Positions 1 to 64,000 of a stretch of 64,000 bases of DNA are shown here, one piece after another; the stretch's first letter is position 1; every line of letters begins with the position of its first letter. The notes beneath the pieces are model-generated. The model was not told the DNA's origin. It was given only the letters and a program-made list of their open reading frames with translations, and made no database searches. The stretch comes from Proteiniphilum propionicum (lineage in GTDB: Bacteria; Bacteroidota; Bacteroidia; Bacteroidales; Dysgonomonadaceae). The translations under genes were made by a program, and so were the position numbers. Location of the stretch: assembly GCF_022267555.1 (NCBI RefSeq), contig NZ_CP073586.1:1178001-1242000 (forward strand), in the 5' to 3' direction.

Positions 1-1914
1 GTCGTTGCGTCCTGTTAATTCAAGAAACAACTGGTCTCTCCAAGCAAAATTCAGAATTGCCGACAACCCAAAAGCCTGATTGTTCCTTGGTGTATAATCG
101 AATTTAGGTGTTATTCTGTTTGTTGAATTGGAAAAAGCAAAAACAGCGGGAGAAACAAGCCCTCCGTTTGTCTCTTTATTCCAGGAGTGTGATTCTGTGT
201 TCCCATATAACTCAGCAGCCAAGATAGCATCAACAGTAATGGTTTCATCACTCAAATTAAGTTCATTATTCATTGTTTGCAACATTCCAAGAAAGTTGTA
301 AGAGCCAGAGATATTACCACCTCTACCATAGCCACCGCTACCTGTAGGTCCATAGTTTGCACCTGTTCCATAGGATTTCCACATTGTAGAGATACCGTAG
401 TAATTGTAGTTTCCCTGAATACTGGCCTGTAGTTTAGGTGCGATTTTTGCTCTTAATGTCAAATTACTCAACAATGAATTTTCAGAGCGCTCATTTAGGT
501 TCATATCGCGGTTATGCAAATAACCTCTAAGAGTACCCCAAGGGGTTGTGGTTTCAACAGCCTGGTTATCAGGATCTCTATAAAGGCTTTCATAGGCTTT
601 TATATCCATGTTTCGAGGGGTATGATAAGTACTCATCATACCTAAGTTTCCACCCCAATTCCATCCTCCCTGACTTGCTCCATTCTGGGCTTTAGAGAAT
701 GAGTAATTCAAGCCTGCTTCTAATGAGAAAACATCATTCAGATCTGTTAAACCTCTAAAAGAAATAGAATGTCTGTTAAAGTTATTTCTTTTGAATACCC
801 CATTATTATCAGTAAATGAATATGACAAGCGAAAAGAGGATTTTTCACCACCTCCGTTGACAGCAACATTAGTAGTACTGTTAAAACCGGATTTATATAG
901 GGCTTTCCAGTTATCAGGATGAGCAACAAACGGAGTGGATTGCCCATGAGGTAAGTACTGATTTATCATAGATCCGTCCATTTTTGGTCCGAAACTTATT
1001 GCGGTTTTTTGTAGGGAACCGTCTGCTAGAAATCCACCTTCATATCCATTATGAGGAGAACCTGCTCCATATACGTTTTGCAATTCAATTGGAGATTTGT
1101 AGATGTCCGTTGTTTCAAGAATCTGAGATATCTCAACTCCCAGTCCCTGCTTGCCATATTTCCCTCCTTTTGATTTAATAACAATTGCACCGTTCGCACC
1201 TCGTGACCCATAAAGAGCCGTTGCTGCAGCCCCTTTCAAGACAGTAACACTTTCGTAATCTGCCGGATTTAAGTTCTTTAGCTGAGATCCCCAGTCAGTT
1301 CCATCAAGTGCACCTCGTAAAGGTTCCTGAATAATCATTCCGTCAACAACAAAAATAGGAGAGTTGTTTTTATCTATTGATTTTGCTCCACGAATAGTGA
1401 TTGAGGAGCTAGAAGTAACGCCAGAGGCGCCCGTCAAGTTAATATCCAAGCCGGCTACTTTTCCTTGCAATGCTGTTATTGGATTAATTGCATTGATACG
1501 CTCAATTTCAGTAGTTGATACACTTGATGTTGCATACCCAACTGAGCGCGCCTGCTTTGTTATACCAAGCGCTGTTACAACAACTTCGCTAAGCAATTCC
1601 GTATCCTCAGTCATTACTACATTGATGCTGGTACGTCCGTTTACTGGGATCATCTCTGTTTTCATGCCAACATAGCTAAATACCAGGCTTGAATTGCCCG
1701 GAACTTTAGTGATCACATACTTTCCATCAATATCAGTCACAGTGCCATGTGTGGCGTCACTTTGAAGAACAATGGTAGCACCAATTATCGGTTCCCCCTT
1801 GTTGTCAGTGACCGTACCACGCACAGTAATCGTCTGCGCTGAAATAGAAATGGCCATAAAACTCAATATAAGAGTTATCATGCCCTTAAAACCTGATTGA
1901 TTTTTTCTTTTCAT
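1..1914 (-). CDS. SusC/RagA-family TonB-linked outer-membrane receptor (partial; C-terminus outside window)
   Basis: This open frame begins at ATG 1914 and runs off the left edge, so the first 638 codons are visible. It has a signal peptide (about residues 1-27, ending near ISAQ). A carboxypeptidase-regulatory-like domain follows (GTVTDNKGEPIIGATI, then GTVTDIDGKY). Next come a TonB-box-like stretch (LLSEVVVTALG) and a plug domain with the SusC/RagA signature (TIRGAKS, FVVDGMI, VLKGAAATALYGSRGANG). It lacks an STN domain, unlike the other SusC in this window, so it is probably not a sigma/anti-sigma signalling receptor. Family knowledge: it would form the TonB-driven barrel that imports glycans or peptides with a SusD lipoprotein, which would lie further left outside the window. 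The substrate cannot be told. Confidence 0.93.
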   Translation of the reverse strand, partial: MKRKNQSGFKGMITLILSFMAISISAQTITVRGTVTDNKGEPIIGATIVLQSDATHGTVTDIDGKYVITKVPGNSSLVFSYVGMKTEMIPVNGRTSINVVMTEDTELLSEVVVTALGITKQARSVGYATSSVSTTEIERINAINPITALQGKVAGLDINLTGASGVTSSSSITIRGAKSIDKNNSPIFVVDGMIIQEPLRGALDGTDWGSQLKNLNPADYESVTVLKGAAATALYGSRGANGAIVIKSKGGKYGKQGLGVEISQILETTDIYKSPIELQNVYGAGSPHNGYEGGFLADGSLQKTAISFGPKMDGSMINQYLPHGQSTPFVAHPDNWKALYKSGFNSTTNVAVNGGGEKSSFRLSYSFTDNNGVFKRNNFNRHSISFRGLTDLNDVFSLEAGLNYSFSKAQNGASQGGWNWGGNLGMMSTYHTPRNMDIKAYESLYRDPDNQAVETTTPWGTLRGYLHNRDMNLNERSENSLLSNLTLRAKIAPKLQASIQGNYNYYGISTMWKSYGTGANYGPTGSGGYGRGGNISGSYNFLGMLQTMNNELNLSDETITVDAILAAELYGNTESHSWNKETNGGLVSPAVFAFSNSTNRITPKFDYTPRNNQAFGLSAILNFAWRDQLFLELTGRND

Positions 1915-2206
1915 TCTCTAATTAGTTTGAAAAATTTAATAATTAATTAACAAATTGGCTTTTTCATTATTCAAATATAAATGCGTATAGAAATAAAAAA
2001 ATTCAGTGCAAGCTAAACCGAAGGCCTAGAGAAAAATTAGAATTTAATTTACCAAAAAATGAGTTTTACAAACAATTTAAGTAATATTGCACTTGCTGGT
2101 TGACTTTACAACTCTACACCCTTTATCAGACCTTTGTTATTTCATTATTTAATAGTACTTTCATAAGTAAATTATCAGTTTAAACTGTACTGTTCTGTGC
2201 TATAAT

Positions 2207-2245
2207 TACGCGGCAAAGATATGTTTATAAATTATAAAAAACAAA
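2207..2245 (-). promoter_or_regulatory. Promoter of the first susC-like gene
   Basis: On the minus strand a -33 TTTG (2245-2242) is followed after 20 nt by -7 TATCTTTG (2221-2214), a perfect Bacteroidetes promoter. Transcription would start near 2207-2210, leaving a leader of about 295 nt before the ATG at 1914. Confidence 0.7.
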
Positions 2246-2320
2246 TTTTATCTAATAATATGTCCTTTTTTTAAATTATTTGTTTATTTATGATGCTTTA
2301 TGACGAAATATTCAGTTTAT

Positions 2321-2358
2321 AAAAATTTCCGGATGGACTCTTCACAGGGTCCATCCGG
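2321..2358 (-). terminator. Intrinsic terminator after the NigD-like gene
   Basis: A perfect 10-bp stem (2329-2338 with 2349-2358, arm CCGGATGGAC) and a 10-nt loop are followed on the minus strand by AAATTTTT. It lies 60 nt past the NigD-like stop and separates it from the susC-like gene. T5 also follows on the plus strand, so it may work in both directions. Confidence 0.75.
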
Positions 2359-2418
2359 TTTTTGGAAAATCAAAAAGTCATATAAGAAATAGAACTAAAA
2401 TATTTGTGGTTTTGTAAT

Positions 2419-3153
2419 TTAATAGTATTCGTTTGATGAAATTACAGGTATCGGCATTTCAGATCTTGTTTGTGTCGCCGGTTGATTGTATCTGTATATT
2501 ACATCATACGTTGTGTCTCCTGTCCAGCCCTTTATCTTAATGGATAGTTTTATCGAGTCTGCTTCAGCAACCCTGAATGGTTTCAGGTCGAAGCAAACGA
2601 AACCTTCATAGAGCTTAGAACGTGTACTTTGATAAGAGTTGTGGCGGAATTCAAGTTCTATGGCATCTGGTGATGTCCCAGGGGATAAAGTGTTTTCTAC
2701 CAGATTGATTGCATGTGGCTTTACACCTCCATAGTTAAACATAAAAGAGACGTTCAAATAATCACCACCAACCCAAACAGCATTTGGTTTTATCGGATCG
2801 TCCCCGATGCTGTCTTTATTTTGCTCGTTAAGCTCAATTGCCTGTTTTGTGAGGATATTCCATATATCATTCACTTTTATATAGTGATCATAACCGCTTT
2901 GAACATCAGACAGGATTGTATAATTCAAAAATACGCGCTGGTTATATTTAGGAGTATATAACACTGCACTGGCAGCAGGCCAGAGTCGTTTGCCATTGTC
3001 AAGCAGCAATGAATATGCGTTTTCACCTTCAGGAACTACTGTGGCTATATCGATTCCGAAGTTCCCAAGCGACTTTGAATTATCGTCGCATGAAATATTG
3101 GCTAGAAAAATTCCAACTGAAAATATACCAAGTATTAAAAGCGTTTTTTTCAT
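2419..3153 (-). CDS. NigD-like lipoprotein
   Basis: A 244-residue secreted lipoprotein. The N-terminus is a lipoprotein signal peptide with the modified cysteine at residue 22 (LANISC, followed by DD). The rest matches the NigD-like layout: an N-terminal OB-like beta domain (about 40-110) and a C-terminal beta-sandwich with the motif NVSFMFNY and an acidic run SPDAIELEFRHN. NigD proteins are common in Bacteroidales and were named from a bacteriocin locus of Prevotella nigrescens, but their biochemical role is unknown. No bacteriocin genes are seen here. The gene stands alone between the YgiQ operon and the susC-like gene, with its own terminator. A 16-bp palindrome lies 25 nt upstream of the start. 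Confidence 0.75.
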   Translation of the reverse strand: MKKTLLILGIFSVGIFLANISCDDNSKSLGNFGIDIATVVPEGENAYSLLLDNGKRLWPAASAVLYTPKYNQRVFLNYTILSDVQSGYDHYIKVNDIWNILTKQAIELNEQNKDSIGDDPIKPNAVWVGGDYLNVSFMFNYGGVKPHAINLVENTLSPGTSPDAIELEFRHNSYQSTRSKLYEGFVCFDLKPFRVAEADSIKLSIKIKGWTGDTTYDVIYRYNQPATQTRSEMPIPVISSNEYY

Positions 3154-3177
3154 ACAGATTTATTCACTTTATACTTT

Positions 3178-3193
3178 AACGCAAATTTGCGTT
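3178..3193. repeat. 16-bp perfect palindrome upstream of the NigD-like gene
   Basis: AACGCAAATTTGCGTT reads the same on both strands and sits 25 nt before the NigD-like ATG. Its minus strand contains TTTG, which lies 19 nt before an imperfect -7 box (TAAATCTG) abutting the start codon. It is therefore a candidate operator overlapping a promoter. Confidence 0.4.
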
Positions 3194-3339
3194 TCATATG
3201 TTAGATGTAAAAAGGAGAAAAACGCTGCATGGAAAAATAACAAAACAGGTCATTTAACAATGTTTAACTGTTTGGTATGGATTATATTATATGTATATAA
3301 GAGATCTTGAGTTCTTGAATTTGTGATGATATGGCAATC

Positions 3340-5175
3340 TTATCCATTCGGATATAATTTATGGATTAGATCTGAACGTTTAATATGTTTTAACTCATTA
3401 ATGATCGAACGCTTATTTTTACGGTCATACCAGAAAAAAAATTGTCGCTGTGCATTTTTCTGATCTTTGGTTTTGGCAGTGTATACCCGTTCCAGTGTAT
3501 AAGGATGAAAGCCTGTATAATACATTTCAGTGGCCAGAGTCATAGGAGAAGGAGTAAAGTCCTGGACTTGTTCAAGCCTGAAATTCAAACTTTTGGTAAT
3601 TGCTGCCAGCTCAGCCATATCCTCCTTGCTACATCCAGGGTGTGAGGATATGAAATATGGGATGAGCTGTTGATTGAGATTGTGTTTTTTGTTCAGTTCA
3701 TCAAAAATACGGTTGAATTGGTAAAACAGGCTGAAAGAGGGTTTCCTCATAATGTTCAACGTTGTATTAGACGTATGTTCAGGCGCAACCTTCAGACGGC
3801 CCGAGACATGCCTGGTGAAAAGCTCCTCCAGATATGTCCGTGCAGCGGCGTTACTTGTCTCATCGTTGCTATTGTGAAGCAGTAAATCGTAACGGATCCC
3901 GCTTCCAATAAAAGATTTTTTTACTCCAGGCAGGTTGTCAACCGAGCGATAAATATGAAGTAGGGAGCTATGGTCAGTATTAAGGTTGAAGCAGATTTTG
4001 GGATGGATACATGACGGTTTCTTGCATTTAGCGCAAATGGACATGTCTTTTCCATGCATCCCGTACATGTTTGCCGAAGGACCTCCCAGATCACTGATAT
4101 AGCCTTTGAAATCTGGCATTTCAGTAATTTTACCGACTTCTCTCAGGATAGATTTTTTGGAGCGCGAAGCTATAAACTTCCCCTGGTGGGCTGAGATTGT
4201 ACAGAACGCGCAGCCACCGAAACAGCCGCGATGGAGGTTCACTGAGAATTTGATCATCTCGTATGCCGGAATTTGTTTTCCCCTGTATTTTGGATGTGGA
4301 AGACGAGTGTATGGAAGATCGAACGATGCATCTATCTCCTCTTCCTTCATTGGGGGAAAAGGAGGATTTACCACGACTGTTTTGTTATCTGCCTCTTGTA
4401 AGATGCGTGCAGCAGACAAGCGGTTGGACTGCTCTTCAACCACGCGGAAGTTTTTGGCCTGTTTCAATTTCTCTTTTTCACACTCTTCATGAGTGTAGAG
4501 AACAACCTCTTCGTCAAAAGGATTCTGAGGAACGCTTTTCCCGGAACTGATATAAGCTGTTTGCGGAATGTCATATATTTCTCCAATCTTTCTGCCTTTG
4601 CCAATTTCGTGCACCAGTTGTTTCAGCGGCAGTTCACCCATGCCGTATATTAAAAGGTCGGCGCTTGTGCCGGCGAGAATAGGTTTATGCAGCTTGTCGT
4701 CCCAGTAGTCGTAATGGCTCACCCGTCTAAGTGAAGCCTCCACTCCTCCAATAATTATTGGGGTTTCGGGATACAACTCTTTAAGGATATTTGTGTAAAC
4801 GGTAACTGCTCTGTCGGGACGCATGCCAGAACGGCCATCAGGGGTATATGCATCGTTTGAGCGAAGGCGTTTGTTGGCTGTATAATGGTTAATCATTGAA
4901 TCCATTACACCAGCTGTAACTGCGAAGAAGAGGCGCGGCACACCCAGCTTCCTGAAATCTCGCAGATCGTCTCTCCAGTTGGGTTGCGGAACAATAGCCA
5001 CACGAAGCCCTTCACTTTCGAGCAAACGCCCTATAACGGCTGTCCCAAATGAGGGGTGGTCGATATAGGCATCGCCCGAAAAAAGTACCACATCAGCATA
5101 GTCCCATCCGCGAAGTTTCATTTCTTTCTTAGTGGTGGGAAGCCAGTCGGTAAGCCTGTGCGATACCTGATCCAT
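3340..5175 (-). CDS. YgiQ family radical SAM protein
   Basis: A 611-residue radical SAM enzyme of the YgiQ (UPF0313) family. The SAM-binding cluster motif CxxxCxxC is at residues 318, 322 and 325 (GCFGGCAFC), preceded by a long B12-binding-like N-terminal domain. A second cysteine-rich patch (CAKCKKPSC) follows. The reaction catalysed by YgiQ proteins is not established. The start chosen is ATG 5175 (MDQVSHRL), not the more upstream in-frame position inside the sulP gene: it falls 4 nt after the sulP stop and gives the usual family N-terminus. The tight spacing indicates co-transcription with sulP. Confidence 0.9.
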   Translation of the reverse strand: MDQVSHRLTDWLPTTKKEMKLRGWDYADVVLFSGDAYIDHPSFGTAVIGRLLESEGLRVAIVPQPNWRDDLRDFRKLGVPRLFFAVTAGVMDSMINHYTANKRLRSNDAYTPDGRSGMRPDRAVTVYTNILKELYPETPIIIGGVEASLRRVSHYDYWDDKLHKPILAGTSADLLIYGMGELPLKQLVHEIGKGRKIGEIYDIPQTAYISSGKSVPQNPFDEEVVLYTHEECEKEKLKQAKNFRVVEEQSNRLSAARILQEADNKTVVVNPPFPPMKEEEIDASFDLPYTRLPHPKYRGKQIPAYEMIKFSVNLHRGCFGGCAFCTISAHQGKFIASRSKKSILREVGKITEMPDFKGYISDLGGPSANMYGMHGKDMSICAKCKKPSCIHPKICFNLNTDHSSLLHIYRSVDNLPGVKKSFIGSGIRYDLLLHNSNDETSNAAARTYLEELFTRHVSGRLKVAPEHTSNTTLNIMRKPSFSLFYQFNRIFDELNKKHNLNQQLIPYFISSHPGCSKEDMAELAAITKSLNFRLEQVQDFTPSPMTLATEMYYTGFHPYTLERVYTAKTKDQKNAQRQFFFWYDRKNKRSIINELKHIKRSDLIHKLYPNG

Positions 5176-5179
5176 ATTG

Positions 5180-6901
5180 TTATGATTTGCGTATATTTTC
5201 CTTTTTAAGCTTTTTATCAAGTTGTTTTGCTCTCTCCACTGCCTCATGTATATTTGGGCAAATATTCTCTTCACCCACAATCATGGGGATGTATGACTTG
5301 TATAGAGATTCGCGTACATTGTCTTTTACTCCTGATAAAATGACTTGAATCTTCTCTTTACGGGAATTTTTACAAAGGTTTTCAAGGTTGTTAAGCCCTG
5401 TGGAATCGATAAACGGCACTTTCCGCATGCGAATAATCCGTATATTGGGATGATCACCTATTTCACGCATCTTCTCATCAAACTTATTGGCGACGCCAAA
5501 GAAGAACGGCCCCTCAATTTCGTAAACCTCTACACCTTGAGGAAGATACAGAATATCTTCCTTAAAGTCACCCGAGTGCGATTCTACCTCTTTAGAAACA
5601 TTTATCTTTCCCGTAGTGTGCGATATTTTTGTACTTTCGTTCATTCTCTTCAGAAAGCCAAATATGGCAAGCATCAATCCTACTGCTATAGCAACAGTAA
5701 GGTCGAAAATCACAGTCAGGAAAAATGTTGTAAGGAGTATGGCAAGAGTAGATCGTGACTGTTTTGTAAGTGAGATAAATGTGCGCCATTCACTCATATT
5801 ATATGCCACAACCACAAGTACACCTGCCAGGCAAGCCATGGGTATATGTTTTGTCAGATCACCCAGGAACAACACAATTAGCAAGAGTACAATTGAATGG
5901 ATAATACCTGCTACAGGAGTTTTCCCACCATTGTTGATGTTTGTCATTGTGCGCGCAATAGCGCCTGTTGCCGGGATTCCGCCGAAAAAAGGTGTTATGA
6001 TATTTGCAACACCCTGTGCTACCAGCTCCATGTTGGAGTTGTGCTTGTGACCTGTCACGCCATCGGCTACCGTTGCAGACAATAGCGACTCTATTGCACC
6101 CAGCATGGCAATAGTGAAAGCTGCGGGAAACAATATGCGGATACTTGTCAGGGTCAATGGTACCTGCTCCACTTCCGGCAACTGGCTGTTGATGACAAAT
6201 CTGTCGCCAATAGTTTCTATACCGGTTATGCCGCCGTAAGTTTTCATAAGATAAACGGCTATAGTCATTACTATAATGGCTACCAGGGAGCCGGGAATTT
6301 TATTCGATATCTTTGGGGTGAAAACGATTATTGCCACACTTGTGAGTGCAATAAGAGCAGCCCACCAGTTCACGGTATTGAAATGTTGGAAATATATAGC
6401 CCATTTTTCCAGGAACCCCGACGGCAATTTCGGTGTTGTTAGACCGAAGAAATCTTTCATCTGAGTTGAAAAAATGGTAAGTGCAATACCGCTGGTAAAT
6501 CCAACTACAATGGGATAAGGTATGAACTTGATTACCGTTCCCAATTTTAAAAATCCCATAAGTATCAACATGGCACCGGCAAGAACAGTGGCAATAGCTA
6601 GTCCCTGCACACCGTACTGCTCAACAATACCATATACAATAACAATGAAAGCCCCGGTAGGCCCACCTACCTGTACTGTGCTTCCGCCCAGGAATGAGAT
6701 GATGAAACCTGCAATAATAGCAGTAATAATGCCTTTTTCGGGTGTCACCCCCGATGCTATACCAAAAGCAATGGCTAACGGCAGTGCTACAACACCTACT
6801 ATTAATCCTGCCATAATATCGGCAATGAATTTTTCTCTGTTGTAGGTTTTTAGAGACTGATATAGTGCCGGTTGAAAATCGTGTAGAAAATTTATTTGCA
6901 T
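5180..6901 (-). CDS. SulP/SLC26 family anion transporter with STAS domain
   Basis: A 573-residue inner-membrane transporter. The SulP membrane domain (about 20-420) opens with GLIVGVVALPLAIAFGIASG, typical of the first helices, followed by about a dozen hydrophobic segments. A cytoplasmic STAS domain covers about residues 435-555 and keeps the DSTG loop (PFIDSTGLNNLE) that carries the phosphorylatable serine in anti-sigma antagonists. Family members import sulfate, bicarbonate or dicarboxylates; the substrate cannot be deduced here. It heads a two-gene unit with the YgiQ gene. A -7 box lies just upstream, giving a leader of only about 13 nt. Confidence 0.92.
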   Translation of the reverse strand: MQINFLHDFQPALYQSLKTYNREKFIADIMAGLIVGVVALPLAIAFGIASGVTPEKGIITAIIAGFIISFLGGSTVQVGGPTGAFIVIVYGIVEQYGVQGLAIATVLAGAMLILMGFLKLGTVIKFIPYPIVVGFTSGIALTIFSTQMKDFFGLTTPKLPSGFLEKWAIYFQHFNTVNWWAALIALTSVAIIVFTPKISNKIPGSLVAIIVMTIAVYLMKTYGGITGIETIGDRFVINSQLPEVEQVPLTLTSIRILFPAAFTIAMLGAIESLLSATVADGVTGHKHNSNMELVAQGVANIITPFFGGIPATGAIARTMTNINNGGKTPVAGIIHSIVLLLIVLFLGDLTKHIPMACLAGVLVVVAYNMSEWRTFISLTKQSRSTLAILLTTFFLTVIFDLTVAIAVGLMLAIFGFLKRMNESTKISHTTGKINVSKEVESHSGDFKEDILYLPQGVEVYEIEGPFFFGVANKFDEKMREIGDHPNIRIIRMRKVPFIDSTGLNNLENLCKNSRKEKIQVILSGVKDNVRESLYKSYIPMIVGEENICPNIHEAVERAKQLDKKLKKENIRKS

Positions 6902-6920
6902 AACCTAATATAAAACGGTG

Positions 6921-6928
6921 CAAAGATA
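6921..6928 (-). promoter_or_regulatory. -7 promoter box for sulP-ygiQ
   Basis: TATCTTTG on the minus strand, 20 nt before the sulP ATG. No convincing -33 TTTG is seen at the right spacing. Confidence 0.5.
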
Positions 6929-6995
6929 GCAAAAAAAATCATGGAAGGCTAAATTCCCAATTTGGCATTAAAAAACCGCTTGATAATCACGAAAT

Positions 6996-7021
6996 AAAAA
7001 AAGGAGCGATTACACAGCTCC
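6996..7021 (-). terminator. Intrinsic terminator overlapping the end of the DUF4294 gene
   Basis: On the minus strand GGAGC (7021-7017) pairs with GCTCC (7007-7003) and is followed by T7. The stop codon (7012-7010) lies in the hairpin loop, so coding sequence and terminator overlap. Confidence 0.65.
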
Positions 7022-7657
7022 CTGTTCAACAAGAATGCAAACACGTTCTGTTATGCGATCTTCACCGTAGGGATTATACCTAACTTTGAGGCTATTGCCA
7101 AACATACTGGCGAAAACATTGTATGACCATGCTTTAAAACTTCCCATGAAAGCATCAATTATATGGTATGAAGATGAGTTGGTCTCCCTGTCAACAAGCT
7201 TCATTAAAAGTTGTCCCTGTGAACGAGTCAGTTTTTTCATCTTTGGTGTATACTCTGCCTTTAATTCCCTTTCCATTGACTCCAGATGACGCTGTCGTGA
7301 TTTATCGTTTGGAAGCGTCTCCATATATTCGTACGTTTCCAGGATAATACCTGCGATTTCTTTTGCATAAGGCAGAGTTTTTTTTACATCACGGATAAGT
7401 TTGGTGTATGCTATTTGATCTTTTGTGCTTCGGAAGGTTATGGGCGAATATTTTATAAAATCCCTAAGCCACATGCATGCAACGGTATCTTCTCCCAGAA
7501 TTACAGCGGGATAAACGTTAGGCATTAAATATATAGTAGAGACGGAGCCCTCTGAATCGGGATTCAGACTGGCAGCATAGAATCCCTGTGCTTTTGTCAT
7601 AAATGGCAAAAGAGCTGTGAACAGCATTACCGGAAATATGTGCAAACGTCTTTTCAT
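7010..7657 (-). CDS. DUF4294 domain-containing secreted protein
   Basis: A 215-residue protein with a signal peptide (about 1-23, ending MTKAQ) and a DUF4294 body. Typical features are NVYPAVILGEDTVACMWLRDF, then an alpha-helical stretch rich in charged residues and a conserved run around KKLTRSQGQLLMKLVDRET. DUF4294 proteins are restricted to Bacteroidetes and have no known function; they are expected to be periplasmic. The gene is a single transcription unit with a -7 box almost touching the start codon and a terminator overlapping its stop. Confidence 0.85.
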   Translation of the reverse strand: MKRRLHIFPVMLFTALLPFMTKAQGFYAASLNPDSEGSVSTIYLMPNVYPAVILGEDTVACMWLRDFIKYSPITFRSTKDQIAYTKLIRDVKKTLPYAKEIAGIILETYEYMETLPNDKSRQRHLESMERELKAEYTPKMKKLTRSQGQLLMKLVDRETNSSSYHIIDAFMGSFKAWSYNVFASMFGNSLKVRYNPYGEDRITERVCILVEQGAV

Positions 7658-7664
7658 AATGACA

Positions 7665-7672
7665 CAAAGATA
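7665..7672 (-). promoter_or_regulatory. -7 promoter box for the DUF4294 gene (near-leaderless)
   Basis: TATCTTTG on the minus strand ends 7 nt before the ATG at 7657. With the usual 4-7 nt to the transcription start, the mRNA would begin within a few nucleotides of the start codon. Confidence 0.5.
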
Positions 7673-7806
7673 ATGGCTAAGATTAATCTGATCGTAAAAA
7701 AAGTCGTTAAGTGTAGTTAATTAAGCTTCGAGTTTTTAGATTGTTAAGTGAATATTTCAGAAAGGGATTAACGAAAAAAAGTAGGAAAGAAAATAAATAT
7801 CATTGT

Positions 7807-7841
7807 TTTGAAAAAAAATTGGGGAAAATATCTTACTTTTG
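7807..7841 (+). promoter_or_regulatory. Promoter of the acyl-CoA synthetase gene
   Basis: -33 TTTG (7807-7810) and -7 TACTTTTG (7834-7841) with 23-nt spacing, at the long end of the accepted range. Transcription would begin near 7847, so the TTG at 7839 cannot be the start codon; this supports ATG 7860. Confidence 0.6.
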
Positions 7842-7859
7842 ATAATAAAAACAACAACA

Positions 7860-9662
7860 ATGACATATTATCATCTGGGTGAAATCGTTCATAAACAGGC
7901 AGAGAAATACAGATATAAAACAGCAGTGAAGTATCAGGCTTCTGATGGGAAATGGCTTGATATGTCATGGAAGATTTTTGCTGCAAAAATCATGAAAACA
8001 GCTCAGGCAATGGCTGAAATAGGAATAGAACCAGGTGATAATATTGGAATCTATTCGCAAAACATGGAGAAATACCTGATAGCCGATTTTGCAGCTTATG
8101 CCAATAATGCGGTTATGGTTCCGATGTATGCTACATCTTCGCCATCGCAGGTGAGTTACATTATTAACGATGCCCGGATTAAACTGCTTTTTGTTGGAGA
8201 ACAGTTTCAGTATAATAATGCCTGCAAGGTGATGTATGAGTGCCCCACGCTGCGAAAAATGGTTATTTTCGACAGAACTGTTGTGCTGAAGCCCGATGAT
8301 AAGACATCGCTATTTTTTGATGATTTTATAACTATGGGCGATAATTCCGAGTCGCTGGCATTGGTAAATGCCCGAATGAAACAGCTGAAAGTGAACGATC
8401 TGGCAAATATTATATATACATCGGGCACAACCGGTGAGCCGAAAGGGGTTATGCTAACGCATGCCAATTATTTAAAAGCTTATGAGATACATGATATACG
8501 AATCACAAACCTGTCGGATAAAGACCTCTCTATGTGCTTTCTCCCTTTGACACATATTTTCGAGAAAGCATGGACATATTACTGCTTATATAAAGGCATT
8601 ACGGTTGCGGTGAATAAGGAACCCAGTGAAATTAGAAAAACTATCAAACAGGTTCGCCCCACTCTTATGTGCAATGTGCCGCGCTTCTGGGAGAAAGTGT
8701 ATGAAGGTGTGAAAGAGCAGATGGAGAATACAACCGGTATATCAAAATGGTTGTTTTGCGATGCATTGAAAACGGGACGTAAACACAATCTTGAATTTGT
8801 TAACGAAGGGAAAAGGGCCCCTTTTAGAAACCGGTTGAAATTTTTTCTCTATAAACACACTCTCTTTTTTCTTATAAAACGCATCGTTGGTATCGAGCGT
8901 GGAAATTTTTTCCCGGTTTCGGGGGCTCCTCTGTCTGATAATATCAATGAATTCATGCAATCAATTGATGTACATATTATCTACGGTTACGGATTATCGG
9001 AAACTACTGCGACGGTAAGCTGTTTTCCTGAAAAAGGATTTCGTATTGGAACGGTGGGAAAGGTGATGCCGGGACTTGAGGTGAAAATTGGCGAGAATAA
9101 TGAAATACTGGTGAAAGGCGATACAGTCACAAGTGGTTATTACAATAAACCTGATGCAACAAAAGCCGCATTCACAGATGATGGTTTTTTCAAAACCGGT
9201 GATGCCGGAACCCTGACTGAAGATAATGAAATAATCCTGACTGAACGAATAAAGGACCTGTATAAAACATCAAATGGAAAATATATTGCACCGCAGATGA
9301 TTGAGACGCGCATTAGTGAAGATAAATATATCGACCAGGTGGCGGTTATCGGTGATAAGCGCAAATTTGTGAGTGCACTAATTATCCCCAACTATGATGC
9401 TTTGAAGTGCTATGCCGGGGAGCATGGAATACATTTCGACTCGGTAGAGGAGCTGGTGAGTAACGCCGAGATAAACAATTTTATATTTGGACGGATTGAA
9501 CTACTGCAATCGCAATTTACATCTTACGAGAAAATTAAACGCTTCACCATTCTTCCAAATCCTTTCAGCATAGAAACCGATGAATTGACCAATACTCTCA
9601 AACTGCGCAGGAAAGTGATACTGGAGAAATATTCCGATGTTATTGACAGAATGTATATCTGA
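7860..9662 (+). CDS. Long-chain fatty acid--CoA ligase / AMP-dependent synthetase
   Basis: A 600-residue ANL-superfamily enzyme that activates fatty acids to acyl-CoA through an acyl-adenylate. The AMP-binding motif is YTSGTTGEPKGVMLTH (about residues 183-198). Further motifs are the acyl-CoA synthetase core GYGLSETTA and FKTGDAG with the hinge ERIKDLYKTSNGKYIAP near the C-terminal domain. It is of the large FAA1-like bacterial type. ATG 7860 was chosen because the in-frame TTG at 7839 lies inside the -7 promoter box. It is expected to be cytoplasmic or membrane-associated and acts in fatty-acid salvage or phospholipid synthesis. leuS follows after 126 nt with its own promoter. Confidence 0.93.
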   Translation: MTYYHLGEIVHKQAEKYRYKTAVKYQASDGKWLDMSWKIFAAKIMKTAQAMAEIGIEPGDNIGIYSQNMEKYLIADFAAYANNAVMVPMYATSSPSQVSYIINDARIKLLFVGEQFQYNNACKVMYECPTLRKMVIFDRTVVLKPDDKTSLFFDDFITMGDNSESLALVNARMKQLKVNDLANIIYTSGTTGEPKGVMLTHANYLKAYEIHDIRITNLSDKDLSMCFLPLTHIFEKAWTYYCLYKGITVAVNKEPSEIRKTIKQVRPTLMCNVPRFWEKVYEGVKEQMENTTGISKWLFCDALKTGRKHNLEFVNEGKRAPFRNRLKFFLYKHTLFFLIKRIVGIERGNFFPVSGAPLSDNINEFMQSIDVHIIYGYGLSETTATVSCFPEKGFRIGTVGKVMPGLEVKIGENNEILVKGDTVTSGYYNKPDATKAAFTDDGFFKTGDAGTLTEDNEIILTERIKDLYKTSNGKYIAPQMIETRISEDKYIDQVAVIGDKRKFVSALIIPNYDALKCYAGEHGIHFDSVEELVSNAEINNFIFGRIELLQSQFTSYEKIKRFTILPNPFSIETDELTNTLKLRRKVILEKYSDVIDRMYI

Positions 9663-9730
9663 ACAAATTAATCATAGGGAGCATCAAATAGTGTTGAAAT
9701 GGCAGAAGCGTAAAGTTTGAAAACGTAACG

Positions 9731-9764
9731 TTGTGGAAATTTCGGAATTAAATCATTATCTTTG
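9731..9764 (+). promoter_or_regulatory. Promoter of leuS
   Basis: A -33 TTG at 9731-9733 and -7 TATCTTTG at 9757-9764, spaced 23 nt; the start codon follows 24 nt after the box. Confidence 0.6.
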
Positions 9765-9788
9765 CACCGTTTTTTAAATTGAAGTGGA

Positions 9789-12542
9789 ATGGATTACAAT
9801 TTCGAAGAGTTGGAAAAACGGTGGCAGAAATACTGGATAGACCATCAAACCTACAAAGTAACTGAAGACAGATCAAAACCAAAGTATTATGTGCTCGACA
9901 TGTTTCCCTATCCATCGGGAGCGGGGCTACATGTGGGACATCCGCTGGGGTATATAGCTTCTGATATTTTTTCGAGATTCAAAAGGTTGCAGGGCTATAA
10001 TGTTTTGCATCCAATGGGATATGACGCTTATGGCCTTCCAGCTGAACAGTATGCCATACAGACTGGGCAACATCCGGCTGTTACAACACAGGAAAACATC
10101 AACCGTTATCGCGAGCAACTTGATAAGATAGGATTTTCATTCGACTGGAGTCGCGAGGTGCGTACATGTGATCCGGAATATTACAAATGGACACAATGGA
10201 CTTTCATAAAGATGTTCCATTCCTATTATTGCAACCAGGCGAAGCAGGCAAGGCCCATTTCAGAATTGACAGAAATATTCTCTCGCCAAGGTTCATCAGG
10301 ATTGGATGTTGCTTGTACCGAACCTCTTGAATTTACAGCAGAAGAGTGGAACAGTAAAACGGAAAAGGAGCAGCAGGAGGTGCTGATGAATTATCGTATC
10401 GCATACCTGGGTGATACCATGGTAAACTGGTGTCCGCAACTGGGGACAGTGCTCGCCAATGATGAGGTTAGCGAAGGCTTGTCAATACGCGGTGGATATC
10501 CAGTGGAGCAGAAAAAGATGCGGCAGTGGTGTCTTCGAGTATCAGCATACGCTCAACGCCTGCTTGACGGGCTGGATAGTATCGAATGGACTGAATCTCT
10601 TAAAGATACACAGCGTAACTGGATAGGACGTAGCGAGGGAGCAGTGATGCATTTCAAGACAGAGCAGGGTCTAACGTTCGACATATTTACTACCCGTCCC
10701 GATACCATATTCGGGGCCACCTTCATGGTCTTTGCCCCTGAGAATGAACTGGTAGATCAGCTCACTACCGATAAACAACGTAATGCAGTTCAGGAGTATA
10801 TAAGCAACGCAGGGAAAAAAACAGAACGTGAACGCATCTCCGACAGATCGGTTAGCGGTGTGTTTTCAGGATCATATGCATTACATCCCTTTACCGGAGA
10901 GCCTCTGCCTGTATGGATTTCCGACTATGTGCTTGCCGGATATGGTACAGGCGCGATAATGGCAGTACCGGCACATGACAGCCGCGACTATGCCTTTGCT
11001 AAACATTTCAATTTGCCAATAATTCCTATTATTGAAGGATGTGATGTTTCTGAAGAAAGCTTTGATGCAAAGGAGGGGATTATGGTCAATTCCGGTTTTA
11101 TGGACGGGATGACAGTAAGCAAAGCTATTTCCGCCGCCATCGATGAGGTGGAAAAAATGGGTGTGGGCTACCGTAGAATAAATTATCGGCTGCGGGATGC
11201 AATTTTCTCGAGACAGCGTTATTGGGGTGAACCATTCCCTGTTTACTATAAGAATGGAATGCCCTATACGCTGAATGAAGATGAATTACCACTTGAGCTG
11301 CCCGAGGTGGACAAGTTTCTTCCCACAGAAACAGGAGAACCACCACTGGGCCGTGCAGAAAACTGGCAAACCAAAGATGGATATCCGCTGGAAATGAACA
11401 CGATGCCTGGCTTTGCCGGCTCTTCGGCCTACTACCTTAGGTACATGGATCCGTATAATGATAAAGCACTTGTATCAGAAAACGCTAATAACTACTGGCG
11501 TAATGTGGATCTATATATTGGTGGAACCGAACATGCAACCGGGCATCTTATATATAGCAGGTTCTGGAATAAGTTCCTGTTCGATGCAGGGGTTTCGTGT
11601 GAAGAAGAGCCGTTCAAAAAACTGGTTAACCAGGGTATGATCCAGGGTCGCAGCAACTTTGTATATAGAATAAAAGGGACTAACAGATTTGTTTCATTAA
11701 ACCTAAAAGATGAATACGACGTGACTCCCATTCACGTAGATGTTAACATCGTACACAACGATCTGCTCGATATTGAAGCATTCAGGAACTGGAATCCCGA
11801 ATACAAGACTGCAGAGTTTGTCCTTGAGAGCGGAAAATATGTTTGTGGATGGGCTATCGAAAAGATGTCAAAGTCGATGTTTAACGTGGTCAATCCAGAT
11901 GATATAGTTGGAAGATACGGAGCAGATACACTTCGTCTTTATGAGATGTTCCTGGGACCGTTGGAACAGTCAAAACCATGGGATACCAATGGAATAGATG
12001 GTGTTCATCGCTTCCTTCGGAAAGTGTGGAACCTGTTCTACAAAGATGGGGCCTTGTCTGTTACCGATTATGAACCCACAAGGGAGGAGCTGAAATCGCT
12101 GCATAAACTTATAAAAAAAGTAACATTTGATATCGAGAACTTTTCTTTCAACACTTCAGTATCGGCATTTATGATTTGTGCGAACGAACTTACAACAATG
12201 AAGTGTACCAAAAGGGCGATACTTAGTGATCTGGTTGTATGCCTTGCACCCTTTGCCCCGCATATCTCGGAAGAGCTGTGGCATGCTTTGGGCAATATTA
12301 CTACCGTTTTTGATGCACAGTGGCCGCAGTGGAACGAGGAGTATTTGAAAGAGGATGCTTTTACCTATGCTGTCTCTTTTAACGGTAAGTCTCGTTATGT
12401 TCTGGAGTTTCCAGCCGATGCCACCAATGCTGATATTGAAAAAACTGTTTTGGAGCACCCGGGATCACAGAAATGGCTGGATGGGAAAATACCTAAGAAA
12501 GTTATTATTGTTCCCAAAAAAATTGTGAATGTGGTTTTTTAA
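9789..12542 (+). CDS. leuS: Leucine--tRNA ligase
   Basis: A 917-residue class I aminoacyl-tRNA synthetase that charges tRNA-Leu. The HIGH-type motif is GLHVGH (residues 46-51) and the KMSKS loop is at residues 692-696. The CP1 editing domain lies between, with the TTRPDT signature ([16 protein letters not shown]). It carries insertions typical of Bacteroidetes LeuRS near residues 150-200 and 620-680, plus a C-terminal anticodon-binding domain. The gene is complete. Its stop (12540-12542) abuts the YitT-family gene, indicating a two-gene transcript. Confidence 0.98.
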
Positions 12543-12543
12543 T

Positions 12544-13416
12544 ATGGGGAAATTGCCTGAGTTCAGTCTGAAGAGATTCTATGTGAAGGACTACCTGACA
12601 ATATTTTTGGGAACCTTCATGTATGCTTTGGGGGTCACTCAATTTATCATGCCGCATAAGTTCGTGATGGGTGGGCTCACAGGCGTTGGTGTTTTGATTA
12701 ACTATGCTTTTGGGGTTCCTGTATCCATTATGGTGCTTGTTATGAATGCGGTATTGCTGTTGATCGCATTCAGAGTATTGGGATCGGAATTCCTGGTGAA
12801 GACAATTGTTGGTGTTGCTTCACTTACATTCTTTATAGGGATGTTCGAAAGCCTTCAGTGGCAACCTATTATGACCAGCGAGCCGCTTATGGCAGGGCTT
12901 ATTGGGTCTATAGTTGCAGGTGCCGGGGTGGGCTTGGTGATGTCGGTAAACGGCAGTAGTGGCGGCACTGATATAATTGTGCTAGTGATTAACAAATACC
13001 GGCATATAACACCCGGGCGTACTATGCTTTTGGTCGACCTTGCAATCGTGGCATCTTCGTTTCTTATTTTCAGAAGTATAGAGACCATTGTTTTTGGTAT
13101 CATTATTATTGCTGTAATGTCCACTTCGGTTGATTGGATGCTGAATGGTATCCGTCAGTCGGTTCAGTTTTTTATTTTTTCGAAAAAATACGATGAGATT
13201 GCCACGCAAATCAATTTACAGCTACACCGTGGCTGCACTGTTCTTGATGGCATGGGATGGTACTCCAAAGAACCGCAAAAGGTGCTGCTTGTGATGGCTA
13301 AGGGGAACGAGTCCACATCAATTTTCCGTCTTGTAAAGCAGATCGATAAGAACGCCTTTATTTCGCAAAGTAACGTTGTGGGTATTTACGGTGAAGGTTT
13401 TGACAAGATGAAGTAG
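12544..13416 (+). CDS. YitT family membrane protein (DUF161/DUF2179)
   Basis: A 290-residue inner-membrane protein. The N-terminal two thirds carry five or six hydrophobic helices with the YitT signature GGLTGVGVLINYAFG and SVNGSSGGTDIIV. The C-terminal cytoplasmic DUF2179 domain contains RGCTVLDGMGWYS. No transport function is proven for the family. ATG 12544 (MGKLPEF) is preferred because it follows the leuS stop by 1 nt; an upstream in-frame ATG at 12529 would overlap leuS by 14 nt. The last 59 nt overlap the convergent gene on the minus strand. Confidence 0.9.
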   Translation: MGKLPEFSLKRFYVKDYLTIFLGTFMYALGVTQFIMPHKFVMGGLTGVGVLINYAFGVPVSIMVLVMNAVLLLIAFRVLGSEFLVKTIVGVASLTFFIGMFESLQWQPIMTSEPLMAGLIGSIVAGAGVGLVMSVNGSSGGTDIIVLVINKYRHITPGRTMLLVDLAIVASSFLIFRSIETIVFGIIIIAVMSTSVDWMLNGIRQSVQFFIFSKKYDEIATQINLQLHRGCTVLDGMGWYSKEPQKVLLVMAKGNESTSIFRLVKQIDKNAFISQSNVVGIYGEGFDKMK

Positions 13417-16237
13417 CGGGTAGCGTGGCTTTATCAACTAAGTAGACTATCGACTTATAAGTTATTCCGCTGTTGATGGACAGGCCTATCTCACAAGTCC
13501 TGCTATTTGAATAACCTTCCTGTGCATCCTTAATACCCCGTTTCAGCGGTTTTAGAGCCGAACTGTTAAGTTCAGGATAGAAGAATCCCCGGTCTCCGGC
13601 CCATCCGCAACAGGACACATTCTCAGGTACAACCACTTTTTCTGCACATTGTGATGCAATAGCAATGAGTTTCTTTTCAAGATTCATCTTTGTGGAACTG
13701 CAGGTAGTATGAATGGCCACTGAGACAGACAGTTTGCTGAAATAGAGGCGGTCGAGCAGGAAATCGTGTATGAATTCTACCTGATCGTACAGCTTTAGCC
13801 GTTTATCAAGTGTCTCGCGCATGTGGAGCAGGCAGGGACTCATATCACAAACTATTGGCAGTAAACCCTCGCGACTAACTCTTAACAGAACTTCGTTCAG
13901 TTCATTCTCCTTTTTCTGTGCCTGTTCCCAGAATCCTTTGCTACTAAAGGCCATTCCGCAGCAAAGCTTGTCTTTTTCTTCAGGAATGATTACAGTGTAC
14001 CCTGCTTTGTAGAGTACCGACAGAATTTTCGAGGGCAGATCTTCTTTTTCTGCATAACCGAACGATACTCCTCCCATGGAGCGGGTAATACAAGTGGGGA
14101 AATAGACCACCATAGGTGACCCGGCAGAATAGCCAGGGAAAATATTGTTTTTAATCTTTTTACTTCCGGAGGGGGTATGGCGTGTCCATAGAGGTAGAGT
14201 TCCGTCACCTAATCTGTAAAGTCCCCGGGCAACTCTATCTATTGATTTATAACCCACTGCTTTTGCGATGAAGTGGGGGATATTTAATAATACGCGTAAT
14301 AAAGAGGATATTTCCGTTATATTGTTTGAAATAGTATCGGCAATTCTATTTGCCAGCTTACCATTGTTTTGCCACCGCAGTTCCTTTATAAGTTTTCCGG
14401 TGTCAATGCCTACAGGACAGGCTATGCTGCACAAACCGTCGGTGGCACATGTTTCGTCCATAGGATAGGAGATTTTTTTCAACTGTTCTCTGATAGAACT
14501 CTTTTTTTTGCTGCCAGAAATCGCCGTTCCGGCCAGATGCCGGTATGCCACAATACGCTGACGAGGTGTGAGGGATAGGTTTTTAGAAGGGCAACTGACT
14601 TCGCAAAAACCACATTCAATGCATTTATCAATTATTGGATTGGCTTCCGGAATCTGTTTCAGATTTTTGATGAAAACATCATGGTCATTGTTGATCAGCA
14701 CACCAGGGTTCAGTATATTTCCCGGATCGAATGTATTTTTAATACGCTTCATCAGATTATAAACTTCGAGGCCCCACTCTTTTTCAACAAAAGGAGCCAT
14801 ATTACGCCCGGTACCATGTTCAGCCTTTAGGCTTCCGCCATATTTTATTGCTACCAGCTCGCACAACTCGTGCATGAATGTGGCATAATTGCGAATACCC
14901 TCTTTTGTGTTTATGTCGGGAAAAACTGTAAAATGAACGTTACCATCTAGCAGATGTCCCCACATTACTGCGTTACCGTAGCCAGCCCCTTCCAGTAAAC
15001 TTCGCAAATCGGTTAAAGCATCTCCCAGCAACTCGCCACGAAAGGCCACATCTTCTATAATACATGCGGTATGAGGAGGGCGCGTAGCTGCTGCCGAAGT
15101 GAAAAGTCCGTTTCGCACATTCCAGTAGAGATTATAAAGATGTTTGTCAGTAGTGAATTTAATTGGAAAAAGTGTCGGAATGTGTGCCAGCTTCTCTGTT
15201 ATTTCGTTTATCTGTTCAGACAGTGATTCCTCTTTGTCAGCCGATGTGTCAATCAACAGGGCGGCAGCTCCTTCAGGCAACAATTTCAACTCTTCAGGCA
15301 TACCTTCTTTCTCTTCCACTGCACGAAGTGCATTCCGGTCCATGAGCTCAGCTGCACTAACCCGGCATCCTCTAAGTGGTATGATTGTTTCACTCACTTC
15401 CCGCAGGTTAGCGAAATAGATCATGGCAGTGGCCTTAAGCGGTGCGTCATGTACAGTTTCGAAGGTGGCCTGAGAGACAAAACCGAGTGTGCCTTCCGAA
15501 CCGATCATAAGGTGTTGTATAATCTGTATAGGGTCGGAGAAATCGATAAGTGAATTCACTCCATAGCCGCAGGTGTTTTTTATTTGAAATTTTTGTGAAA
15601 TAAGCGATCTGATATTTTCATTTTCTGAAACATCGCGATGCAATTGTTCTAAATCTTTGATTAGTTGCGGGTGAGAATTAATAAAAGTCCGGCTGCTGTT
15701 GATGTCGGCAGTATCGAGAAGCGAGCCGTCTGCAAAAATGATACGCATCGACTTTACCGTGTTGTAACTGTTATGCCTGATACCGTAACTCGACCCGCTA
15801 GCATTGTTGGCAATAATACCTCCTATTTTTGCAGAATCTATAGATGCCGGTTTTGGGCCAATCTTGCGTCTATATCTCATCAACATGCGATTTGCTGCAG
15901 TACCTGTTAGCCCGCAGCCAAATGTAGCTTTGTGCCCATCATCGGCAATTGATGAAAATTCAAATCCACTGCCTGTCTCCATCAGTATTGAATCGGAAAT
16001 TGTTTGGCCGCTTAAACTGGTTCCGGCGCCCTTGAATGTTACCGGAATGTTTTCATGTTCACAGAAATGCAACAGGCGAATAACCTCTTCTTCGGAATTT
16101 ACTTTTACCACCGCTTTTGGTATCAGGCGGTAGATCCCAGCATCTGTACCCTTGGTGAGACGGGAAAGTTCGTCAGTGAAAACCTGATTATTAGGAAATA
16201 TTTTTGAAAGTTTTATTTGAAGTTGTGAAGTTTTCAT
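13358..16237 (-). CDS. FAD-binding and (Fe-S)-binding oxidoreductase, D-lactate dehydrogenase-like
   Basis: A 959-residue three-part protein. Residues about 20-260 form the FAD-binding_4 (PCMH) domain (PVTFKGAGTSLSGQ, GGIIANNASGSSYG) and about 270-520 the FAD-oxidase C domain (KAEHGTGRNMAPFVE). A pair of 4Fe-4S motifs follows (CIECGFCEVSCPS and CATDGLCSIACPVG). The C-terminus carries CCG cysteine-rich domains (KLCCGMAFSSKGF, VSCCGWAGDRGFF). This is the layout of membrane-associated quinone-linked D-lactate or 2-hydroxyacid dehydrogenases (Dld-II/GlcD-GlcF fusions); the substrate is inferred. After the usual family ending IVYLVDKAT the frame continues about 20 residues into the convergent YitT-family gene. 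Confidence 0.9.
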   Translation of the reverse strand: MKTSQLQIKLSKIFPNNQVFTDELSRLTKGTDAGIYRLIPKAVVKVNSEEEVIRLLHFCEHENIPVTFKGAGTSLSGQTISDSILMETGSGFEFSSIADDGHKATFGCGLTGTAANRMLMRYRRKIGPKPASIDSAKIGGIIANNASGSSYGIRHNSYNTVKSMRIIFADGSLLDTADINSSRTFINSHPQLIKDLEQLHRDVSENENIRSLISQKFQIKNTCGYGVNSLIDFSDPIQIIQHLMIGSEGTLGFVSQATFETVHDAPLKATAMIYFANLREVSETIIPLRGCRVSAAELMDRNALRAVEEKEGMPEELKLLPEGAAALLIDTSADKEESLSEQINEITEKLAHIPTLFPIKFTTDKHLYNLYWNVRNGLFTSAAATRPPHTACIIEDVAFRGELLGDALTDLRSLLEGAGYGNAVMWGHLLDGNVHFTVFPDINTKEGIRNYATFMHELCELVAIKYGGSLKAEHGTGRNMAPFVEKEWGLEVYNLMKRIKNTFDPGNILNPGVLINNDHDVFIKNLKQIPEANPIIDKCIECGFCEVSCPSKNLSLTPRQRIVAYRHLAGTAISGSKKKSSIREQLKKISYPMDETCATDGLCSIACPVGIDTGKLIKELRWQNNGKLANRIADTISNNITEISSLLRVLLNIPHFIAKAVGYKSIDRVARGLYRLGDGTLPLWTRHTPSGSKKIKNNIFPGYSAGSPMVVYFPTCITRSMGGVSFGYAEKEDLPSKILSVLYKAGYTVIIPEEKDKLCCGMAFSSKGFWEQAQKKENELNEVLLRVSREGLLPIVCDMSPCLLHMRETLDKRLKLYDQVEFIHDFLLDRLYFSKLSVSVAIHTTCSSTKMNLEKKLIAIASQCAEKVVVPENVSCCGWAGDRGFFYPELNSSALKPLKRGIKDAQEGYSNSRTCEIGLSINSGITYKSIVYLVDKATLPATSSCQNLHRKYPQRYFAK

Positions 16238-16298
16238 GTTCCATTCCTACTTTTTGGTAAAGATAGAAGATAAATGCCGGTTTGTGTACTTAATAATA

Positions 16299-16327
16299 AA
16301 AAAAGCTGTCATAATCGACAGCTTTTT
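16299..16327. terminator. Bidirectional intrinsic terminator
   Basis: AAAAAGCTGTC (16300-16310) pairs with GACAGCTTTTT (16317-16327) around a 6-nt loop, with T runs in both directions. It lies downstream of the winged-helix gene (minus) and upstream of the FAD/Fe-S gene. Confidence 0.75.
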
Positions 16328-16362
16328 CAAATCTTTTTCATTTAAACGATGAATTTTGCATA

Positions 16363-16560
16363 TCAGCTCAGTGAAACAAAAAGCTCTTTTCCCACTGTTT
16401 CGAAAGCAACTTTCCCTTCCCTTGCCAGCCATCCGAGTGCAGCATAAAGGTCTTTATCGGTTAATTTCGATGCTTTTTTAATCTCTTTCACGTTTTGCCG
16501 ACCGTTAACATCCAGGACAGACCAAACTTTTCCGGCATTAGCCCCAATTTTCTCAATCAT
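16363..16560 (-). CDS. Winged helix-turn-helix domain protein (DUF2582 family)
   Basis: A 65-residue small protein matching the PF10771 winged-helix family: an N-terminal helix (IGANAGKVWSVLD), a helix-turn-helix (NVKEIKKASKLTDKDLYAALGWLAREGKV) and a short beta wing (AFETVGKELFVSL). The family is widespread in Bacteroidetes and archaea and its target is unknown. It sits 116 nt downstream of coaE and is closed by the terminator at 16299-16327. It may be the last gene of the nusB operon or have its own promoter; no clear -7 box is seen. Confidence 0.85.
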   Translation of the reverse strand: MIEKIGANAGKVWSVLDVNGRQNVKEIKKASKLTDKDLYAALGWLAREGKVAFETVGKELFVSLS

Positions 16561-16676
16561 CCTTTTTAATAAATTAAACTATATAACCTAAAATTTGAAT
16601 GGGTAAAGGTAGTACTATATTTTAAAAAAAACAATTTATTAAAAAAAATGGACTGTTTTAATGGCCTGATAAGTAT

Positions 16677-17282
16677 CTATTTATTGGTTTCTTTCACAAA
16701 AGGGAGTGAAATGCTTGACAAAAAGTCATCAATCTGCCTAATCAGAGAGTGCCGGTTGTCATTATAAATTATAAAATCGGCATATTTTATTTTTTCTTCT
16801 TCAGGAAGTTGCTTGTTCATTCGCTCTTCCACCTGTCTTCTGATGATTTCATCACGCTTTATAACTCTTCCTATACGAATTTCCGAAGGTGCAGAGACCA
16901 TTACCACTTTATCGGTGAACCGGTGAAACCCGGCTTCAATAAGAAGGGCGGCGTCAATTACAACAAGCTGATAACTTGTTCGTTGACCGCACCATTCGAT
17001 AAAATGTTTTGCCAACTCTGGATGAATAATTGAGTTCGCTAAAGTGGTTTTATCCTTGTCCTGGAAAATAATTGAAGCAAATTTCTCCCGGTCTAATTTT
17101 CCATCTTTGTAGAACCCTTCCCCGAAGTGGAAGGTGATTTGCTCCTTTATATAGGGAGAGGTGTCATTCAGGTTTTTGGCCTCTTTGTCAGCATCAAACA
17201 CTGGTATGCCATGCAACCGGAAAATTTCACTTACAACCGATTTACCACTTCCAATACCCCCCGTGACACCTATAATCATCAT
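16677..17282 (-). CDS. coaE: Dephospho-CoA kinase
   Basis: A 201-residue P-loop kinase performing the last step of coenzyme A synthesis (dephospho-CoA + ATP to CoA). Walker A is GVTGGIGSGKS at residues 5-15. The lid and substrate residues appear in DADKEAKNL, the run IIHPEL and the CoaE motif RRQVEERMNKQ. The start codon is one of two adjacent ATGs (17282 or 17279). It lies 63 nt after the YbbR-like gene in the nusB-yajC-ybbR-coaE order common in Bacteroidales. Confidence 0.96.
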   Translation of the reverse strand: MMIIGVTGGIGSGKSVVSEIFRLHGIPVFDADKEAKNLNDTSPYIKEQITFHFGEGFYKDGKLDREKFASIIFQDKDKTTLANSIIHPELAKHFIEWCGQRTSYQLVVIDAALLIEAGFHRFTDKVVMVSAPSEIRIGRVIKRDEIIRRQVEERMNKQLPEEEKIKYADFIIYNDNRHSLIRQIDDFLSSISLPFVKETNK

Positions 17283-17345
17283 TGCTCTTCCTATTCAGGT
17301 TTGTAATTTCATTAGCTATTTTTCACGTTATAACTATTTAAATCA

Positions 17346-18338
17346 TCACAGTTCCTTGCTTTCGAAGAGAAACTCCACCGAAGATGGTGAAATACGCGGA
17401 TTGATGATTGAAGACGGGCTTTTTGTGAGTATGAGTTCAACGCGCCCACCCTCGTTATTGTGAAATTCCCTGTAGTCGAGTTCAATTTCAAAGTCTTCAG
17501 GGATGATTTTCTTGTACTCTTCAAGTGTAACAGAGAAAGAGACGTTAGCACGAGAGGGAAAAAATTTAACATCCATTTTTTTAGGTAAATGCGATGCCTT
17601 TATAGGAATTTCAAATGAGCGCTCAGTGTACTCTTCTATCGGGATATAAATTTCTACCTCTTGAGGCGAAAACTTAACACCTTCTACACGGTTAATTTTA
17701 ATTGGCAGCTGTGATGTGGCTCTGAGATTTTTAAAAACCGTGTATTCAGTAATGGCTGATTCAAGTTTGTCGAGTGATTGCTTAGAACCGTATGCAGTTA
17801 CTGTCTCGGGAATAAATACTGCGCTGTCTGCAATTAAATTTGCTCTGCTGGTTGTGATCTCACCATCGAACGTAACCGGTAACTTCTTACTCTGCAATTT
17901 AGAAGTAGCCAGTGAAATATTCATTGGGTAATATCCTCTTATATTGGTGCCGGGAGCAAATTTTGAACGAATAAGCTGACGGTACTGATCGCCCTGAAGA
18001 ACTTTGCTGCCATCTTCGGTTATTTCTGCCACATTTATTTCCAGAGAATCTCTTTTTGTGATATCGAGAAGAAAAATTTCAGAACCTTTGTCGGATACGC
18101 TGATTTCAATAAAGTGAGGCAGAGGGTTGTCGAAAACCACATCTTCAGGAATATTGGTATATTTTAGAGGGATCCGGTAATTGCCTTCCACATTATCTTT
18201 TTGAAAAAACAGCATTAACCAGAAAATAAAAGCCAGCACCAAAAAAAAGGAAAATGCAAGCAGATTTTTCCAGGGTACATTGGAAAAAAACGCTTTGACT
18301 ATGGGTTCCCATTTATTGATGATAGCTTTTATTCCCAT
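17346..18338 (-). CDS. YbbR-like domain protein
   Basis: A 330-residue protein anchored by one N-terminal transmembrane helix (about residues 28-45, LLAFSFFLVLAFIFWLML). The rest is exported and contains repeated YbbR-like beta domains (for example KLPVTFDGEI and SFEIPIKASHLP). Related YbbR/CdaR proteins in Firmicutes modulate the diadenylate cyclase CdaA, but no cyclase gene is present here and the Bacteroidetes function is unproven. It lies 12 nt after yajC in the same operon. Confidence 0.8.
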   Translation of the reverse strand: MGIKAIINKWEPIVKAFFSNVPWKNLLAFSFFLVLAFIFWLMLFFQKDNVEGNYRIPLKYTNIPEDVVFDNPLPHFIEISVSDKGSEIFLLDITKRDSLEINVAEITEDGSKVLQGDQYRQLIRSKFAPGTNIRGYYPMNISLATSKLQSKKLPVTFDGEITTSRANLIADSAVFIPETVTAYGSKQSLDKLESAITEYTVFKNLRATSQLPIKINRVEGVKFSPQEVEIYIPIEEYTERSFEIPIKASHLPKKMDVKFFPSRANVSFSVTLEEYKKIIPEDFEIELDYREFHNNEGGRVELILTKSPSSIINPRISPSSVEFLFESKEL

Positions 18339-18350
18339 CTAAAATACTGT

Positions 18351-18665
18351 TTAGTTAGGCTGTGTTACGTCAACTGAAGAAGCGTAAACCGATCCTTTTT
18401 CAAATTTTATTTTCACTCCATCGGCAACTTCTATCAGAAACCAGGTATCACCAACCTCTTTTATTCTTCCGTGAATGCCACCTGATGTAACAACTTTATC
18501 ACCCACCTTCATCGCTTCGCGGCTTTTCTGCAGTTCTTTCTGTTTTTTCTGCTGGGGGCGGATCATGAAGAAGTAAAATACTGCAATAATTGCAACCATC
18601 ATTAAGAGGGTGCTGCCCATACCGGTTACTCCTCCTCCTTGTGTCGCTTGTAATAAAATATTCAT
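18351..18665 (-). CDS. yajC: Preprotein translocase subunit YajC
   Basis: A 104-residue single-pass membrane protein, accessory to SecDF-YajC-YidC. One hydrophobic helix (about residues 17-36, ending in IAVFYFFMIRPQQKK) carries the conserved RPQQKKQKE motif. It is followed by the small beta domain GDKVVTSGGIHGRIKEV. It follows nusB by 26 nt. Confidence 0.97.
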   Translation of the reverse strand: MNILLQATQGGGVTGMGSTLLMMVAIIAVFYFFMIRPQQKKQKELQKSREAMKVGDKVVTSGGIHGRIKEVGDTWFLIEVADGVKIKFEKGSVYASSVDVTQPN

Positions 18666-18691
18666 ACGATATTGATATTTATAGTTTATAA

Positions 18692-19618
18692 TTAATTTTT
18701 AAAGATAAGATTTTCTTTTTTCATTTCCTGTACAATGGCGTCCAATATTCCGTTGATGAATGTTCCGCTTTTGGGTGTACTGTATGACTTGGCTATCTCG
18801 ATATACTCGTTTAACGAAACACTGGTTGGAATTGATTCAAATGTGGATATTTCTGAGAGAGCTACCTGCATGATAACAAGATCCATGAATGCAATACGTT
18901 CAAAGTCCCATTTATCGGTATGTTTCTCTATCAGATTCCGGTATTTTTTTTCGTTCAAAATAGTATTATGCAGCAGCTTAAGTGCAAACTCCCTGTCTTC
19001 TTCATCTTTAAACATTGGTAATAATGGCTGTTGGGCACCTTTCTCTTCAGAAAATTTCCTGATAGTTTTCATCACGAAGGATTGCACAATCTCCACATCA
19101 TCGTTCCAGTAGATGCATTCGTCCTCCAGAATGTCATCCAACTCCTCGTTCTGGTAAAGAAACTTTTTGAAGGCTTTCCGCCAGAATTCCCGATCTTCAT
19201 CATATGTGGGAGAGACTATTTCAGTATACTCTCTATATGCCTCGGAAGAGACGATGGTGTCAAGTAGATTTTTGATAAATCCTTCGTTACCATCCCATAA
19301 CATAGGGCGTTCTGTAAGATATTTGTTAAACTGCCTGTTTTCCCGCAACTGAAGAATAAACTTATTATCTATAAGGTGAGTGTTGGGATTAAGATCTTCT
19401 TCTGTGGGAAGGAATTTATTACGTTTAGTATCCACACGGTCTTGGTACAAATTTGTAAGCTCCACCATAAGAAGAAGCATATAATAGTAAAGATCGTATG
19501 ATTTTTGCAAGCCGAACATGAGCTCTTTTTCGGCGTTACGCAAATCCTTATTCGTATTCTGGTACCATGAATAGACAATCTGGACAATCCTGATACGAAT
19601 TAAATTTCTGTTTATCAT
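18692..19618 (-). CDS. nusB: Transcription antitermination protein NusB (long Bacteroidetes form)
   Basis: A 308-residue protein whose C-terminal half is the NusB RNA-binding helical domain (DKWDFERIAFMDLVIMQVALSEIS, SVSLNEYIEIAKSYSTPKSGTFINGILDAI). The long N-terminal extension is usual in Bacteroidetes, where NusB is roughly twice the E. coli length. NusB with NusE/S10 binds boxA in rRNA transcripts. It is the first gene of the operon, with a promoter 28 nt upstream. Confidence 0.95.
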   Translation of the reverse strand: MINRNLIRIRIVQIVYSWYQNTNKDLRNAEKELMFGLQKSYDLYYYMLLLMVELTNLYQDRVDTKRNKFLPTEEDLNPNTHLIDNKFILQLRENRQFNKYLTERPMLWDGNEGFIKNLLDTIVSSEAYREYTEIVSPTYDEDREFWRKAFKKFLYQNEELDDILEDECIYWNDDVEIVQSFVMKTIRKFSEEKGAQQPLLPMFKDEEDREFALKLLHNTILNEKKYRNLIEKHTDKWDFERIAFMDLVIMQVALSEISTFESIPTSVSLNEYIEIAKSYSTPKSGTFINGILDAIVQEMKKENLIFKN

Positions 19619-19645
19619 CGCTTAAATGAACTTATTTTGCAACTG

Positions 19646-19678
19646 CAAAAGTAGTTATTTTTTCGGTATTATAAACAA
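19646..19678 (-). promoter_or_regulatory. Promoter of the nusB-yajC-ybbR-coaE operon
   Basis: Minus strand: -33 TTG (19678-19676), 22-nt spacer, -7 TACTTTTG (19653-19646). The leader would be about 20 nt. Confidence 0.6.
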
Positions 19679-19884
19679 TACTTCGGTATTTTTTTAAAAA
19701 TAGCTCTTATATTTCGCTGGATATCAATAGATTATGGCACTTTTTGGGGATTTGGCATAAATCGTTGACTGTCAGTATTATAAATGAATTTTTAACGGAG
19801 CATTAATAAATACATTCGGGAGAAAAGTGGGTGTAAATGTTGAGAACATAGTGGTTAATGATGCTATGTTTAAAACAATTTATG
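19679..19884. other. Intergenic stretch with no recognised gene
   Basis: This AT-rich divergent spacer lies between the nusB promoter and the hexosaminidase promoter. I see no ORF with coding character and no strong hairpin in it. Confidence 0.6.
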
Positions 19885-19892
19885 TAAATTTG
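19885..19892 (+). promoter_or_regulatory. -7 promoter box for the GH20 gene
   Basis: TAAATTTG, a perfect -7 box 75 nt before the ATG at 19968. No -33 TTTG is seen at 19-23 nt, so the element may be weak or activator-dependent. Confidence 0.4.
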
Positions 19893-19967
19893 TAAAGGCA
19901 AGTGCCACAAAAAATCCAGCACTAATTGTAGCATAAGCGGAAGTTGAATTAAATAAATAATTTATCT

Positions 19968-21875
19968 ATGAAAAAGAGTATCTTTACATTTCTACTTATC
20001 AGTTTGCTAGCAATGGCAGCCACAGCACAACAGCCAGAGCGGAAAATCTCCATTATTCCCGAGCCTGAGTCCATAGTTGAGAAGAGCGGGTATTATGTAC
20101 TACCCGATGAAGTTGTAGTTGCATGCCCTTCTGGTAATGAGGGGGCGTTTGTTACAGGATTGCTTAAGGAGAAACTGTCACTTGCCCCCGGTAAAAAAGT
20201 TGTGGTGAAGAGAAATTCATCCAGCGCAAATATTGAACTCATATTAAACAGAAAGGCAGATGAGAAAATAGGTGATGAAGGTTACACGTTAAATGTAACA
20301 CAACAGAAAATTTCTATTAGAGCCAACAAGCCTGCCGGGCTGCTATATGGTGTTCAGACTTTTTTTCAGCTGTTACCACCACAGATAGAGAGCAACAAAA
20401 GAGAAGAAAATGTTACATGGCAGGTCCCTTTTGTTGAAATTACAGACTACCCGTTAGTGGAATGGCGGGGGATGATGCTTGACGTGTCGCGCCACTTTTT
20501 CACGGTTAGTGAGGTAAAGCGGTTTATTGACAATATGGTGAAGTATAAATATAATATTTTTCACTGGCATTTGACAGATGACGAAGGATGGCGAATTGAA
20601 ATTAAAAGCTTGCCCAGGCTTACGGAAGTGGGTGCATGGCGTACGGAACAGATAGGGTGGTTCGGAAGTTTCTCCCAGCCTCGTCCCAATGCTCCCAGAA
20701 ATTATGGCGGTTATTATACGCAGGAAGAGATTAGAGATGTGATAAATTATGCCATTGAGCGAAATATTCAGGTGATGCCGGAAATTGATGTCCCGGGACA
20801 CAGTTCAGCGGTGCTGGCTGCTTATCCTGAGCTTTCATGTTTCCCTGAGAGCGGCGATCATTTTGTGCGTACCGGTGCTCCTTTCCTCGACTGGAATACG
20901 GGAGGGCGCCCAGCAGCTATTTATGAGAATACCCTTTGTCCAGCCAATGAGAAAGTATATGAATTTATGGAGAAAGTGATCAGTGAAGTTGCTGAGCTTT
21001 TTCCTTTTCCATATATCCATACAGGTGGAGATGAGGCACCTTATACCTTCTGGGAAAAGAGCTCTGAAGTGAAAGAGCTGATGAAGCGTGAAGGTTTAAA
21101 GGATATGGCTTCAGTACAATCATATTTTGGTAAGAGGGTAGAGAAAATTATTCTATCCAAAGGCAAGAAGATGATGGGCTGGGATGAGATTCTTGAGGGA
21201 GGGATAACTCCCACAACTGGATTGATGAGCTGGAGGGGAACTGATTATGGGATTGAGGCTTCCAAATCTGGGCATTACGTGGTAATGAGTCCTAGCAATT
21301 ATGTATATATAGACCTTATGCAGGGCGATCTTTCAACTGAACCCCGTGTGTATAATTCTTTGAGATTGAGTCAGACATACAAGTTTGATCCTGTACCGGA
21401 AGGAGCCAACGCCGACTATATTCTGGGCGGACAGGCTAACCTGTGGACTGAACAGATCTACAATATTCGCCAGGCAGAATATATGGCCTGGCCTCGCGGT
21501 TTTGCAGTGGCTGAGTCGCTATGGTCTCCAAAAGAGAAGAAAAACTGGGACCGCTTCGTTTCAAAGACGGAAGATCATTTCGTACGGTTAGATTATGCAC
21601 AAACAAAGTACTCGCCTGCCATGTATGACCCGGTTGTATCGGTAAAAAAAGATGGCGAAGAGTACTATGTTAAGCTTACCCCCGAGATTAAAGGACTTGA
21701 CATTTATACCAGTTTCGATTCCTCTTCACCTGACAATTTTTATCCGAAATATAGTGAAGCACTGAGAGTTCCTGAAGATGCCGATATCATGAGGATTATT
21801 ACATATAGGGATGACAAGCCAATAGGGCGGCTTATGAGCATTAAAATAGAAGATCTGAAAAAAAGAGCAAGATAA
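19968..21875 (+). CDS. Beta-N-acetylhexosaminidase, glycoside hydrolase family 20
   Basis: A 635-residue secreted enzyme that removes terminal beta-linked GlcNAc or GalNAc. It has a signal peptide (about 1-20, ending ATAQ) and an N-terminal GH20b alpha/beta domain (about 25-150). The catalytic TIM barrel begins at WRGMMLDVSRHFF and holds the catalytic Asp-Glu pair in HTGGDEAPYTFW, plus the substrate motifs DVPGHSSAV and FHWHLTDDEGWR. Family knowledge: GH20 uses substrate-assisted catalysis through the N-acetyl group. It is a lone gene, not next to a susCD pair. It would act on host glycans, chitin-type oligosaccharides or peptidoglycan fragments in the periplasm. Confidence 0.96.
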   Translation: MKKSIFTFLLISLLAMAATAQQPERKISIIPEPESIVEKSGYYVLPDEVVVACPSGNEGAFVTGLLKEKLSLAPGKKVVVKRNSSSANIELILNRKADEKIGDEGYTLNVTQQKISIRANKPAGLLYGVQTFFQLLPPQIESNKREENVTWQVPFVEITDYPLVEWRGMMLDVSRHFFTVSEVKRFIDNMVKYKYNIFHWHLTDDEGWRIEIKSLPRLTEVGAWRTEQIGWFGSFSQPRPNAPRNYGGYYTQEEIRDVINYAIERNIQVMPEIDVPGHSSAVLAAYPELSCFPESGDHFVRTGAPFLDWNTGGRPAAIYENTLCPANEKVYEFMEKVISEVAELFPFPYIHTGGDEAPYTFWEKSSEVKELMKREGLKDMASVQSYFGKRVEKIILSKGKKMMGWDEILEGGITPTTGLMSWRGTDYGIEASKSGHYVVMSPSNYVYIDLMQGDLSTEPRVYNSLRLSQTYKFDPVPEGANADYILGGQANLWTEQIYNIRQAEYMAWPRGFAVAESLWSPKEKKNWDRFVSKTEDHFVRLDYAQTKYSPAMYDPVVSVKKDGEEYYVKLTPEIKGLDIYTSFDSSSPDNFYPKYSEALRVPEDADIMRIITYRDDKPIGRLMSIKIEDLKKRAR

Positions 21876-21879
21876 AAAG

Positions 21880-21910
21880 TTGCGGAATAAAAAGAAAATC
21901 ACTACCTTTG
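21880..21910 (+). promoter_or_regulatory. Promoter of rplY
   Basis: -33 TTG (21880-21882), 20-nt spacer, -7 TACCTTTG (21903-21910), starting 4 nt after the GH20 stop. Transcription would begin near 21916, leaving a leader of about 230 nt. Confidence 0.7.
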
Positions 21911-21915
21911 CGCCG

Positions 21916-22145
21916 CTTTTTTAGGCCCACGTGTGATGGGAAATAAAGAAAGCAACTATTTCTTTAAGCTGAATGGGCAGGGGACAAATTCATTTGAACA
22001 TTGCATTGGCGGGAAATAGCCTGACTTTTGTGAACTATTTTCTTAAGCATTTTTGGCAAAAGACAAGTTTAATTGCGCTTTGCTGTTATTAGGAATAGTT
22101 TGAATAAGTTGAACTTTATTTTGAGTAACACAAACAATTTTTAAA
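21916..22145 (+). promoter_or_regulatory. Long 5' leader of rplY
   Basis: About 230 nt of leader separate the promoter from the bL25 start. It has no ORF of note. Long leaders before ribosomal-protein genes often hold feedback elements, but I cannot draw a convincing conserved structure here. Confidence 0.3.
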
Positions 22146-22724
22146 ATGAAAAGATTTGAATTAAAAGGCGAGATCAGGGATGATTTCGGGAAAAAGGCAG
22201 CAAGGGCATACCGCAGTGAAGGGCTTATACCTTGCGTTGTTTACGGTGGACATGGTCAGGAAAACGTAAATTTTGTAGTGAAAAGCGGAGATGTGCGTAA
22301 CTTGATTTATACACCTGAGGTTTTTCTGGTAAATCTTGATCTTGGGGATAATAAATTATTGGCCGTTCTGAAAGAAGTTCAGTTTCATCCTGTAAAAGAT
22401 ACTATTCTTCATATCGATTTCCTGCATGTGTTCGATGATGTGCCGATAGTGATTGAATTACCCGTGCGCTTGACAGGCTTGGCTGCCGGAGTGAAAGCCG
22501 GAGGTAAGTTGTCTCTTGATATGCGTAAACTGAAAGTTAAAGCTCTGCATACCAAGTTGCCCGAAGAGCTGTTGGTAAACGTGGATGAATTGGAGTTGGG
22601 CAAATCTATTCAGGTTGGACAGCTTAGCTTCGAGGACCTTGAGGTATTGAATGCCAAGAATGCAGTTGTGTGTCGCGTCCAGCTGACCCGTGCTGCCAGA
22701 GGTGCTGCTGCAAAAGCTGAATAA
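22146..22724 (+). CDS. rplY: 50S ribosomal protein L25/general stress protein Ctc
   Basis: A 192-residue bL25 of the long Ctc type. The N-terminal 5S rRNA-binding barrel covers about residues 1-90 (FELKGEIRDDFGKKAARAYRSEGLIPCVVYGG, with HPVKDTILHIDFLHV). A C-terminal beta domain follows (about 95-180) and the protein ends in an Ala/Lys-rich tail. It binds 5S rRNA in the large subunit. rplY-pth is a conserved pair; pth starts 136 nt downstream. Confidence 0.96.
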   Translation: MKRFELKGEIRDDFGKKAARAYRSEGLIPCVVYGGHGQENVNFVVKSGDVRNLIYTPEVFLVNLDLGDNKLLAVLKEVQFHPVKDTILHIDFLHVFDDVPIVIELPVRLTGLAAGVKAGGKLSLDMRKLKVKALHTKLPEELLVNVDELELGKSIQVGQLSFEDLEVLNAKNAVVCRVQLTRAARGAAAKAE

Positions 22725-22860
22725 CAGCGGTAAGCTAAGGCGGATACTACTTGGTTTACACTAAAATGATAAAATGAAACGAGCATGAAAATCATTATCG
22801 TTCAAGTATATGATTAAAGCGAGTTTCATACGATACATTTGAAAAAATAGTTTTAATCGT

Positions 22861-23421
22861 ATGAAATATTTGATAGCGGGATTGGGAAATATCGGGCCCG
22901 ATTATGAGCAAACCCGCCACAATATTGGGTTTATGGTGTTGGACGCTTTTGCAAAGGCGTCCAATGCTGTTTTTGAAGATAGGCGGTATGGTTTTGTAGC
23001 TGAGATGCGGCTCAAAAACAGATCGTTAATCCTTCTTAAACCCTCTACCTTTATGAACCTGAGCGGCAACGCCGTTAGATACTGGCTGCAGAAGGAGAAG
23101 ATTGAAAACAGCCATCTTCTAGTTGTGGTTGATGATCTGGCTCTGCCTTTTGGCACACTTCGACTGAAAGCTAAAGGGAGTGATGCAGGCCACAACGGGC
23201 TAAGACATATTCAAGGCCTTATTGGGCAGAATTATCCGCGTCTCAGGTTTGGCATAGGTAGCGATTTTCATCGTGGCGGACAGGTCGACTTTGTGCTTGA
23301 CGAATTCACAACAGAGGAGAAGCTGCAACTGCCAGAACGAATTGAAACCGCCGTGGACATTATACGCAGTTTTTGCCTGGCGGGTATAGATATAACTATG
23401 AATGATTATAACAACAGATAG
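22861..23421 (+). CDS. pth: Peptidyl-tRNA hydrolase
   Basis: A 186-residue Pth that frees tRNA from prematurely released peptidyl-tRNA. The N-terminus [22 protein letters not shown] contains the catalytic histidine of the TRHN motif. The conserved [20 protein letters not shown] and [12 protein letters not shown] motifs are all present and the length is normal. A possible -7 box TACATTTG at 22834-22841 suggests some independent transcription besides read-through from rplY. Confidence 0.97.
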
Positions 23422-23547
23422 GGCGTGAATGACATATTGAGTGGCAGTAGTATTTATGCTGACATTCAATGAATAATGAATAATAATTTTTTATTACGAA
23501 GATTTTTTAGGTGCAAACTTATCAATAAAATTTAGAGTTTCACTTTC

Positions 23548-23952
23548 ATGGATGAAGTACGGATAGATAAATGGTTGTGGGCAGTACGAATTTTTAAAAC
23601 ACGTACAATTGCCACCGATGCCTGCAAGAAGGGGAGAGTGATGATTGACAACATTACGGTAAAGCCTTCCAGAACTATTCGTGCGGGCGAGGTTGTGCAG
23701 GTGCGAAAATCCCCGATCACCTTTTCATTTAAGGTACTCGCTACTGCGGACAAACGTATGGGTGCGAAGATGGTGCCTCAGTTTATGGAAAATGTTACTT
23801 CGCCCGAAGAATACGAAATACTTGAGATGAACAAGATCAGCGGTTTTGTCGACAGGCAGCGAGGTACGGGCCGCCCTACTAAAAAAGAGCGTCGTGATCT
23901 GGAACAGTTTACCGGGTCTTTCAGTATGGACGACTTCGACTGGGATGAGTGA
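23548..23952 (+). CDS. S4 domain RNA-binding protein (Hsp15-like)
   Basis: A 134-residue protein with an N-terminal S4 domain (about 1-65: VRIDKWLWAVRIFKTRTIATDACKKGRV). A basic linker and an acidic C-terminus (DDFDWDE) follow. E. coli Hsp15 (HslR) binds 50S subunits carrying stalled nascent chains; this is the closest described relative and the role is inferred. It follows pth on the same strand and ends 11 nt from the convergent comB. Confidence 0.9.
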   Translation: MDEVRIDKWLWAVRIFKTRTIATDACKKGRVMIDNITVKPSRTIRAGEVVQVRKSPITFSFKVLATADKRMGAKMVPQFMENVTSPEEYEILEMNKISGFVDRQRGTGRPTKKERRDLEQFTGSFSMDDFDWDE

Positions 23953-23963
23953 GGACATTGCCC

Positions 23964-24680
23964 TCATGACAACGCTTTCAATCTTTTTGTATAGCTGTCG
24001 TAATAAGGTACAATTTTAACAGTGTCAGGTCTTAGGCAGTAATCAGCATCACCTTCGGCGCCGTTGGCTTTAAGTCGTCGGTAATGATCACTTTCTTTAA
24101 GATATGCCAGCGGGTCTTGTTTTGCCTGTTTCCACAATTCAAGGGCTATCCTCAACGAATCTGAGCCGATAAGCATTTTCGATATACCTGATATTTTTTC
24201 AGCAAAGGCACCACCGAAAAGCATATCTTCAATATTTACCCTGTTGTTCCATCCAGCACAGATAATCACAACCCTCTCAGATTTCTCTGCGCATTTCTCA
24301 GCTAATGCTCCTATATTGGAAAAGGTGCCTACATATAGTTTCTTGCTTTCACTCCCCATCTCAATGGCTCTTGTACCATTTGTTGTGGTAAACACAATTT
24401 CCTTTCCTGCAACTTTTTCACGTATGTAGTCGAACGGAGAATTGCCAAAATCGGCAAAATCACATTTGCGTGTATCTCTTTCAGCACCTACAAGAAATTC
24501 TTCCGATTTGTATCGCTTAGCCTCCTCTATATCAGCTACGGGGATTATCGCGGTTGCACCATTGTGTAGTATTGCGCACATTGTGGCAGAAGCCCTGAAG
24601 ACATCCACCACTACAACGGTGTCATTTCCTCTTTTGTAAAATGGATAGAGGGCGGGGGATGGACAGAGATCAACTATCAT
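23964..24680 (-). CDS. comB: 2-phosphosulfolactate phosphatase family protein
   Basis: A 238-residue protein with the ComB signature VVVVDVFRASATM near the N-terminus, followed by GAERDTRKCDFADFGNSP, TTNGTRAIE and IICAGWNNRVNIEDMLFGGA. ComB hydrolyses 2-phosphosulfolactate to sulfolactate in coenzyme M synthesis of methanogens. Bacterial homologues are common but their physiological substrate is unclear. No comA, comC or sulfolactate genes lie nearby. A -7 box (24691-24698) sits 10 nt upstream of the start. Confidence 0.9.
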   Translation of the reverse strand: MIVDLCPSPALYPFYKRGNDTVVVVDVFRASATMCAILHNGATAIIPVADIEEAKRYKSEEFLVGAERDTRKCDFADFGNSPFDYIREKVAGKEIVFTTTNGTRAIEMGSESKKLYVGTFSNIGALAEKCAEKSERVVIICAGWNNRVNIEDMLFGGAFAEKISGISKMLIGSDSLRIALELWKQAKQDPLAYLKESDHYRRLKANGAEGDADYCLRPDTVKIVPYYDSYTKRLKALS

Positions 24681-24690
24681 CTTTTTTCTG

Positions 24691-24698
24691 CAAAGATA
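24691..24698 (-). promoter_or_regulatory. -7 promoter box for comB
   Basis: TATCTTTG on the minus strand, 10 nt before the comB ATG; no good -33 at the expected spacing. Confidence 0.45.
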
Positions 24699-24809
24699 GC
24701 AATAACAAACATTTCTATCCCCTCAATATGGAACATAATCCCGGATTATTTCGGACAGGATCCCTGTTATCTTCTTTGTTGAAGGCAATATATGCAAAAA
24801 ATATATCTA

Positions 24810-25058
24810 CTATTGTCGCATCATTTTACCCTCTTTTTCATATTCCTTGCGAATCCTTTTCAACAGGTCATCTGCCGAAATAGTGGCTGATTTATTATCC
24901 ACTGTTTTTAGGCCGGCATACTGAATTACGTTTACAATATTTGCTCCTGTCAAATGATATTTGCGTGCGATCTCTTCCAGGTCTATCTTCGTTTTGTTTT
25001 CTGCTACATGTGGAAAATAGTTTCTCCAGAGCTGTAAGCGTTCCGAAGTTAGCGACAA
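24810..25058 (-). pseudogene. C-terminal remnant of an AAA+ ATPase
   Basis: An 82-codon frame resembling only the very C-terminal lid of an AAA+ ATPase: SERLQLWRNYFPHVAE, then DLEEIARKYHLTGANIVNVIQYAGL and a final ISADDLLKRIRKEYEKEG. In intact members this follows the Walker A, Walker B and arginine-finger regions, all missing here. The frame opens right after an in-frame TGA (25061-25059) with only TTG as a possible start and has no promoter. The upstream 130 nt on this strand show no ATPase core in any frame I read. I take it as a truncated relic, though a small expressed protein cannot be excluded. Confidence 0.7.
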
Positions 25059-25145
25059 TCAAAAAATAGAGATTGAGGTGAACGGGACTTTTCTTGTGCT
25101 GGAATATTTAATAAAACGTATATCCGAACATTAACTCAAAATATT

Positions 25146-25153
25146 TATCTTTG
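25146..25153 (+). promoter_or_regulatory. -7 promoter box for kdsA-maf
   Basis: TATCTTTG 107 nt before the kdsA ATG; no clear -33. Confidence 0.45.
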
Positions 25154-25259
25154 TATCGGGTAAAAGGTTATGTTGAAAAATTTCAGCTAAAAGCAATATG
25201 CATGAGTTGTAAAACCACTTAAGGTTAAAGTTTTGGTTAATAATGTTAAAAATAAAACA

Positions 25260-26054
25260 ATGGATTTTTCCTATTTAGAATCAGGGAATTTTTTTCTGCT
25301 TGCCGGGCCTTGCGTCATTGAATCTGAAGATATGGCATTGAGGATAGCGGAAAAAATTAAAGTGATCACCGAAAAATTAGGCATTCCATATGTCTTTAAA
25401 GGTTCATATCGCAAAGCGAACCGTTCGAGAGTTGACTCCTTTACAGGGATAGGTGATGAAAAAGCGTTGAAAATATTGGGCAAGGTGCGCGACACTTTCG
25501 GCATTCCGGTTGTTACTGATATCCATGAGAGCTCTGAAGCCGAGATGGCTGCGGGCTACGTTGATATGCTGCAGATACCGGCTTTCCTTTGTCGCCAGAC
25601 CGAACTGCTTGTTGCCGCAGCAAAGACGGGGAAGGTGGTTAACATTAAAAAGGGCCAGTTCCTTTCACCCGATGCAATGCGGTTTGCTGCGCAGAAGGTG
25701 AGTGACTGCGGTAACCAAAAGGTGATACTCACGGAGCGGGGCACCACTTTCGGATATGGAGATCTGGTGGTCGATTTTCGTGGAATACCCACTATGAAAG
25801 AGTTTGGTTTTCCCGTTGTGATGGATGTGACACACAGCCTGCAACAGCCTAACCAGGTATCGGGTGTGACGGGCGGGCAGCCTCAGTTGATAGAAACCAT
25901 TGCAAAAGCGGCAATAGCAGTGGGTGCCGACGGTTTATTTATTGAAACGCATCCTGATCCTGAAAATGCCGGGTCGGATGGAGCAAATATGCTTCCGCTA
26001 AACCTTCTGGAAGATCTTCTGGTAAAATTAACCAGGATTCGCGGCGTATTATGA
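25260..26054 (+). CDS. kdsA: 3-deoxy-8-phosphooctulonate synthase
   Basis: A 264-residue cytoplasmic enzyme condensing arabinose 5-phosphate with phosphoenolpyruvate to Kdo-8-phosphate, for the LPS inner core. Signature stretches are FLLAGPCVIES, FKGSYRKANRSR, TDIHESSEAEMA and DVTHSLQQPNQVSG. ATG 25260 (MDFSYL) fits the family; the longer frame opens with a TTG at 25233 that gives nine unusual extra residues. It overlaps maf by 4 nt (ATGA), so the two are translationally coupled. Confidence 0.96.
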   Translation: MDFSYLESGNFFLLAGPCVIESEDMALRIAEKIKVITEKLGIPYVFKGSYRKANRSRVDSFTGIGDEKALKILGKVRDTFGIPVVTDIHESSEAEMAAGYVDMLQIPAFLCRQTELLVAAAKTGKVVNIKKGQFLSPDAMRFAAQKVSDCGNQKVILTERGTTFGYGDLVVDFRGIPTMKEFGFPVVMDVTHSLQQPNQVSGVTGGQPQLIETIAKAAIAVGADGLFIETHPDPENAGSDGANMLPLNLLEDLLVKLTRIRGVL

Positions 26055-26626
26055 AGTTGACCAGTTACAGAATTATTTTGGCTTCCAACTCACCGCGACG
26101 CAGGGAGTTGCTTTCCGGTATCGACGTTCAGTATGAACTTCGCTCATTACCCGGTATCGACGAAGCATACCCCGATACACTTCCCCATGAAGAGGTCGCA
26201 GAGTTCCTCGCACGGAGAAAAGCATCTGCTTGTCTTCCGGAGTTAAGAGATGATGAGCTGATTATCACAGCAGACACTGTTGTGTTGCTCAATGGCATGA
26301 TACTTGGGAAACCGGCTGATAAAGAAGATGCAAAACGTATGCTTCGCCTCCTTTCAGGAGAGACTCACCGAGTGGTAACAGGTGTCTGTCTCACCTCTGC
26401 TGTGAAACAGGTCGCTTTTTCCGATGTAGCACATGTAACATTCGGGGTGTTGAGCGACGAAGAGATTGATTATTATGTATCAGCTTACAATCCAATGGAT
26501 AAGGCAGGCGCATACGGTGTGCAGGAGTGGATAGGCTACATTGCTGTAGAGCGCATTCAGGGATCATATTTTAATGTAATGGGTTTACCGGTTTTTAAGG
26601 TTTACAGGGAGCTTAAGAACTTCTGA
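26051..26626 (+). CDS. maf: Maf family nucleoside triphosphate pyrophosphatase
   Basis: A 191-residue Maf/HAM1-fold protein. The N-terminal motif LASNSPRRRELLSGI, the acidic ITADTVV motif and GKPADKEDAKRMLRLLSGETHRVVTGV are characteristic. Family members hydrolyse non-canonical or modified (d)NTPs such as dTTP, UTP or m5UTP; this one is of the dTTP/UTP YhdE-like type by motif, which is an inference. It shares a transcript with kdsA through a 4-nt overlap. Confidence 0.93.
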   Translation: MKLTSYRIILASNSPRRRELLSGIDVQYELRSLPGIDEAYPDTLPHEEVAEFLARRKASACLPELRDDELIITADTVVLLNGMILGKPADKEDAKRMLRLLSGETHRVVTGVCLTSAVKQVAFSDVAHVTFGVLSDEEIDYYVSAYNPMDKAGAYGVQEWIGYIAVERIQGSYFNVMGLPVFKVYRELKNF

Positions 26627-26682
26627 AAGGATGCTCGGCGATAGAAAGTATAAAGTAGAAACAAATATATAGATTAATCATC

Positions 26683-26690
26683 TATCTTTG
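26683..26690 (+). promoter_or_regulatory. -7 promoter box for the aspartate kinase gene
   Basis: TATCTTTG 69 nt before the ATG at 26759; no clear -33. Confidence 0.45.
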
Positions 26691-26758
26691 TTTGCTGAAG
26701 CAGTTCACAATCGGGACTTATAATTTATAATCCGTATTAATAAATATCCATTTTTCAT

Positions 26759-28147
26759 ATGCTTACAGTAGAAAAAATAGGGGGTACCTCAATGTCCCAG
26801 TTTCAGGACGTATTGCAGAATATTATCATAGGGAACCGAAAGAGCGATCAGCTATATAACCGGATTTTCGTGGTTTCGGCTTACAACAACGTGACCAACT
26901 GGCTGCTGGAACATAAGAAAACAGGTGAGCCGGGTATCTATAATAAATTCCTTAACGGGGAAGATTACAGTAGCGCACTGGACTCATTTTGCCAGCGTCT
27001 TCTACTTATAAACGACGGGTTTGCCGATTATGGTCTGGACCTGAAAGAGGCAAGAGACTTTATCCGGTTTCGTGTTGATCAGGCCAAGACTGTTTTGTAC
27101 AGCCTTGGAAAGGTGTTGGCATCGGGATATGTAAACCGTACCGATATCTATCTTGCTGCCCGCGAAATACTGGCATCCATCGGGGAGGCCCATTCGGGAT
27201 GGAACTCCGTAAATATGCTTAACAACAACGGCATTAATGCACGGTTTATCGATCTTTGCGGCTTTAACGACAATGAGCCTTTAACAATTGACAAGCGAAT
27301 ACACAAGGAGTTCAGTGGAATTGACTTTAGCAATGTGCTGTGTATCGCAACCGGCTATACCAAGGGCACAGAAGGTATCATGCGCGCCTTTGACAGAGGT
27401 TACAGCGAGGTTACTTTCAGCAAGATTGCCGTTGAGGTGAAAGCCGAAGAGGCAGTTATTCACAAGGAGTACCACCTCTCGAGTGCCGATCCCAAGATTG
27501 TGGGTGTGGAGAACAGTATCCCTGTTGGCCATACTAATTACATAATTGCTGATCAGCTGGCTGATATCGGTATGGAGGCTATTCATCCCAAAGCGGCTAA
27601 ACCTCTCGAGTTGGCCGGGATCAATATTCGAATAAAGAACACATTCGATCCCGATCATCCCGGTACTCTTATTTCCCGTGATTATATTTCGCCCGAACCG
27701 CGAGTGGAGATAGTATCAGGGTCGCGCAAGGTGACTGCAATAGAGATACACGACCCTATGATGGTGGGAGAAGTAGGTTTTGACGGGCGAATTATGCAGT
27801 ATTTCGTGAAGTATGGGGTGAGCTACATTCTTAAATCGACCAATGCAAACTCAATAACCATGGTTGTATGGGAGAACGAAAAAAGCAACGAACTAATTAA
27901 GGTTTTAAATGATGTGTTTTATCAGGTAACCGCAAAACCTTCTGCCATTGTCTGTGTAATGGGAAGCAATATTGCAATGCCCGGTTTTTTGTACAGAGCA
28001 GCAAAAGCACTATATGAGAATGGTATTAATATAGAGAGTTTTGCCCAATCGCTTATGCAGGTCAATATGCAGTTCGTAATTGCACGCGAGCAATATGAGG
28101 ATGCTGTAATTTCGCTGAACAGAGAGCTATGTAAGATGGACAGATAG
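26759..28147 (+). CDS. Aspartate kinase, monofunctional (ectoine-type subfamily)
   Basis: A 462-residue enzyme phosphorylating aspartate, the entry to lysine, threonine, methionine and diaminopimelate synthesis. The start TVEKIGGTSMSQF replaces the usual VxKFGGTS motif and resembles the Ask_Ect-type kinases found in ectoine clusters and widely in Bacteroidetes. The kinase domain has GYTKGTEGIMRAFDRGYSEVTFSK and LEVHP-like IHPKAAKPLELAGI. Two ACT domains fill the C-terminus (about 320-460). No ectoine genes are near, so a housekeeping role is likelier. Feedback control cannot be told from sequence. Confidence 0.9.
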   Translation: MLTVEKIGGTSMSQFQDVLQNIIIGNRKSDQLYNRIFVVSAYNNVTNWLLEHKKTGEPGIYNKFLNGEDYSSALDSFCQRLLLINDGFADYGLDLKEARDFIRFRVDQAKTVLYSLGKVLASGYVNRTDIYLAAREILASIGEAHSGWNSVNMLNNNGINARFIDLCGFNDNEPLTIDKRIHKEFSGIDFSNVLCIATGYTKGTEGIMRAFDRGYSEVTFSKIAVEVKAEEAVIHKEYHLSSADPKIVGVENSIPVGHTNYIIADQLADIGMEAIHPKAAKPLELAGINIRIKNTFDPDHPGTLISRDYISPEPRVEIVSGSRKVTAIEIHDPMMVGEVGFDGRIMQYFVKYGVSYILKSTNANSITMVVWENEKSNELIKVLNDVFYQVTAKPSAIVCVMGSNIAMPGFLYRAAKALYENGINIESFAQSLMQVNMQFVIAREQYEDAVISLNRELCKMDR

Positions 28148-28251
28148 AACGCCATAACGTGTAGTTATGCGCTACCGGCAGGCAGTTTAGGGTTGTTTGC
28201 TGTTTTGGCTGTAATTATGTTTTTTCAAAAAACTGGAGTATTAACTATTTT

Positions 28252-29475
28252 TTATTCTTCCTCAAATATTTGGTATAAAAAATCGTTATAGGGGAAGCGT
28301 TGAATATGTATCTCCTTCACCTTATCGTAGATAAGTTGTTTCAGAACTTCAATATTCTCTTTCTCTTTAGCAGAGATGAAAATGCAGTTTTCTTTTATCT
28401 TACTTAGCCATGTTTGTTTAAGCTCTTCAAGTGTATAGTTTTCACGTTTTTTTGGCGTAAGGTCGTCTTCATCTTTAACGACATGTGTAAAAGCATCGAT
28501 CTTGTTAAAAACCAGGATTGACGGTTTTTCGGTATCATCGATCTCGTAGAGAGTCTTCTCTACCACATTTATCTGCTCTTCGAAAGCAGGATGTGAAATG
28601 TCCACCACATGCATGAGGATGTCAGCTTCACGCACTTCGTCAAGCGTCGATTTAAACGATTCTATAAGGTGAGTGGGCAGTTTGCGTATAAATCCGACAG
28701 TGTCGGTAAGCAGAAACGGCAGGTTTTGCACTGTAACCTTTCGTACAGTGGTATCAAGAGTTGCGAATAGTTTGTTCTCAGCAAAAACCTCACTCTTGCT
28801 TAGAAGGTTCATCAGGGTCGATTTTCCTACGTTTGTGTAGCCTACCAGGGCTACACGTACCAGTTTACCCCGGTTCTTTCGTTGTACGGACTTCTGTTTG
28901 TCGATATCTTTCAGTTCCTGTTTCAAACGGGTAATCTTGTCGAGAATGATTCGTCGGTCGGTCTCCAGCTGTGTCTCACCCGGCCCGCGCATAATGGTCC
29001 CCCCGCCTCCCCTCTGCCTCTCAAGGTGAGTCCACATTCGGGTGAGCCTGGGAAGCAGGTACTGGTATTGTGCCAGCTCAACCTGTGCTTTGGCGTGGGC
29101 TGTCTTTGCACGCATCGCGAAAATATCAAGAATAAGGCTTGTACGATCCATAATGCGTACCTGAAGCTCCCCCTCAATATTACGGAGCTGCCTGGCAGAC
29201 AACTCATCATCAAATATCACAACGCCAACTTCATTCTCTTTGTCTTTCACGTAGTCCTCAATCTCCAGGAGCTTTCCCTTGCCCACAAATGTAGTGGAGT
29301 TGGGTATATCCATACGCTGGACAAAGCGTTTCCCCGGTGCAAGTCCTGCCGTCTCGGCAAGGAATGCCAGCTCATTCAGGTACTCGTTCACCTTTTCTTC
29401 GTTCTGCTCGGGTGTGATGAGCCCGACCAGAACGGCGGTTTCATTTTTAATCTCGTTGACAATAAAGTCTTTCAT
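28252..29475 (-). CDS. hflX: GTPase HflX
   Basis: A 407-residue ribosome-associated GTPase. The N-terminal HflX glycine-rich domain (about 1-180, with PGKRFVQRMDIPNSTTFVGKGKL and RRGGGGTIMRGPGETQLETDRR-type motifs) precedes the G domain: G1 GYTNVGKSTLMN, G3 DTVGFIRKLP, G4 NKIDAF. HflX splits stalled or hibernating ribosomes in stress. It follows the outer-membrane protein gene by 16 nt and shares its promoter at 30077-30107. Confidence 0.96.
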   Translation of the reverse strand: MKDFIVNEIKNETAVLVGLITPEQNEEKVNEYLNELAFLAETAGLAPGKRFVQRMDIPNSTTFVGKGKLLEIEDYVKDKENEVGVVIFDDELSARQLRNIEGELQVRIMDRTSLILDIFAMRAKTAHAKAQVELAQYQYLLPRLTRMWTHLERQRGGGGTIMRGPGETQLETDRRIILDKITRLKQELKDIDKQKSVQRKNRGKLVRVALVGYTNVGKSTLMNLLSKSEVFAENKLFATLDTTVRKVTVQNLPFLLTDTVGFIRKLPTHLIESFKSTLDEVREADILMHVVDISHPAFEEQINVVEKTLYEIDDTEKPSILVFNKIDAFTHVVKDEDDLTPKKRENYTLEELKQTWLSKIKENCIFISAKEKENIEVLKQLIYDKVKEIHIQRFPYNDFLYQIFEEE

Positions 29476-29491
29476 ATAATTGGTCTATTTT

Positions 29492-29992
29492 TCAAAACCA
29501 GAATCCTATTCCGGCGGTAAAAACAGCCTGCGAATAATTTTGAATGAACTGGTATTTCAATTCAAAATTTGCCCTGATCTTGTAGCCTATGTCATGTTGG
29601 AACCCACCTCCAAGGTTAATACCTATACGGTGATCACTCCGGCCCTCTGTGAGGATATCTCCTTTTATTGTTGCTTCGTGTTTCCAATTTGAAAAGTGTA
29701 CGCCTGTTACCGGGTAGAGTGATGACGAGAGAGAAATAGGAATAATGAAATGGGCATCGGTATCTATCATCCACATGCTTTCACCTTTTCGCTCAAGAAA
29801 ATGGGTAAATGAGGGTGCAAACCGTATATTGTTGGCATAATAGTAGTGAATATGAACCCCGCTTCCGGGGCTGTTTATTCCCGATCCGTAACCCACATGG
29901 GCGCCTGTGCCAATGGTACCATCGAATTGTGCAGCTGCTTTAGAAAGGGGCAATAGCAGAAAAACTGAGAGTAAGGAGGCGATTTTTTTCAT
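29492..29992 (-). CDS. Predicted outer-membrane beta-barrel protein
   Basis: A 166-residue exported protein with a signal peptide (about 1-22, ending SKAAAQ). Alternating short amphipathic strands rich in Gly and aromatic residues follow, for example GTGAHVGYGSG, HIHYYYANNIRFAPSFTHF and RIGINLGGGFQHDIG. It ends in aromatic residues (GIGFWF), the usual signal for outer-membrane insertion. About eight strands would fit a small barrel. The function is unknown. It is co-transcribed with hflX, which may be a coincidence of arrangement. Confidence 0.75.
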   Translation of the reverse strand: MKKIASLLSVFLLLPLSKAAAQFDGTIGTGAHVGYGSGINSPGSGVHIHYYYANNIRFAPSFTHFLERKGESMWMIDTDAHFIIPISLSSSLYPVTGVHFSNWKHEATIKGDILTEGRSDHRIGINLGGGFQHDIGYKIRANFELKYQFIQNYSQAVFTAGIGFWF

Positions 29993-30076
29993 ATTCTATT
30001 GTTTTTTATACTAAGCGGATTAAGGGGCAGAAACTGTTGAGTAAAACTTTTATATCCGGTCAGTGTGTTACTGCCG

Positions 30077-30107
30077 CAAAGTTAGTAAAACGGGGCGAAA
30101 AATCAAA
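30077..30107 (-). promoter_or_regulatory. Promoter of the outer-membrane protein-hflX unit
   Basis: Minus strand: -33 TTTG (30107-30104), 19-nt spacer, -7 TAACTTTG (30084-30077). It lies between the mnmA stop and the gene, with a leader of about 78 nt. Confidence 0.7.
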
Positions 30108-30111
30108 CAGA

Positions 30112-31176
30112 TCAGATAATCATACCGCTGCCCAGGCATAAACGGCACTCTTTGTCATACACAACGCCAAACTGTCCTGCAGCTATCCCCTGTATGGGTT
30201 TATCGGAGTAAATACGGTACATATCGCCTATTTTGGAAATCTTTCCACTGGTGAATTCTGGTGTATGCCTTATTTTGAACGTTATCTCTTTCTCGTCATC
30301 GAAGTCGCCCCACACATCTCCGGTAATAAAATCAAAGCCCTGAAGATTGATAACTTCTCCGTATTGATGTTTAGTATCGTATCCTTTTGAAACATATACT
30401 ATATTCCTGTCTACATCTTTTTTTATCACGAACCAGGGGCCACCACTCAATCCAAGCCCTTTGCGCTGGCCGATGGTGTGGAACCAGAACCCCTGATGTT
30501 TTCCCAGTATATTGCCAGTTTCAAGCTCAACTATAAGCCCTTCCTTACGCCCCAGATATCGTTCAATAAAATCGTTATAATTTACTTTCCCTAGGAAGCA
30601 TATTCCCTGGCTGTCTTTGCGTTGCGCCGATGGCAGTTTCTGCTTTGCAGCAATTGCCCGTACTTCCGATTTAAGCAGGTTGCCAATGGGGAACATCAGC
30701 CTGGATATCTGTACATAGTTTATCTGTCCCAGGAAATATGTTTGGTCCTTAACGCGGTCTTTCGCCGTAGAGAGCCAGGTCAGGCCCTCTTGTTCTGTTG
30801 TTGTTGCATAATGGCCGGTGGCAATCTTGTCGAAACAGTGTCCCCATTTTTGTTCAAATATTCCGAACTTTATCAGCTTGTTGCACATCATATCGGGATT
30901 GGGAGTAAGGCCTCGTTTGACTGACTCAATTGTGTATCGGACTACGCTGTCCCAATATTCCTTGTGTAACGATACAACCTCGAAATTGCAGCCATATTTA
31001 GCAGCAATGTATGACACTATCTCTATATCTTCCTCCGAAGGACAATCAATATAGCCGTCTTTGTCTTCCATCCCTATTTTTATGTAATAAATTGTCGGAT
31101 CGTAGCCCATCTCTTTCAACTGATGCACCACAACCGAACTGTCTACTCCGCCTGAAACTAAAGCTGCTATCTTCAT
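30112..31176 (-). CDS. mnmA: tRNA-specific 2-thiouridylase MnmA
   Basis: A 354-residue enzyme that thiolates U34 of tRNA-Lys, Glu and Gln. The PP-loop is SGGVDSS (residues 8-14). Catalytic cysteines lie in [13 protein letters not shown] and SQGICFLGK. The GATGHYA-like motif reads IATGHYATT, and the C-terminal beta domain contains [13 protein letters not shown]. The gene is single, with a -7 box 20 nt upstream. Confidence 0.97.
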
Positions 31177-31195
31177 TTTTATTGAAATTGATTTG

Positions 31196-31203
31196 CAAAG
31201 TTA
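31196..31203 (-). promoter_or_regulatory. -7 promoter box for mnmA
   Basis: TAACTTTG on the minus strand, 19 nt before the ATG at 31176. An approximate -33 (TCTG, 31225-31222) lies 18 nt upstream. Confidence 0.5.
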
Positions 31204-31281
31204 CGAATAAGAATTGAATAGCAGAAAATAGGTTATTTAATGTTTAAAATAATCGAATCAAGAAAAAATAGTATTACCTTT

Positions 31282-31390
31282 ACATCTTCGGATTGGTCTG
31301 TAAACAAGCCATTGCCGAGATACGCCGCGGCAGGGAGTAATACCTGAGTGAGCCGCTTGCCCCGTGGAAATTCGGGCCTGAGAGATAAAA
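31282..31390 (+). ncRNA. Structured RNA candidate upstream of recJ, possibly a 6S-like (6S-Flavo type) RNA
   Basis: This stretch of about 110 nt is clearly richer in G+C than its AT-rich flanks. A closing stem pairs CTTCGG (31286-31291) with CCTGAG (31377-31382). It encloses a large internal bubble whose 3' side has a small CCCG/CGGG hairpin (31361-31364 with 31373-31376). The bubble is capped by an arm of CAAGC/GCTTG or GCGGC/GCCGC (31327-31331 with 31352-31356) extended by AGG/CCT. That plan is that of 6S RNA, and a short 6S class is known in Bacteroidetes. An imperfect -7 box TACCTTTA (31275-31282) precedes it. It could instead be a recJ leader element. Confidence 0.35.
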
Positions 31391-31406
31391 TAAAAAAACG
31401 ATATAA

Positions 31407-33122
31407 ATGACTTACAGATGGAATTACTCAACCCTGTCAAACGACCAAAAAAATAAAAAAAATGAGTTAGCTGAAGAATTAAATTTACATCCCGTACTTG
31501 TTGAATTGCTTTTTAACAGAGGAATAGAAACGAAAGAAGAGGCAAACAGGTTTCTATATCCTAAGCTTGAAGATTTGCACGATCCTTTTCTTCTTCCTGA
31601 TATGGATAAAGCAATCTTGAGAATTGAAAGGGCTATTGGCAACAAGGAGCGAATTCTTGTTTACGGGGATTACGATGTGGATGGCACAACGGCAGTTTCG
31701 TTGGTGTACAAATTCTTTCGCGGGATAACAAGTAATATTGATTATTATATTCCCGACCGGTACGATGAAGGGTATGGCATTTCGTTTCAGGGAATCGATT
31801 ATGCTCTAAACACGGGTGTAAAGCTCATAATCTCTCTCGATTGCGGCATCAAAGCGGTAAGTAAGATCGCTTATGCTAAAGAAAAAGGTATTGACTTTAT
31901 TGTTTGTGATCATCATATGCCTGATGATCAGCTCCCTGATGCTGTTGCTGTTGTAGATGCAAAAAGGTTAGACTCGGTTTATCCATATGATGATCTTTCA
32001 GGGTGTGGTGTAGGTTTTAAGCTTGTACAGGCATTTTCGCAACGAAACGGTTATCCTTTCTCTGATATTGAGCCATTGCTCGACTTGGTGGCAGTGAGCA
32101 TTGCATCCGATATTGTGCCGTTAACCGGTGAAAACAGGGTGATGTTTCATTATGGCCTTAAGCAGCTTAACTCCAATCCCAGCTTTGGGCTACGTGGTAT
32201 TATCGAGATATGCGGGCTGCACAGGAAACATATTACGGTAAACGATATTGTTTTTAAAATTGGGCCTCGCATCAATGCATCAGGAAGGATGATGAACGGG
32301 AAGGAAGCGGTTGACCTGATGCTGGCAAACGATATGACTGCAGCCAGGGAGAAAAGCAAGAATATTGATAAATATAATGAAGATCGTCGTGAGCTTGATA
32401 AGAAGATCACTGATGAGGCTATTGAATATATAGAGAACTACATCGATATAAGTAGCCATAAGAGTTTTGTGATTTATAACGAAACGTGGCACAAAGGCAT
32501 TGTGGGAATTGTGGCTTCTAGGCTTACCGAAAAATATTACCGTCCTGCAGTGGTCCTCACAAAATCAAACGGGTTGATTTCCGGTTCAGCCAGGTCGGTA
32601 CCAGGTTTTGATGTATATAAAACCATAGAGTCGTGCCGTGATATACTTGAGAATTTTGGTGGTCACACCTATGCTGCCGGATTGACTCTGCGAGAAGAGA
32701 ACCTGGAAGAGTTTACCACGCGTTTCAATACGCTATCTTTCGACGGCATTGAGCCAAGGATGATGCTGCCTCAGATTACTGTAGATGCTGAGATAACATT
32801 GTCGGAGATTACCTCTTGTTTTGTTGAGGGCCTCTCTCTTTTTAACCCGTTTGGCCCTGAGAATGAGAATCCTGTGTTTTTGACCAGGAACGTTTTCGAT
32901 TCCGGAAACAGTAAGCTTGTTGGCAAGGGATACCGCCATATTAAGCTTGAGGTTATTGATGAAACAACCGAAAATCCCATGCCTGGCATCGCTTTTTGTC
33001 AACATGAATATTACAAGCGTATAAAAGAGGGCCTGCCAATAGATATCTGTTATACAATAGAAGAGAATACGCATGGGAACAAAACGTTCACACAGTTGAT
33101 GGTTAAGGATATTAGGGGATAA
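31407..33122 (+). CDS. recJ: Single-stranded-DNA-specific exonuclease RecJ
   Basis: A 571-residue 5'-3' single-strand DNA exonuclease of the DHH family, acting in RecF-pathway recombination and mismatch repair. DHH motifs are YGDYDVDGTTAVSL, SLDCGIKA and CDHHMP; the DHHA1 part carries the GGHTYAAGL motif. The C-terminal OB domain completes it. recQ starts 20 nt after its stop, making a repair operon of two enzymes that act together in unwinding and degrading DNA ends. Confidence 0.97.
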   Translation: MTYRWNYSTLSNDQKNKKNELAEELNLHPVLVELLFNRGIETKEEANRFLYPKLEDLHDPFLLPDMDKAILRIERAIGNKERILVYGDYDVDGTTAVSLVYKFFRGITSNIDYYIPDRYDEGYGISFQGIDYALNTGVKLIISLDCGIKAVSKIAYAKEKGIDFIVCDHHMPDDQLPDAVAVVDAKRLDSVYPYDDLSGCGVGFKLVQAFSQRNGYPFSDIEPLLDLVAVSIASDIVPLTGENRVMFHYGLKQLNSNPSFGLRGIIEICGLHRKHITVNDIVFKIGPRINASGRMMNGKEAVDLMLANDMTAAREKSKNIDKYNEDRRELDKKITDEAIEYIENYIDISSHKSFVIYNETWHKGIVGIVASRLTEKYYRPAVVLTKSNGLISGSARSVPGFDVYKTIESCRDILENFGGHTYAAGLTLREENLEEFTTRFNTLSFDGIEPRMMLPQITVDAEITLSEITSCFVEGLSLFNPFGPENENPVFLTRNVFDSGNSKLVGKGYRHIKLEVIDETTENPMPGIAFCQHEYYKRIKEGLPIDICYTIEENTHGNKTFTQLMVKDIRG

Positions 33123-33142
33123 GTAAGACAGGAGTATTGCTT

Positions 33143-35065
33143 ATGCAGTCAGATTTGTTTCACAATATTCTTTATGAGTTCTGGGGATATTCTTCATTTC
33201 GTCCCTTGCAGGAAGAGATTATACAGTCTGTATGGGAGGGAAGGGACACCCTTGGATTGATGCCTACTGGCGGCGGAAAGTCGCTGACCTTTCAGGTGCC
33301 GGTGATGGCAATGAAAGGTATATGCCTTGTTGTAACCCCTCTCATATCGCTCATGAAAGATCAGGTGGACAACCTTCGCGAAAGAGGTATTAAGGCTGCA
33401 GCCGTATATTCCGGCATGTCACGTGACGAAATAATAACCACACTTGAAAACTGCATTTTCGGAGATTTTAAGTTTCTGTACGTCTCCCCTGAACGTCTTT
33501 CCTCCGACATATTCATTGCCAAGCTGCAGGCCATGGATGTGTGCCTGTTGGTGGTAGATGAGTCGCATTGTATTTCACAATGGGGGTATGATTTTCGCCC
33601 CTCTTACCTTAAGATTGCCGGAATACGCGGTTTGCTGGAGGGGATACCTGTGCTTGCTCTCACAGCTACAGCCACCAAAGAGGTTGTTGAGGATATACAG
33701 GATAAGCTCCTTTTTAGGGAGAAGAGGGTTTTTCGAAAGAGTTTTGCACGCGATAACTTGTCATATGTTGTGAGGACAGCAGATAATAAGGTAGGGGAGC
33801 TGATACATATTCTGCAGTCGGTGCCCGGGGCAGGTATTGTATACGTAAGGAGCCGCAGGCAGACGAAAGAGATAGCACAGTATCTTCGTAATGAGGGTAT
33901 CTCCGCCAATTTTTTCCATGCCGGGCTTCCGAATGAGGAGAAAATTGGGAGGCAGAATGCCTGGATGCAGGACAGCTGCCGGGTGATGGTGGCAACAAAT
34001 GCATTTGGAATGGGTATTGACAAGCCCGACGTACGTACAGTTGTTCATATGGATCTGCCCAGCTCACCGGAAGAATATTTTCAGGAAGCTGGCCGTGCCG
34101 GTCGAGACGGAGAGCGCTCCTATTCCATTATTCTCTATACAAAAGCTGATAGTGACAAGCTTAGGAAGAGGATTTCGGACTCATTCCCCGGCAGGGACTT
34201 CATAGTAAGGGTTTACGATGCTCTTGGAAATTACTATCAAGTGGCCGTGGGAGCCGGATATAACAGTGTATATGATTTTAGCCTCCATGAGTTCTGTATG
34301 CCTTACAAGCTTCCATTCCTGCCCACTCACCATGCCCTCAAAATATTGGAGCTGGCCGGATACATAGAATATACGGAAGAGATAGATATGCGTTCAAGAA
34401 TTCGAATTCTTATTTATCGTGACGAGATGTATTCTCTACATCTGGACAAAAGGTCAGAGGAGGTTCTTCACTGTATCCTCAGGAGTTATACCGGTGTCTT
34501 TTCAGATGATGTCTATATTGACGAATCTATGCTGGCATCAAGGACAGGTATGAGCCGTGCGGAGGTATATGATATACTCACCTCTCTGTCGCGGCTACGA
34601 TACGTAAGGTATGTACCGCAGAAAAAAACGCCTTTCATTGTTTTTACAACCTCTCGTGAGGATCCTAAGTTTGTAACCATTCCCAAAGCAGTTTATGAAG
34701 AGAGGAGAAAGCGTTTTGAGAAAAGGATATACTCTATGATAGAGTACGCTGAGGAGGAAGATGTTTGCCGCAGCAGAATGTTGCTGGCCTATTTCAGCGA
34801 GGCAAATCCTCAAGATTGCGGCCATTGCGATGTATGTTTGAGGAAAACCGAAACAGGCTTAACAAACTACCAGTTTCGTGTGATTGCCGGACAACTGAAA
34901 AGTACATTGCAGTCAGACGGACCGATAAGGTTTAATCACCTGGTCGATTCGGTTCCGGAAGAGAGTCGTGATGATGTTATTCTTGTACTTAGGTATTTGA
35001 TTGATGAGAATGAGTTTTTGCTGAAAGATGATGAGGTGTCAATAAAAAACACTCACCTGGATTGA
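33143..35065 (+). CDS. recQ: ATP-dependent DNA helicase RecQ
   Basis: A 640-residue superfamily 2 helicase. Walker A is MPTGGGKSLTFQVP, the DExH box reads DESHCISQWGYDFRP, and motif VI is QEAGRAGRDGE. The zinc-binding site is formed by the cysteines around CRSRMLLAYFSE and DCGHCDVC. A winged-helix-like C-terminus is present but there is no HRDC domain. ATG 33143 is preferred to the TTG at 33137 because GGAG (33131-33134) is then correctly spaced. It is co-transcribed with recJ. Confidence 0.96.
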   Translation: MQSDLFHNILYEFWGYSSFRPLQEEIIQSVWEGRDTLGLMPTGGGKSLTFQVPVMAMKGICLVVTPLISLMKDQVDNLRERGIKAAAVYSGMSRDEIITTLENCIFGDFKFLYVSPERLSSDIFIAKLQAMDVCLLVVDESHCISQWGYDFRPSYLKIAGIRGLLEGIPVLALTATATKEVVEDIQDKLLFREKRVFRKSFARDNLSYVVRTADNKVGELIHILQSVPGAGIVYVRSRRQTKEIAQYLRNEGISANFFHAGLPNEEKIGRQNAWMQDSCRVMVATNAFGMGIDKPDVRTVVHMDLPSSPEEYFQEAGRAGRDGERSYSIILYTKADSDKLRKRISDSFPGRDFIVRVYDALGNYYQVAVGAGYNSVYDFSLHEFCMPYKLPFLPTHHALKILELAGYIEYTEEIDMRSRIRILIYRDEMYSLHLDKRSEEVLHCILRSYTGVFSDDVYIDESMLASRTGMSRAEVYDILTSLSRLRYVRYVPQKKTPFIVFTTSREDPKFVTIPKAVYEERRKRFEKRIYSMIEYAEEEDVCRSRMLLAYFSEANPQDCGHCDVCLRKTETGLTNYQFRVIAGQLKSTLQSDGPIRFNHLVDSVPEESRDDVILVLRYLIDENEFLLKDDEVSIKNTHLD

Positions 35066-35090
35066 TAGATAAGTGTTTGATAATGAGTTG

Positions 35091-35164
35091 TGACTCCGAC
35101 AGGATTCAAACCTGTAACCTTCTGATCCGTAGTCAGATGCTCTATTCAGTTAAGCTACGGAGCC
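35091..35164 (-). tRNA. tRNA-Arg (anticodon ACG)
   Basis: The 74-nt cloverleaf is read on the minus strand. The acceptor stem is GGCTCCG with CGGAGTC. The anticodon stem TCTGA/TCAGA closes the loop CTACGGA (anticodon ACG, decoding CGN). The T-arm has ACAGG/CCTGT with TTTGAAT, and the discriminator is A. No CCA is encoded, so it is added after transcription. Confidence 0.95.
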
Positions 35165-35178
35165 GTTATTTGTGGGTG

Positions 35179-35209
35179 CAAAGATACACTATTTTTATAA
35201 ACCGGCAAA
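35179..35209 (-). promoter_or_regulatory. Promoter of tRNA-Arg
   Basis: Minus strand: -33 TTTG (35209-35206), 19-nt spacer, -7 TATCTTTG (35186-35179), ending 15 nt before the mature 5' end. Confidence 0.75.
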
Positions 35210-35362
35210 AAACACCTGCTATATTTTTTTAAAAAATGACCAAAAAATAACAGTAAATCATAATTCAGGTAGGTGATTTTTCTTCTTACTTACTGATAAA
35301 ATTCAGTGTCAAAAGCATTGAAAAAATTTTTTTTCCCCAGAAAAGAAAATCACATCAAATGC

Positions 35363-35393
35363 TTTGTTAATATTCTGAATTATTGTAACTTTG
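35363..35393 (+). promoter_or_regulatory. Promoter of rplM-rpsI (and probably rpsB-tsf)
   Basis: -33 TTTG (35363-35366), 19-nt spacer, -7 TAACTTTG (35386-35393): a consensus promoter for a translation operon. The transcript would begin near 35400, giving a leader of about 130 nt before the GTG start of rplM. The spacer between the tRNA promoter and this one shows no gene. Confidence 0.8.
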
Positions 35394-35529
35394 CAGTCCG
35401 ATTATTAGTTTTTTTCAATTAAGAGTTTGATTTAAAGCTTTTTATTTGCCTTTATGTCCCTTAGCAAGACAAAGCGGGAAGCGATGGAAATCAACAACAC
35501 ATTAATTTACAAATTAAAAATCAACAAAA

Positions 35530-35985
35530 GTGGATACACTAAGTTATAAGACTATTTCTGTAAATAAGGAAACTGCACAGAAAGAATGGGTTGAGATTGA
35601 TGCCACAGGACAGCAATTAGGGCGTTTATGTTCTAAAGTAGCCAAATTGCTGAGGGGTAAGTATAAAGCAAGCTTCACTCCGCACGTTGATTGTGGCGAC
35701 AATGTGATTATAGTTAATGCCGACAAAGTGGAGCTCTCGGGAAGCAAGTGGACTGACCGTATCTATTTACGCTATTCAGGCTATCCCGGAGGTCAGAAGG
35801 AGTATACTCCTGCCGATTTAATGGCAAAGAGCCCCGACAGACTTTTCAGAAAAGTGGTGAAAGGAATGCTTCCTAAGAACAAATTAAGTGATGCTATTTT
35901 GAATAACATGTTTGTTTATGCAGGAGAAGAGCATCCGCATCAGGCACAGAAACCCAAAAAATTAGATATTAATACTCTTAAATAA
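35530..35985 (+). CDS. rplM: 50S ribosomal protein L13
   Basis: A 151-residue uL13. It starts at GTG 35530: the encoded DTLSYKTISVNKETAQKEW is the normal Bacteroidales N-terminus and no ATG is available. Conserved stretches are GQQLGRLCSKVAKLLRGK, DCGDNVIIVNADKV and RKVVKGMLPKNKL. It assembles early into the large subunit. It precedes rpsI by 5 nt, the near-universal rplM-rpsI pair. Confidence 0.98.
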   Translation: MDTLSYKTISVNKETAQKEWVEIDATGQQLGRLCSKVAKLLRGKYKASFTPHVDCGDNVIIVNADKVELSGSKWTDRIYLRYSGYPGGQKEYTPADLMAKSPDRLFRKVVKGMLPKNKLSDAILNNMFVYAGEEHPHQAQKPKKLDINTLK

Positions 35986-35990
35986 TAAAG

Positions 35991-36377
35991 ATGGAAGCAG
36001 TAAATGCAATAGGAAGGCGCAAAGCAGCAGTGGCACGTGTCTTTGTAACCGAAGGTACAGGCAAGATCGTTATAAACAAACGCGACCTGGAAAGTTATTT
36101 TCCCTCTTCTATCCTTCAGTATATAGTAAAACAGCCGTTGAACAAGCTGAACGTGCTCGATCAGTACGACATCAGAATAAACCTTGATGGTGGCGGTTGC
36201 AAAGGACAATCAGAGGCAGCCAGATTAGGAATTGCACGCGCTTTGGTGAAGATAAATCCCGAAGATAAACAGGCCTTGAGAGCTGAAGGGTTCATGACAC
36301 GCGATCCACGTGTGGTTGAACGTAAAAAACCGGGACAACCAAAAGCAAGAAAGAGATTCCAATTCTCGAAACGTTAA
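35991..36377 (+). CDS. rpsI: 30S ribosomal protein S9
   Basis: A 128-residue uS9. The N-terminal AIGRRKAAVARVFV and GGGCKGQSEAARLGIARAL motifs are typical, and the C-terminal tail ending RKRFQFSKR reaches the P-site tRNA. It is transcribed with rplM. Confidence 0.98.
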   Translation: MEAVNAIGRRKAAVARVFVTEGTGKIVINKRDLESYFPSSILQYIVKQPLNKLNVLDQYDIRINLDGGGCKGQSEAARLGIARALVKINPEDKQALRAEGFMTRDPRVVERKKPGQPKARKRFQFSKR

Positions 36378-36442
36378 TTATTGGTTTTCAGTTCCGCTTA
36401 TTTTCCACATCTTCAGGCAAAATTTTCGGATGAACAGATAAA

Positions 36443-36534
36443 AGCAGCCGCTAGGCTGCTACGTTTAGTATCTAAATCGTAAGGACGTTATCTGGCACGT
36501 TATTATAAGTTGAGCGGATAATTTACCTTACGGT
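36443..36534 (+). promoter_or_regulatory. Structured leader of rpsB (candidate ribosomal-protein leader)
   Basis: Between rpsI and rpsB a perfect 7-bp hairpin AGCAGCC/GGCTGCT with tetraloop GCTA (36443-36460) is followed by a long-range stem. ATCGTAAGG (36476-36484) pairs with CCTTACGGT (36526-36534), 9 bp with one G-U. Neither is followed by a T run, so they are not terminators. No -7 box is seen, so rpsB is probably reached by read-through from rplM. A feedback site for S2 is an inference. Confidence 0.45.
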
Positions 36535-36579
36535 TCGGTTTGGAAAAAGAATGTAAACGAATTATTTAAAACAACAAAC

Positions 36580-37437
36580 ATGGCAAAATTAGAATTTGAC
36601 CAACTTCTTGAAGCCGGAGCACACTTCGGGCACTTAAAAAGAAAATGGAATCCTGCGATGGCTCCCTATATTTTCATGGAGCGCAACGGAATCCATATTA
36701 TTGACCTTTACAAAACTATAGCGAAAGCTGAGGAAGCTGCCGCTGCACTTAAACAGATTGCAAAATCTGGAAAGAAAATCCTTTTTGTAGCAACAAAAAA
36801 ACAGGCTAAGCCTGTGATCGAGGAAAAAGCCCAGGGCGTGAACATGCCTTACGTTATTGAGCGCTGGCCGGGAGGAATGTTGACCAACTTTCCTACTATA
36901 CGGAAAGCGGTGAAAAAAATGGGTAATATTGATAAGATGATCAAGGACGGTACGTTCGATACCCTTTCAAAACGTGAAAAGCTGCAGATAACCCGCCAGC
37001 GTGCAAAACTTGAGAAAACTCTGGGTTCGATCCAGGATCTTACACGTCTACCTTCAGCACTTCTTGTAGTGGATGTGATGAAAGAACAGATAGCAGTGAA
37101 AGAGGCTGAACGTTTGGGGATACCGGTTTTTGCCATCGTGGATACCAATTCAAACCCGACAAATATAGATTTTGTTATTCCTGCAAATGATGATGCTGCA
37201 AAAGCTGTGGATATGATTATTGGGTTCCTATGTGAGTCAATAAAAGAGGGCCTTGATGAGCGTAAGATTGAAAAAGCTGATGCAGCTGCTGCTGAAGAAC
37301 AGGATGAAGAGGCTCCTCAGCGCAGGGAACGCAAGTCAAAAGCCGCCAAGAAAGAACGTGTGAAGAAAGAAGACACGGAAGCGATGAAGGCAGCAGTGGT
37401 AAGTAAATATGCGACAGACGAAGACGTTGACGTATAA
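36580..37437 (+). CDS. rpsB: 30S ribosomal protein S2
   Basis: A 285-residue uS2. The N-terminal LLEAGAHFGHLKRKWNP, the coiled-coil insert and RWPGGMLTNFPTIRKAV are conserved. The C-terminal tail (about 235-285) is long and strongly charged (EEAPQRRERKSKAAKKERVKKE), a lineage extension. It pairs with tsf, 39 nt downstream. Confidence 0.98.
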   Translation: MAKLEFDQLLEAGAHFGHLKRKWNPAMAPYIFMERNGIHIIDLYKTIAKAEEAAAALKQIAKSGKKILFVATKKQAKPVIEEKAQGVNMPYVIERWPGGMLTNFPTIRKAVKKMGNIDKMIKDGTFDTLSKREKLQITRQRAKLEKTLGSIQDLTRLPSALLVVDVMKEQIAVKEAERLGIPVFAIVDTNSNPTNIDFVIPANDDAAKAVDMIIGFLCESIKEGLDERKIEKADAAAAEEQDEEAPQRRERKSKAAKKERVKKEDTEAMKAAVVSKYATDEDVDV

Positions 37438-37476
37438 ATAACAGAAATAAAACATTACAAATATAATATAAAGTAT

Positions 37477-38298
37477 ATGGCAGTTTCAATGGCAGATATC
37501 CAGCATTTGCGCAAGATGACAGGAGCGGGAATGATGGATTGCAAAAATGCACTTAACGAAGCGAACGGAGATTTCGACAAAGCGATGGAGATAATCCGTA
37601 AAAAGGGGCAGGCAGTTGCTGCAAAACGTGAGGATCGCGAAGCATCGGAAGGTTGCGTATTAGCAAGGGCTGAAGGAGATTTCGCGGCTGTGGTTGCACT
37701 ACAATGCGAGACAGATTTTGTTGCAAAAAATGAGGAGTTTGTTGCATTAACCGGTCAGATTCTTGATGCAGCAATCGAACACAAACCTAAAACCCTGGAA
37801 CAACTTCTTTCTCTGGAACTTTCCAATGGTACCGTTTCACAACTTATTACCGATAAAATAGGTGCCACAGGTGAAAAAATGGAGTTGGGTTATTATGAAC
37901 ATATTACTGCTCCATATGTAACATCATATATTCATATGGGTAATAAATTGGCTACCATTGTTGGATTTAATAAAGTCAATGTTGATAAACAAGTAGCCAA
38001 AGATGTGGCAATGCAGGTGGCTGCTATGAGCCCTATTGCCGTTACAGCTGAAGAGATACCCGCTGATATTAAAGAGAAAGAACTGGAAATAGCCCGCGAA
38101 AAAGCCCGTGAAGCAGGTAAGCCTGAAAATTTACTGGACAGGATTGCCGAGGGTGCATTGCAGAAATTCTATAAAGAATCTACACTTCTTCAGCAGGAAT
38201 ATGTTAAGGATTCTAAGAAAAATATTGAACAGTTCTTGAAGGAAAATGATAAAGAGCTAACAGTGACTTTGTTCAAAAGAGTGTCACTTACAGTTTAA
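37477..38298 (+). CDS. tsf: Translation elongation factor Ts
   Basis: A 273-residue nucleotide exchange factor for EF-Tu. The N-terminal UBA-like domain is DIQHLRKMTGAGMMDCKNALNEANGDFDKA, and the TDFVAKNEEF motif contacts EF-Tu. The core and dimerisation modules complete the usual length. A terminator follows at 38326-38358. Confidence 0.98.
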   Translation: MAVSMADIQHLRKMTGAGMMDCKNALNEANGDFDKAMEIIRKKGQAVAAKREDREASEGCVLARAEGDFAAVVALQCETDFVAKNEEFVALTGQILDAAIEHKPKTLEQLLSLELSNGTVSQLITDKIGATGEKMELGYYEHITAPYVTSYIHMGNKLATIVGFNKVNVDKQVAKDVAMQVAAMSPIAVTAEEIPADIKEKELEIAREKAREAGKPENLLDRIAEGALQKFYKESTLLQQEYVKDSKKNIEQFLKENDKELTVTLFKRVSLTV

Positions 38299-38325
38299 TT
38301 AATTTTCATAGTTGCTATATAGGCT

Positions 38326-38358
38326 AAAGCGCTCCGGAAATTTCCAGGGCGCTTTTTT
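38326..38358 (+). terminator. Intrinsic terminator of the rplM-rpsI-rpsB-tsf operon
   Basis: AAAGCGC (38326-38332) pairs with GCGCTTT (38349-38355), with GGAAATTTCC self-complementary inside, followed by T6. It ends at the stop of the convergent phosphopantetheinyl transferase gene. Confidence 0.8.
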
Positions 38359-38998
38359 ATTCCGGGTTGTTTCCGGCTATCCAGGTAAGAACGTATTCAG
38401 CGTGCACCTCGTAATGAATATTAAAAGTCTGTGACAGACCTGTTTTTGACTCAGTAGCCTCTATAACACCCTCCACGGCTGGCGTAAAAGGGTGTATGCG
38501 AAAATGTTGTTTAAAGTCAATACCCTCTTCGTTGATAAGCTTAAACAGACTCTCTTTTGCAGACCAGTGCAGTAGCTGATGAACCGTTTTCTGTGAAGGG
38601 TCAATGAATTCATCTTCTGAAATGAATTTTGAAGCTATCTTTTTCACCCTTTCTGAACGTGTTTCTATATCAATTCCAACCGGAGCTGTTTCATGGAGCA
38701 GGATTGCTGCATAATTTTTCGTATGTGAGATGCTTATGTAATGGGTGCCATCTTCAAGATATGGTTTACCGTCTTTACGGTTATAGATTATTTTCTCTTC
38801 ACCTAAAAGTACCAAAAGCATTATACGAGAGGAGAGCCATTCTATAGAACGACTTTCGGAGCGAATACCTTCTATATATTCAATTGCTTCGTAGCGGAGA
38901 TGCTCCGGGAAGAGCAGCAACAGCTCTTCACGCGATTCATCCATTTTCCAGATACCAAGAAGGCACCCGGTCTGGGTATATTCTCTTCTTATAAGCAT
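38357..38998 (-). CDS. 4'-phosphopantetheinyl transferase superfamily protein
   Basis: A 213-residue Sfp-type enzyme that transfers the phosphopantetheine arm of CoA to carrier proteins. Key motifs are YISISHTKNYAAILL, the Mg-binding PVGIDIET and WSAKESLFKLI. It resembles the short PPTases next to gldE in Bacteroidales and may serve fatty-acid ACP or a secondary pathway; no carrier-protein gene is near. It follows gldE by 35 nt. Confidence 0.9.
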   Translation of the reverse strand: MLIRREYTQTGCLLGIWKMDESREELLLLFPEHLRYEAIEYIEGIRSESRSIEWLSSRIMLLVLLGEEKIIYNRKDGKPYLEDGTHYISISHTKNYAAILLHETAPVGIDIETRSERVKKIASKFISEDEFIDPSQKTVHQLLHWSAKESLFKLINEEGIDFKQHFRIHPFTPAVEGVIEATESKTGLSQTFNIHYEVHAEYVLTWIAGNNPE

Positions 38999-39033
38999 AA
39001 AAGATACGTTATGTGGGGCTTATGCACAAGCAA

Positions 39034-40365
39034 TTAATCTGTTTTCTTGATTTTAGGCGGAATATAACGCACTTTAGTTATGCGTTTTTTACTCATCTCT
39101 TCTGCCAGAAAGGTGTGTTTCTTGAATATGAAGCTCTCTTTTCTTTTTGGAAAATCACCCTTCAACTCCAGTAATAATCCGGCAAGAGTGCCCACCTCTT
39201 CAGCCATCTCCTCAAAATCCTTTTCGGGCAGGCCAGTGATTTTTATGAATTCCTCCAAAGGAGTTTTACCCTCGAAAATATATGAACCATCAGCCGCAAT
39301 AGTGTATAAACGAAGCTCCTCGTCGTACTCGTCGCTTATATCGCCAACAATCTCTTCAAGAATATCTTCCATTGTAACAAGACCAGACGTGCCACCATAT
39401 TCATCAACCACCACAGCCATATGTATCTTGCTCGAACGGAACTCCTCAAGGAGGTCGTCTATACGCTTAGTCCCCGGGACAAAGTATGCGGAACGAATAA
39501 GTGACTGCCACCTGAAATTGTTGGGTTTTCCCAAATGTGGCAACAGATCTTTCACATAAAGAATACCTTTGATATTATCCGGATTTTCATCAAACACCGG
39601 AATACGGGAGAAACCGGCATCAACAATAAAGTCGATTACCTCTTTAAAGGGAGTTTGCAAATCTATAGCTATCATATCGCCCCTGGAGACTAAAATATCG
39701 TCAACAGTTTTGTCCTTGAAGCGGATTATTCCTTCGAGCATCTCTTTTTCCTGATCCCTGGTAATGTCATTCGATGTAATTTCAAGCGCCTTTGAAAGAT
39801 CATCTACAGATATCTCATGCTTCCATCGCTTTGAAGAAGGACTTATTGCCGAAGTGCTCTTAACGAGCAGGGAAGATGCAGGGCTCATCAACCTGTTTAT
39901 AAAGTAAATAAAATATACGTTGTTGGAAGCAAAACGTAGAGGGTTGTGTGAAGCGTACAGTTTTGGCAGGATATTTACAAAAAGCAAAACCACACAAATG
40001 GAAATAATTACCTCAAGTAAAAGAGTCTCAACAACATCTCCCCCGAAAAAAGGCAATCTGTTCAATAGATATATAATAAGCACTGTAATGCTTACATTCA
40101 GCAAATTATATGCAATAACAATTGAGGCTGAAAGTTTTTCCGGTTTTCTAAGAAGGTTGGATATGCTGATTTTTTTTGGTTCATCAGAGGTGTGAATATC
40201 ATCGGAGAAGTTTCTTTCAACCGTGAAAAAGGCAACTTCAGATCCTGAAATAATTGCATTTGAGATAATAAACAGGAGGAGGAGCGCTGTTAAGATATAA
40301 TCGGACAGGACAGGTACGAAAGCCTGCAAGTTAATATATTGAAACGATAAAGGGTCAGGATCCAA
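39034..40365 (-). CDS. gldE: GldE / hemolysin-family CBS domain membrane protein
   Basis: A 443-residue protein of the CNNM/CorC (hemolysin C-like) family. The N-terminal membrane domain (about 20-190, ISNAIISGSEVAFFTVE) is followed by two CBS domains (about 210-335, with the motif VVDEYGGTSGLVTMEDILEEIVGDI). A CorC_HlyC C-terminal domain ends it. It is annotated as gliding-associated GldE in Bacteroidetes but is present in many non-gliders and relatives are linked to Mg/Co efflux. The start is TTG 40365: no in-frame ATG exists nearby and MDPD is the family N-terminus. Confidence 0.88.
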   Translation of the reverse strand: MDPDPLSFQYINLQAFVPVLSDYILTALLLLFIISNAIISGSEVAFFTVERNFSDDIHTSDEPKKISISNLLRKPEKLSASIVIAYNLLNVSITVLIIYLLNRLPFFGGDVVETLLLEVIISICVVLLFVNILPKLYASHNPLRFASNNVYFIYFINRLMSPASSLLVKSTSAISPSSKRWKHEISVDDLSKALEITSNDITRDQEKEMLEGIIRFKDKTVDDILVSRGDMIAIDLQTPFKEVIDFIVDAGFSRIPVFDENPDNIKGILYVKDLLPHLGKPNNFRWQSLIRSAYFVPGTKRIDDLLEEFRSSKIHMAVVVDEYGGTSGLVTMEDILEEIVGDISDEYDEELRLYTIAADGSYIFEGKTPLEEFIKITGLPEKDFEEMAEEVGTLAGLLLELKGDFPKRKESFIFKKHTFLAEEMSKKRITKVRYIPPKIKKTD

Positions 40366-40439
40366 GTTGCAATTTTTTAGTGAAACAAAAGAATGTTCTA
40401 CCTCTTCTTTTGAAAATCAGACGCTAAAACATTCTTTCG

Positions 40440-40471
40440 CAAAATTACGATCTTTTATTTAGAATGGCAAA
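40440..40471 (-). promoter_or_regulatory. Promoter of gldE, partly inside ssb
   Basis: Minus strand: -33 TTTG (40471-40468, inside the last codons of ssb), 20-nt spacer, -7 TAATTTTG (40447-40440). The leader is about 68 nt. Confidence 0.65.
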
Positions 40472-40902
40472 TCATCCACTTCGGAAATATCACCCGGTTC
40501 TCCGGAGGTGTCGGTTGAATTTGAAAAATCTTGTTTGCCTCCGGTATTTTCACTCTCTCCGCCACCCGATCTGCGGCTTAGCAACTCCAGGTTATCAGCA
40601 ACAATTTCGGTGATATATCTCTTCACACCGTTCTGGTCGTCATACGAGCGGGAACGGATTTTCCCTTCGATGTAAAGCAACGTTCCCTTTTTCACAAATT
40701 TTTCCGCAACCTGAGCCAATCCTCTCCAACAAACAATGTTGTGCCATTCAGTACGTTCAGGTACCTGAGTACCCCCTGAAGTTGTGTAACCTCTTTCACT
40801 GGTCGCCAGCGAGAAGTTCGCCTTTGCAACGTCGTTGTCAAAATACTTGATTTCAGGGTCCTTTCCTACATTTCCTACTAAGATAACTTTGTTCACTGAC
40901 AT
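40459..40902 (-). CDS. ssb: Single-stranded DNA-binding protein
   Basis: A 147-residue SSB. The OB fold covers about residues 1-110 (VNKVILVGNVGKDPEIKYF, ERTEWHNIVCWRGLAQVAEKFVKKG). A Gly/Ser-rich linker leads to the acidic tip EVDDLPF, the docking site for repair and replication partners. It has its own promoter and is followed by gldE. Confidence 0.97.
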   Translation of the reverse strand: MSVNKVILVGNVGKDPEIKYFDNDVAKANFSLATSERGYTTSGGTQVPERTEWHNIVCWRGLAQVAEKFVKKGTLLYIEGKIRSRSYDDQNGVKRYITEIVADNLELLSRRSGGGESENTGGKQDFSNSTDTSGEPGDISEVDDLPF

Positions 40903-40944
40903 AACTTTATATTTTTGGTTTAAGAATAGTTCACGCTATAAAAA

Positions 40945-40975
40945 CAAAATTAATCATAATTTTGCAATTGGCAAT
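40945..40975 (-). promoter_or_regulatory. Promoter of ssb
   Basis: Minus strand: -33 ATTG (40975-40972), 19-nt spacer, -7 TAATTTTG (40952-40945). The leader is about 35 nt. Confidence 0.55.
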
Positions 40976-41356
40976 GAGAATTTTCAAATAGTTTCATGAT
41001 AATTATTCAATTAATCCCTACAAAGAACATAAGAAAACAGGGTTTATGCAAATTTGTTGATTTTTAAGGGTGTTTGCATGCCGTGTGTATGTTTACCGGG
41101 AAATATTACGCTCTCTACCCTCATCCTTATCATAATCGGTTACAGAAAAAAGGTGGCAATAATCCTGTAAATCGCCGCATTTTCTTCTCACCCTGTATTG
41201 TAATTCTGAGTCGACATGTTTTTGGTGTTGCTTTACTCCTTTTGGAAAAGGACTCACCCTGATTATTGGCTGATGGCGGCAATTGAATGCGATTCTGAAT
41301 TTACATAGTCAAGTCGTTTAGTTACAAAACGAATGTATAGAGTATATTTATCCGCA
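40976..41356. other. Intergenic region with no recognised gene between ssb and HU
   Basis: I read all six frames of this part. A 62-codon plus frame (41074-41262) and a minus frame of about 70 codons without a start (about 41100-41300) lack recognisable motifs. In many Bacteroidetes mutY lies near ssb and gldE; no mutY trace is visible here. Confidence 0.5.
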
Positions 41357-41390
41357 AAATATTGGAAAATCTGAAAATTTTCCAATATTT
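41357..41390. repeat. 14-bp perfect inverted repeat upstream of the HU promoter
   Basis: The arm 41357-41370 (AAATATTGGAAAAT) is fully complementary to 41377-41390, with a 6-nt spacer. It lies 25 nt upstream of the -7 box of the HU gene, near the expected -33. It may be an operator or a hairpin. Confidence 0.55.
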
Positions 41391-41415
41391 ATTTTACGCC
41401 TTAAGAAAAAAGCTA

Positions 41416-41423
41416 TATATTTG
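41416..41423 (+). promoter_or_regulatory. -7 promoter box for the HU gene
   Basis: TATATTTG 63 nt before the HU ATG; no consensus -33, but the inverted repeat at 41357-41390 ends just upstream. Confidence 0.5.
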
Positions 41424-41486
41424 CAGTCCAAAATTTTACTAACCAATCAACTGTATTATTATTTAATATTTAAAAATATAATAAAA

Positions 41487-41768
41487 ATGACTAAAGCAGA
41501 CATTGTTAATGAGATTGCAAAGAAGACTGGCGTTGATAAAGCATCGGTCCTGGCAACTGTAGAATCTTTTATGGAAGTGGTTAAAGATTCTTTGGCAAGC
41601 AACGAAAACGTGTATTTGAGAGGATTTGGCAGCTTCATTGTAAAAAGGAGAGCCCAGAAAACAGCACGTAATATTTCCAAAAATACGACTATCATCATTC
41701 CCGAACATAATATACCCGCTTTCAAGCCTGCAAAAACATTTGTTGCCCAGGTAAAAGAAGCTAAATAA
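41487..41768 (+). CDS. HU family DNA-binding protein
   Basis: A 93-residue histone-like protein. ATG 41487 (MTKADIVNEIAKKTG) matches the HU start; the longer frame adds 22 AT-rich-encoded residues overlapping the promoter. Motifs are FMEVVKDSLASNENVYLRGFGSFIVKRRAQKTARN, with the DNA-binding arm proline in IIIPEHNIPAFKPAKTF. It bends and compacts DNA. Next comes the tiny basic ORF, then rng. Confidence 0.96.
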   Translation: MTKADIVNEIAKKTGVDKASVLATVESFMEVVKDSLASNENVYLRGFGSFIVKRRAQKTARNISKNTTIIIPEHNIPAFKPAKTFVAQVKEAK

Positions 41769-41792
41769 CTTAAATAATAAGGAGAAATAAAT

Positions 41793-41885
41793 ATGCCAAG
41801 CGGAAAAAAAAGGAAAAGGCATAAGATGTCTGTTCACAAGCGTAAAAAAAGACTTAGAAAAAATAGACACAAAAAGAGAAAATAG
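41793..41885 (+). CDS. 30-residue basic AURKAIP1/COX24-domain protein (mS38/bS22-like ribosomal protein)
   Basis: The frame starts at ATG 41793 (PSGKKRKRHKMSVHKRKKRL) and ends at TAG 41885; about two thirds of its residues are Lys, Arg or His. It matches the short COX24-C (DUF1713) proteins of Bacteroidetes, related to mitochondrial ribosomal protein mS38 and the mycobacterial small-subunit protein bS22. A good ribosome-binding site (AAGGAG, 41779-41784) precedes it, unusual in this phylum. It lies 24 nt after HU and is probably co-transcribed. Small-subunit binding is an inference from the relatives. Confidence 0.85.
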   Translation: MPSGKKRKRHKMSVHKRKKRLRKNRHKKRK

Positions 41886-41917
41886 GAACTTAGTGCTTTT
41901 TTTACAAATATTTACAG

Positions 41918-42022
41918 GAACAAACTTAAAAGAAAACCACCAGGAAGTTAAGTTTGTTCTTTGTATATAAAAGAGGGAGAAGGTTCTGGTGAGAACCTGC
42001 TTTCTGTTGTGAAGACAGAAGC
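41918..42022 (+). promoter_or_regulatory. Three-hairpin leader of rng
   Basis: The 172-nt spacer before rng holds three successive stems. A perfect 12-bp stem pairs 41918-41929 with 41948-41959. A 7-bp stem AGGTTCT/AGAACCT (41981-41987 with 41992-41998) has loop GGTG. An 8-bp stem with one bulge spans 41999-42022. None has a T run. The RNase E mRNA of E. coli is autoregulated through leader hairpins; a similar role here is an inference. Confidence 0.5.
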
Positions 42023-42057
42023 CCAATATATTATATAAACATTTAAAACGAACAATT

Positions 42058-43626
42058 GTGACAAGCGAACTTGTTGTAGATGTTCAACCCAAAGAAATTA
42101 CCATTGCAGTTCTCGAAGACAAGAAACTGGTAGAACTTCAGCAAGAGAGTCAAGACAGCTCTTTCTCGGTTGGAAACATTTACATGGGCAAAGTAAAAAA
42201 ACTTATGCCCGCCCTGAACGCAGCATTTGTGAATGTGGGACACAAAAAGGACGCTTTTCTTCACTATTTGGATTTAGGGGTTGAATTCAACTCTATTCTG
42301 AATTTTCAGAAACAGGTTGAAGACAAGAAAAAGATTCCGCAGCTCCAGAAGATGAAGCTGCAACCCGATATCGACAAAGAGGGCTCAATATCGGATATCC
42401 TGAAAGTGGGACAGGAAATATTGGTTCAAGTAGCCAAAGAACCTATCTCAACTAAAGGACCGAGACTAACGGCTGAAATCTCTTTCGCGGGACGGTTCAT
42501 GGTGTTGATTCCGTTTATTAACCGTGTATCGGTATCGCAAAAAATTAAGTCGCGCGAAGAACGCGCCCGGCTCAGACAGCTGGTGCATAGCATCAAGCCC
42601 AAGAACTTCGGGGTGATTATACGCACCAATGCCGAAGGCAAGCGGGTTGCTGATCTCGATGCCGAACTGAAAGTACTGGTCAAACGATGGGAAGACAACA
42701 TCGGCAAAATGCTGAAAGTCAAGACTCCTTCACTCATTTATGAGGAGACAGGACGTACAGTAGCACTTTTGCGCGATATATTTAATCCATCTTTCGAACA
42801 GATTCACGTCAATGACAGGGGCGTGTCTAAGCAGATTGCCGATTATGTAAGTATTATTGCGCCCGACCGGAAAAATATTGTAAAAGATTATACCGGCTCG
42901 TTGCCAATCTTCGATAATTTCGGCATTACAAAACAGGTCAAATCGCTCTTTGGAAAAACTGTTACTTTTAAAAATGGTGCCTACCTGATTATTGAACATA
43001 CCGAGGCACTGCACGTGATCGATGTTAACAGCGGAAATCGCAATAAATCAAAACTCGGTCAGGAAGACAGTGCTTATGAGGTGAATTTAGCTGCAGCGGA
43101 AGAGATTGCACGGCAGCTTCGTTTACGTGATATGGGAGGCATCATTGTTATCGACTTCATCGACATGAACAAGGGAGAGCATCGCAACAAGCTTCTTTCC
43201 AGGATGCAGGAGTTGATGGCAAATGACAGAGCAAAACATAACATTTTGCCATTGAGTAAGTTCGGGTTAATGCAGATAACACGTCAGCGTGTACGGCCCG
43301 AAATGGAAGTTACCACAAGCGAAGTTTGCCCTACTTGCTTTGGTAAAGGAAAAATAAAATCATCGATTCTTTTTACTGACACCCTTGAGAGGAAGATCGA
43401 TTATTTGGTAAACAATCTAAAAGTGAAGAAATTCAGTCTGCACATACATCCTTATGTTGCAGCATATGTTCAGCAAGGCCTCATTTCGTTGAAGTACAAA
43501 TGGAGAAAAAAATACAATGTGGGAATGAAAGTTATACCCGACCAGAAACTCGGATTCCTGCAATATGTTTTTTATGACAAGGACGGAGATGAAATAGACC
43601 TTAAAGAAGAAATTGAAATGAAATAA
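42058..43626 (+). CDS. rng: Ribonuclease G/E family
   Basis: A 522-residue endoribonuclease that processes rRNA and mRNA 5' ends. The S1 domain (about 35-135: GNIYMGKVKKLMPALNAAFVNVG) is followed by the RNase E/G catalytic core with the DNase I-like Asp residues in HVIDVNSGNR and GGIIVIDFIDM. The Zn-link is CPTCFGKG. The start is GTG 42058 (TSELVVDVQPKE), the usual Bacteroidales N-terminus. It lacks the long C-terminal degradosome scaffold. It ends in a bidirectional terminator shared with priA. Confidence 0.95.
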   Translation: MTSELVVDVQPKEITIAVLEDKKLVELQQESQDSSFSVGNIYMGKVKKLMPALNAAFVNVGHKKDAFLHYLDLGVEFNSILNFQKQVEDKKKIPQLQKMKLQPDIDKEGSISDILKVGQEILVQVAKEPISTKGPRLTAEISFAGRFMVLIPFINRVSVSQKIKSREERARLRQLVHSIKPKNFGVIIRTNAEGKRVADLDAELKVLVKRWEDNIGKMLKVKTPSLIYEETGRTVALLRDIFNPSFEQIHVNDRGVSKQIADYVSIIAPDRKNIVKDYTGSLPIFDNFGITKQVKSLFGKTVTFKNGAYLIIEHTEALHVIDVNSGNRNKSKLGQEDSAYEVNLAAAEEIARQLRLRDMGGIIVIDFIDMNKGEHRNKLLSRMQELMANDRAKHNILPLSKFGLMQITRQRVRPEMEVTTSEVCPTCFGKGKIKSSILFTDTLERKIDYLVNNLKVKKFSLHIHPYVAAYVQQGLISLKYKWRKKYNVGMKVIPDQKLGFLQYVFYDKDGDEIDLKEEIEMK

Positions 43627-43658
43627 TGTCTCGTGAGAACGAGGCTTATAACAGAAGT

Positions 43659-43694
43659 AAAAACCGGATAGCAGTATGCAATTCCGGTTTTTTT
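43659..43694. terminator. Bidirectional terminator between rng and priA
   Basis: AAAAACCGGA (43659-43668) pairs with TCCGGTTTTT (43683-43692); T7 follows on the plus strand and T5 on the minus. Confidence 0.8.
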
Positions 43695-43701
43695 CATCAT
43701 T

Positions 43702-45939
43702 CTACAAAGGGTCCACATCGTAATACAATATAGAGTATTTAAATTCCTGTTCTTCTCTCAAAAGTTTTTCTGCATTATTCAGTGTATCGCGTACCCGTTT
43801 CGGCGACAATCCGGCTTCCAATTTAAGAACTGTTTCGCGTATATGGTACATTTGGATCCGGCTTACTATTGGTTTGTTGGGGCCGAGAACACGCTCCTGC
43901 AAAGATTGTTTCAAATAGCTGGTAAAAAAGGCTGACGCTTTTTCAACTATTTTCTCATTTCTGTGTTTGAATATAATGCAAATTATCCTGGAGTAGGGCG
44001 GATAGTTGAACAGTTTTCTCTCGGTAAGCTGTGACCTGAAAAATGATTCGTAATCGTTATTAAGGAGGTAGCGGTAAATAGGTTGTCCAGGGTGGGCACT
44101 CTGAATTATCACCAGACCCTGTTTGTTTTTACGCCCGGCACGGCCTGCAGCCTGCATCATCAGCTGGAATCCTCTTTCGTGCGAACGAAAATCGGGGTAG
44201 TTGAGCAGGGAGTCGGCAGAGATAATTCCAACAACATTCACATTGTCAAAATCTAATCCCTTTGATAACATTTGAGTCCCGACTAAAATATCGATTTGTT
44301 TTTCCTCAAAACCTTTGATAATTCGTTCGTAAGAATCTTTTCCGCGGGTTGTATCCATATCCATCCTTGCAACAACAGCTCCAGGGAAAAGCTGGTTCAC
44401 CTCTTCTTCAAGCTGCTCTGTCCCCTGGCCAAGCGGCTTCAAGCTTTTCTCTCCGCAATTAAGGCATTCTGATGGAACTGGGTATGAGGTGTTGCAATAG
44501 TGACATACCAGACGGTTGCTCAATTTGTGATAGGTAAGCGATACATCACAACGTGTACACTTGGGTGTCCATGCACAAAGTTTGCATTCAATCAGTGAGG
44601 CAAAACCTCGTCGGTTGCGAAATAGAATTACCTGCCCGCCATTATCAAGTGCATTGTTTATCTGTTTGATCAAATCCGGTGCAAGCAGCGATTTCATTTT
44701 CCTTTTCATTCGCAGCTCTTTTGTATTCTGTATATCAATTTCAGGTAAATGAACAGAGTTGAATCGCTCTTTTATTGTCACCAGCCCATATTTACCGGTC
44801 ATGGCGTTATAGTATGATTCTATAGATGGGGTTGCTGATCCCAATACTGTTTTGGCCTCGTATATATGTGCCAGCATGATTGCTGTATCACGTGCATGAT
44901 AACGGGGAGAAGGATCCTGCTGTTTGTAACCTGTTTCATGCTCCTCGTCCACAATTACAAGCCCTAAGCGTTGAAAAGGGAGAAAAAGGGAGGATCTTGC
45001 ACCCAGGATAATCATATAGGGATCTTCCGAGAGCATCTTTTGCCAGATCTCCGTACGCTCGTTATCATTTATTTTGGAGTGATAGATACCTATCTTATTA
45101 CCGAAAACCGATTTTAATCGCTGCGTAAGCTGTGCAGTAAGAGCTATTTCCGGTAACAGATAGAGTGTTTGTTCTCCTTTAGCCGTAAACTGGTCTATGA
45201 GATGAATATATATCTCTGTCTTTCCGCTTGAAGTAACTCCATGTAAAAGACATGTTTGTTTTGAGTTAAAGCAGTTATTAAGTTCGTTTAGTGCTTTTTG
45301 TTGAAGTTCGCTTAACGGATAAGCTTTCCGTAAAGGCATGTTCTCATTTACTATACGCCCTTTCTCCATATCGAATGTTTCTAATATCTGCTTTTGCAGC
45401 AATCCGTTGAGCACCGAGGGGGAAAAGGAAGAAAAGCCTGAAATCTCTTTTCTGCTGATACTATCCCTTTTGTTTTCCGAAAGAAAAAGGGAGATCTCAT
45501 CCAGGAGAGCTTGCTGTTTTTTTGCTCTTCCAATTATTCCGGGTAACGATTTGACATTCAGCGAGGAATGCAAACGAATAAAGGACTCTGTCCTTGGTTT
45601 AAAACCAGGTTTAAGATCCGCCGGGATCATAGGCGAGGGGAGAGCGGCTTTATAAACATCTCCAGGAGAAGAGAGATAATAAAAAGAGATCCATTCCCAT
45701 AACTTCAGTTGATGCTCATTCACAACAGGGTGTGAATCGATAAGGGAATGGATCTCCCTGATTGCCATATTTTGAGGGGCTTTACTGTGAATATTTGAAA
45801 CTATGCCGGTGTAATACTTCCTTTTGCCAAAAGGTACAATCACCCTGAATCCTTTCCCAATCTTGTTTTGCATATCTGCTGGAATGGCATAAGTGAACAT
45901 GCCGGGAAGTGGGAGCGGAAGTATCAGATCAGCAAACAT
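43702..45939 (-). CDS. priA: Replication restart helicase PriA (primosomal protein N')
   Basis: A 745-residue superfamily 2 helicase that reloads the replisome at collapsed forks. The N-terminal 3'-binding domain precedes Walker A (LLHGVTSSGKTEIY), the DEEH box (VIVDEEHETGYKQQDPSPRY) and motif VI (QAAGRAGRKNKQG). Zinc-binding cysteines occur as CKLCAWTPKCTRC, CHYC and CLNCG. It starts 3 nt after the stop of the beta-barrel gene, so the two are coupled. Confidence 0.97.
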   Translation of the reverse strand: MFADLILPLPLPGMFTYAIPADMQNKIGKGFRVIVPFGKRKYYTGIVSNIHSKAPQNMAIREIHSLIDSHPVVNEHQLKLWEWISFYYLSSPGDVYKAALPSPMIPADLKPGFKPRTESFIRLHSSLNVKSLPGIIGRAKKQQALLDEISLFLSENKRDSISRKEISGFSSFSPSVLNGLLQKQILETFDMEKGRIVNENMPLRKAYPLSELQQKALNELNNCFNSKQTCLLHGVTSSGKTEIYIHLIDQFTAKGEQTLYLLPEIALTAQLTQRLKSVFGNKIGIYHSKINDNERTEIWQKMLSEDPYMIILGARSSLFLPFQRLGLVIVDEEHETGYKQQDPSPRYHARDTAIMLAHIYEAKTVLGSATPSIESYYNAMTGKYGLVTIKERFNSVHLPEIDIQNTKELRMKRKMKSLLAPDLIKQINNALDNGGQVILFRNRRGFASLIECKLCAWTPKCTRCDVSLTYHKLSNRLVCHYCNTSYPVPSECLNCGEKSLKPLGQGTEQLEEEVNQLFPGAVVARMDMDTTRGKDSYERIIKGFEEKQIDILVGTQMLSKGLDFDNVNVVGIISADSLLNYPDFRSHERGFQLMMQAAGRAGRKNKQGLVIIQSAHPGQPIYRYLLNNDYESFFRSQLTERKLFNYPPYSRIICIIFKHRNEKIVEKASAFFTSYLKQSLQERVLGPNKPIVSRIQMYHIRETVLKLEAGLSPKRVRDTLNNAEKLLREEQEFKYSILYYDVDPL

Positions 45940-45942
45940 ATA

Positions 45943-46578
45943 TCAGAAATAGATTGAACCTGTAATATTCCAGGAGTTTGTTTTGCCGTTAAGAGGATCT
46001 CTCCAGTTAGGTTTATCAAGCGAGTAATTGTCGGTCAGCTGAACTCTGTAGTTCACCCCCACCTGTATCATTCTTAGCACTTCAACACCAAGGGCAATAT
46101 TGGTTCCTGCACAGAAACCTTTAGCCTTTATATTATCAGCTGTTTCTTCAATATTTATTTTATCACCATGGATAAGATATCCGGCATATGGCCCTGCTGC
46201 GGCAAACAGCCTTATCGGGAGCAAGCCTGCTCCAAATTTCAACTTTGCATTTACCGGCATCATAAGATAACGGTTTGATATATCTTTTACTTCATTTGTA
46301 CCGGTAAGATTGGAGACAGTCATGCGGTTATCGTTATATACAAGTGAGGCATCTATACCAAGCTTGGCAGTTGCCAGCGGAAGAAGCATGGCTTCAAATG
46401 ATGGGCCAATACTGTATGATGTCATATTTTCGACCTTCAGAGCGGAAGTGCTGAAATTAGGATTATTCAATCCCACGTCTGCTTTTACACCGAACCTAAT
46501 CTGTGAAAAAACTGGCAAGTTCATCATTGACAGTAATATTACTGTTAGGCTGTTATGAATGATATTCTTTGGTTTCAT
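45943..46578 (-). CDS. Outer-membrane beta-barrel (porin family) protein
   Basis: A 211-residue exported protein with a signal peptide (about 1-26, ending PVFSQ). Repeated amphipathic strands follow (IRFGVKADVGLNNPNF, ISNRYLMMPVNAKLKFG, CAGTNIALGVEVL) and it ends in ITGSIYF with a terminal aromatic residue. It resembles the PF13568 outer-membrane barrel family. The function is unknown. It is the upstream gene of the priA unit; no -7 box was found before it. Confidence 0.8.
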   Translation of the reverse strand: MKPKNIIHNSLTVILLSMMNLPVFSQIRFGVKADVGLNNPNFSTSALKVENMTSYSIGPSFEAMLLPLATAKLGIDASLVYNDNRMTVSNLTGTNEVKDISNRYLMMPVNAKLKFGAGLLPIRLFAAAGPYAGYLIHGDKINIEETADNIKAKGFCAGTNIALGVEVLRMIQVGVNYRVQLTDNYSLDKPNWRDPLNGKTNSWNITGSIYF

Positions 46579-46785
46579 ACTATTATTTAAATTTTTAGTT
46601 AGATGGATATAACTGTTTTTAATTATCTATTTGGATTATAATGATTTTATGTCCGTTCCAAACTTCTATTTTTTTGCAAAAAAATTATTCATAGATTGTA
46701 TTAAAAAAGATATATTTATATCTATGATAATAGTTAAACAAAAAAAATCGGGATAAGGTTGTTAAAGAATCATTAAAAACCTTAT

Positions 46786-46826
46786 AAAAAAGCGTTCCAA
46801 CTCTTCAAAAAGAGAAGAAACGCTTT
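46786..46826 (-). terminator. Terminator of the sdhCAB operon
   Basis: AAAGCGTT (46789-46796) pairs with AACGCTTT (46819-46826); an inner CTCTT/AAGAG stem extends the hairpin, and a T run follows on the minus strand. A second hairpin ATAAGGTT/AACCTTAT (46753-46785) lies beyond it. Confidence 0.75.
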
Positions 46827-46847
46827 CTCACTATAGTTTCGTACCTA

Positions 46848-47603
46848 TCAATCTTTGAACTTAGCTTTCAAAAATTCTCTGTTCAACCGTGCAATATTGG
46901 TGATGGAGATATTTTTCGGGCATTCCACCTCACATGCACCGGTATTTGTGCAGTTACCGAAGCCCAGCTCATCCATTTTGGCTACCATTGATTTGGCTCT
47001 TCTGGCAGCTTCCACTCGTCCCTGAGGCAACAGGGCAAGCTGGCTTACCTTTGCCGAAACGAAAAGCATTGCCGACCCATTTTTACAAGCTGCCACACAG
47101 GCACCGCAACCAATGCAGGCTGCAGCATCCATTGCCATCTCGGCATCGTCTCTTGGGATAGGAATAGCATTAGCATCGGGAATACCTCCCGTGTTTACGG
47201 ATACGTAACCCCCTGCCTGCATTATCTTATCGAAAGCAGACCTGTCGACCATCAAATCCTTTATGATAGGGAAAGCGGCAGAGCGCCATGGCTCAACTGT
47301 GATGGTATCTCCGTCGTTGAACCGCCGCATATGAAGTTGACAGGTTGTAATACCCTGATCGGGCCCGTGAGGATGACCGTTGATATACAGGCTGCACATT
47401 CCGCAAATGCCTTCACGGCAGTCATGATCAAAAACTACAGGCTCCTTTCCTTCGTTGATGAGTTGTTCGTTAAGGATATCCAGCATTTCGAGGAAAGAGC
47501 TTCCCTGAGAGATATTTTCCAGGGGGTAGGTCTCAAAATGTCCCTTCTCTTTCGGTCCGTTCTGACGCCAAACTTTTACTTTTATATTGATATCTTTATC
47601 CAT
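46848..47603 (-). CDS. sdhB: Succinate dehydrogenase/fumarate reductase iron-sulfur subunit
   Basis: A 251-residue electron-transfer subunit. The 2Fe-2S ferredoxin part has CREGICGMC and a later Cys in GITTC. The 4Fe-4S and 3Fe-4S clusters are bound by [11 protein letters not shown] and [13 protein letters not shown]. It links the flavin of SdhA to the haems of SdhC. In fermenting Bacteroidales this complex usually works as fumarate reductase, an inference here. It follows sdhA by 41 nt. Confidence 0.96.
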
Positions 47604-47644
47604 GATCGTTGTTTTTTTAAGTTTACTCGTTATTCATCAACTGA

Positions 47645-49588
47645 TTAAGATTTGTAGTTTCTTTGCTGACGAACCACAAATTCGTATTCCAGCGGTTCCT
47701 TGTACATCACCGGATCCTTTTCCTCTCCCTGGTATTCCCAACAGGAAACGTAAGAGAACTTGTCGTCGTGACGCAACGCTTCACCCTCTTCTGTCTGGTG
47801 TTCAATACGAAAATGGCCGCCGCACGACTCTTCACGGTCGAGGGCATCGTGAGCCATAAGTTCTCCAATCTCAATGAAATCTGCAAGCCTCAGTGCCTTT
47901 TCGAGTTCTACGTTAAGCGTCTCTTTGTTACCGGGAATACGTAGGTTGGTCCAGAAGTCCTTCTTGAGTTCTTTCAGTTTCTCAATAGCCTTTTTCAGGC
48001 CCTCTGCATCTCGTCCCATTCCCACGAAATCCCACATGATGTGGCCCAGTTTTTTGTGAATATGATCTACGGAATGTTTTCCCCTGATATTCATCAACCG
48101 GTCAAGCTTGTTGTTAATTTCTTTTTCTGCCTTATCGAATTCCGGATCATCAGTCTTGAAGTGCGGAATATTGATCTGATCTGCCAGATAATTCTGTATG
48201 GTATAAGGAAGCACAAAGTATCCGTCGGCCAGTCCCTGCATAAGAGCCGAAGCGCCCAGGCGGTTTGCACCATGGTCTGAGAAGTTGGCTTCGCCAATGG
48301 CGAAAAGGCCGGGGATGGTGGTCATCAGTTCATAATCTACCCATATACCGCCCATAGTGTAGTGGATGGCAGGATAGATCATCATAGGAGTTTCATAGGG
48401 GTTATCGTCAACAATCTTTTCGTACATCTGGAACAGGTTCCCGTAACGGGCTTCCACCACATCTTTTCCGAGTCGGCCGATAGCTTCTGCGAAATCGAGA
48501 TAAACAGCCAGACCTGTTGACCCGACACCAAAACCTGCATCGCAGCGTTCTTTGGCTGCTCTCGATGCCACGTCACGCGGCACAAGGTTCCCAAATGCCG
48601 GATAGCGCCGTTCAAGATAGTAGTCGCGATCCTCCTCTTTCAGGTCGGTTGGGTTCAGTTTCCCTTCACGAATTGCCTTGGCGTCTTCCAGCTTTTTGGG
48701 TACCCAGATGCGTCCGTCGTTACGCAACGATTCCGACATCAGTGTAAGTTTCGACTGGAACTCACCGTGTACCGGGATGCAGGTTGGGTGAATCTGAGCC
48801 ATACATGGATTGGCAAAATAGGCGCCTTTCTTGTAGCACTGCCATGCAGCCGAACCGTTAGAGGTCATCGCGTTAGTGGAGAGGAAGAAGGTGTTTCCAT
48901 ATCCGCCGGTGGCTATCACCACTGCATGTGCGGCAAATCGTTCCAGTTTTCCGGTTACCAGGTTGCGGGCAATGATCCCGCGGGCACGGCCGTCGATTAT
49001 GACAAGATCCACCATCTCATAACGTGTGTACAGTTTAACCTGTTTGTTGTGAACAGCGCGGCTCAATGCAGAATAGGCTCCTAAAAGCAGTTGCTGTCCG
49101 GTCTGTCCGCGGGCGTAGAATGTACGTGATACCTGTGCACCGCCAAAAGAGCGGTTAGCCAGTAATCCTCCATATTCACGGGCAAAGGGGACACCCTGTG
49201 CCACACATTGGTCGATAATACTGTTCGACACTTCTGCTAGACGGTAGACGTTGGCTTCGCGTGCACGATAGTCACCTCCCTTTATAGTGTCATAAAACAG
49301 ACGGTAAACGGAGTCCCCGTCGTTAGGATAGTTCTTGGCCGCATTGATACCTCCCTGAGCGGCAATAGAGTGTGCACGGCGGGGAGAATCCTGTATGCAG
49401 AAGTTAAGTACGTTGAATCCCATTTCACCCAGCGATGCTGCAGCCGATGCACCTGCCAGTCCGGTACCTACGACAATAATGTCGAGCCGACGCTTATTAG
49501 CCGGATTAACCAGCTTCTGATTGTTCTTGTAGTTGGTCCACTTTTCAGCGAGAGCCCCCTTTGGTATTTTTGAGTCTATTTTATTCAT
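47645..49588 (-). CDS. sdhA: Succinate dehydrogenase/fumarate reductase flavoprotein subunit
   Basis: A 647-residue catalytic subunit. The FAD Rossmann motif is [21 protein letters not shown], the covalent flavin histidine lies in [18 protein letters not shown], and the active-site arginine region is in [15 protein letters not shown] 49588 is chosen over the TTG at 49597. The size and companions match the Wolinella/Bacteroides-type (B-type) complex with a single diheme anchor. Confidence 0.97.
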
Positions 49589-49606
49589 AATATTCAAATT
49601 CTTTAG

Positions 49607-50281
49607 TTATCCTAATATGTTGGAGTATCCCAGATGAACGGCAATAGCCACGACAATAAAACCCAGAGAGATAATGGTGGAGAAGATATTGCCGATAACT
49701 TTTATTCGTTTCATCCAGACAGTGTTGTTCCAGCCAACGGTATGAAGTGCGCTCCAGAAACCGTGGGTCAGATGGAACCATAATGAGACGAAAGCGATTA
49801 TGTATACAATTACAATCCAGAGATTGGAGAATACCTCCTCCACCAGTTGAGCGCCGTCGGTGCGGGCACCTTCGATCATGAGCAGTTCTTTATACTGCAT
49901 CTGGTACCACATCTGATAAAGATGCAGGAAGAGGAAAAGCAGCACAAATAAACCCAGGACGAACATGTTTTTGGAGGACCAAGCTACGGGCGTTTTGCTG
50001 GACGATGCATATTTGTCACTTCCTCTGGCTTTTTGGTTTTGAAGCGTAAGTATAATTCCATAAGCAACATGAATCACAAAACCCAGAGCAATGATTGCAG
50101 TTCCCAATACTGCCCACCAGTTAGCACCAAGGATTTCATTGGCGATGAAATTATAGGCGTCATAGCTGAAGATGAGCACCAGGTTCATAGACATGTGAAA
50201 AAGCAGGAACAGAATCAGAAAAAGGCCGGAAATACTTTGTGTAAACTTCCGTCCGATAGATGATTTGATTAACCAACTCAT
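49607..50281 (-). CDS. sdhC: Succinate dehydrogenase cytochrome b subunit (diheme anchor)
   Basis: A 224-residue membrane anchor with five hydrophobic helices: about 15-38, 58-80, 105-128, 155-175 and 190-215. Histidines placed for two b haems occur in LLFHMSMN, GFVIHVAYG, LFLHLYQMW and WFHLTHGFW. No separate sdhD is present, in line with a B-type complex. It exchanges electrons with menaquinone. It is the first gene of the operon. Confidence 0.94.
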   Translation of the reverse strand: MSWLIKSSIGRKFTQSISGLFLILFLLFHMSMNLVLIFSYDAYNFIANEILGANWWAVLGTAIIALGFVIHVAYGIILTLQNQKARGSDKYASSSKTPVAWSSKNMFVLGLFVLLFLFLHLYQMWYQMQYKELLMIEGARTDGAQLVEEVFSNLWIVIVYIIAFVSLWFHLTHGFWSALHTVGWNNTVWMKRIKVIGNIFSTIISLGFIVVAIAVHLGYSNILG

Positions 50282-50674
50282 AAAGTTTTTTTTTAATGAT
50301 TATTTTATTTGTTATTTATACAACATTTGCATTTGTTGCGATCCTAGCTAAAAAAGTTCAAGTTAAATATTCATTCGTCAAGGCATAATCCAAGCTTACC
50401 TTTGATGTGCATAACACAATAATAGCCTGACTTTACTGAAAGTCAGAATTTATAATCGCATGAAACAAAGGTGCCCATTCAATATTTTGTAGTGTACCTG
50501 TTCAGCCTCTTTTCGTTGAATTTTTTTTTTAGATCACAAAAGTAGTACTTTTAAACATCAAAAAAGAACTATTTGCTGAATTTTTTCCTTAATAAGCCTG
50601 GCTTGAACGGTAATTAATGTTATAATGACAGCGTATAGTGTTGAATTTATTATCTCTGTTTGCCATTATTTTGT
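50282..50674. other. Divergent spacer between sdhC and trpS
   Basis: About 390 nt, very AT-rich, holding the sdhC -7 box and a T12-type tract near 50520-50530. An in-frame extension of trpS back to 50625 is not believed coding because the trpS promoter lies inside it. No other gene is seen. Confidence 0.5.
50537..50544 (-). promoter_or_regulatory. -7 promoter box for sdhCAB
   Basis: TACTTTTG on the minus strand; the leader would be about 250 nt. The nearest TTTG (50562-50559) is only 14 nt upstream, so the -33 is unclear. Confidence 0.4.
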
Positions 50675-50682
50675 TATCTTTG
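50675..50682 (+). promoter_or_regulatory. -7 promoter box for trpS
   Basis: TATCTTTG 27 nt before ATG 50709; its position rules out the upstream start at 50625. Confidence 0.5.
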
Positions 50683-50708
50683 CGCGTTTAAAAGAATTAT
50701 TACAGATC

Positions 50709-51698
50709 ATGGATATAGTTTTAAGCGGTATTCGATCAACCGGAAAATTACACTTGGGTAATTATTTTGGTGCTTTATGCAACTTTACCAGGATGCAGGA
50801 GGAAAACAAATGTTATTTCTTTATCGCCGACATACACTCTCTGACAACACATCCCGACCCCAAGATGCTGCATCAGAACGTAAAAAACGTGCTGGTGGAC
50901 TACCTTGCGGCAGGAATCGATCCGGAAAAATCGGTGATTTATGTACAGAGCGATGTTCGTGAAACAATTGAGCTATATCTGTATCTGAACATGCACGCCT
51001 ACATGGGGGAGCTGTCAAAAACAGCGTCGTTCAAAGAGAAAGCAAGGAAGCAACCCGATAATGTTAATGCGGGGCTTTTGACCTATCCCACATTAATGGC
51101 GGCAGATATACTTATTCACAATGCCGATAAGGTGCCGGTTGGAAAAGACCAGGAACAACATCTGGAGATGACACGACGCTTTGCCCGCCGGTTTAATAAT
51201 TTCTACGGCGTGGAATATTTCAAAGAGCCGGTAGCTTATAATTTCGGGAAGAAACTGGTTAAGATACCGGGGCTGGATGGCAGCGGTAAAATGGGAAAGT
51301 CGGAGGGGAATGCAATATACCTTAGCGACACCCCTAAAGAGATTGAGAAGAAAGTTAAAAAAGCGCTTACTGATTCAGGGCCTTTAGAACCGAATTCTGT
51401 TAAGCCCGATTATATAGAAAATCTTTTTACAATACTCCGGGTTGTATCCACCGTAGAAGTGGTGCAACACTTTGAAGATCTGTGGAACAGTTGTCAAATA
51501 AGATATGGAGACCTGAAGAAACAGTTGGCTGCTGATATAATAAAAGTCACATCGCCCATTAGGGAGCGGATCCTGGAGATAAAAAATGATGATGCATATC
51601 TGAGAAAAGTAACTCTTGAAGGAGCGGAAAAAGCAAGAGAGAATGCACAGAAAACAATTGCAGATGTAAGAGAGATAGTAGGGTTTAAGAAGTTTTAA
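50709..51698 (+). CDS. trpS: Tryptophan--tRNA ligase
   Basis: A 329-residue class I synthetase. The HIGH motif is TGKLHLGNYFG near the N-terminus and the KMSKS loop reads GKMGKSEGNAI. The tryptophan pocket region includes DQEQHLEMTRRFARRFN. ATG 50709 (MDIVLSGIRSTG) is the family start. The gene is complete and probably monocistronic, though mgtE follows on the same strand. Confidence 0.97.
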   Translation: MDIVLSGIRSTGKLHLGNYFGALCNFTRMQEENKCYFFIADIHSLTTHPDPKMLHQNVKNVLVDYLAAGIDPEKSVIYVQSDVRETIELYLYLNMHAYMGELSKTASFKEKARKQPDNVNAGLLTYPTLMAADILIHNADKVPVGKDQEQHLEMTRRFARRFNNFYGVEYFKEPVAYNFGKKLVKIPGLDGSGKMGKSEGNAIYLSDTPKEIEKKVKKALTDSGPLEPNSVKPDYIENLFTILRVVSTVEVVQHFEDLWNSCQIRYGDLKKQLAADIIKVTSPIRERILEIKNDDAYLRKVTLEGAEKARENAQKTIADVREIVGFKKF

Positions 51699-51718
51699 TA
51701 CCGGTAAACTCTGTTTTT

Positions 51719-51839
51719 GGCAGGCTTCACTGCCTTAAGGAAAATGCAACTTGTCGGGCAGACAAGCTGCAACCCTTTAACCAAGTGCTGCTGAAGCAGT
51801 TGATAATGCATGTAGTATTCATGTTCAGTTTAAAGGAGG
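51719..51839 (+). promoter_or_regulatory. Structured leader and strong ribosome-binding site of mgtE
   Basis: Three hairpins precede mgtE. The first is GGCAG/CTGCC (51719-51734). The second is CTTGTC/GACAAG (51750-51755 with 51761-51766), lengthened by GCA/TGC and by TTAAGG with CCTTTAA (51735-51740 with 51774-51780). The third is CTGC/GCAG (51788-51799). Then comes a perfect Shine-Dalgarno AAGGAGG (51833-51839), 5 nt before ATG 51845 and rare in this phylum. Mg-responsive control is an inference; the sequence is not a canonical M-box. Confidence 0.45.
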
Positions 51840-51844
51840 TCGAG

Positions 51845-53185
51845 ATGGATGAAAAATTAACACAATTCCGTAAACTAATTAAAGAGCAGTCATGGATTAT
51901 TCTTAAGGAGGATCTGTTGACATTGGACAACCCTTCCATTGTATTTCTAATCGAACATAGCAGGGAGTTCGATTCAGCTGTTCTTTTCAGATTTTTACCG
52001 CGTGAAAAGGCTAAAGACGTCTTTCAGGAACTTTCACCGATGAAGCAGGGAGAGGTCATTTCTGATTTAGCCAATAATGCAGAAAAAGTAGCGGATCTGA
52101 TGAATGATATGGATCCTGATGACCGTACTGCTTTTTTTGAAGAACTTCCCGGGCAGGTTGCACAGCGCTTTATGCAGATGCTAAGCCCGGAAAACCGTAG
52201 TATTGCTATTCAGCTGCTTGGCTACCCCGAAGACAGTATAGGCCGACTGATGACTCCGAAGTTTGTGGCTGTTAAATCTTTCTTCACTGTTGAACAGACA
52301 TTGCAACATGTTCGCAAGTTTGGCAGAGATTCAGAAACCCTTGATGTTTTATATGTGGTAGATTATGAATGGAAACTTATTGATGATATCCTTATCCGCG
52401 ATGTATTGGTTGCCGGCTCTGATGAACTGATAGAGAATTTAATCGGAGATAAGTGCCTGTGGCTAAGTGCTTATGACGATCAGGAGACAGCAGTCAAGGT
52501 CTTTAAGGATTATAACTGTACCGCACTTCCTGTAATAGATACAACGGGAACGCTATTGGGTATTGTTACTATTGACGATATTTTTGATGTTGCTGAACAA
52601 GAAGGGACGGAAGATTTTCATAAGTTCGGTGCAGTAAAAGATGCTGTAATCAGTCCACTGCATGCTTCAGTGCCATTTCTTTACAAGAAGCGCATCGTAT
52701 GGCTAATGGCATTGGTTTTTGTTAATATTTTTTCGGGGGCAGCAATAGCACGTTTTGAAAATCTTATTGAGTCTGTTGTGTCTTTGGTCTTTTTCCTGCC
52801 CTTATTGATAGACAGTGCTGGAAATGCGGGATCTCAATCTGCTACGCTCATGATCAGGGCGCTTGCAGTAGGCGATGTGCAGCGAAGAGATTGGTTGAGG
52901 TTGCTGGGCAAAGAGTTTATTGTTGCATTGCTGCTAGGGGTAAGCATGGCCGTGGGTGTTACCATGGTGGCAAGCTGGCGCTCTCCTGAAATTATTCCGG
53001 TTGTTGCCCTTACAATGGTATTTACTGTTGTTGTGGGGAGTATGATCGGCATGCTTCTTCCGTTTTTGTTTACCCGCTTTAAGCTTGACCCGGCCACAGC
53101 GAGCGCTCCCTTGATTACGTCAATTGCCGACATATCCGGAGTTCTTATCTATTTTTCAATAGCCAAGTGGTTTTTGGGACTCTGA
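51845..53185 (+). CDS. mgtE: Magnesium transporter MgtE
   Basis: A 446-residue Mg2+ channel. The N-terminal helical superhelix (about 1-125: LPREKAKDVFQELSPMKQGEVISDL, MDPDDRTAFFEELP) and paired CBS domains (about 130-255: GRLMTPKFVAVKS, ALPVIDTTGTLLGIVTIDDIFDV) form the cytosolic Mg sensor. Five transmembrane helices follow, with the conserved GNAGSQSATLMIRALAVG pore motif. ATG 51845 is fixed by the AAGGAGG site; a longer frame to 51785 runs through the hairpin leader. Confidence 0.95.
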   Translation: MDEKLTQFRKLIKEQSWIILKEDLLTLDNPSIVFLIEHSREFDSAVLFRFLPREKAKDVFQELSPMKQGEVISDLANNAEKVADLMNDMDPDDRTAFFEELPGQVAQRFMQMLSPENRSIAIQLLGYPEDSIGRLMTPKFVAVKSFFTVEQTLQHVRKFGRDSETLDVLYVVDYEWKLIDDILIRDVLVAGSDELIENLIGDKCLWLSAYDDQETAVKVFKDYNCTALPVIDTTGTLLGIVTIDDIFDVAEQEGTEDFHKFGAVKDAVISPLHASVPFLYKKRIVWLMALVFVNIFSGAAIARFENLIESVVSLVFFLPLLIDSAGNAGSQSATLMIRALAVGDVQRRDWLRLLGKEFIVALLLGVSMAVGVTMVASWRSPEIIPVVALTMVFTVVVGSMIGMLLPFLFTRFKLDPATASAPLITSIADISGVLIYFSIAKWFLGL

Positions 53186-53366
53186 GTTAATAATTTTTTT
53201 ATACTTTTACAGACCTGTTTACTATTTCAATTTTTGTTGCACTGTTTTAATTACATTGGACTATTTCTGTGTTTGGTAAGGCTTATCGTCTTGATCTGCC
53301 ATTAATAAACGGAATAGTTATGTACTCATCATACTCAAAACAAGACAAAGAAAGCCATTTATATTT

Positions 53367-54266
53367 ATGCTTACATTTAAAACAATAGAATTAAAGGATA
53401 GAGACATAATAAATTCATATCTCGAAAAACAAAATTACAGAGCTTCGGATTTATGTTTTACAAACCTGTTCACATGGGGAAAGAAGTTCAGCACACAATT
53501 CGCAGTAAGTGATAATCTGCTGTTTATTAGGTTTAGAGACAATAATAATCGCAACTCATACCTTAAGCCTGTTGGATTGGGAGACATTAAAAAGGGTATA
53601 GAAATAATCATAGATGATCATAAGCAGTTCGGTTCCGTTTTTCAGATTAGAGGTGTGACAAAAGAGATGATCAGAGAAATTGAAGAAGCGATGCCGGGAA
53701 GGTTCGAATATAACCTTAACAGAAGTGTTTCAGATTACATATACACCACCGAAAAACTGATACATCTTAAAGGGAAGAAGCTGCAAAGTAAACGTAATCA
53801 TATCAACCGGTTTAAACGTGAAAATGAGTGGCAGTACAAATCACTTACAGGTAATCGTGTATTGGTAGAAGAGTGCAAAAGCATGCTTGACAAGTGGATG
53901 AAGATTAACGGTGAAGAGAAAGACCCCTCACTCGTATATGATGATTACGCAACGACACAGATGTTGTATAATTTTGAATATCTTAATTTGATGGGAGGGC
54001 TGATATGCGTGAACAGCGAAATTGTTGCCTTCAGCATTGGAGAGAAGCTTACACAAGACACTGTTGTAGTTCATGTGGAGAAAGCTTTTACAACCACTCA
54101 CGGTGCATACAACATCATTAATCAGCAATTTGTCGAAAATGAGGCTTCAGAATTTACCTATGTGAATCGTGAAGAGGACATGGGGATTGATAATCTACGT
54201 CAGGCTAAGCTTTCCTATCAGCCTGATATTATTTTGGAAAAATACAACGCAAGATTCAAAAGCTAA
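53367..54266 (+). CDS. DUF2156 / phosphatidylglycerol lysyltransferase-domain protein
   Basis: A 299-residue soluble protein with the double GNAT-like fold of DUF2156 (LPG_synthase_C). Typical parts are NYRASDLCFTNLFTWGKKF at the N-terminus, SKRNHINRFKRENEW in the middle and YVNREEDMGIDNLRQAKLSYQP near the end. Membrane-bound relatives transfer lysine from lysyl-tRNA to phosphatidylglycerol; this protein lacks the flippase half, so its acceptor is unknown. A GNAT gene follows after 60 nt. Confidence 0.85.
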   Translation: MLTFKTIELKDRDIINSYLEKQNYRASDLCFTNLFTWGKKFSTQFAVSDNLLFIRFRDNNNRNSYLKPVGLGDIKKGIEIIIDDHKQFGSVFQIRGVTKEMIREIEEAMPGRFEYNLNRSVSDYIYTTEKLIHLKGKKLQSKRNHINRFKRENEWQYKSLTGNRVLVEECKSMLDKWMKINGEEKDPSLVYDDYATTQMLYNFEYLNLMGGLICVNSEIVAFSIGEKLTQDTVVVHVEKAFTTTHGAYNIINQQFVENEASEFTYVNREEDMGIDNLRQAKLSYQPDIILEKYNARFKS

Positions 54267-54326
54267 CTGTTTATCATACGTTATCTGCATTGCCTGATTA
54301 GGTTTCACCGTTATTTCGATTAAAAC

Positions 54327-55202
54327 ATGATTCAATTTGCCGACGATAATACAAAACAGCAGGTTTGGGATATGTGGAAAACCGTGTTCAACGATCCGGA
54401 TGACTATATGGAGGTTTATTTTCGCTGGAAATACCTTAACGAGAATACGCTTATATATATTGAAGATGGCAAAGCTGTTTCCTCTCTGCAGATGTTGTCT
54501 TACCAGTTCACTTTTTGCGGGACGGAAATTCCTGCTATCTATCTTTCCGGTGTGTGTACCTTGCCTGAATACAGAGAAAAAGGGTATAGCCGGCAACTGC
54601 TGATAAAAAGTTTTGACGTCGCTGCCGGCAGGAATGTGCCAATCATCTTGCTTGTGCCTCAGGAAGAGTGGCTGTTGAGGTTTTATGACAAATTGGGTTT
54701 TGCCCGTACTTTTGACCCCGGAGCGGAGGCTTTGCCTTCTCTGAAAGAGTTGACGCAAAAATATCCGGGCGATCTGTACGCCGCATTCAGGGAGTTTGAC
54801 TCTTTGTTCCGTCATAAAGATGTGACTGTTCAGAAGTCGTTCGATGATTTTTATGCCATGGTTGAGGAGGCGGCACTTTTCGGGTTCCCTCCCAAAAAAA
54901 ACCTGATGGGTATGGCGCGAGTGATTGATGCACATAGACTGATCTCGATATTTGCCGAACGGTACCCGCAAACAGCGTTTTCTATATCTGTACGGGATGA
55001 ACTGCTGAAAGTAAACAGTGCCTCTTTTACAGTTGTGGGAGGAGAAGCTAGGAGATACAGCCCTCCAGAAAAATCTCTCTTTCATGCAAATATCCGAAAA
55101 TTGGCGCAATTGCTTTTCGGATATCACACTTTAGGGGATGAAGAGCCATTTAGTGCTGTTTTCCCTGAAAAAGTCCCTTCTATGAGCTATATGCTGGAGT
55201 GA
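54327..55202 (+). CDS. GNAT family N-acetyltransferase
   Basis: A 291-residue protein with an N-terminal acetyltransferase domain. The acetyl-CoA-binding motif is GVCTLPEYREKGYSRQLL (about residues 72-89), followed by LVPQEEWLLRFYDKLGFART. The C-terminal half is a second, degenerate GNAT/sterol-carrier-like part as in Eis-type enzymes. The substrate is unknown. It forms a pair with the DUF2156 gene; its end precedes the sigma gene by 62 nt. Confidence 0.85.
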   Translation: MIQFADDNTKQQVWDMWKTVFNDPDDYMEVYFRWKYLNENTLIYIEDGKAVSSLQMLSYQFTFCGTEIPAIYLSGVCTLPEYREKGYSRQLLIKSFDVAAGRNVPIILLVPQEEWLLRFYDKLGFARTFDPGAEALPSLKELTQKYPGDLYAAFREFDSLFRHKDVTVQKSFDDFYAMVEEAALFGFPPKKNLMGMARVIDAHRLISIFAERYPQTAFSISVRDELLKVNSASFTVVGGEARRYSPPEKSLFHANIRKLAQLLFGYHTLGDEEPFSAVFPEKVPSMSYMLE

Positions 55203-55264
55203 AATTGAATATTTTAAAAAAATCTGATATTATTGTTGTATATTTATGGGTCAATAAAAGTTTT

Positions 55265-55876
55265 ATGGATAATCATCAGTCTGATGCACACGATGTTCGC
55301 GAGAGAGCCCTTGTCTTCCGTCTTGTGAACAATGATGAAGAGGCTTTCAGTGAATTATATGCCAGCTACAAGGACCGGTTGATCTATTTTGCGATGAGAT
55401 TTGTTAAATCAAGAGAATTTGCTGAAGATATTTTTCATGATGTGTTTTCGGTTATCTGGCAATCCCGTCATTTTATCAATCCGGAGTATTCTTTTTCATC
55501 TTATGTTTATACCATGGTAAAAAACAGGGTATTGAACATGTTGAGGGGAATAGAAAGTGAGAAGAGAGTCATGCAGGCAATTCTTTCGCAAGCTATCGAT
55601 TACAATGACGACACAAGCCGGAACGTTCTGTATAATGAATTAAATGAAATTATTGAAAAAGCTATAAATCGTCTTACACCACGACAAAAAGAGATATTCC
55701 GGATGAGTAGAGAAGAGCATATGTCGCACCGTGAAATAGCTCAAAAACTGAACCTTTCCATATATACCGTGCAGGAACATATTACGCAGGCTTTAAAATC
55801 AATAAGATGCTTTTTGGCGAAATACCCCGGGAGTATGGCCGATCTGTTGTTGATCCTGATTTGTTTAAATATATAA
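55265..55876 (+). CDS. ECF RNA polymerase sigma factor of the PUL
   Basis: A 203-residue sigma-70 family factor of the Bacteroidetes ECF group linked to FecR. Region 2 is FSELYASYKDRLIYFAMRFVKSREFAEDIFHDVFSVIW. Region 4 is LTPRQKEIFRMSREEHMSHREIAQKLNLSIYTVQEH, with a helix-turn-helix. The C-terminal tail is hydrophobic (SMADLLLILICLNI), common in this group. ATG 55265 (MDNHQSDAH) is the natural start; the longer frame overlaps the preceding gene. It should direct transcription of the downstream receptor genes when released by FecR. Confidence 0.93.
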   Translation: MDNHQSDAHDVRERALVFRLVNNDEEAFSELYASYKDRLIYFAMRFVKSREFAEDIFHDVFSVIWQSRHFINPEYSFSSYVYTMVKNRVLNMLRGIESEKRVMQAILSQAIDYNDDTSRNVLYNELNEIIEKAINRLTPRQKEIFRMSREEHMSHREIAQKLNLSIYTVQEHITQALKSIRCFLAKYPGSMADLLLILICLNI

Positions 55877-55957
55877 AATTAAGTTAACAACACCCCTGCT
55901 TCTTTCGTCTGAAGTGTATTATAAGTATACAAGGATATATTTTAAACATCCTTTTGA

Positions 55958-56944
55958 ATGTTCATGAAAGGGAATAAAGATAAAACAACAGTTATTCATC
56001 GTTTTCTGAATGGGACTTATACCGTAGACGAGGCTTACGCCTTTTTGGAGGAGAGTAATGATCCCGTCAATAAAGATATTATTGAGGAGGCTGCATTCAG
56101 CGTCTGGGAGGAATCGCAGTTCCTCGAAAAAACCGGGGACCCGCTGAATAAGGAATATAAAGAAGAAGCTTACACTATTTTAAAAGATATTGAGAAAAAG
56201 AAAAAAAGATCCCTAAAGCCTTTGTTTTTAGTGGCAGGAAGCATTGCAGCCGCAATAGCGGTCATCTTTTCCTTTTTTCGCCTATATGAGGGGGTTTCCC
56301 GTCAGGATATTTATTATGAATGCATTGAAACTACTTATGGGGAAAGGAAAGATATTACTTTACCGGATGGGTCAATGGTTACCCTCAATTCTTGTTCCCG
56401 GTTGCGTTATCCTGCAAAATTCACACAGCAGGCTCGTGAAGTGATGCTTCAGGGTGAGGCTTTTTTCGATGTTGCCAGGGATCCCGACCGGCAGTTTGTG
56501 GTGACTGCCGGGCAGTTTTGTGTGAAGGTCTTGGGCACGGCATTCAATATCAAGTCATACGATATGGATGAAATTACCTCCGTTAAGGTTGATAGAGGTA
56601 AGGTTCAGATTGAAATGCCGGAGGCAACCATGAGACTCTCTGCACAGGAACGGGTTGAGGTGAATTCCCTTAGGGGTACGATAAAAAAACATCAGGATCT
56701 ATACGAGACGGCAGGCTGGAGAAAAGGGTGCCTCTATTTTGACGCTACTCCTATTCAGGACGTAGCCAGAGAGCTGGAGAGAGAATACAATTGTTCTATA
56801 GTCTTTCAGGAGGGACAGGAGTTTGATAACCTTATTTCAGGAGAGCACGACAATCAGAGTCTTGAGTCCGTTCTGCAGTCACTTGAGTATATTTCAGGAA
56901 TCAAATACAATAAAGACAACTATCACATACTTTTATATAAATAA
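55958..56944 (+). CDS. FecR family anti-sigma factor
   Basis: A 328-residue inner-membrane regulator. The cytoplasmic part (1-88) binds the sigma factor. One transmembrane helix spans about 88-108 (FLVAGSIAAAIAVIFSFF). The periplasmic FecR domain has ERKDITLPDGSMVTLNSCSRLRYP and EAFFDVARDPDRQFVV, and the C-terminal DUF4974 domain GCLYFDATPIQDVARELEREYN. It senses the STN domain of the cognate SusC. Start at 55958 or the ATG two codons later. Confidence 0.93.
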   Translation: MFMKGNKDKTTVIHRFLNGTYTVDEAYAFLEESNDPVNKDIIEEAAFSVWEESQFLEKTGDPLNKEYKEEAYTILKDIEKKKKRSLKPLFLVAGSIAAAIAVIFSFFRLYEGVSRQDIYYECIETTYGERKDITLPDGSMVTLNSCSRLRYPAKFTQQAREVMLQGEAFFDVARDPDRQFVVTAGQFCVKVLGTAFNIKSYDMDEITSVKVDRGKVQIEMPEATMRLSAQERVEVNSLRGTIKKHQDLYETAGWRKGCLYFDATPIQDVARELEREYNCSIVFQEGQEFDNLISGEHDNQSLESVLQSLEYISGIKYNKDNYHILLYK

Positions 56945-57006
56945 CATATCAAAAAATAGATGCCTATGAATAAAACCTCAACAACTTAATTATTTCTTAT
57001 TATATT

Positions 57007-57036
57007 AAAAAAGAGCAACCCTGTTCAGGGCTGCTC
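57007..57036 (-). terminator. Minus-strand intrinsic terminator inside the fecR-susC spacer
   Basis: GAGCA-CCCTG (57013-57023) pairs with CAGGG-TGCTC (57026-57036) with one A-C mismatch and a tight loop. On the minus strand it is followed by six T (57012-57007); on the plus strand no T run follows. It therefore serves a minus-strand transcript, although no minus-strand gene is annotated here. Confidence 0.65.
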
Positions 57037-57125
57037 GGGATGATACTACAAAACAACCCTACTGTTTGCATCATATGGTTGTTTGTGGTAAATCAGTTTA
57101 ACAATCTCACTAAAATCATTAAACT
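57007..57125 (-). ncRNA. Candidate cis-antisense sRNA to the susC leader
   Basis: The minus-strand promoter at 57162-57129 would start a transcript near 57122-57125, ending at the T run 57012-57007. This gives an RNA of about 118 nt fully complementary to the susC 5' leader, beginning 11-14 nt before the susC ATG. In Bacteroides fragilis several ECF/FecR-controlled PULs carry antisense RNAs at exactly this place (DonS type) that repress the susC-like gene. The placement, size and signals agree; expression is inferred. Confidence 0.55.
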
Positions 57126-57128
57126 TTA

Positions 57129-57162
57129 CAAAGTTATGAATAATCTGACAGCTGTGAACAAA
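57129..57162 (-). promoter_or_regulatory. Minus-strand promoter of the antisense RNA
   Basis: -33 TTTG (57162-57159), 22-nt spacer, -7 TAACTTTG (57136-57129), reading away from susC. The box overlaps the A of the susC start codon, so sense and antisense initiation regions are interlocked. Confidence 0.55.
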
Positions 57163-60100
57163 AATCTTAAAAACATTATTCTGTTTTTTTCTTTTCTCTG
57201 TCTGAACCTTTTGTTGGTAACTCCTTCCTACGGTCAGAACGTTAAGGAAAAAAACATCACATTTTATGTTAAAAATGGGCAGTTGGTTGATGTCCTTAAC
57301 AAAATCAGCCAGAAAACAAGCTTTAAATTTTTCTATGATCAGAGCACCTTACGCAAAGTTCCGCCAGTGACTATTGATGTAAAGGATGCCGGTATACAGG
57401 AGTTGCTGGATGTTATTACCGAACAAACAAAACTCTACTTTTACCGGACAGATAATACAATATCAATAAGCAAAACCCCACCAGTAATACAAAAGGCAAT
57501 TACAGGCAATCAGAACCAACAGGAGAAAGTAGTTACGGGAAAAATCACCGATGAAGCCGGTGATCCGGTTATTGGTGCCAACATTATTGAAAAAGATGTC
57601 GTAAGTAACGGAACGGTTACTGATATAGACGGCAATTTTTCGCTGAAGGTAAAATCAAATGCAACGATAACCATTTCTTACATAGGTTATGTGGAACAGG
57701 AGATACTAGTGGGGGACAGGAGTTTTTTCAGTATTGTACTGAAAGAAGATACCAAAACCCTGGATGAGCTCGTAGTTGTCGGGTATGGGACACAGAAAAA
57801 ACTCAATCTTACAGGTGCCGTCGCATCTGTTTCGGGCGATGTGCTGAGTGATAGGCCAATAGGCAATATTGCGCAGGGGTTGCAAGGGGTCATACCCAAC
57901 TTGAACATCACCTTTACAAGCGGACAGCCATCGGCAGGTGCCGGGATCAATATCAGGGGTAACACATCGTTAAACGGCGGGTCGGCCCTTGTGTTGATCG
58001 ATGGCGTAGAGGGCGACCTCTCCCTGATTAACCCGCAGGACGTAGAGAATGTTTCCGTTTTGAAAGATGCCTCTTCGGCTGCCATTTATGGTGCCCGTGC
58101 CGCATTTGGTGTGATGCTGGTAACCACTAAGCAGGGACGTGAAAACCAGAAAATAAAGATCAACTATAATAATAACCTGGCATGGAGCACTCCGGCACGT
58201 TTGCCTGAGATGCCGAGAGCCGATGTATGGGCGAGAGCATGGAATGATGCGTATGACAGTGAGTCGCCGGGCGACTATTATTTCAACGACCGTTTCCTGG
58301 CTGCGCTTGATGCACATATTGCCGATCCTGAAAATAATCCGGCTATCCTGGTGGACACCGAAGGTATTCAGAGCCCCAATTATACACCTAATAATCCCGG
58401 TTGGGCCTATGTTGGTAATACGGATTGGATTCATGAGTTTTATAAGGATGCCGCATTTATGCAGCAACATAATCTCAGTATTTCAGGTGGTTCGGACAAA
58501 TCAAGTTATTACCTTTCCGGCGGTTTTAAAGATCAGGGTGGAATCTTTCGTTATGGGAATGATGACTATAAACGTTATAACCTCTCTTTTACCTTCGATA
58601 CAAAGATGACCGACTGGCTTGACCTCGGTTTTTCAACCAAATACAATTATACAAATAATGATGAACCGTATAAGGCTGGCTCATCTGCCGAGACCTGGTA
58701 TTATGAAGTATATAGGATGTTTCCTACACTGTCGGTCTTTTTGCCCAATGGCGATTTTGCAGGAATGTCGCTGAGTCGCGGTAACTTTAATGTAATCGGT
58801 CATATGGCTGAGGCAGGACGTAGTATTAGTACCGGGAATGACATGTGGTATACCGGACGTTTCGACCTGCATCCATTCAAAGGCCTCTCTATTAAAGGAA
58901 ACTATACGTTGAATAAATATTTCGGAAGAAGCAAAATACATCGTAAGACGGTTTACCAGACCATGCCCGAAGGGGTGGCTCCGGTTGAGAGCCAGACACC
59001 TAATTTTGTGTCTAACGGGAATAGCGAAAATAATTATCAGACATTCAACGTGTGGGCAGAATATAACTGGGATATAGACAAACTTCACAATTTCAAGGCG
59101 ATGGGTGGATATAATCAGGAAGGAAAAGATTACAAGGGATTGTCATTCAGAATGTCAGACCTATTCGATAATGAAACTCCTATTTCCGATCTGGCCATAA
59201 ACTATGTCAGCAATAACGAAACCGATACGCGATGGAGGGTACAGGGTCTGTTCTATCGGTTAAATTACGATTTCAAATCAAAATACCTTCTGGAATTGAA
59301 CGGTCGCTATGACGGATCTTCAAAATTTCCTTCCGGCAAGCGCCATGTGTTCGTACCTTCTGCATCTGCCGGCTGGAGAATATCGGAAGAGAGTTTTTTC
59401 ACTCCCCTACGCGGTGTGATAGATAACCTGAAACTCAGGGCATCTGTAGGGGTTCTGGGTAACCAGGCTATCAGTTCCTACTTCTCTTACATAGCATCTC
59501 TTACTGGTGGAGCCATGAGTAATTATATGATGAATGGCGAACCTCTCACCTATCTGTCGGCTCCCTCGTTGCCAAACAATGTTACATGGGAGAAAGTAAT
59601 CAGCAGTGATGCCGGAATAGATCTGGCCTTGTTTGATAATCGCCTCTCCGGATCCTTCGATTATTATATCCGAGATACGAAAGATATGATACGCTCTGTG
59701 ACACTTCCAGCTGTATTGGGTACCAGTGGAGGGCAGGAAAATCTTGCCGATATGCGAACCAAAGGATGGGAACTTGAAGTTTCCTGGAGGGATAAGATCA
59801 GCAATGTCCTGGGTAGCCCCTTGACCTATTCTTTATCGGCAGGTCTTTCTGATTATCAGGCTGAAATTACCAAATTTGATAACCCTACCGGTTCTTTGTC
59901 AATGTATTACAAGGGTTGGAAAATGGGAGACTATTGGGGATATGTTACTGATGGGTTTATAAGGGATGAGCATGAGGCTGCCCGTATGAATTATATACAA
60001 AGTTACATTTACCATACATGGAAGCCTGGAGATATCCGTTATAAGGATGTTAACAACGACGGGGTGATCAATATCGGTAAAAACACGTTGGATGATCCGG

Positions 60101-60630
60101 GTGACCTGGTGATTATTGGAAACAATACACCCAGATACCGCTATAACGCACAGCTGGATATCAATTGGAAAGGAATTGGCCTGTGGGTGATGTTCGACGG
60201 AGTAGGAAAGCGTGATGTGTGGACCAGCAGCGACCAGTTCTGGGGATTCCCGCGTGGCATCTACAACGGAAATATTTTCCAGTACCATATCGATAATACC
60301 TGGAGCCCGGAAAATCCTGATGCATACTATCCAAGAAAGTCGTTAAACAACAGGAATATACAGCGACAATCGAAATATTTATTGAATGCAGCCTATTTAA
60401 GATTGAAAGGCCTGACCTTCAGTTATAATCTTCCGAAGAAATACGTATCCAGTTTATTTATAGAGCAATTGAGAATTTATGTGAGCGGAAATAATCTGTG
60501 GGAAAAAACACATATGCCTCCGTTTATGACTCCCGATATAACGGAGAGCCTGAGCGATGGAGGGTCCAATTCAGGAAAAGAGTATGCTTTTATGCGAAAT
60601 TTTTCTCTTGGAGCAAACATTACATTTTGA
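57136..60630 (+). CDS. SusC/RagA-family TonB-linked receptor with STN signalling domain
   Basis: A 1164-residue outer-membrane transporter. ATG 57136 (MNNLTAVNKNLKN) precedes a signal peptide ending near SYGQ; a longer frame to 57040 has no such logic. Domains: STN (about 35-110, ITFYVKNGQLVDVLNKISQKTSFKF), carboxypeptidase-regulatory-like domain (about 130-215), TonB box (LDELVVVGYGTQKK), plug (IRGNTSLNGGSALVLIDGV, VLKDASSAAIYGARAAFG) and a large barrel ending NITF. The STN domain marks a receptor that signals to FecR as well as importing. It forms a pair with the SusD gene 28 nt downstream. The glycan imported is unknown. Confidence 0.97.
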   Translation: MNNLTAVNKNLKNIILFFSFLCLNLLLVTPSYGQNVKEKNITFYVKNGQLVDVLNKISQKTSFKFFYDQSTLRKVPPVTIDVKDAGIQELLDVITEQTKLYFYRTDNTISISKTPPVIQKAITGNQNQQEKVVTGKITDEAGDPVIGANIIEKDVVSNGTVTDIDGNFSLKVKSNATITISYIGYVEQEILVGDRSFFSIVLKEDTKTLDELVVVGYGTQKKLNLTGAVASVSGDVLSDRPIGNIAQGLQGVIPNLNITFTSGQPSAGAGINIRGNTSLNGGSALVLIDGVEGDLSLINPQDVENVSVLKDASSAAIYGARAAFGVMLVTTKQGRENQKIKINYNNNLAWSTPARLPEMPRADVWARAWNDAYDSESPGDYYFNDRFLAALDAHIADPENNPAILVDTEGIQSPNYTPNNPGWAYVGNTDWIHEFYKDAAFMQQHNLSISGGSDKSSYYLSGGFKDQGGIFRYGNDDYKRYNLSFTFDTKMTDWLDLGFSTKYNYTNNDEPYKAGSSAETWYYEVYRMFPTLSVFLPNGDFAGMSLSRGNFNVIGHMAEAGRSISTGNDMWYTGRFDLHPFKGLSIKGNYTLNKYFGRSKIHRKTVYQTMPEGVAPVESQTPNFVSNGNSENNYQTFNVWAEYNWDIDKLHNFKAMGGYNQEGKDYKGLSFRMSDLFDNETPISDLAINYVSNNETDTRWRVQGLFYRLNYDFKSKYLLELNGRYDGSSKFPSGKRHVFVPSASAGWRISEESFFTPLRGVIDNLKLRASVGVLGNQAISSYFSYIASLTGGAMSNYMMNGEPLTYLSAPSLPNNVTWEKVISSDAGIDLALFDNRLSGSFDYYIRDTKDMIRSVTLPAVLGTSGGQENLADMRTKGWELEVSWRDKISNVLGSPLTYSLSAGLSDYQAEITKFDNPTGSLSMYYKGWKMGDYWGYVTDGFIRDEHEAARMNYIQSYIYHTWKPGDIRYKDVNNDGVINIGKNTLDDPGDLVIIGNNTPRYRYNAQLDINWKGIGLWVMFDGVGKRDVWTSSDQFWGFPRGIYNGNIFQYHIDNTWSPENPDAYYPRKSLNNRNIQRQSKYLLNAAYLRLKGLTFSYNLPKKYVSSLFIEQLRIYVSGNNLWEKTHMPPFMTPDITESLSDGGSNSGKEYAFMRNFSLGANITF

Positions 60631-60658
60631 CGATAACATAATTTAAAACACAAAAGTG

Positions 60659-62428
60659 ATGAAAAAATATATATATTTATTAACCTATATAACACTAACA
60701 ATGATAAGCTGCAACTACCTGGATGTGGAACCTGGGGATACTATTACCGATACCCGGTTTTGGGCTACGGCCAACGGGGTTGCACTGGAACAGTATTGTC
60801 ATACCTATTATCCAAGCCTGGTAATCGGACATGGGAACCCTAATTCGTGGGACGGCAGCCCCCTGATTACCGGCGATCTGCAATCCGATAACCTCTTGAG
60901 TGGAGGTGCGAATCAGATTGCATTCGGTAAAAATGTGAAAAACCATACCGATGGGGCATGGAGTTGGGGTGTTATACGCGGATGTAATGCATTTCTGGAG
61001 AATTACATGCGTAGTCCGGCATCGGCGAATGATAAAAAACATTATGCAGGAGAGATCTATTTCTTCAAAGCTTGGGATTACTTCAATAAAATGAAACGTT
61101 TTGGCGATCTGCCTTGGTATGACAAGGTGCTGGATAAAAACGATCCGGACCTTTACAAGAAAAGGGATTCACGCGTGCTCATAACAGACTCCATACTGAT
61201 GTGCCTGGACAGGGCAATAGAGTACCTGCCCAAGCAGACCGATGTGTGTAAGGTGAGTAAAAATGCTGCTTTATTACTGAAAGCAAGAGTTTGTCTGTAT
61301 GAAGGGACCTGGAGGCGTTACCGCGATATGGAGGGCGATGAAGAACTGTTAAAGAAGGCATACGATACCGCGGGTGAGTTGATGAAGACCGAATATGGGC
61401 ATAATCTATATACTGGTAACGGCACGGAGATGAGCTATTTCAACCTCTTTATACAGGATCATTATCAGGGAAATCCTGAAATCATATTATCTCGTGAGTA
61501 TGATCCCGCAATAAATATGGGACATCAGATCTCCAGGCAATATCCGATGAGTAATTACGGTATGAGTAGGGATTGTTTTGAAGAATATTTGTGTTCCAGA
61601 ACAGGGAAACCGATATCTGTCTGCGGATGCCACAATCCCCACATGGGATATCTGTCGGAGATGATGGATCGTGATAGACGTCTCGTACAGACTATCTGCG
61701 TGCCTGATCCGAACAGTCCTCATGCACAGTATCTGTACAGGAAGGACGGAGGTCTTATGAAAGGAGGAGCTCCCAATATCTTCAATCTTTTTGACGGAAC
61801 CAATGAACGGCCGTTTTACGGAACATCCGTTACAGGATATTGTATCAGTAAGTTCTATAAAGCTTCTGAATGGGAAGGTACCGAGGCTTTCAAAGGAACC
61901 ACCGATGCACCGGTAATGCGTTATGCCGAGGTGTTGCTCATAAGAGCCGAAGCAGGGGCTGAACTGGGACTGGACCCGGAACTGGATAAAACGATCAATG
62001 CCTTGAGGCGGCGTGTAGGGTTCTCCTTCGACCTGACTGCCAACCCTGTTGAGGATCCTGACCTGGTCAGTAAATATCCCGATATAAAAGGAGCCGACAA
62101 AAATCTTATTCGCGAGATCAGGCGGGAACGTCGTATCGAACTGTTTGCCGAGGGCTATCGATGGGATGACCTTTGTCGCTGGAGAGCAGGAGTGAACCTG
62201 TTGAACCGTGAGCGGAGAGGAGCGATTATGGATTCCAAATTCTATTCAGCAAAAGAGATCAATATGATCAGGGAGAAAATAGGATTCGATGAGGATGGAT
62301 TCATTACTCCTTATGCCATAAGGGTTACATATAAACCCTCTTTCACGGAAAAAAACTATCTGTTCAATATTCCCATTGAAGAGACTTCTCTTAATCCTAA
62401 TCTATTACCCGATAATCCGGGATGGTAA
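60659..62428 (+). CDS. SusD/RagB-family nutrient-binding outer-membrane lipoprotein
   Basis: A 589-residue surface lipoprotein with signal peptide and lipobox MISC (cysteine at 18). N-terminal TPR-like helices include YAGEIYFFKAWDYFNKMKRFGDLPW. The C-terminal SusD motif is RRERRIELFAEGYRWDDLCRW and the protein ends with a RagB-type IPIEE stretch. It acts as the lid of the SusC barrel and binds the glycan. ATG 60659 is preferred to the adjacent upstream GTG. Confidence 0.96.
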   Translation: MKKYIYLLTYITLTMISCNYLDVEPGDTITDTRFWATANGVALEQYCHTYYPSLVIGHGNPNSWDGSPLITGDLQSDNLLSGGANQIAFGKNVKNHTDGAWSWGVIRGCNAFLENYMRSPASANDKKHYAGEIYFFKAWDYFNKMKRFGDLPWYDKVLDKNDPDLYKKRDSRVLITDSILMCLDRAIEYLPKQTDVCKVSKNAALLLKARVCLYEGTWRRYRDMEGDEELLKKAYDTAGELMKTEYGHNLYTGNGTEMSYFNLFIQDHYQGNPEIILSREYDPAINMGHQISRQYPMSNYGMSRDCFEEYLCSRTGKPISVCGCHNPHMGYLSEMMDRDRRLVQTICVPDPNSPHAQYLYRKDGGLMKGGAPNIFNLFDGTNERPFYGTSVTGYCISKFYKASEWEGTEAFKGTTDAPVMRYAEVLLIRAEAGAELGLDPELDKTINALRRRVGFSFDLTANPVEDPDLVSKYPDIKGADKNLIREIRRERRIELFAEGYRWDDLCRWRAGVNLLNRERRGAIMDSKFYSAKEINMIREKIGFDEDGFITPYAIRVTYKPSFTEKNYLFNIPIEETSLNPNLLPDNPGW

Positions 62429-62447
62429 AACAATAAAAAATTGAAAC

Positions 62448-63407
62448 ATGATACGAATAAATGATTTAAAATCGAATAAAAAATATATTACTCTCTGGTA
62501 CTTTGTATGTATGCTGTTTTTCAGCTGCTCTTCTTCATCTGATGAGGTGGTGGTGCCCGGCTTGCACAAAGGGGCGAAAACCCCGTTGATGCAATCGGTT
62601 GCCGATTATATGGATAAGATCCAGGTGGTGGAAAAGGATTCGTCCTATCAGCTTACGGAGGGATTAACAATTACAGAGGTGAATTTCAGGTACTTGACCC
62701 GGCCTACCCGGATGTTTGTTGCCGAGATCGATTTAGATAAAAATCTTTCGGTTGTGACATGTACGCCCAACAATGAAAATATTCAGAAAACACGTCAGAC
62801 AATTCCGGAACAAATGATTTGGGCAGAAAAAGCGGGAAAGAATGTCGTACTTGGCGTAAATGGTGATTTTGCAGGTGAAAGCGCTGATAAAACAAAATTG
62901 TTCACCATGAATATTTTTGTGAAGGACGGGCAGATACTGAAAGAGACCTATTATCCCGGGTATGAAGGCTTGTTTGTCGTTTTGAAGAATGGTGAAAGCA
63001 AAATAATTCACCCCAAGGACTTTGAGGGGATAAAAGACGATGTGCTGGAGGCCATGGGCGGATATCATTCGTTGGTAAGAGAGGGAGAGGAAAATAAAGA
63101 GATGCCTGTTGATGACCTTTCCATGCAGTTTGCTCCACGTACTTTTATTGGTTTGTCAAAAGATAATAAGAGATGTTTTCTGTTTGTGATAGATGGGCGT
63201 CAGGAAGGTTATTCTTCCGGGATGCGGCTGGAAGATGTCGCCACTTTATGTAAAGGCGCCGGATGCTACAATGCAATCAACCTGGATGGCGGAGGATCCA
63301 GTACTTTTGTCATCAAAGATAAAACAGGCAGTTTTAATGTATTGAACAAACCGTCCGACGGTCAATTGCGGCCGGTTATCAACGGATTAGTAGTTATAAA
63401 AAAATGA
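62448..63407 (+). CDS. Phosphodiester glycosidase family lipoprotein (NAGPA domain)
   Basis: A 319-residue lipoprotein; the lipobox is LFFSC and an acidic linker follows. Most of the protein is the NAGPA/DUF2233 fold: VVLGVNGDFAG, FAPRTFIGLSKDNKRCFLFVIDG and the hallmark NLDGGGSSTFV near residue 280. Mammalian NAGPA removes GlcNAc from GlcNAc-1-phospho-6-mannose; bacterial relatives cleave sugar-phosphodiester bonds. Its place right after susCD suggests that the target glycan carries such a linkage, an inference. Confidence 0.92.
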   Translation: MIRINDLKSNKKYITLWYFVCMLFFSCSSSSDEVVVPGLHKGAKTPLMQSVADYMDKIQVVEKDSSYQLTEGLTITEVNFRYLTRPTRMFVAEIDLDKNLSVVTCTPNNENIQKTRQTIPEQMIWAEKAGKNVVLGVNGDFAGESADKTKLFTMNIFVKDGQILKETYYPGYEGLFVVLKNGESKIIHPKDFEGIKDDVLEAMGGYHSLVREGEENKEMPVDDLSMQFAPRTFIGLSKDNKRCFLFVIDGRQEGYSSGMRLEDVATLCKGAGCYNAINLDGGGSSTFVIKDKTGSFNVLNKPSDGQLRPVINGLVVIKK

Positions 63408-63414
63408 ACAAATC

Positions 63415-64000
63415 ATGAAAATATATAATTCCATATATCGAACTCTATTGGGAGTAATTGCATTTGCCTGTGTGTTGACGGCTTGTGACGATTCGTACGA
63501 AGTCCGCAGGGTAGAACCTAAAATAGATGTGCAGGAGTCCGTAACAAGCAGTCCGCAGACAATGCGTATGGTTGTGCCGTTAACCTCTTCATATCCTTGG
63601 TTTGCCGAGGCTTCCGGCGACTGGATTAATATGACTAAATACAGAGGACAAGCATTGAAAGCCGATTCCATTGTCTTTTCCTGCGAGGAGAACCAAAGTA
63701 TGGACGATCGTGAAGGCTGGATTGAAGTAAGGCTGATGGATCAGCTCAGTCAAAGAATAAAGGTAGTGCAAAAAGGGCGGGGGTCTCTTATCACGCTGCC
63801 TCAGAGCCTGGTCTATTTTAACCGGCAGGGTGGAGAGGTGATCATCGAAGTGGTCACTCATCAGGAATGGCAGCCGGAAGCGGCATCTAAGGACGGATTT
63901 ACCTTTACCAAGGTTGATAACGGACATTTAAAGATTACTGCTTCTCTAAACGCTTCAGGGAAGGATCAAACAACAGAAATAAAGTTGTTTGACAAAGACA
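63415..64000 (+). CDS. BACON-domain lipoprotein (partial; C-terminus outside window)
   Basis: From ATG 63415 the frame stays open to the window end (195 codons visible). A lipoprotein signal peptide ends at VLTAC (cysteine 23). Two successive beta-sandwich repeats follow (about 40-120 and 120-195) with the BACON pattern: a tryptophan-aromatic start (SYPWFAEASGDWIN), a conserved R-x-G/W turn (DDREGWIEV) and a V-x-Q end (RIKVVQKG). BACON domains are carbohydrate- or mucin-associated modules of Bacteroidetes surface proteins. It is probably a surface glycan-binding protein or the N-terminus of a glycosidase of this PUL. Confidence 0.8.
   Translation, partial: MKIYNSIYRTLLGVIAFACVLTACDDSYEVRRVEPKIDVQESVTSSPQTMRMVVPLTSSYPWFAEASGDWINMTKYRGQALKADSIVFSCEENQSMDDREGWIEVRLMDQLSQRIKVVQKGRGSLITLPQSLVYFNRQGGEVIIEVVTHQEWQPEAASKDGFTFTKVDNGHLKITASLNASGKDQTTEIKLFDKD

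Follow-up and report, generated by a model that had tools for sequence, protein, structure and literature searches.

The closest described counterparts of the element analyzed here are the DonS-type RNAs of Bacteroides fragilis, which, according to the parts of the published accounts considered throughout this text, are 78 to 128 nt long, divergently encoded and antisense to the susC homologs of PULs (PMC7366714). DonS represses its PUL by a mechanism stated in those parts as unknown (PMC11697453), and 15 PULs of B. fragilis are said to carry such antisense RNAs (PMC9723704). In Bacteroides thetaiotaomicron, 10 PUL-associated antisense RNAs were annotated initially (PMC7366714) and 32 at a later date (PMC10994844), and a canonical sigma-ABfr promoter was found at 52% of all the cis-antisense RNA candidates of this organism (PMC7366714, PMC10994844). 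Both negative and positive correlations between antisense RNAs and their PULs have been published, so that repression cannot be assumed (PMC10994844). A preliminary description of the Proteiniphilum locus had linked it to the PUL antisense repressors of B. fragilis, and this link agrees with the sections of the literature that we consulted (PMC7366714, PMC10994844, PMC11697453, PMC9723704).

The locus is found in a stretch of 64 kb (hereafter, the window) that is part of a 3.9-Mb single-contig genome. An ECF sigma gene, fecR, susC (with an STN domain), susD and a gene for a phosphodiester glycosidase with an NAGPA domain follow each other in this order:

55265 to 55876, plus strand: ECF sigma factor gene (TIGR02985, Sigma70_r2, r4_2)
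55958 to 56944, plus strand: fecR-type anti-sigma gene (PF04773, PF16344)
57136 to 60630, plus strand: susC-type TonB-dependent receptor with an STN signaling domain, the presumed antisense target (TIGR04056, PF07660, PF07715)
60656 to 62428, plus strand: susD-type lipoprotein gene (PF07980)
62448 to 63407, plus strand: phosphodiester glycosidase (NAGPA) domain gene, after susD (PF09992)

The start of the sigma gene is uncertain, as the open frame also allows a GTG at 55199. For susC, the start at 57136 was preferred over an in-frame ATG upstream (57040) because a signal-peptide-like stretch follows 57136 at the usual distance. The phosphodiester glycosidase at 62448-63407 hints at a phosphodiester-linked glycan as the substrate of the PUL. 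A SusC segment with 99% identity was found in a MAG, Proteiniphilum sp. UBA4977 (L083), where the start of susC is missing.

The spacer between fecR and susC contains, on the minus strand, the following elements:

57159 to 57162, minus strand: TTTG, proposed as a -33 element with a 22-nt spacer to the -7 box, unsupported
57129 to 57136, minus strand: -7 box TAACTTTG of the antisense RNA, 6/6 match to TAnnTTTG
57095 to 57125, minus strand: 5' hairpin of the predicted antisense RNA, 14 pairs in the predicted fold
57013 to 57036, minus strand: intrinsic terminator stem-loop GAGCAGCCCTGAACAGGGTTGCTC, 10 pairs, 6 of them GC
57007 to 57012, minus strand: T6 tail of the terminator
57007 to 57125, minus strand: predicted antisense RNA of about 116 to 119 nt, from the span between box and terminator

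The GC-rich hairpin and T6 tail reported in the preliminary description were recovered at 57036-57013 and 57012-57007, and this terminator was the best minus-strand terminator-like site of the 64-kb window by the score of our own script. The described overlap of the -7 box with the start of susC is also real, with 6/6 positions of TAACTTTG matching and a single base shared (57136, the A of the ATG at 57136-57138). The same description considered the promoter near consensus, which holds for the -7 box. The TTTG at 22 nt is present, but among the 34 surveyed spacers with both box and terminator (see below) this arrangement is found in one, the window itself, and TTTG showed no positional enrichment, reaching at most two of the 34 at any spacing from 10 to 31. 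The antisense promoter call therefore rests on the -7 box, as a -33 TTTG at that spacing appears only in the window.

From the terminator and the -7 box, therefore, an antisense RNA of about 116 to 119 nt is predicted, with its 5' end at about 57122-57125 and its 3' end within the T run. The product would be complementary to the leader, as proposed earlier, although it would leave the start codon itself uncovered, the predicted 5' end lying ca. 11 nt upstream of the ATG. The segment 57125-57003 folds with -40 kcal/mol (z = -5.3 against dinucleotide shuffles), and the RNA without the terminator hairpin still gives a z of -3.2, with 2 of 200 shuffles equally stable. Two inverted repeats were seen near the start codon. 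The one at 57095-57125 would allow the sense leader to form a mirror hairpin just upstream of the translation start, and AACTTTACAAAGTT, at 57122-57135, directly precedes the susC ATG, one of its halves being the minus-strand -7 box. A covariance-model search of positions 54000-60000 against Rfam gave four matches at E values of up to 5, all well short of their gathering scores; the minus-strand match in the region reached 19.6 bits against a gathering score of 45, and all four were judged to be due to chance.

To place the window among related loci, we compared 124 spacers between fecR and a receptor gene from 29 genomes, obtained from 132 FecR_C loci after dropping 8 in which our rule gave no receptor start. 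The FecR_C matches used (E ≤ 1e-8) were 17/17 from the own genome, 67/130 from 12 genomes of the same genus and 48/54 from a 40-genome sample of the phylum, the last two subsets leaning to better E-values rather than being random. Receptor starts were assigned by a signal-peptide rule that is blind to the box, apart from two hand corrections (the window gene and L005). A 6/6 -7 box was found at offset 0 to the receptor ATG in 43/124 spacers (41/124 without the two hand-corrected starts), and no more than two at any other of the 109 offsets; as background, 4 of the 2,273 ATG triplets in the window carry a 6/6 box. No mention of this start-codon register was found in the consulted parts of PMC7366714, PMC10994844, PMC11697453, PMC12596196 and PMC9723704, and the founding study on DonS (Cao et al. 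2016) may contain it. With the standard demand of 6 T in 8, terminators were detected on the minus strand of 59/124 spacers (17/29 genomes) and on the plus strand of none (0/124), while mononucleotide-shuffled spacers gave 0/1,240. Both signals go together, with a terminator in 34 of the 43 spacers with a full box versus 25 of the 81 without it (p = 5e-7, a value that, like the others given here, ignores kinship, the spacers being partly paralogs or orthologs and thus not 124 independent trials). For instance, L231 and L232, which have both signals, share the same final 80 nt.

By the criteria used, 65/124 spacers are without a terminator and 81/124 without a full box. Some of these are near misses: 14 terminator-bearing spacers have a 5/6 box, and in 12 of these the C at -7 is replaced by T, so that the minus strand reads TAnnTTTA; among the nine with a box but no terminator a hairpin-only scan found a strong hairpin in five. 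Terminator, box and both were found, respectively, in 10, 8 and 7 of 16 spacers of the own group (which includes L016 and not L058), in 34, 26 and 22 of 60 from the same genus, in 14, 8 and 4 of 31 from the same class, and in 1, 1 and 1 of 17 from other classes of the phylum. Three further families within the class also had terminators, and in two of these there were full boxes too. The only one of the 17 out-of-class spacers with a register-locked box and a minus-strand terminator was L173, from genome G073. Sequence data thus support the promoter box, the terminator, the register of the box with the ATG and its recurrence.

The own genome provided a control. Forty-eight of its SusC proteins are above the family cut-off, and for 15 of them a PF16344 FecR match lies immediately before the gene; L058 was put in the linked group for its STN segment, with no adjacent FecR demonstrated. 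The box was tested at every in-frame ATG of the leader region in all groups, and terminators were sought within 300 nt. A minus-strand terminator was detected for 10 of the 15 fecR-linked genes and a 6/6 box at an in-frame ATG for 8 of the 15 (0 for L058 in both cases), versus 0/32 and 0/32 (88 in-frame ATGs tested) for the 32 genes without a linked fecR. Counting L058 as linked, the difference is significant for the terminator (Fisher p = 1.2e-6) and the box (3.4e-5). Plus-strand terminators were absent upstream of all 48 genes (0/48). An earlier scoring, with the first ATG for the genes without fecR and two hand-chosen starts, gave the same box counts (8, 0 and 0). The first terminator scan misses stems that pair into the T tail (L075), which a second scan covers; re-scoring all 48 genes with it left the counts unchanged.

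We also examined the region upstream of ten SusC orthologs with 56 to 77% identity. In eight of them, susC is directly preceded by fecR (PF04773 and PF16344, each above cut-off). The preliminary description had asked whether relatives with this PUL keep the signals, and the answer is divided. Both are kept in four of the eight, a Prolixibacteraceae MAG (77%), Bacteroides pyogenes and two Barnesiella, but the other four, all Prevotellaceae (72, 72, 61 and 60% identity), have fecR beside susC and show neither a terminator nor a full box, with 2, 2, 5 and 5 of 6 positions matching (by locus, 2, 5, 2 and 5 for L076, L077, L082 and L085). For the two at 72% the sigma gene was confirmed as well. In L078 and L084, which have no adjacent long upstream ORF, there was no terminator and the box matched at 3 and 4 positions. 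Eight remote SusC loci (28 to 32% identity) had no terminator, by the first scan only, and no 6/6 box. Judging by sequence, the antisense architecture is kept in several lineages and lost or never gained in one. The signals extend beyond Bacteroides, to the own and same-genus genomes (Proteiniphilum), the two Barnesiella and the Prolixibacteraceae MAG.

Related hairpins were inspected for compensatory changes. In two groups of related terminators (six and seven sequences), 98.5% and 98.8% of the pair cells are kept. Four and three pairs, respectively, have changes in both partners, and the pairing falls to 24 to 51% when the partners are shifted by 1 to 3 columns. The shuffle controls gave uneven results. 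In the six-sequence group, 10/500 shuffles attained the observed value for each of pairing, both-side changes and covariation score, and 126/500 did so for further pair types. In the seven-sequence group, no shuffle (0/500) reached the observed pairing, both-side cells or covariation score, but pairs with both-side changes were reached by 102/500 and further pair types by 500/500. No alignable relative of the window's own hairpin was found in the set, so the covariation belongs to other members only. Comparative evidence strongly favors the original proposal, in which the spacer of fecR and susC holds the gene of a cis-antisense RNA: the register-locked box, the terminators confined to the minus strand, the lack of both at the 32 own-genome susC genes with no linked fecR, and these compensatory changes.

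A further recurrent element is located near the fecR end of the spacer:

56961 to 56969, plus strand: TGCCTATGA motif, candidate sense-strand element, from the recurrence of CCTATG

Within a region reaching from 40 nt ahead of the fecR stop to 140 nt beyond it, CCTATG (usually as TGCCTATGA) was observed in 44/124 spacers versus 2.35 expected by shuffling, two of the 44 (L152 and L180) having it inside the end of fecR. It was present in 38 of the 59 spacers with a terminator versus 6 of the 65 without one, and in 2 of the 32 susC genes without a linked fecR. Of 38 distances measured in terminator-bearing spacers, 36 place its end 21 to 44 nt before the antisense terminator stem (44 nt in the window). 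TGCCTATGA may belong to the ECF promoter of the sense strand or mark the start of the leader. Iterative motif sampling for a -35 block upstream of it gave 4.04 bits, versus 3.52 to 3.77 in four shuffles, at scattered positions, which is unconvincing, and as the start of a leader peptide it opens reading frames with a median of only three codons. An A-rich tract is seen upstream of the motif. Two Prevotella orthologs without the antisense signals (L076 and L082) have two CCTATG per spacer, one near the fecR end and another ca. 25 nt before the susC ATG.

Taken together, positions 57007-57125 of the minus strand are probably the gene of a DonS-type cis-antisense RNA, transcribed from a housekeeping promoter and opposing the expression of susC. 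We infer antisense transcription, repression and the balance between pairing and collision in the following form. RNA polymerase with the housekeeping sigma would start at the -7 box that overlaps the start codon of susC, read back through the leader and stop at the intrinsic terminator, ca. 62 nt after fecR. As long as FecR sequesters the cognate ECF sigma, the antisense RNA would be made and leaky susCD expression would remain low, either by pairing with the leader from the A-rich zone 11 to 15 nt before the ATG, a zone reported to serve translation initiation in Bacteroidota (PMC7366714), by collision of polymerases or by both. Once the substrate activates the ECF sigma, sense transcription would overrun the antisense promoter and the brake would be lifted.

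Transcriptional interference alone, in which polymerases that set out at the start codon of susC run into those of the sense strand or obstruct them and the RNA is a by-product, is a possible but rather unlikely explanation, and it overlaps with the preferred one, which allows both pairing and collision. It would fit the pattern in which the position of the promoter and the terminator are conserved while the body of the RNA varies between paralog groups, with lengths, under the assumed start, from 68 to 157 nt in the 34 members with box and terminator (24/34 within 78 to 128 nt), and a cis-antisense RNA is fully complementary regardless of its sequence. However, a strong terminator and stable folds are more in keeping with a stable RNA, and similar antisense RNAs of B. 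thetaiotaomicron were seen on Northern blots, according to the portions consulted (PMC7366714, PMC10994844).

Many antisense starts of B. thetaiotaomicron are described, in the text considered here, as giving short, weak and perhaps spurious transcripts (PMC7366714), and the box could likewise be a spurious, functionless promoter of AT-rich DNA (pervasive transcription); we consider this improbable, as both the register and the terminator are seen again in different paralogs, genera and families and, in the own genome, are absent at the susC genes without a linked fecR. Slightly less probable still is that CAAAnnT-ATG is a context for translation initiation that resembles TAnnTTTG by coincidence. 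The A at -6 agrees with the preference of Bacteroidota mRNAs, in which A is favored at -3, -6 and -11 to -15 according to the consulted part of PMC7366714. Yet the 59 spacers with a terminator have C (37) or T (19) at -7, T at -1 (51) and T (28) or A (19) at -3, and C or T at -7 and T at -1 are foreign to that preference. Besides, none of the 32 other susC genes has the box at an in-frame ATG (88 tested), and the box is tied to minus-strand terminators, which a translation signal does not need. The first ATGs of 45 ORFs of the window, taken as a weaker control, gave 0 as well, by a rule that misses the window's own susC start. Finally, that the hairpin acts as a leader structure of the plus strand (an attenuator or the 3' end of fecR), with no antisense RNA, is very improbable, since the stem exists in the sense leader too but the T run follows it almost only on the minus strand (59 versus 0 of the 124 spacers with 6 T in 8, 70 versus 3 with 5 in 8 and 72 versus 12 with 4 in 8).

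Beyond this locus, we are evenly divided over a broader statement, namely, that receptors of Bacteroidota controlled by ECF sigma and FecR often carry a standard antisense module, in which the -7 box and the start codon are fused in fixed register as CAAAnnT-ATG, the RNA has its 5' end pinned to the translation-enhancer zone at -11 to -15, and the leader is flanked by opposing sense and antisense promoters, TGCCTATGA lying at the sense end. If such a module exists, drift could not part the start codon from the brake, and the module would persist while the body of the RNA changes freely. If the register rule holds, antisense RNAs would become predictable from Bacteroidota sequences, with their 5' ends placed within a few bases, and pairing could be cleanly tested against collision.

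Compared with known systems, the predicted RNA is like DonS in its antisense orientation to the 5' part of a PUL's susC homolog and in its predicted length, about 116 to 119 nt, which falls within 78 to 128 nt. Taking the class as RNAs with a housekeeping-type promoter and an intrinsic terminator, the window has both, the -33 element not being conserved. It differs from DonS in its host, Proteiniphilum instead of Bacteroides, and in its PUL, with susCD followed by the NAGPA phosphodiester glycosidase. It shares the DonS-like orientation with the antisense RNAs of B. thetaiotaomicron, some of them validated by Northern blot, a comparison made by description only from the parts of PMC7366714 and PMC10994844 considered. 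The FopS/GibS sRNAs (PMC11697453, PMC7366714) offer another point of reference, as FopS RNAs, deposited in Rfam, are described in the consulted portions as repressing PUL susC mRNAs at the 5' end (PMC11697453). A common 5' seed lets them pair with several susC mRNAs, whereas the predicted RNA of the window would be fully complementary in cis. The predicted RNA of the window probably belongs to a published kind of PUL antisense RNA, and its start-codon register is the part worth testing.
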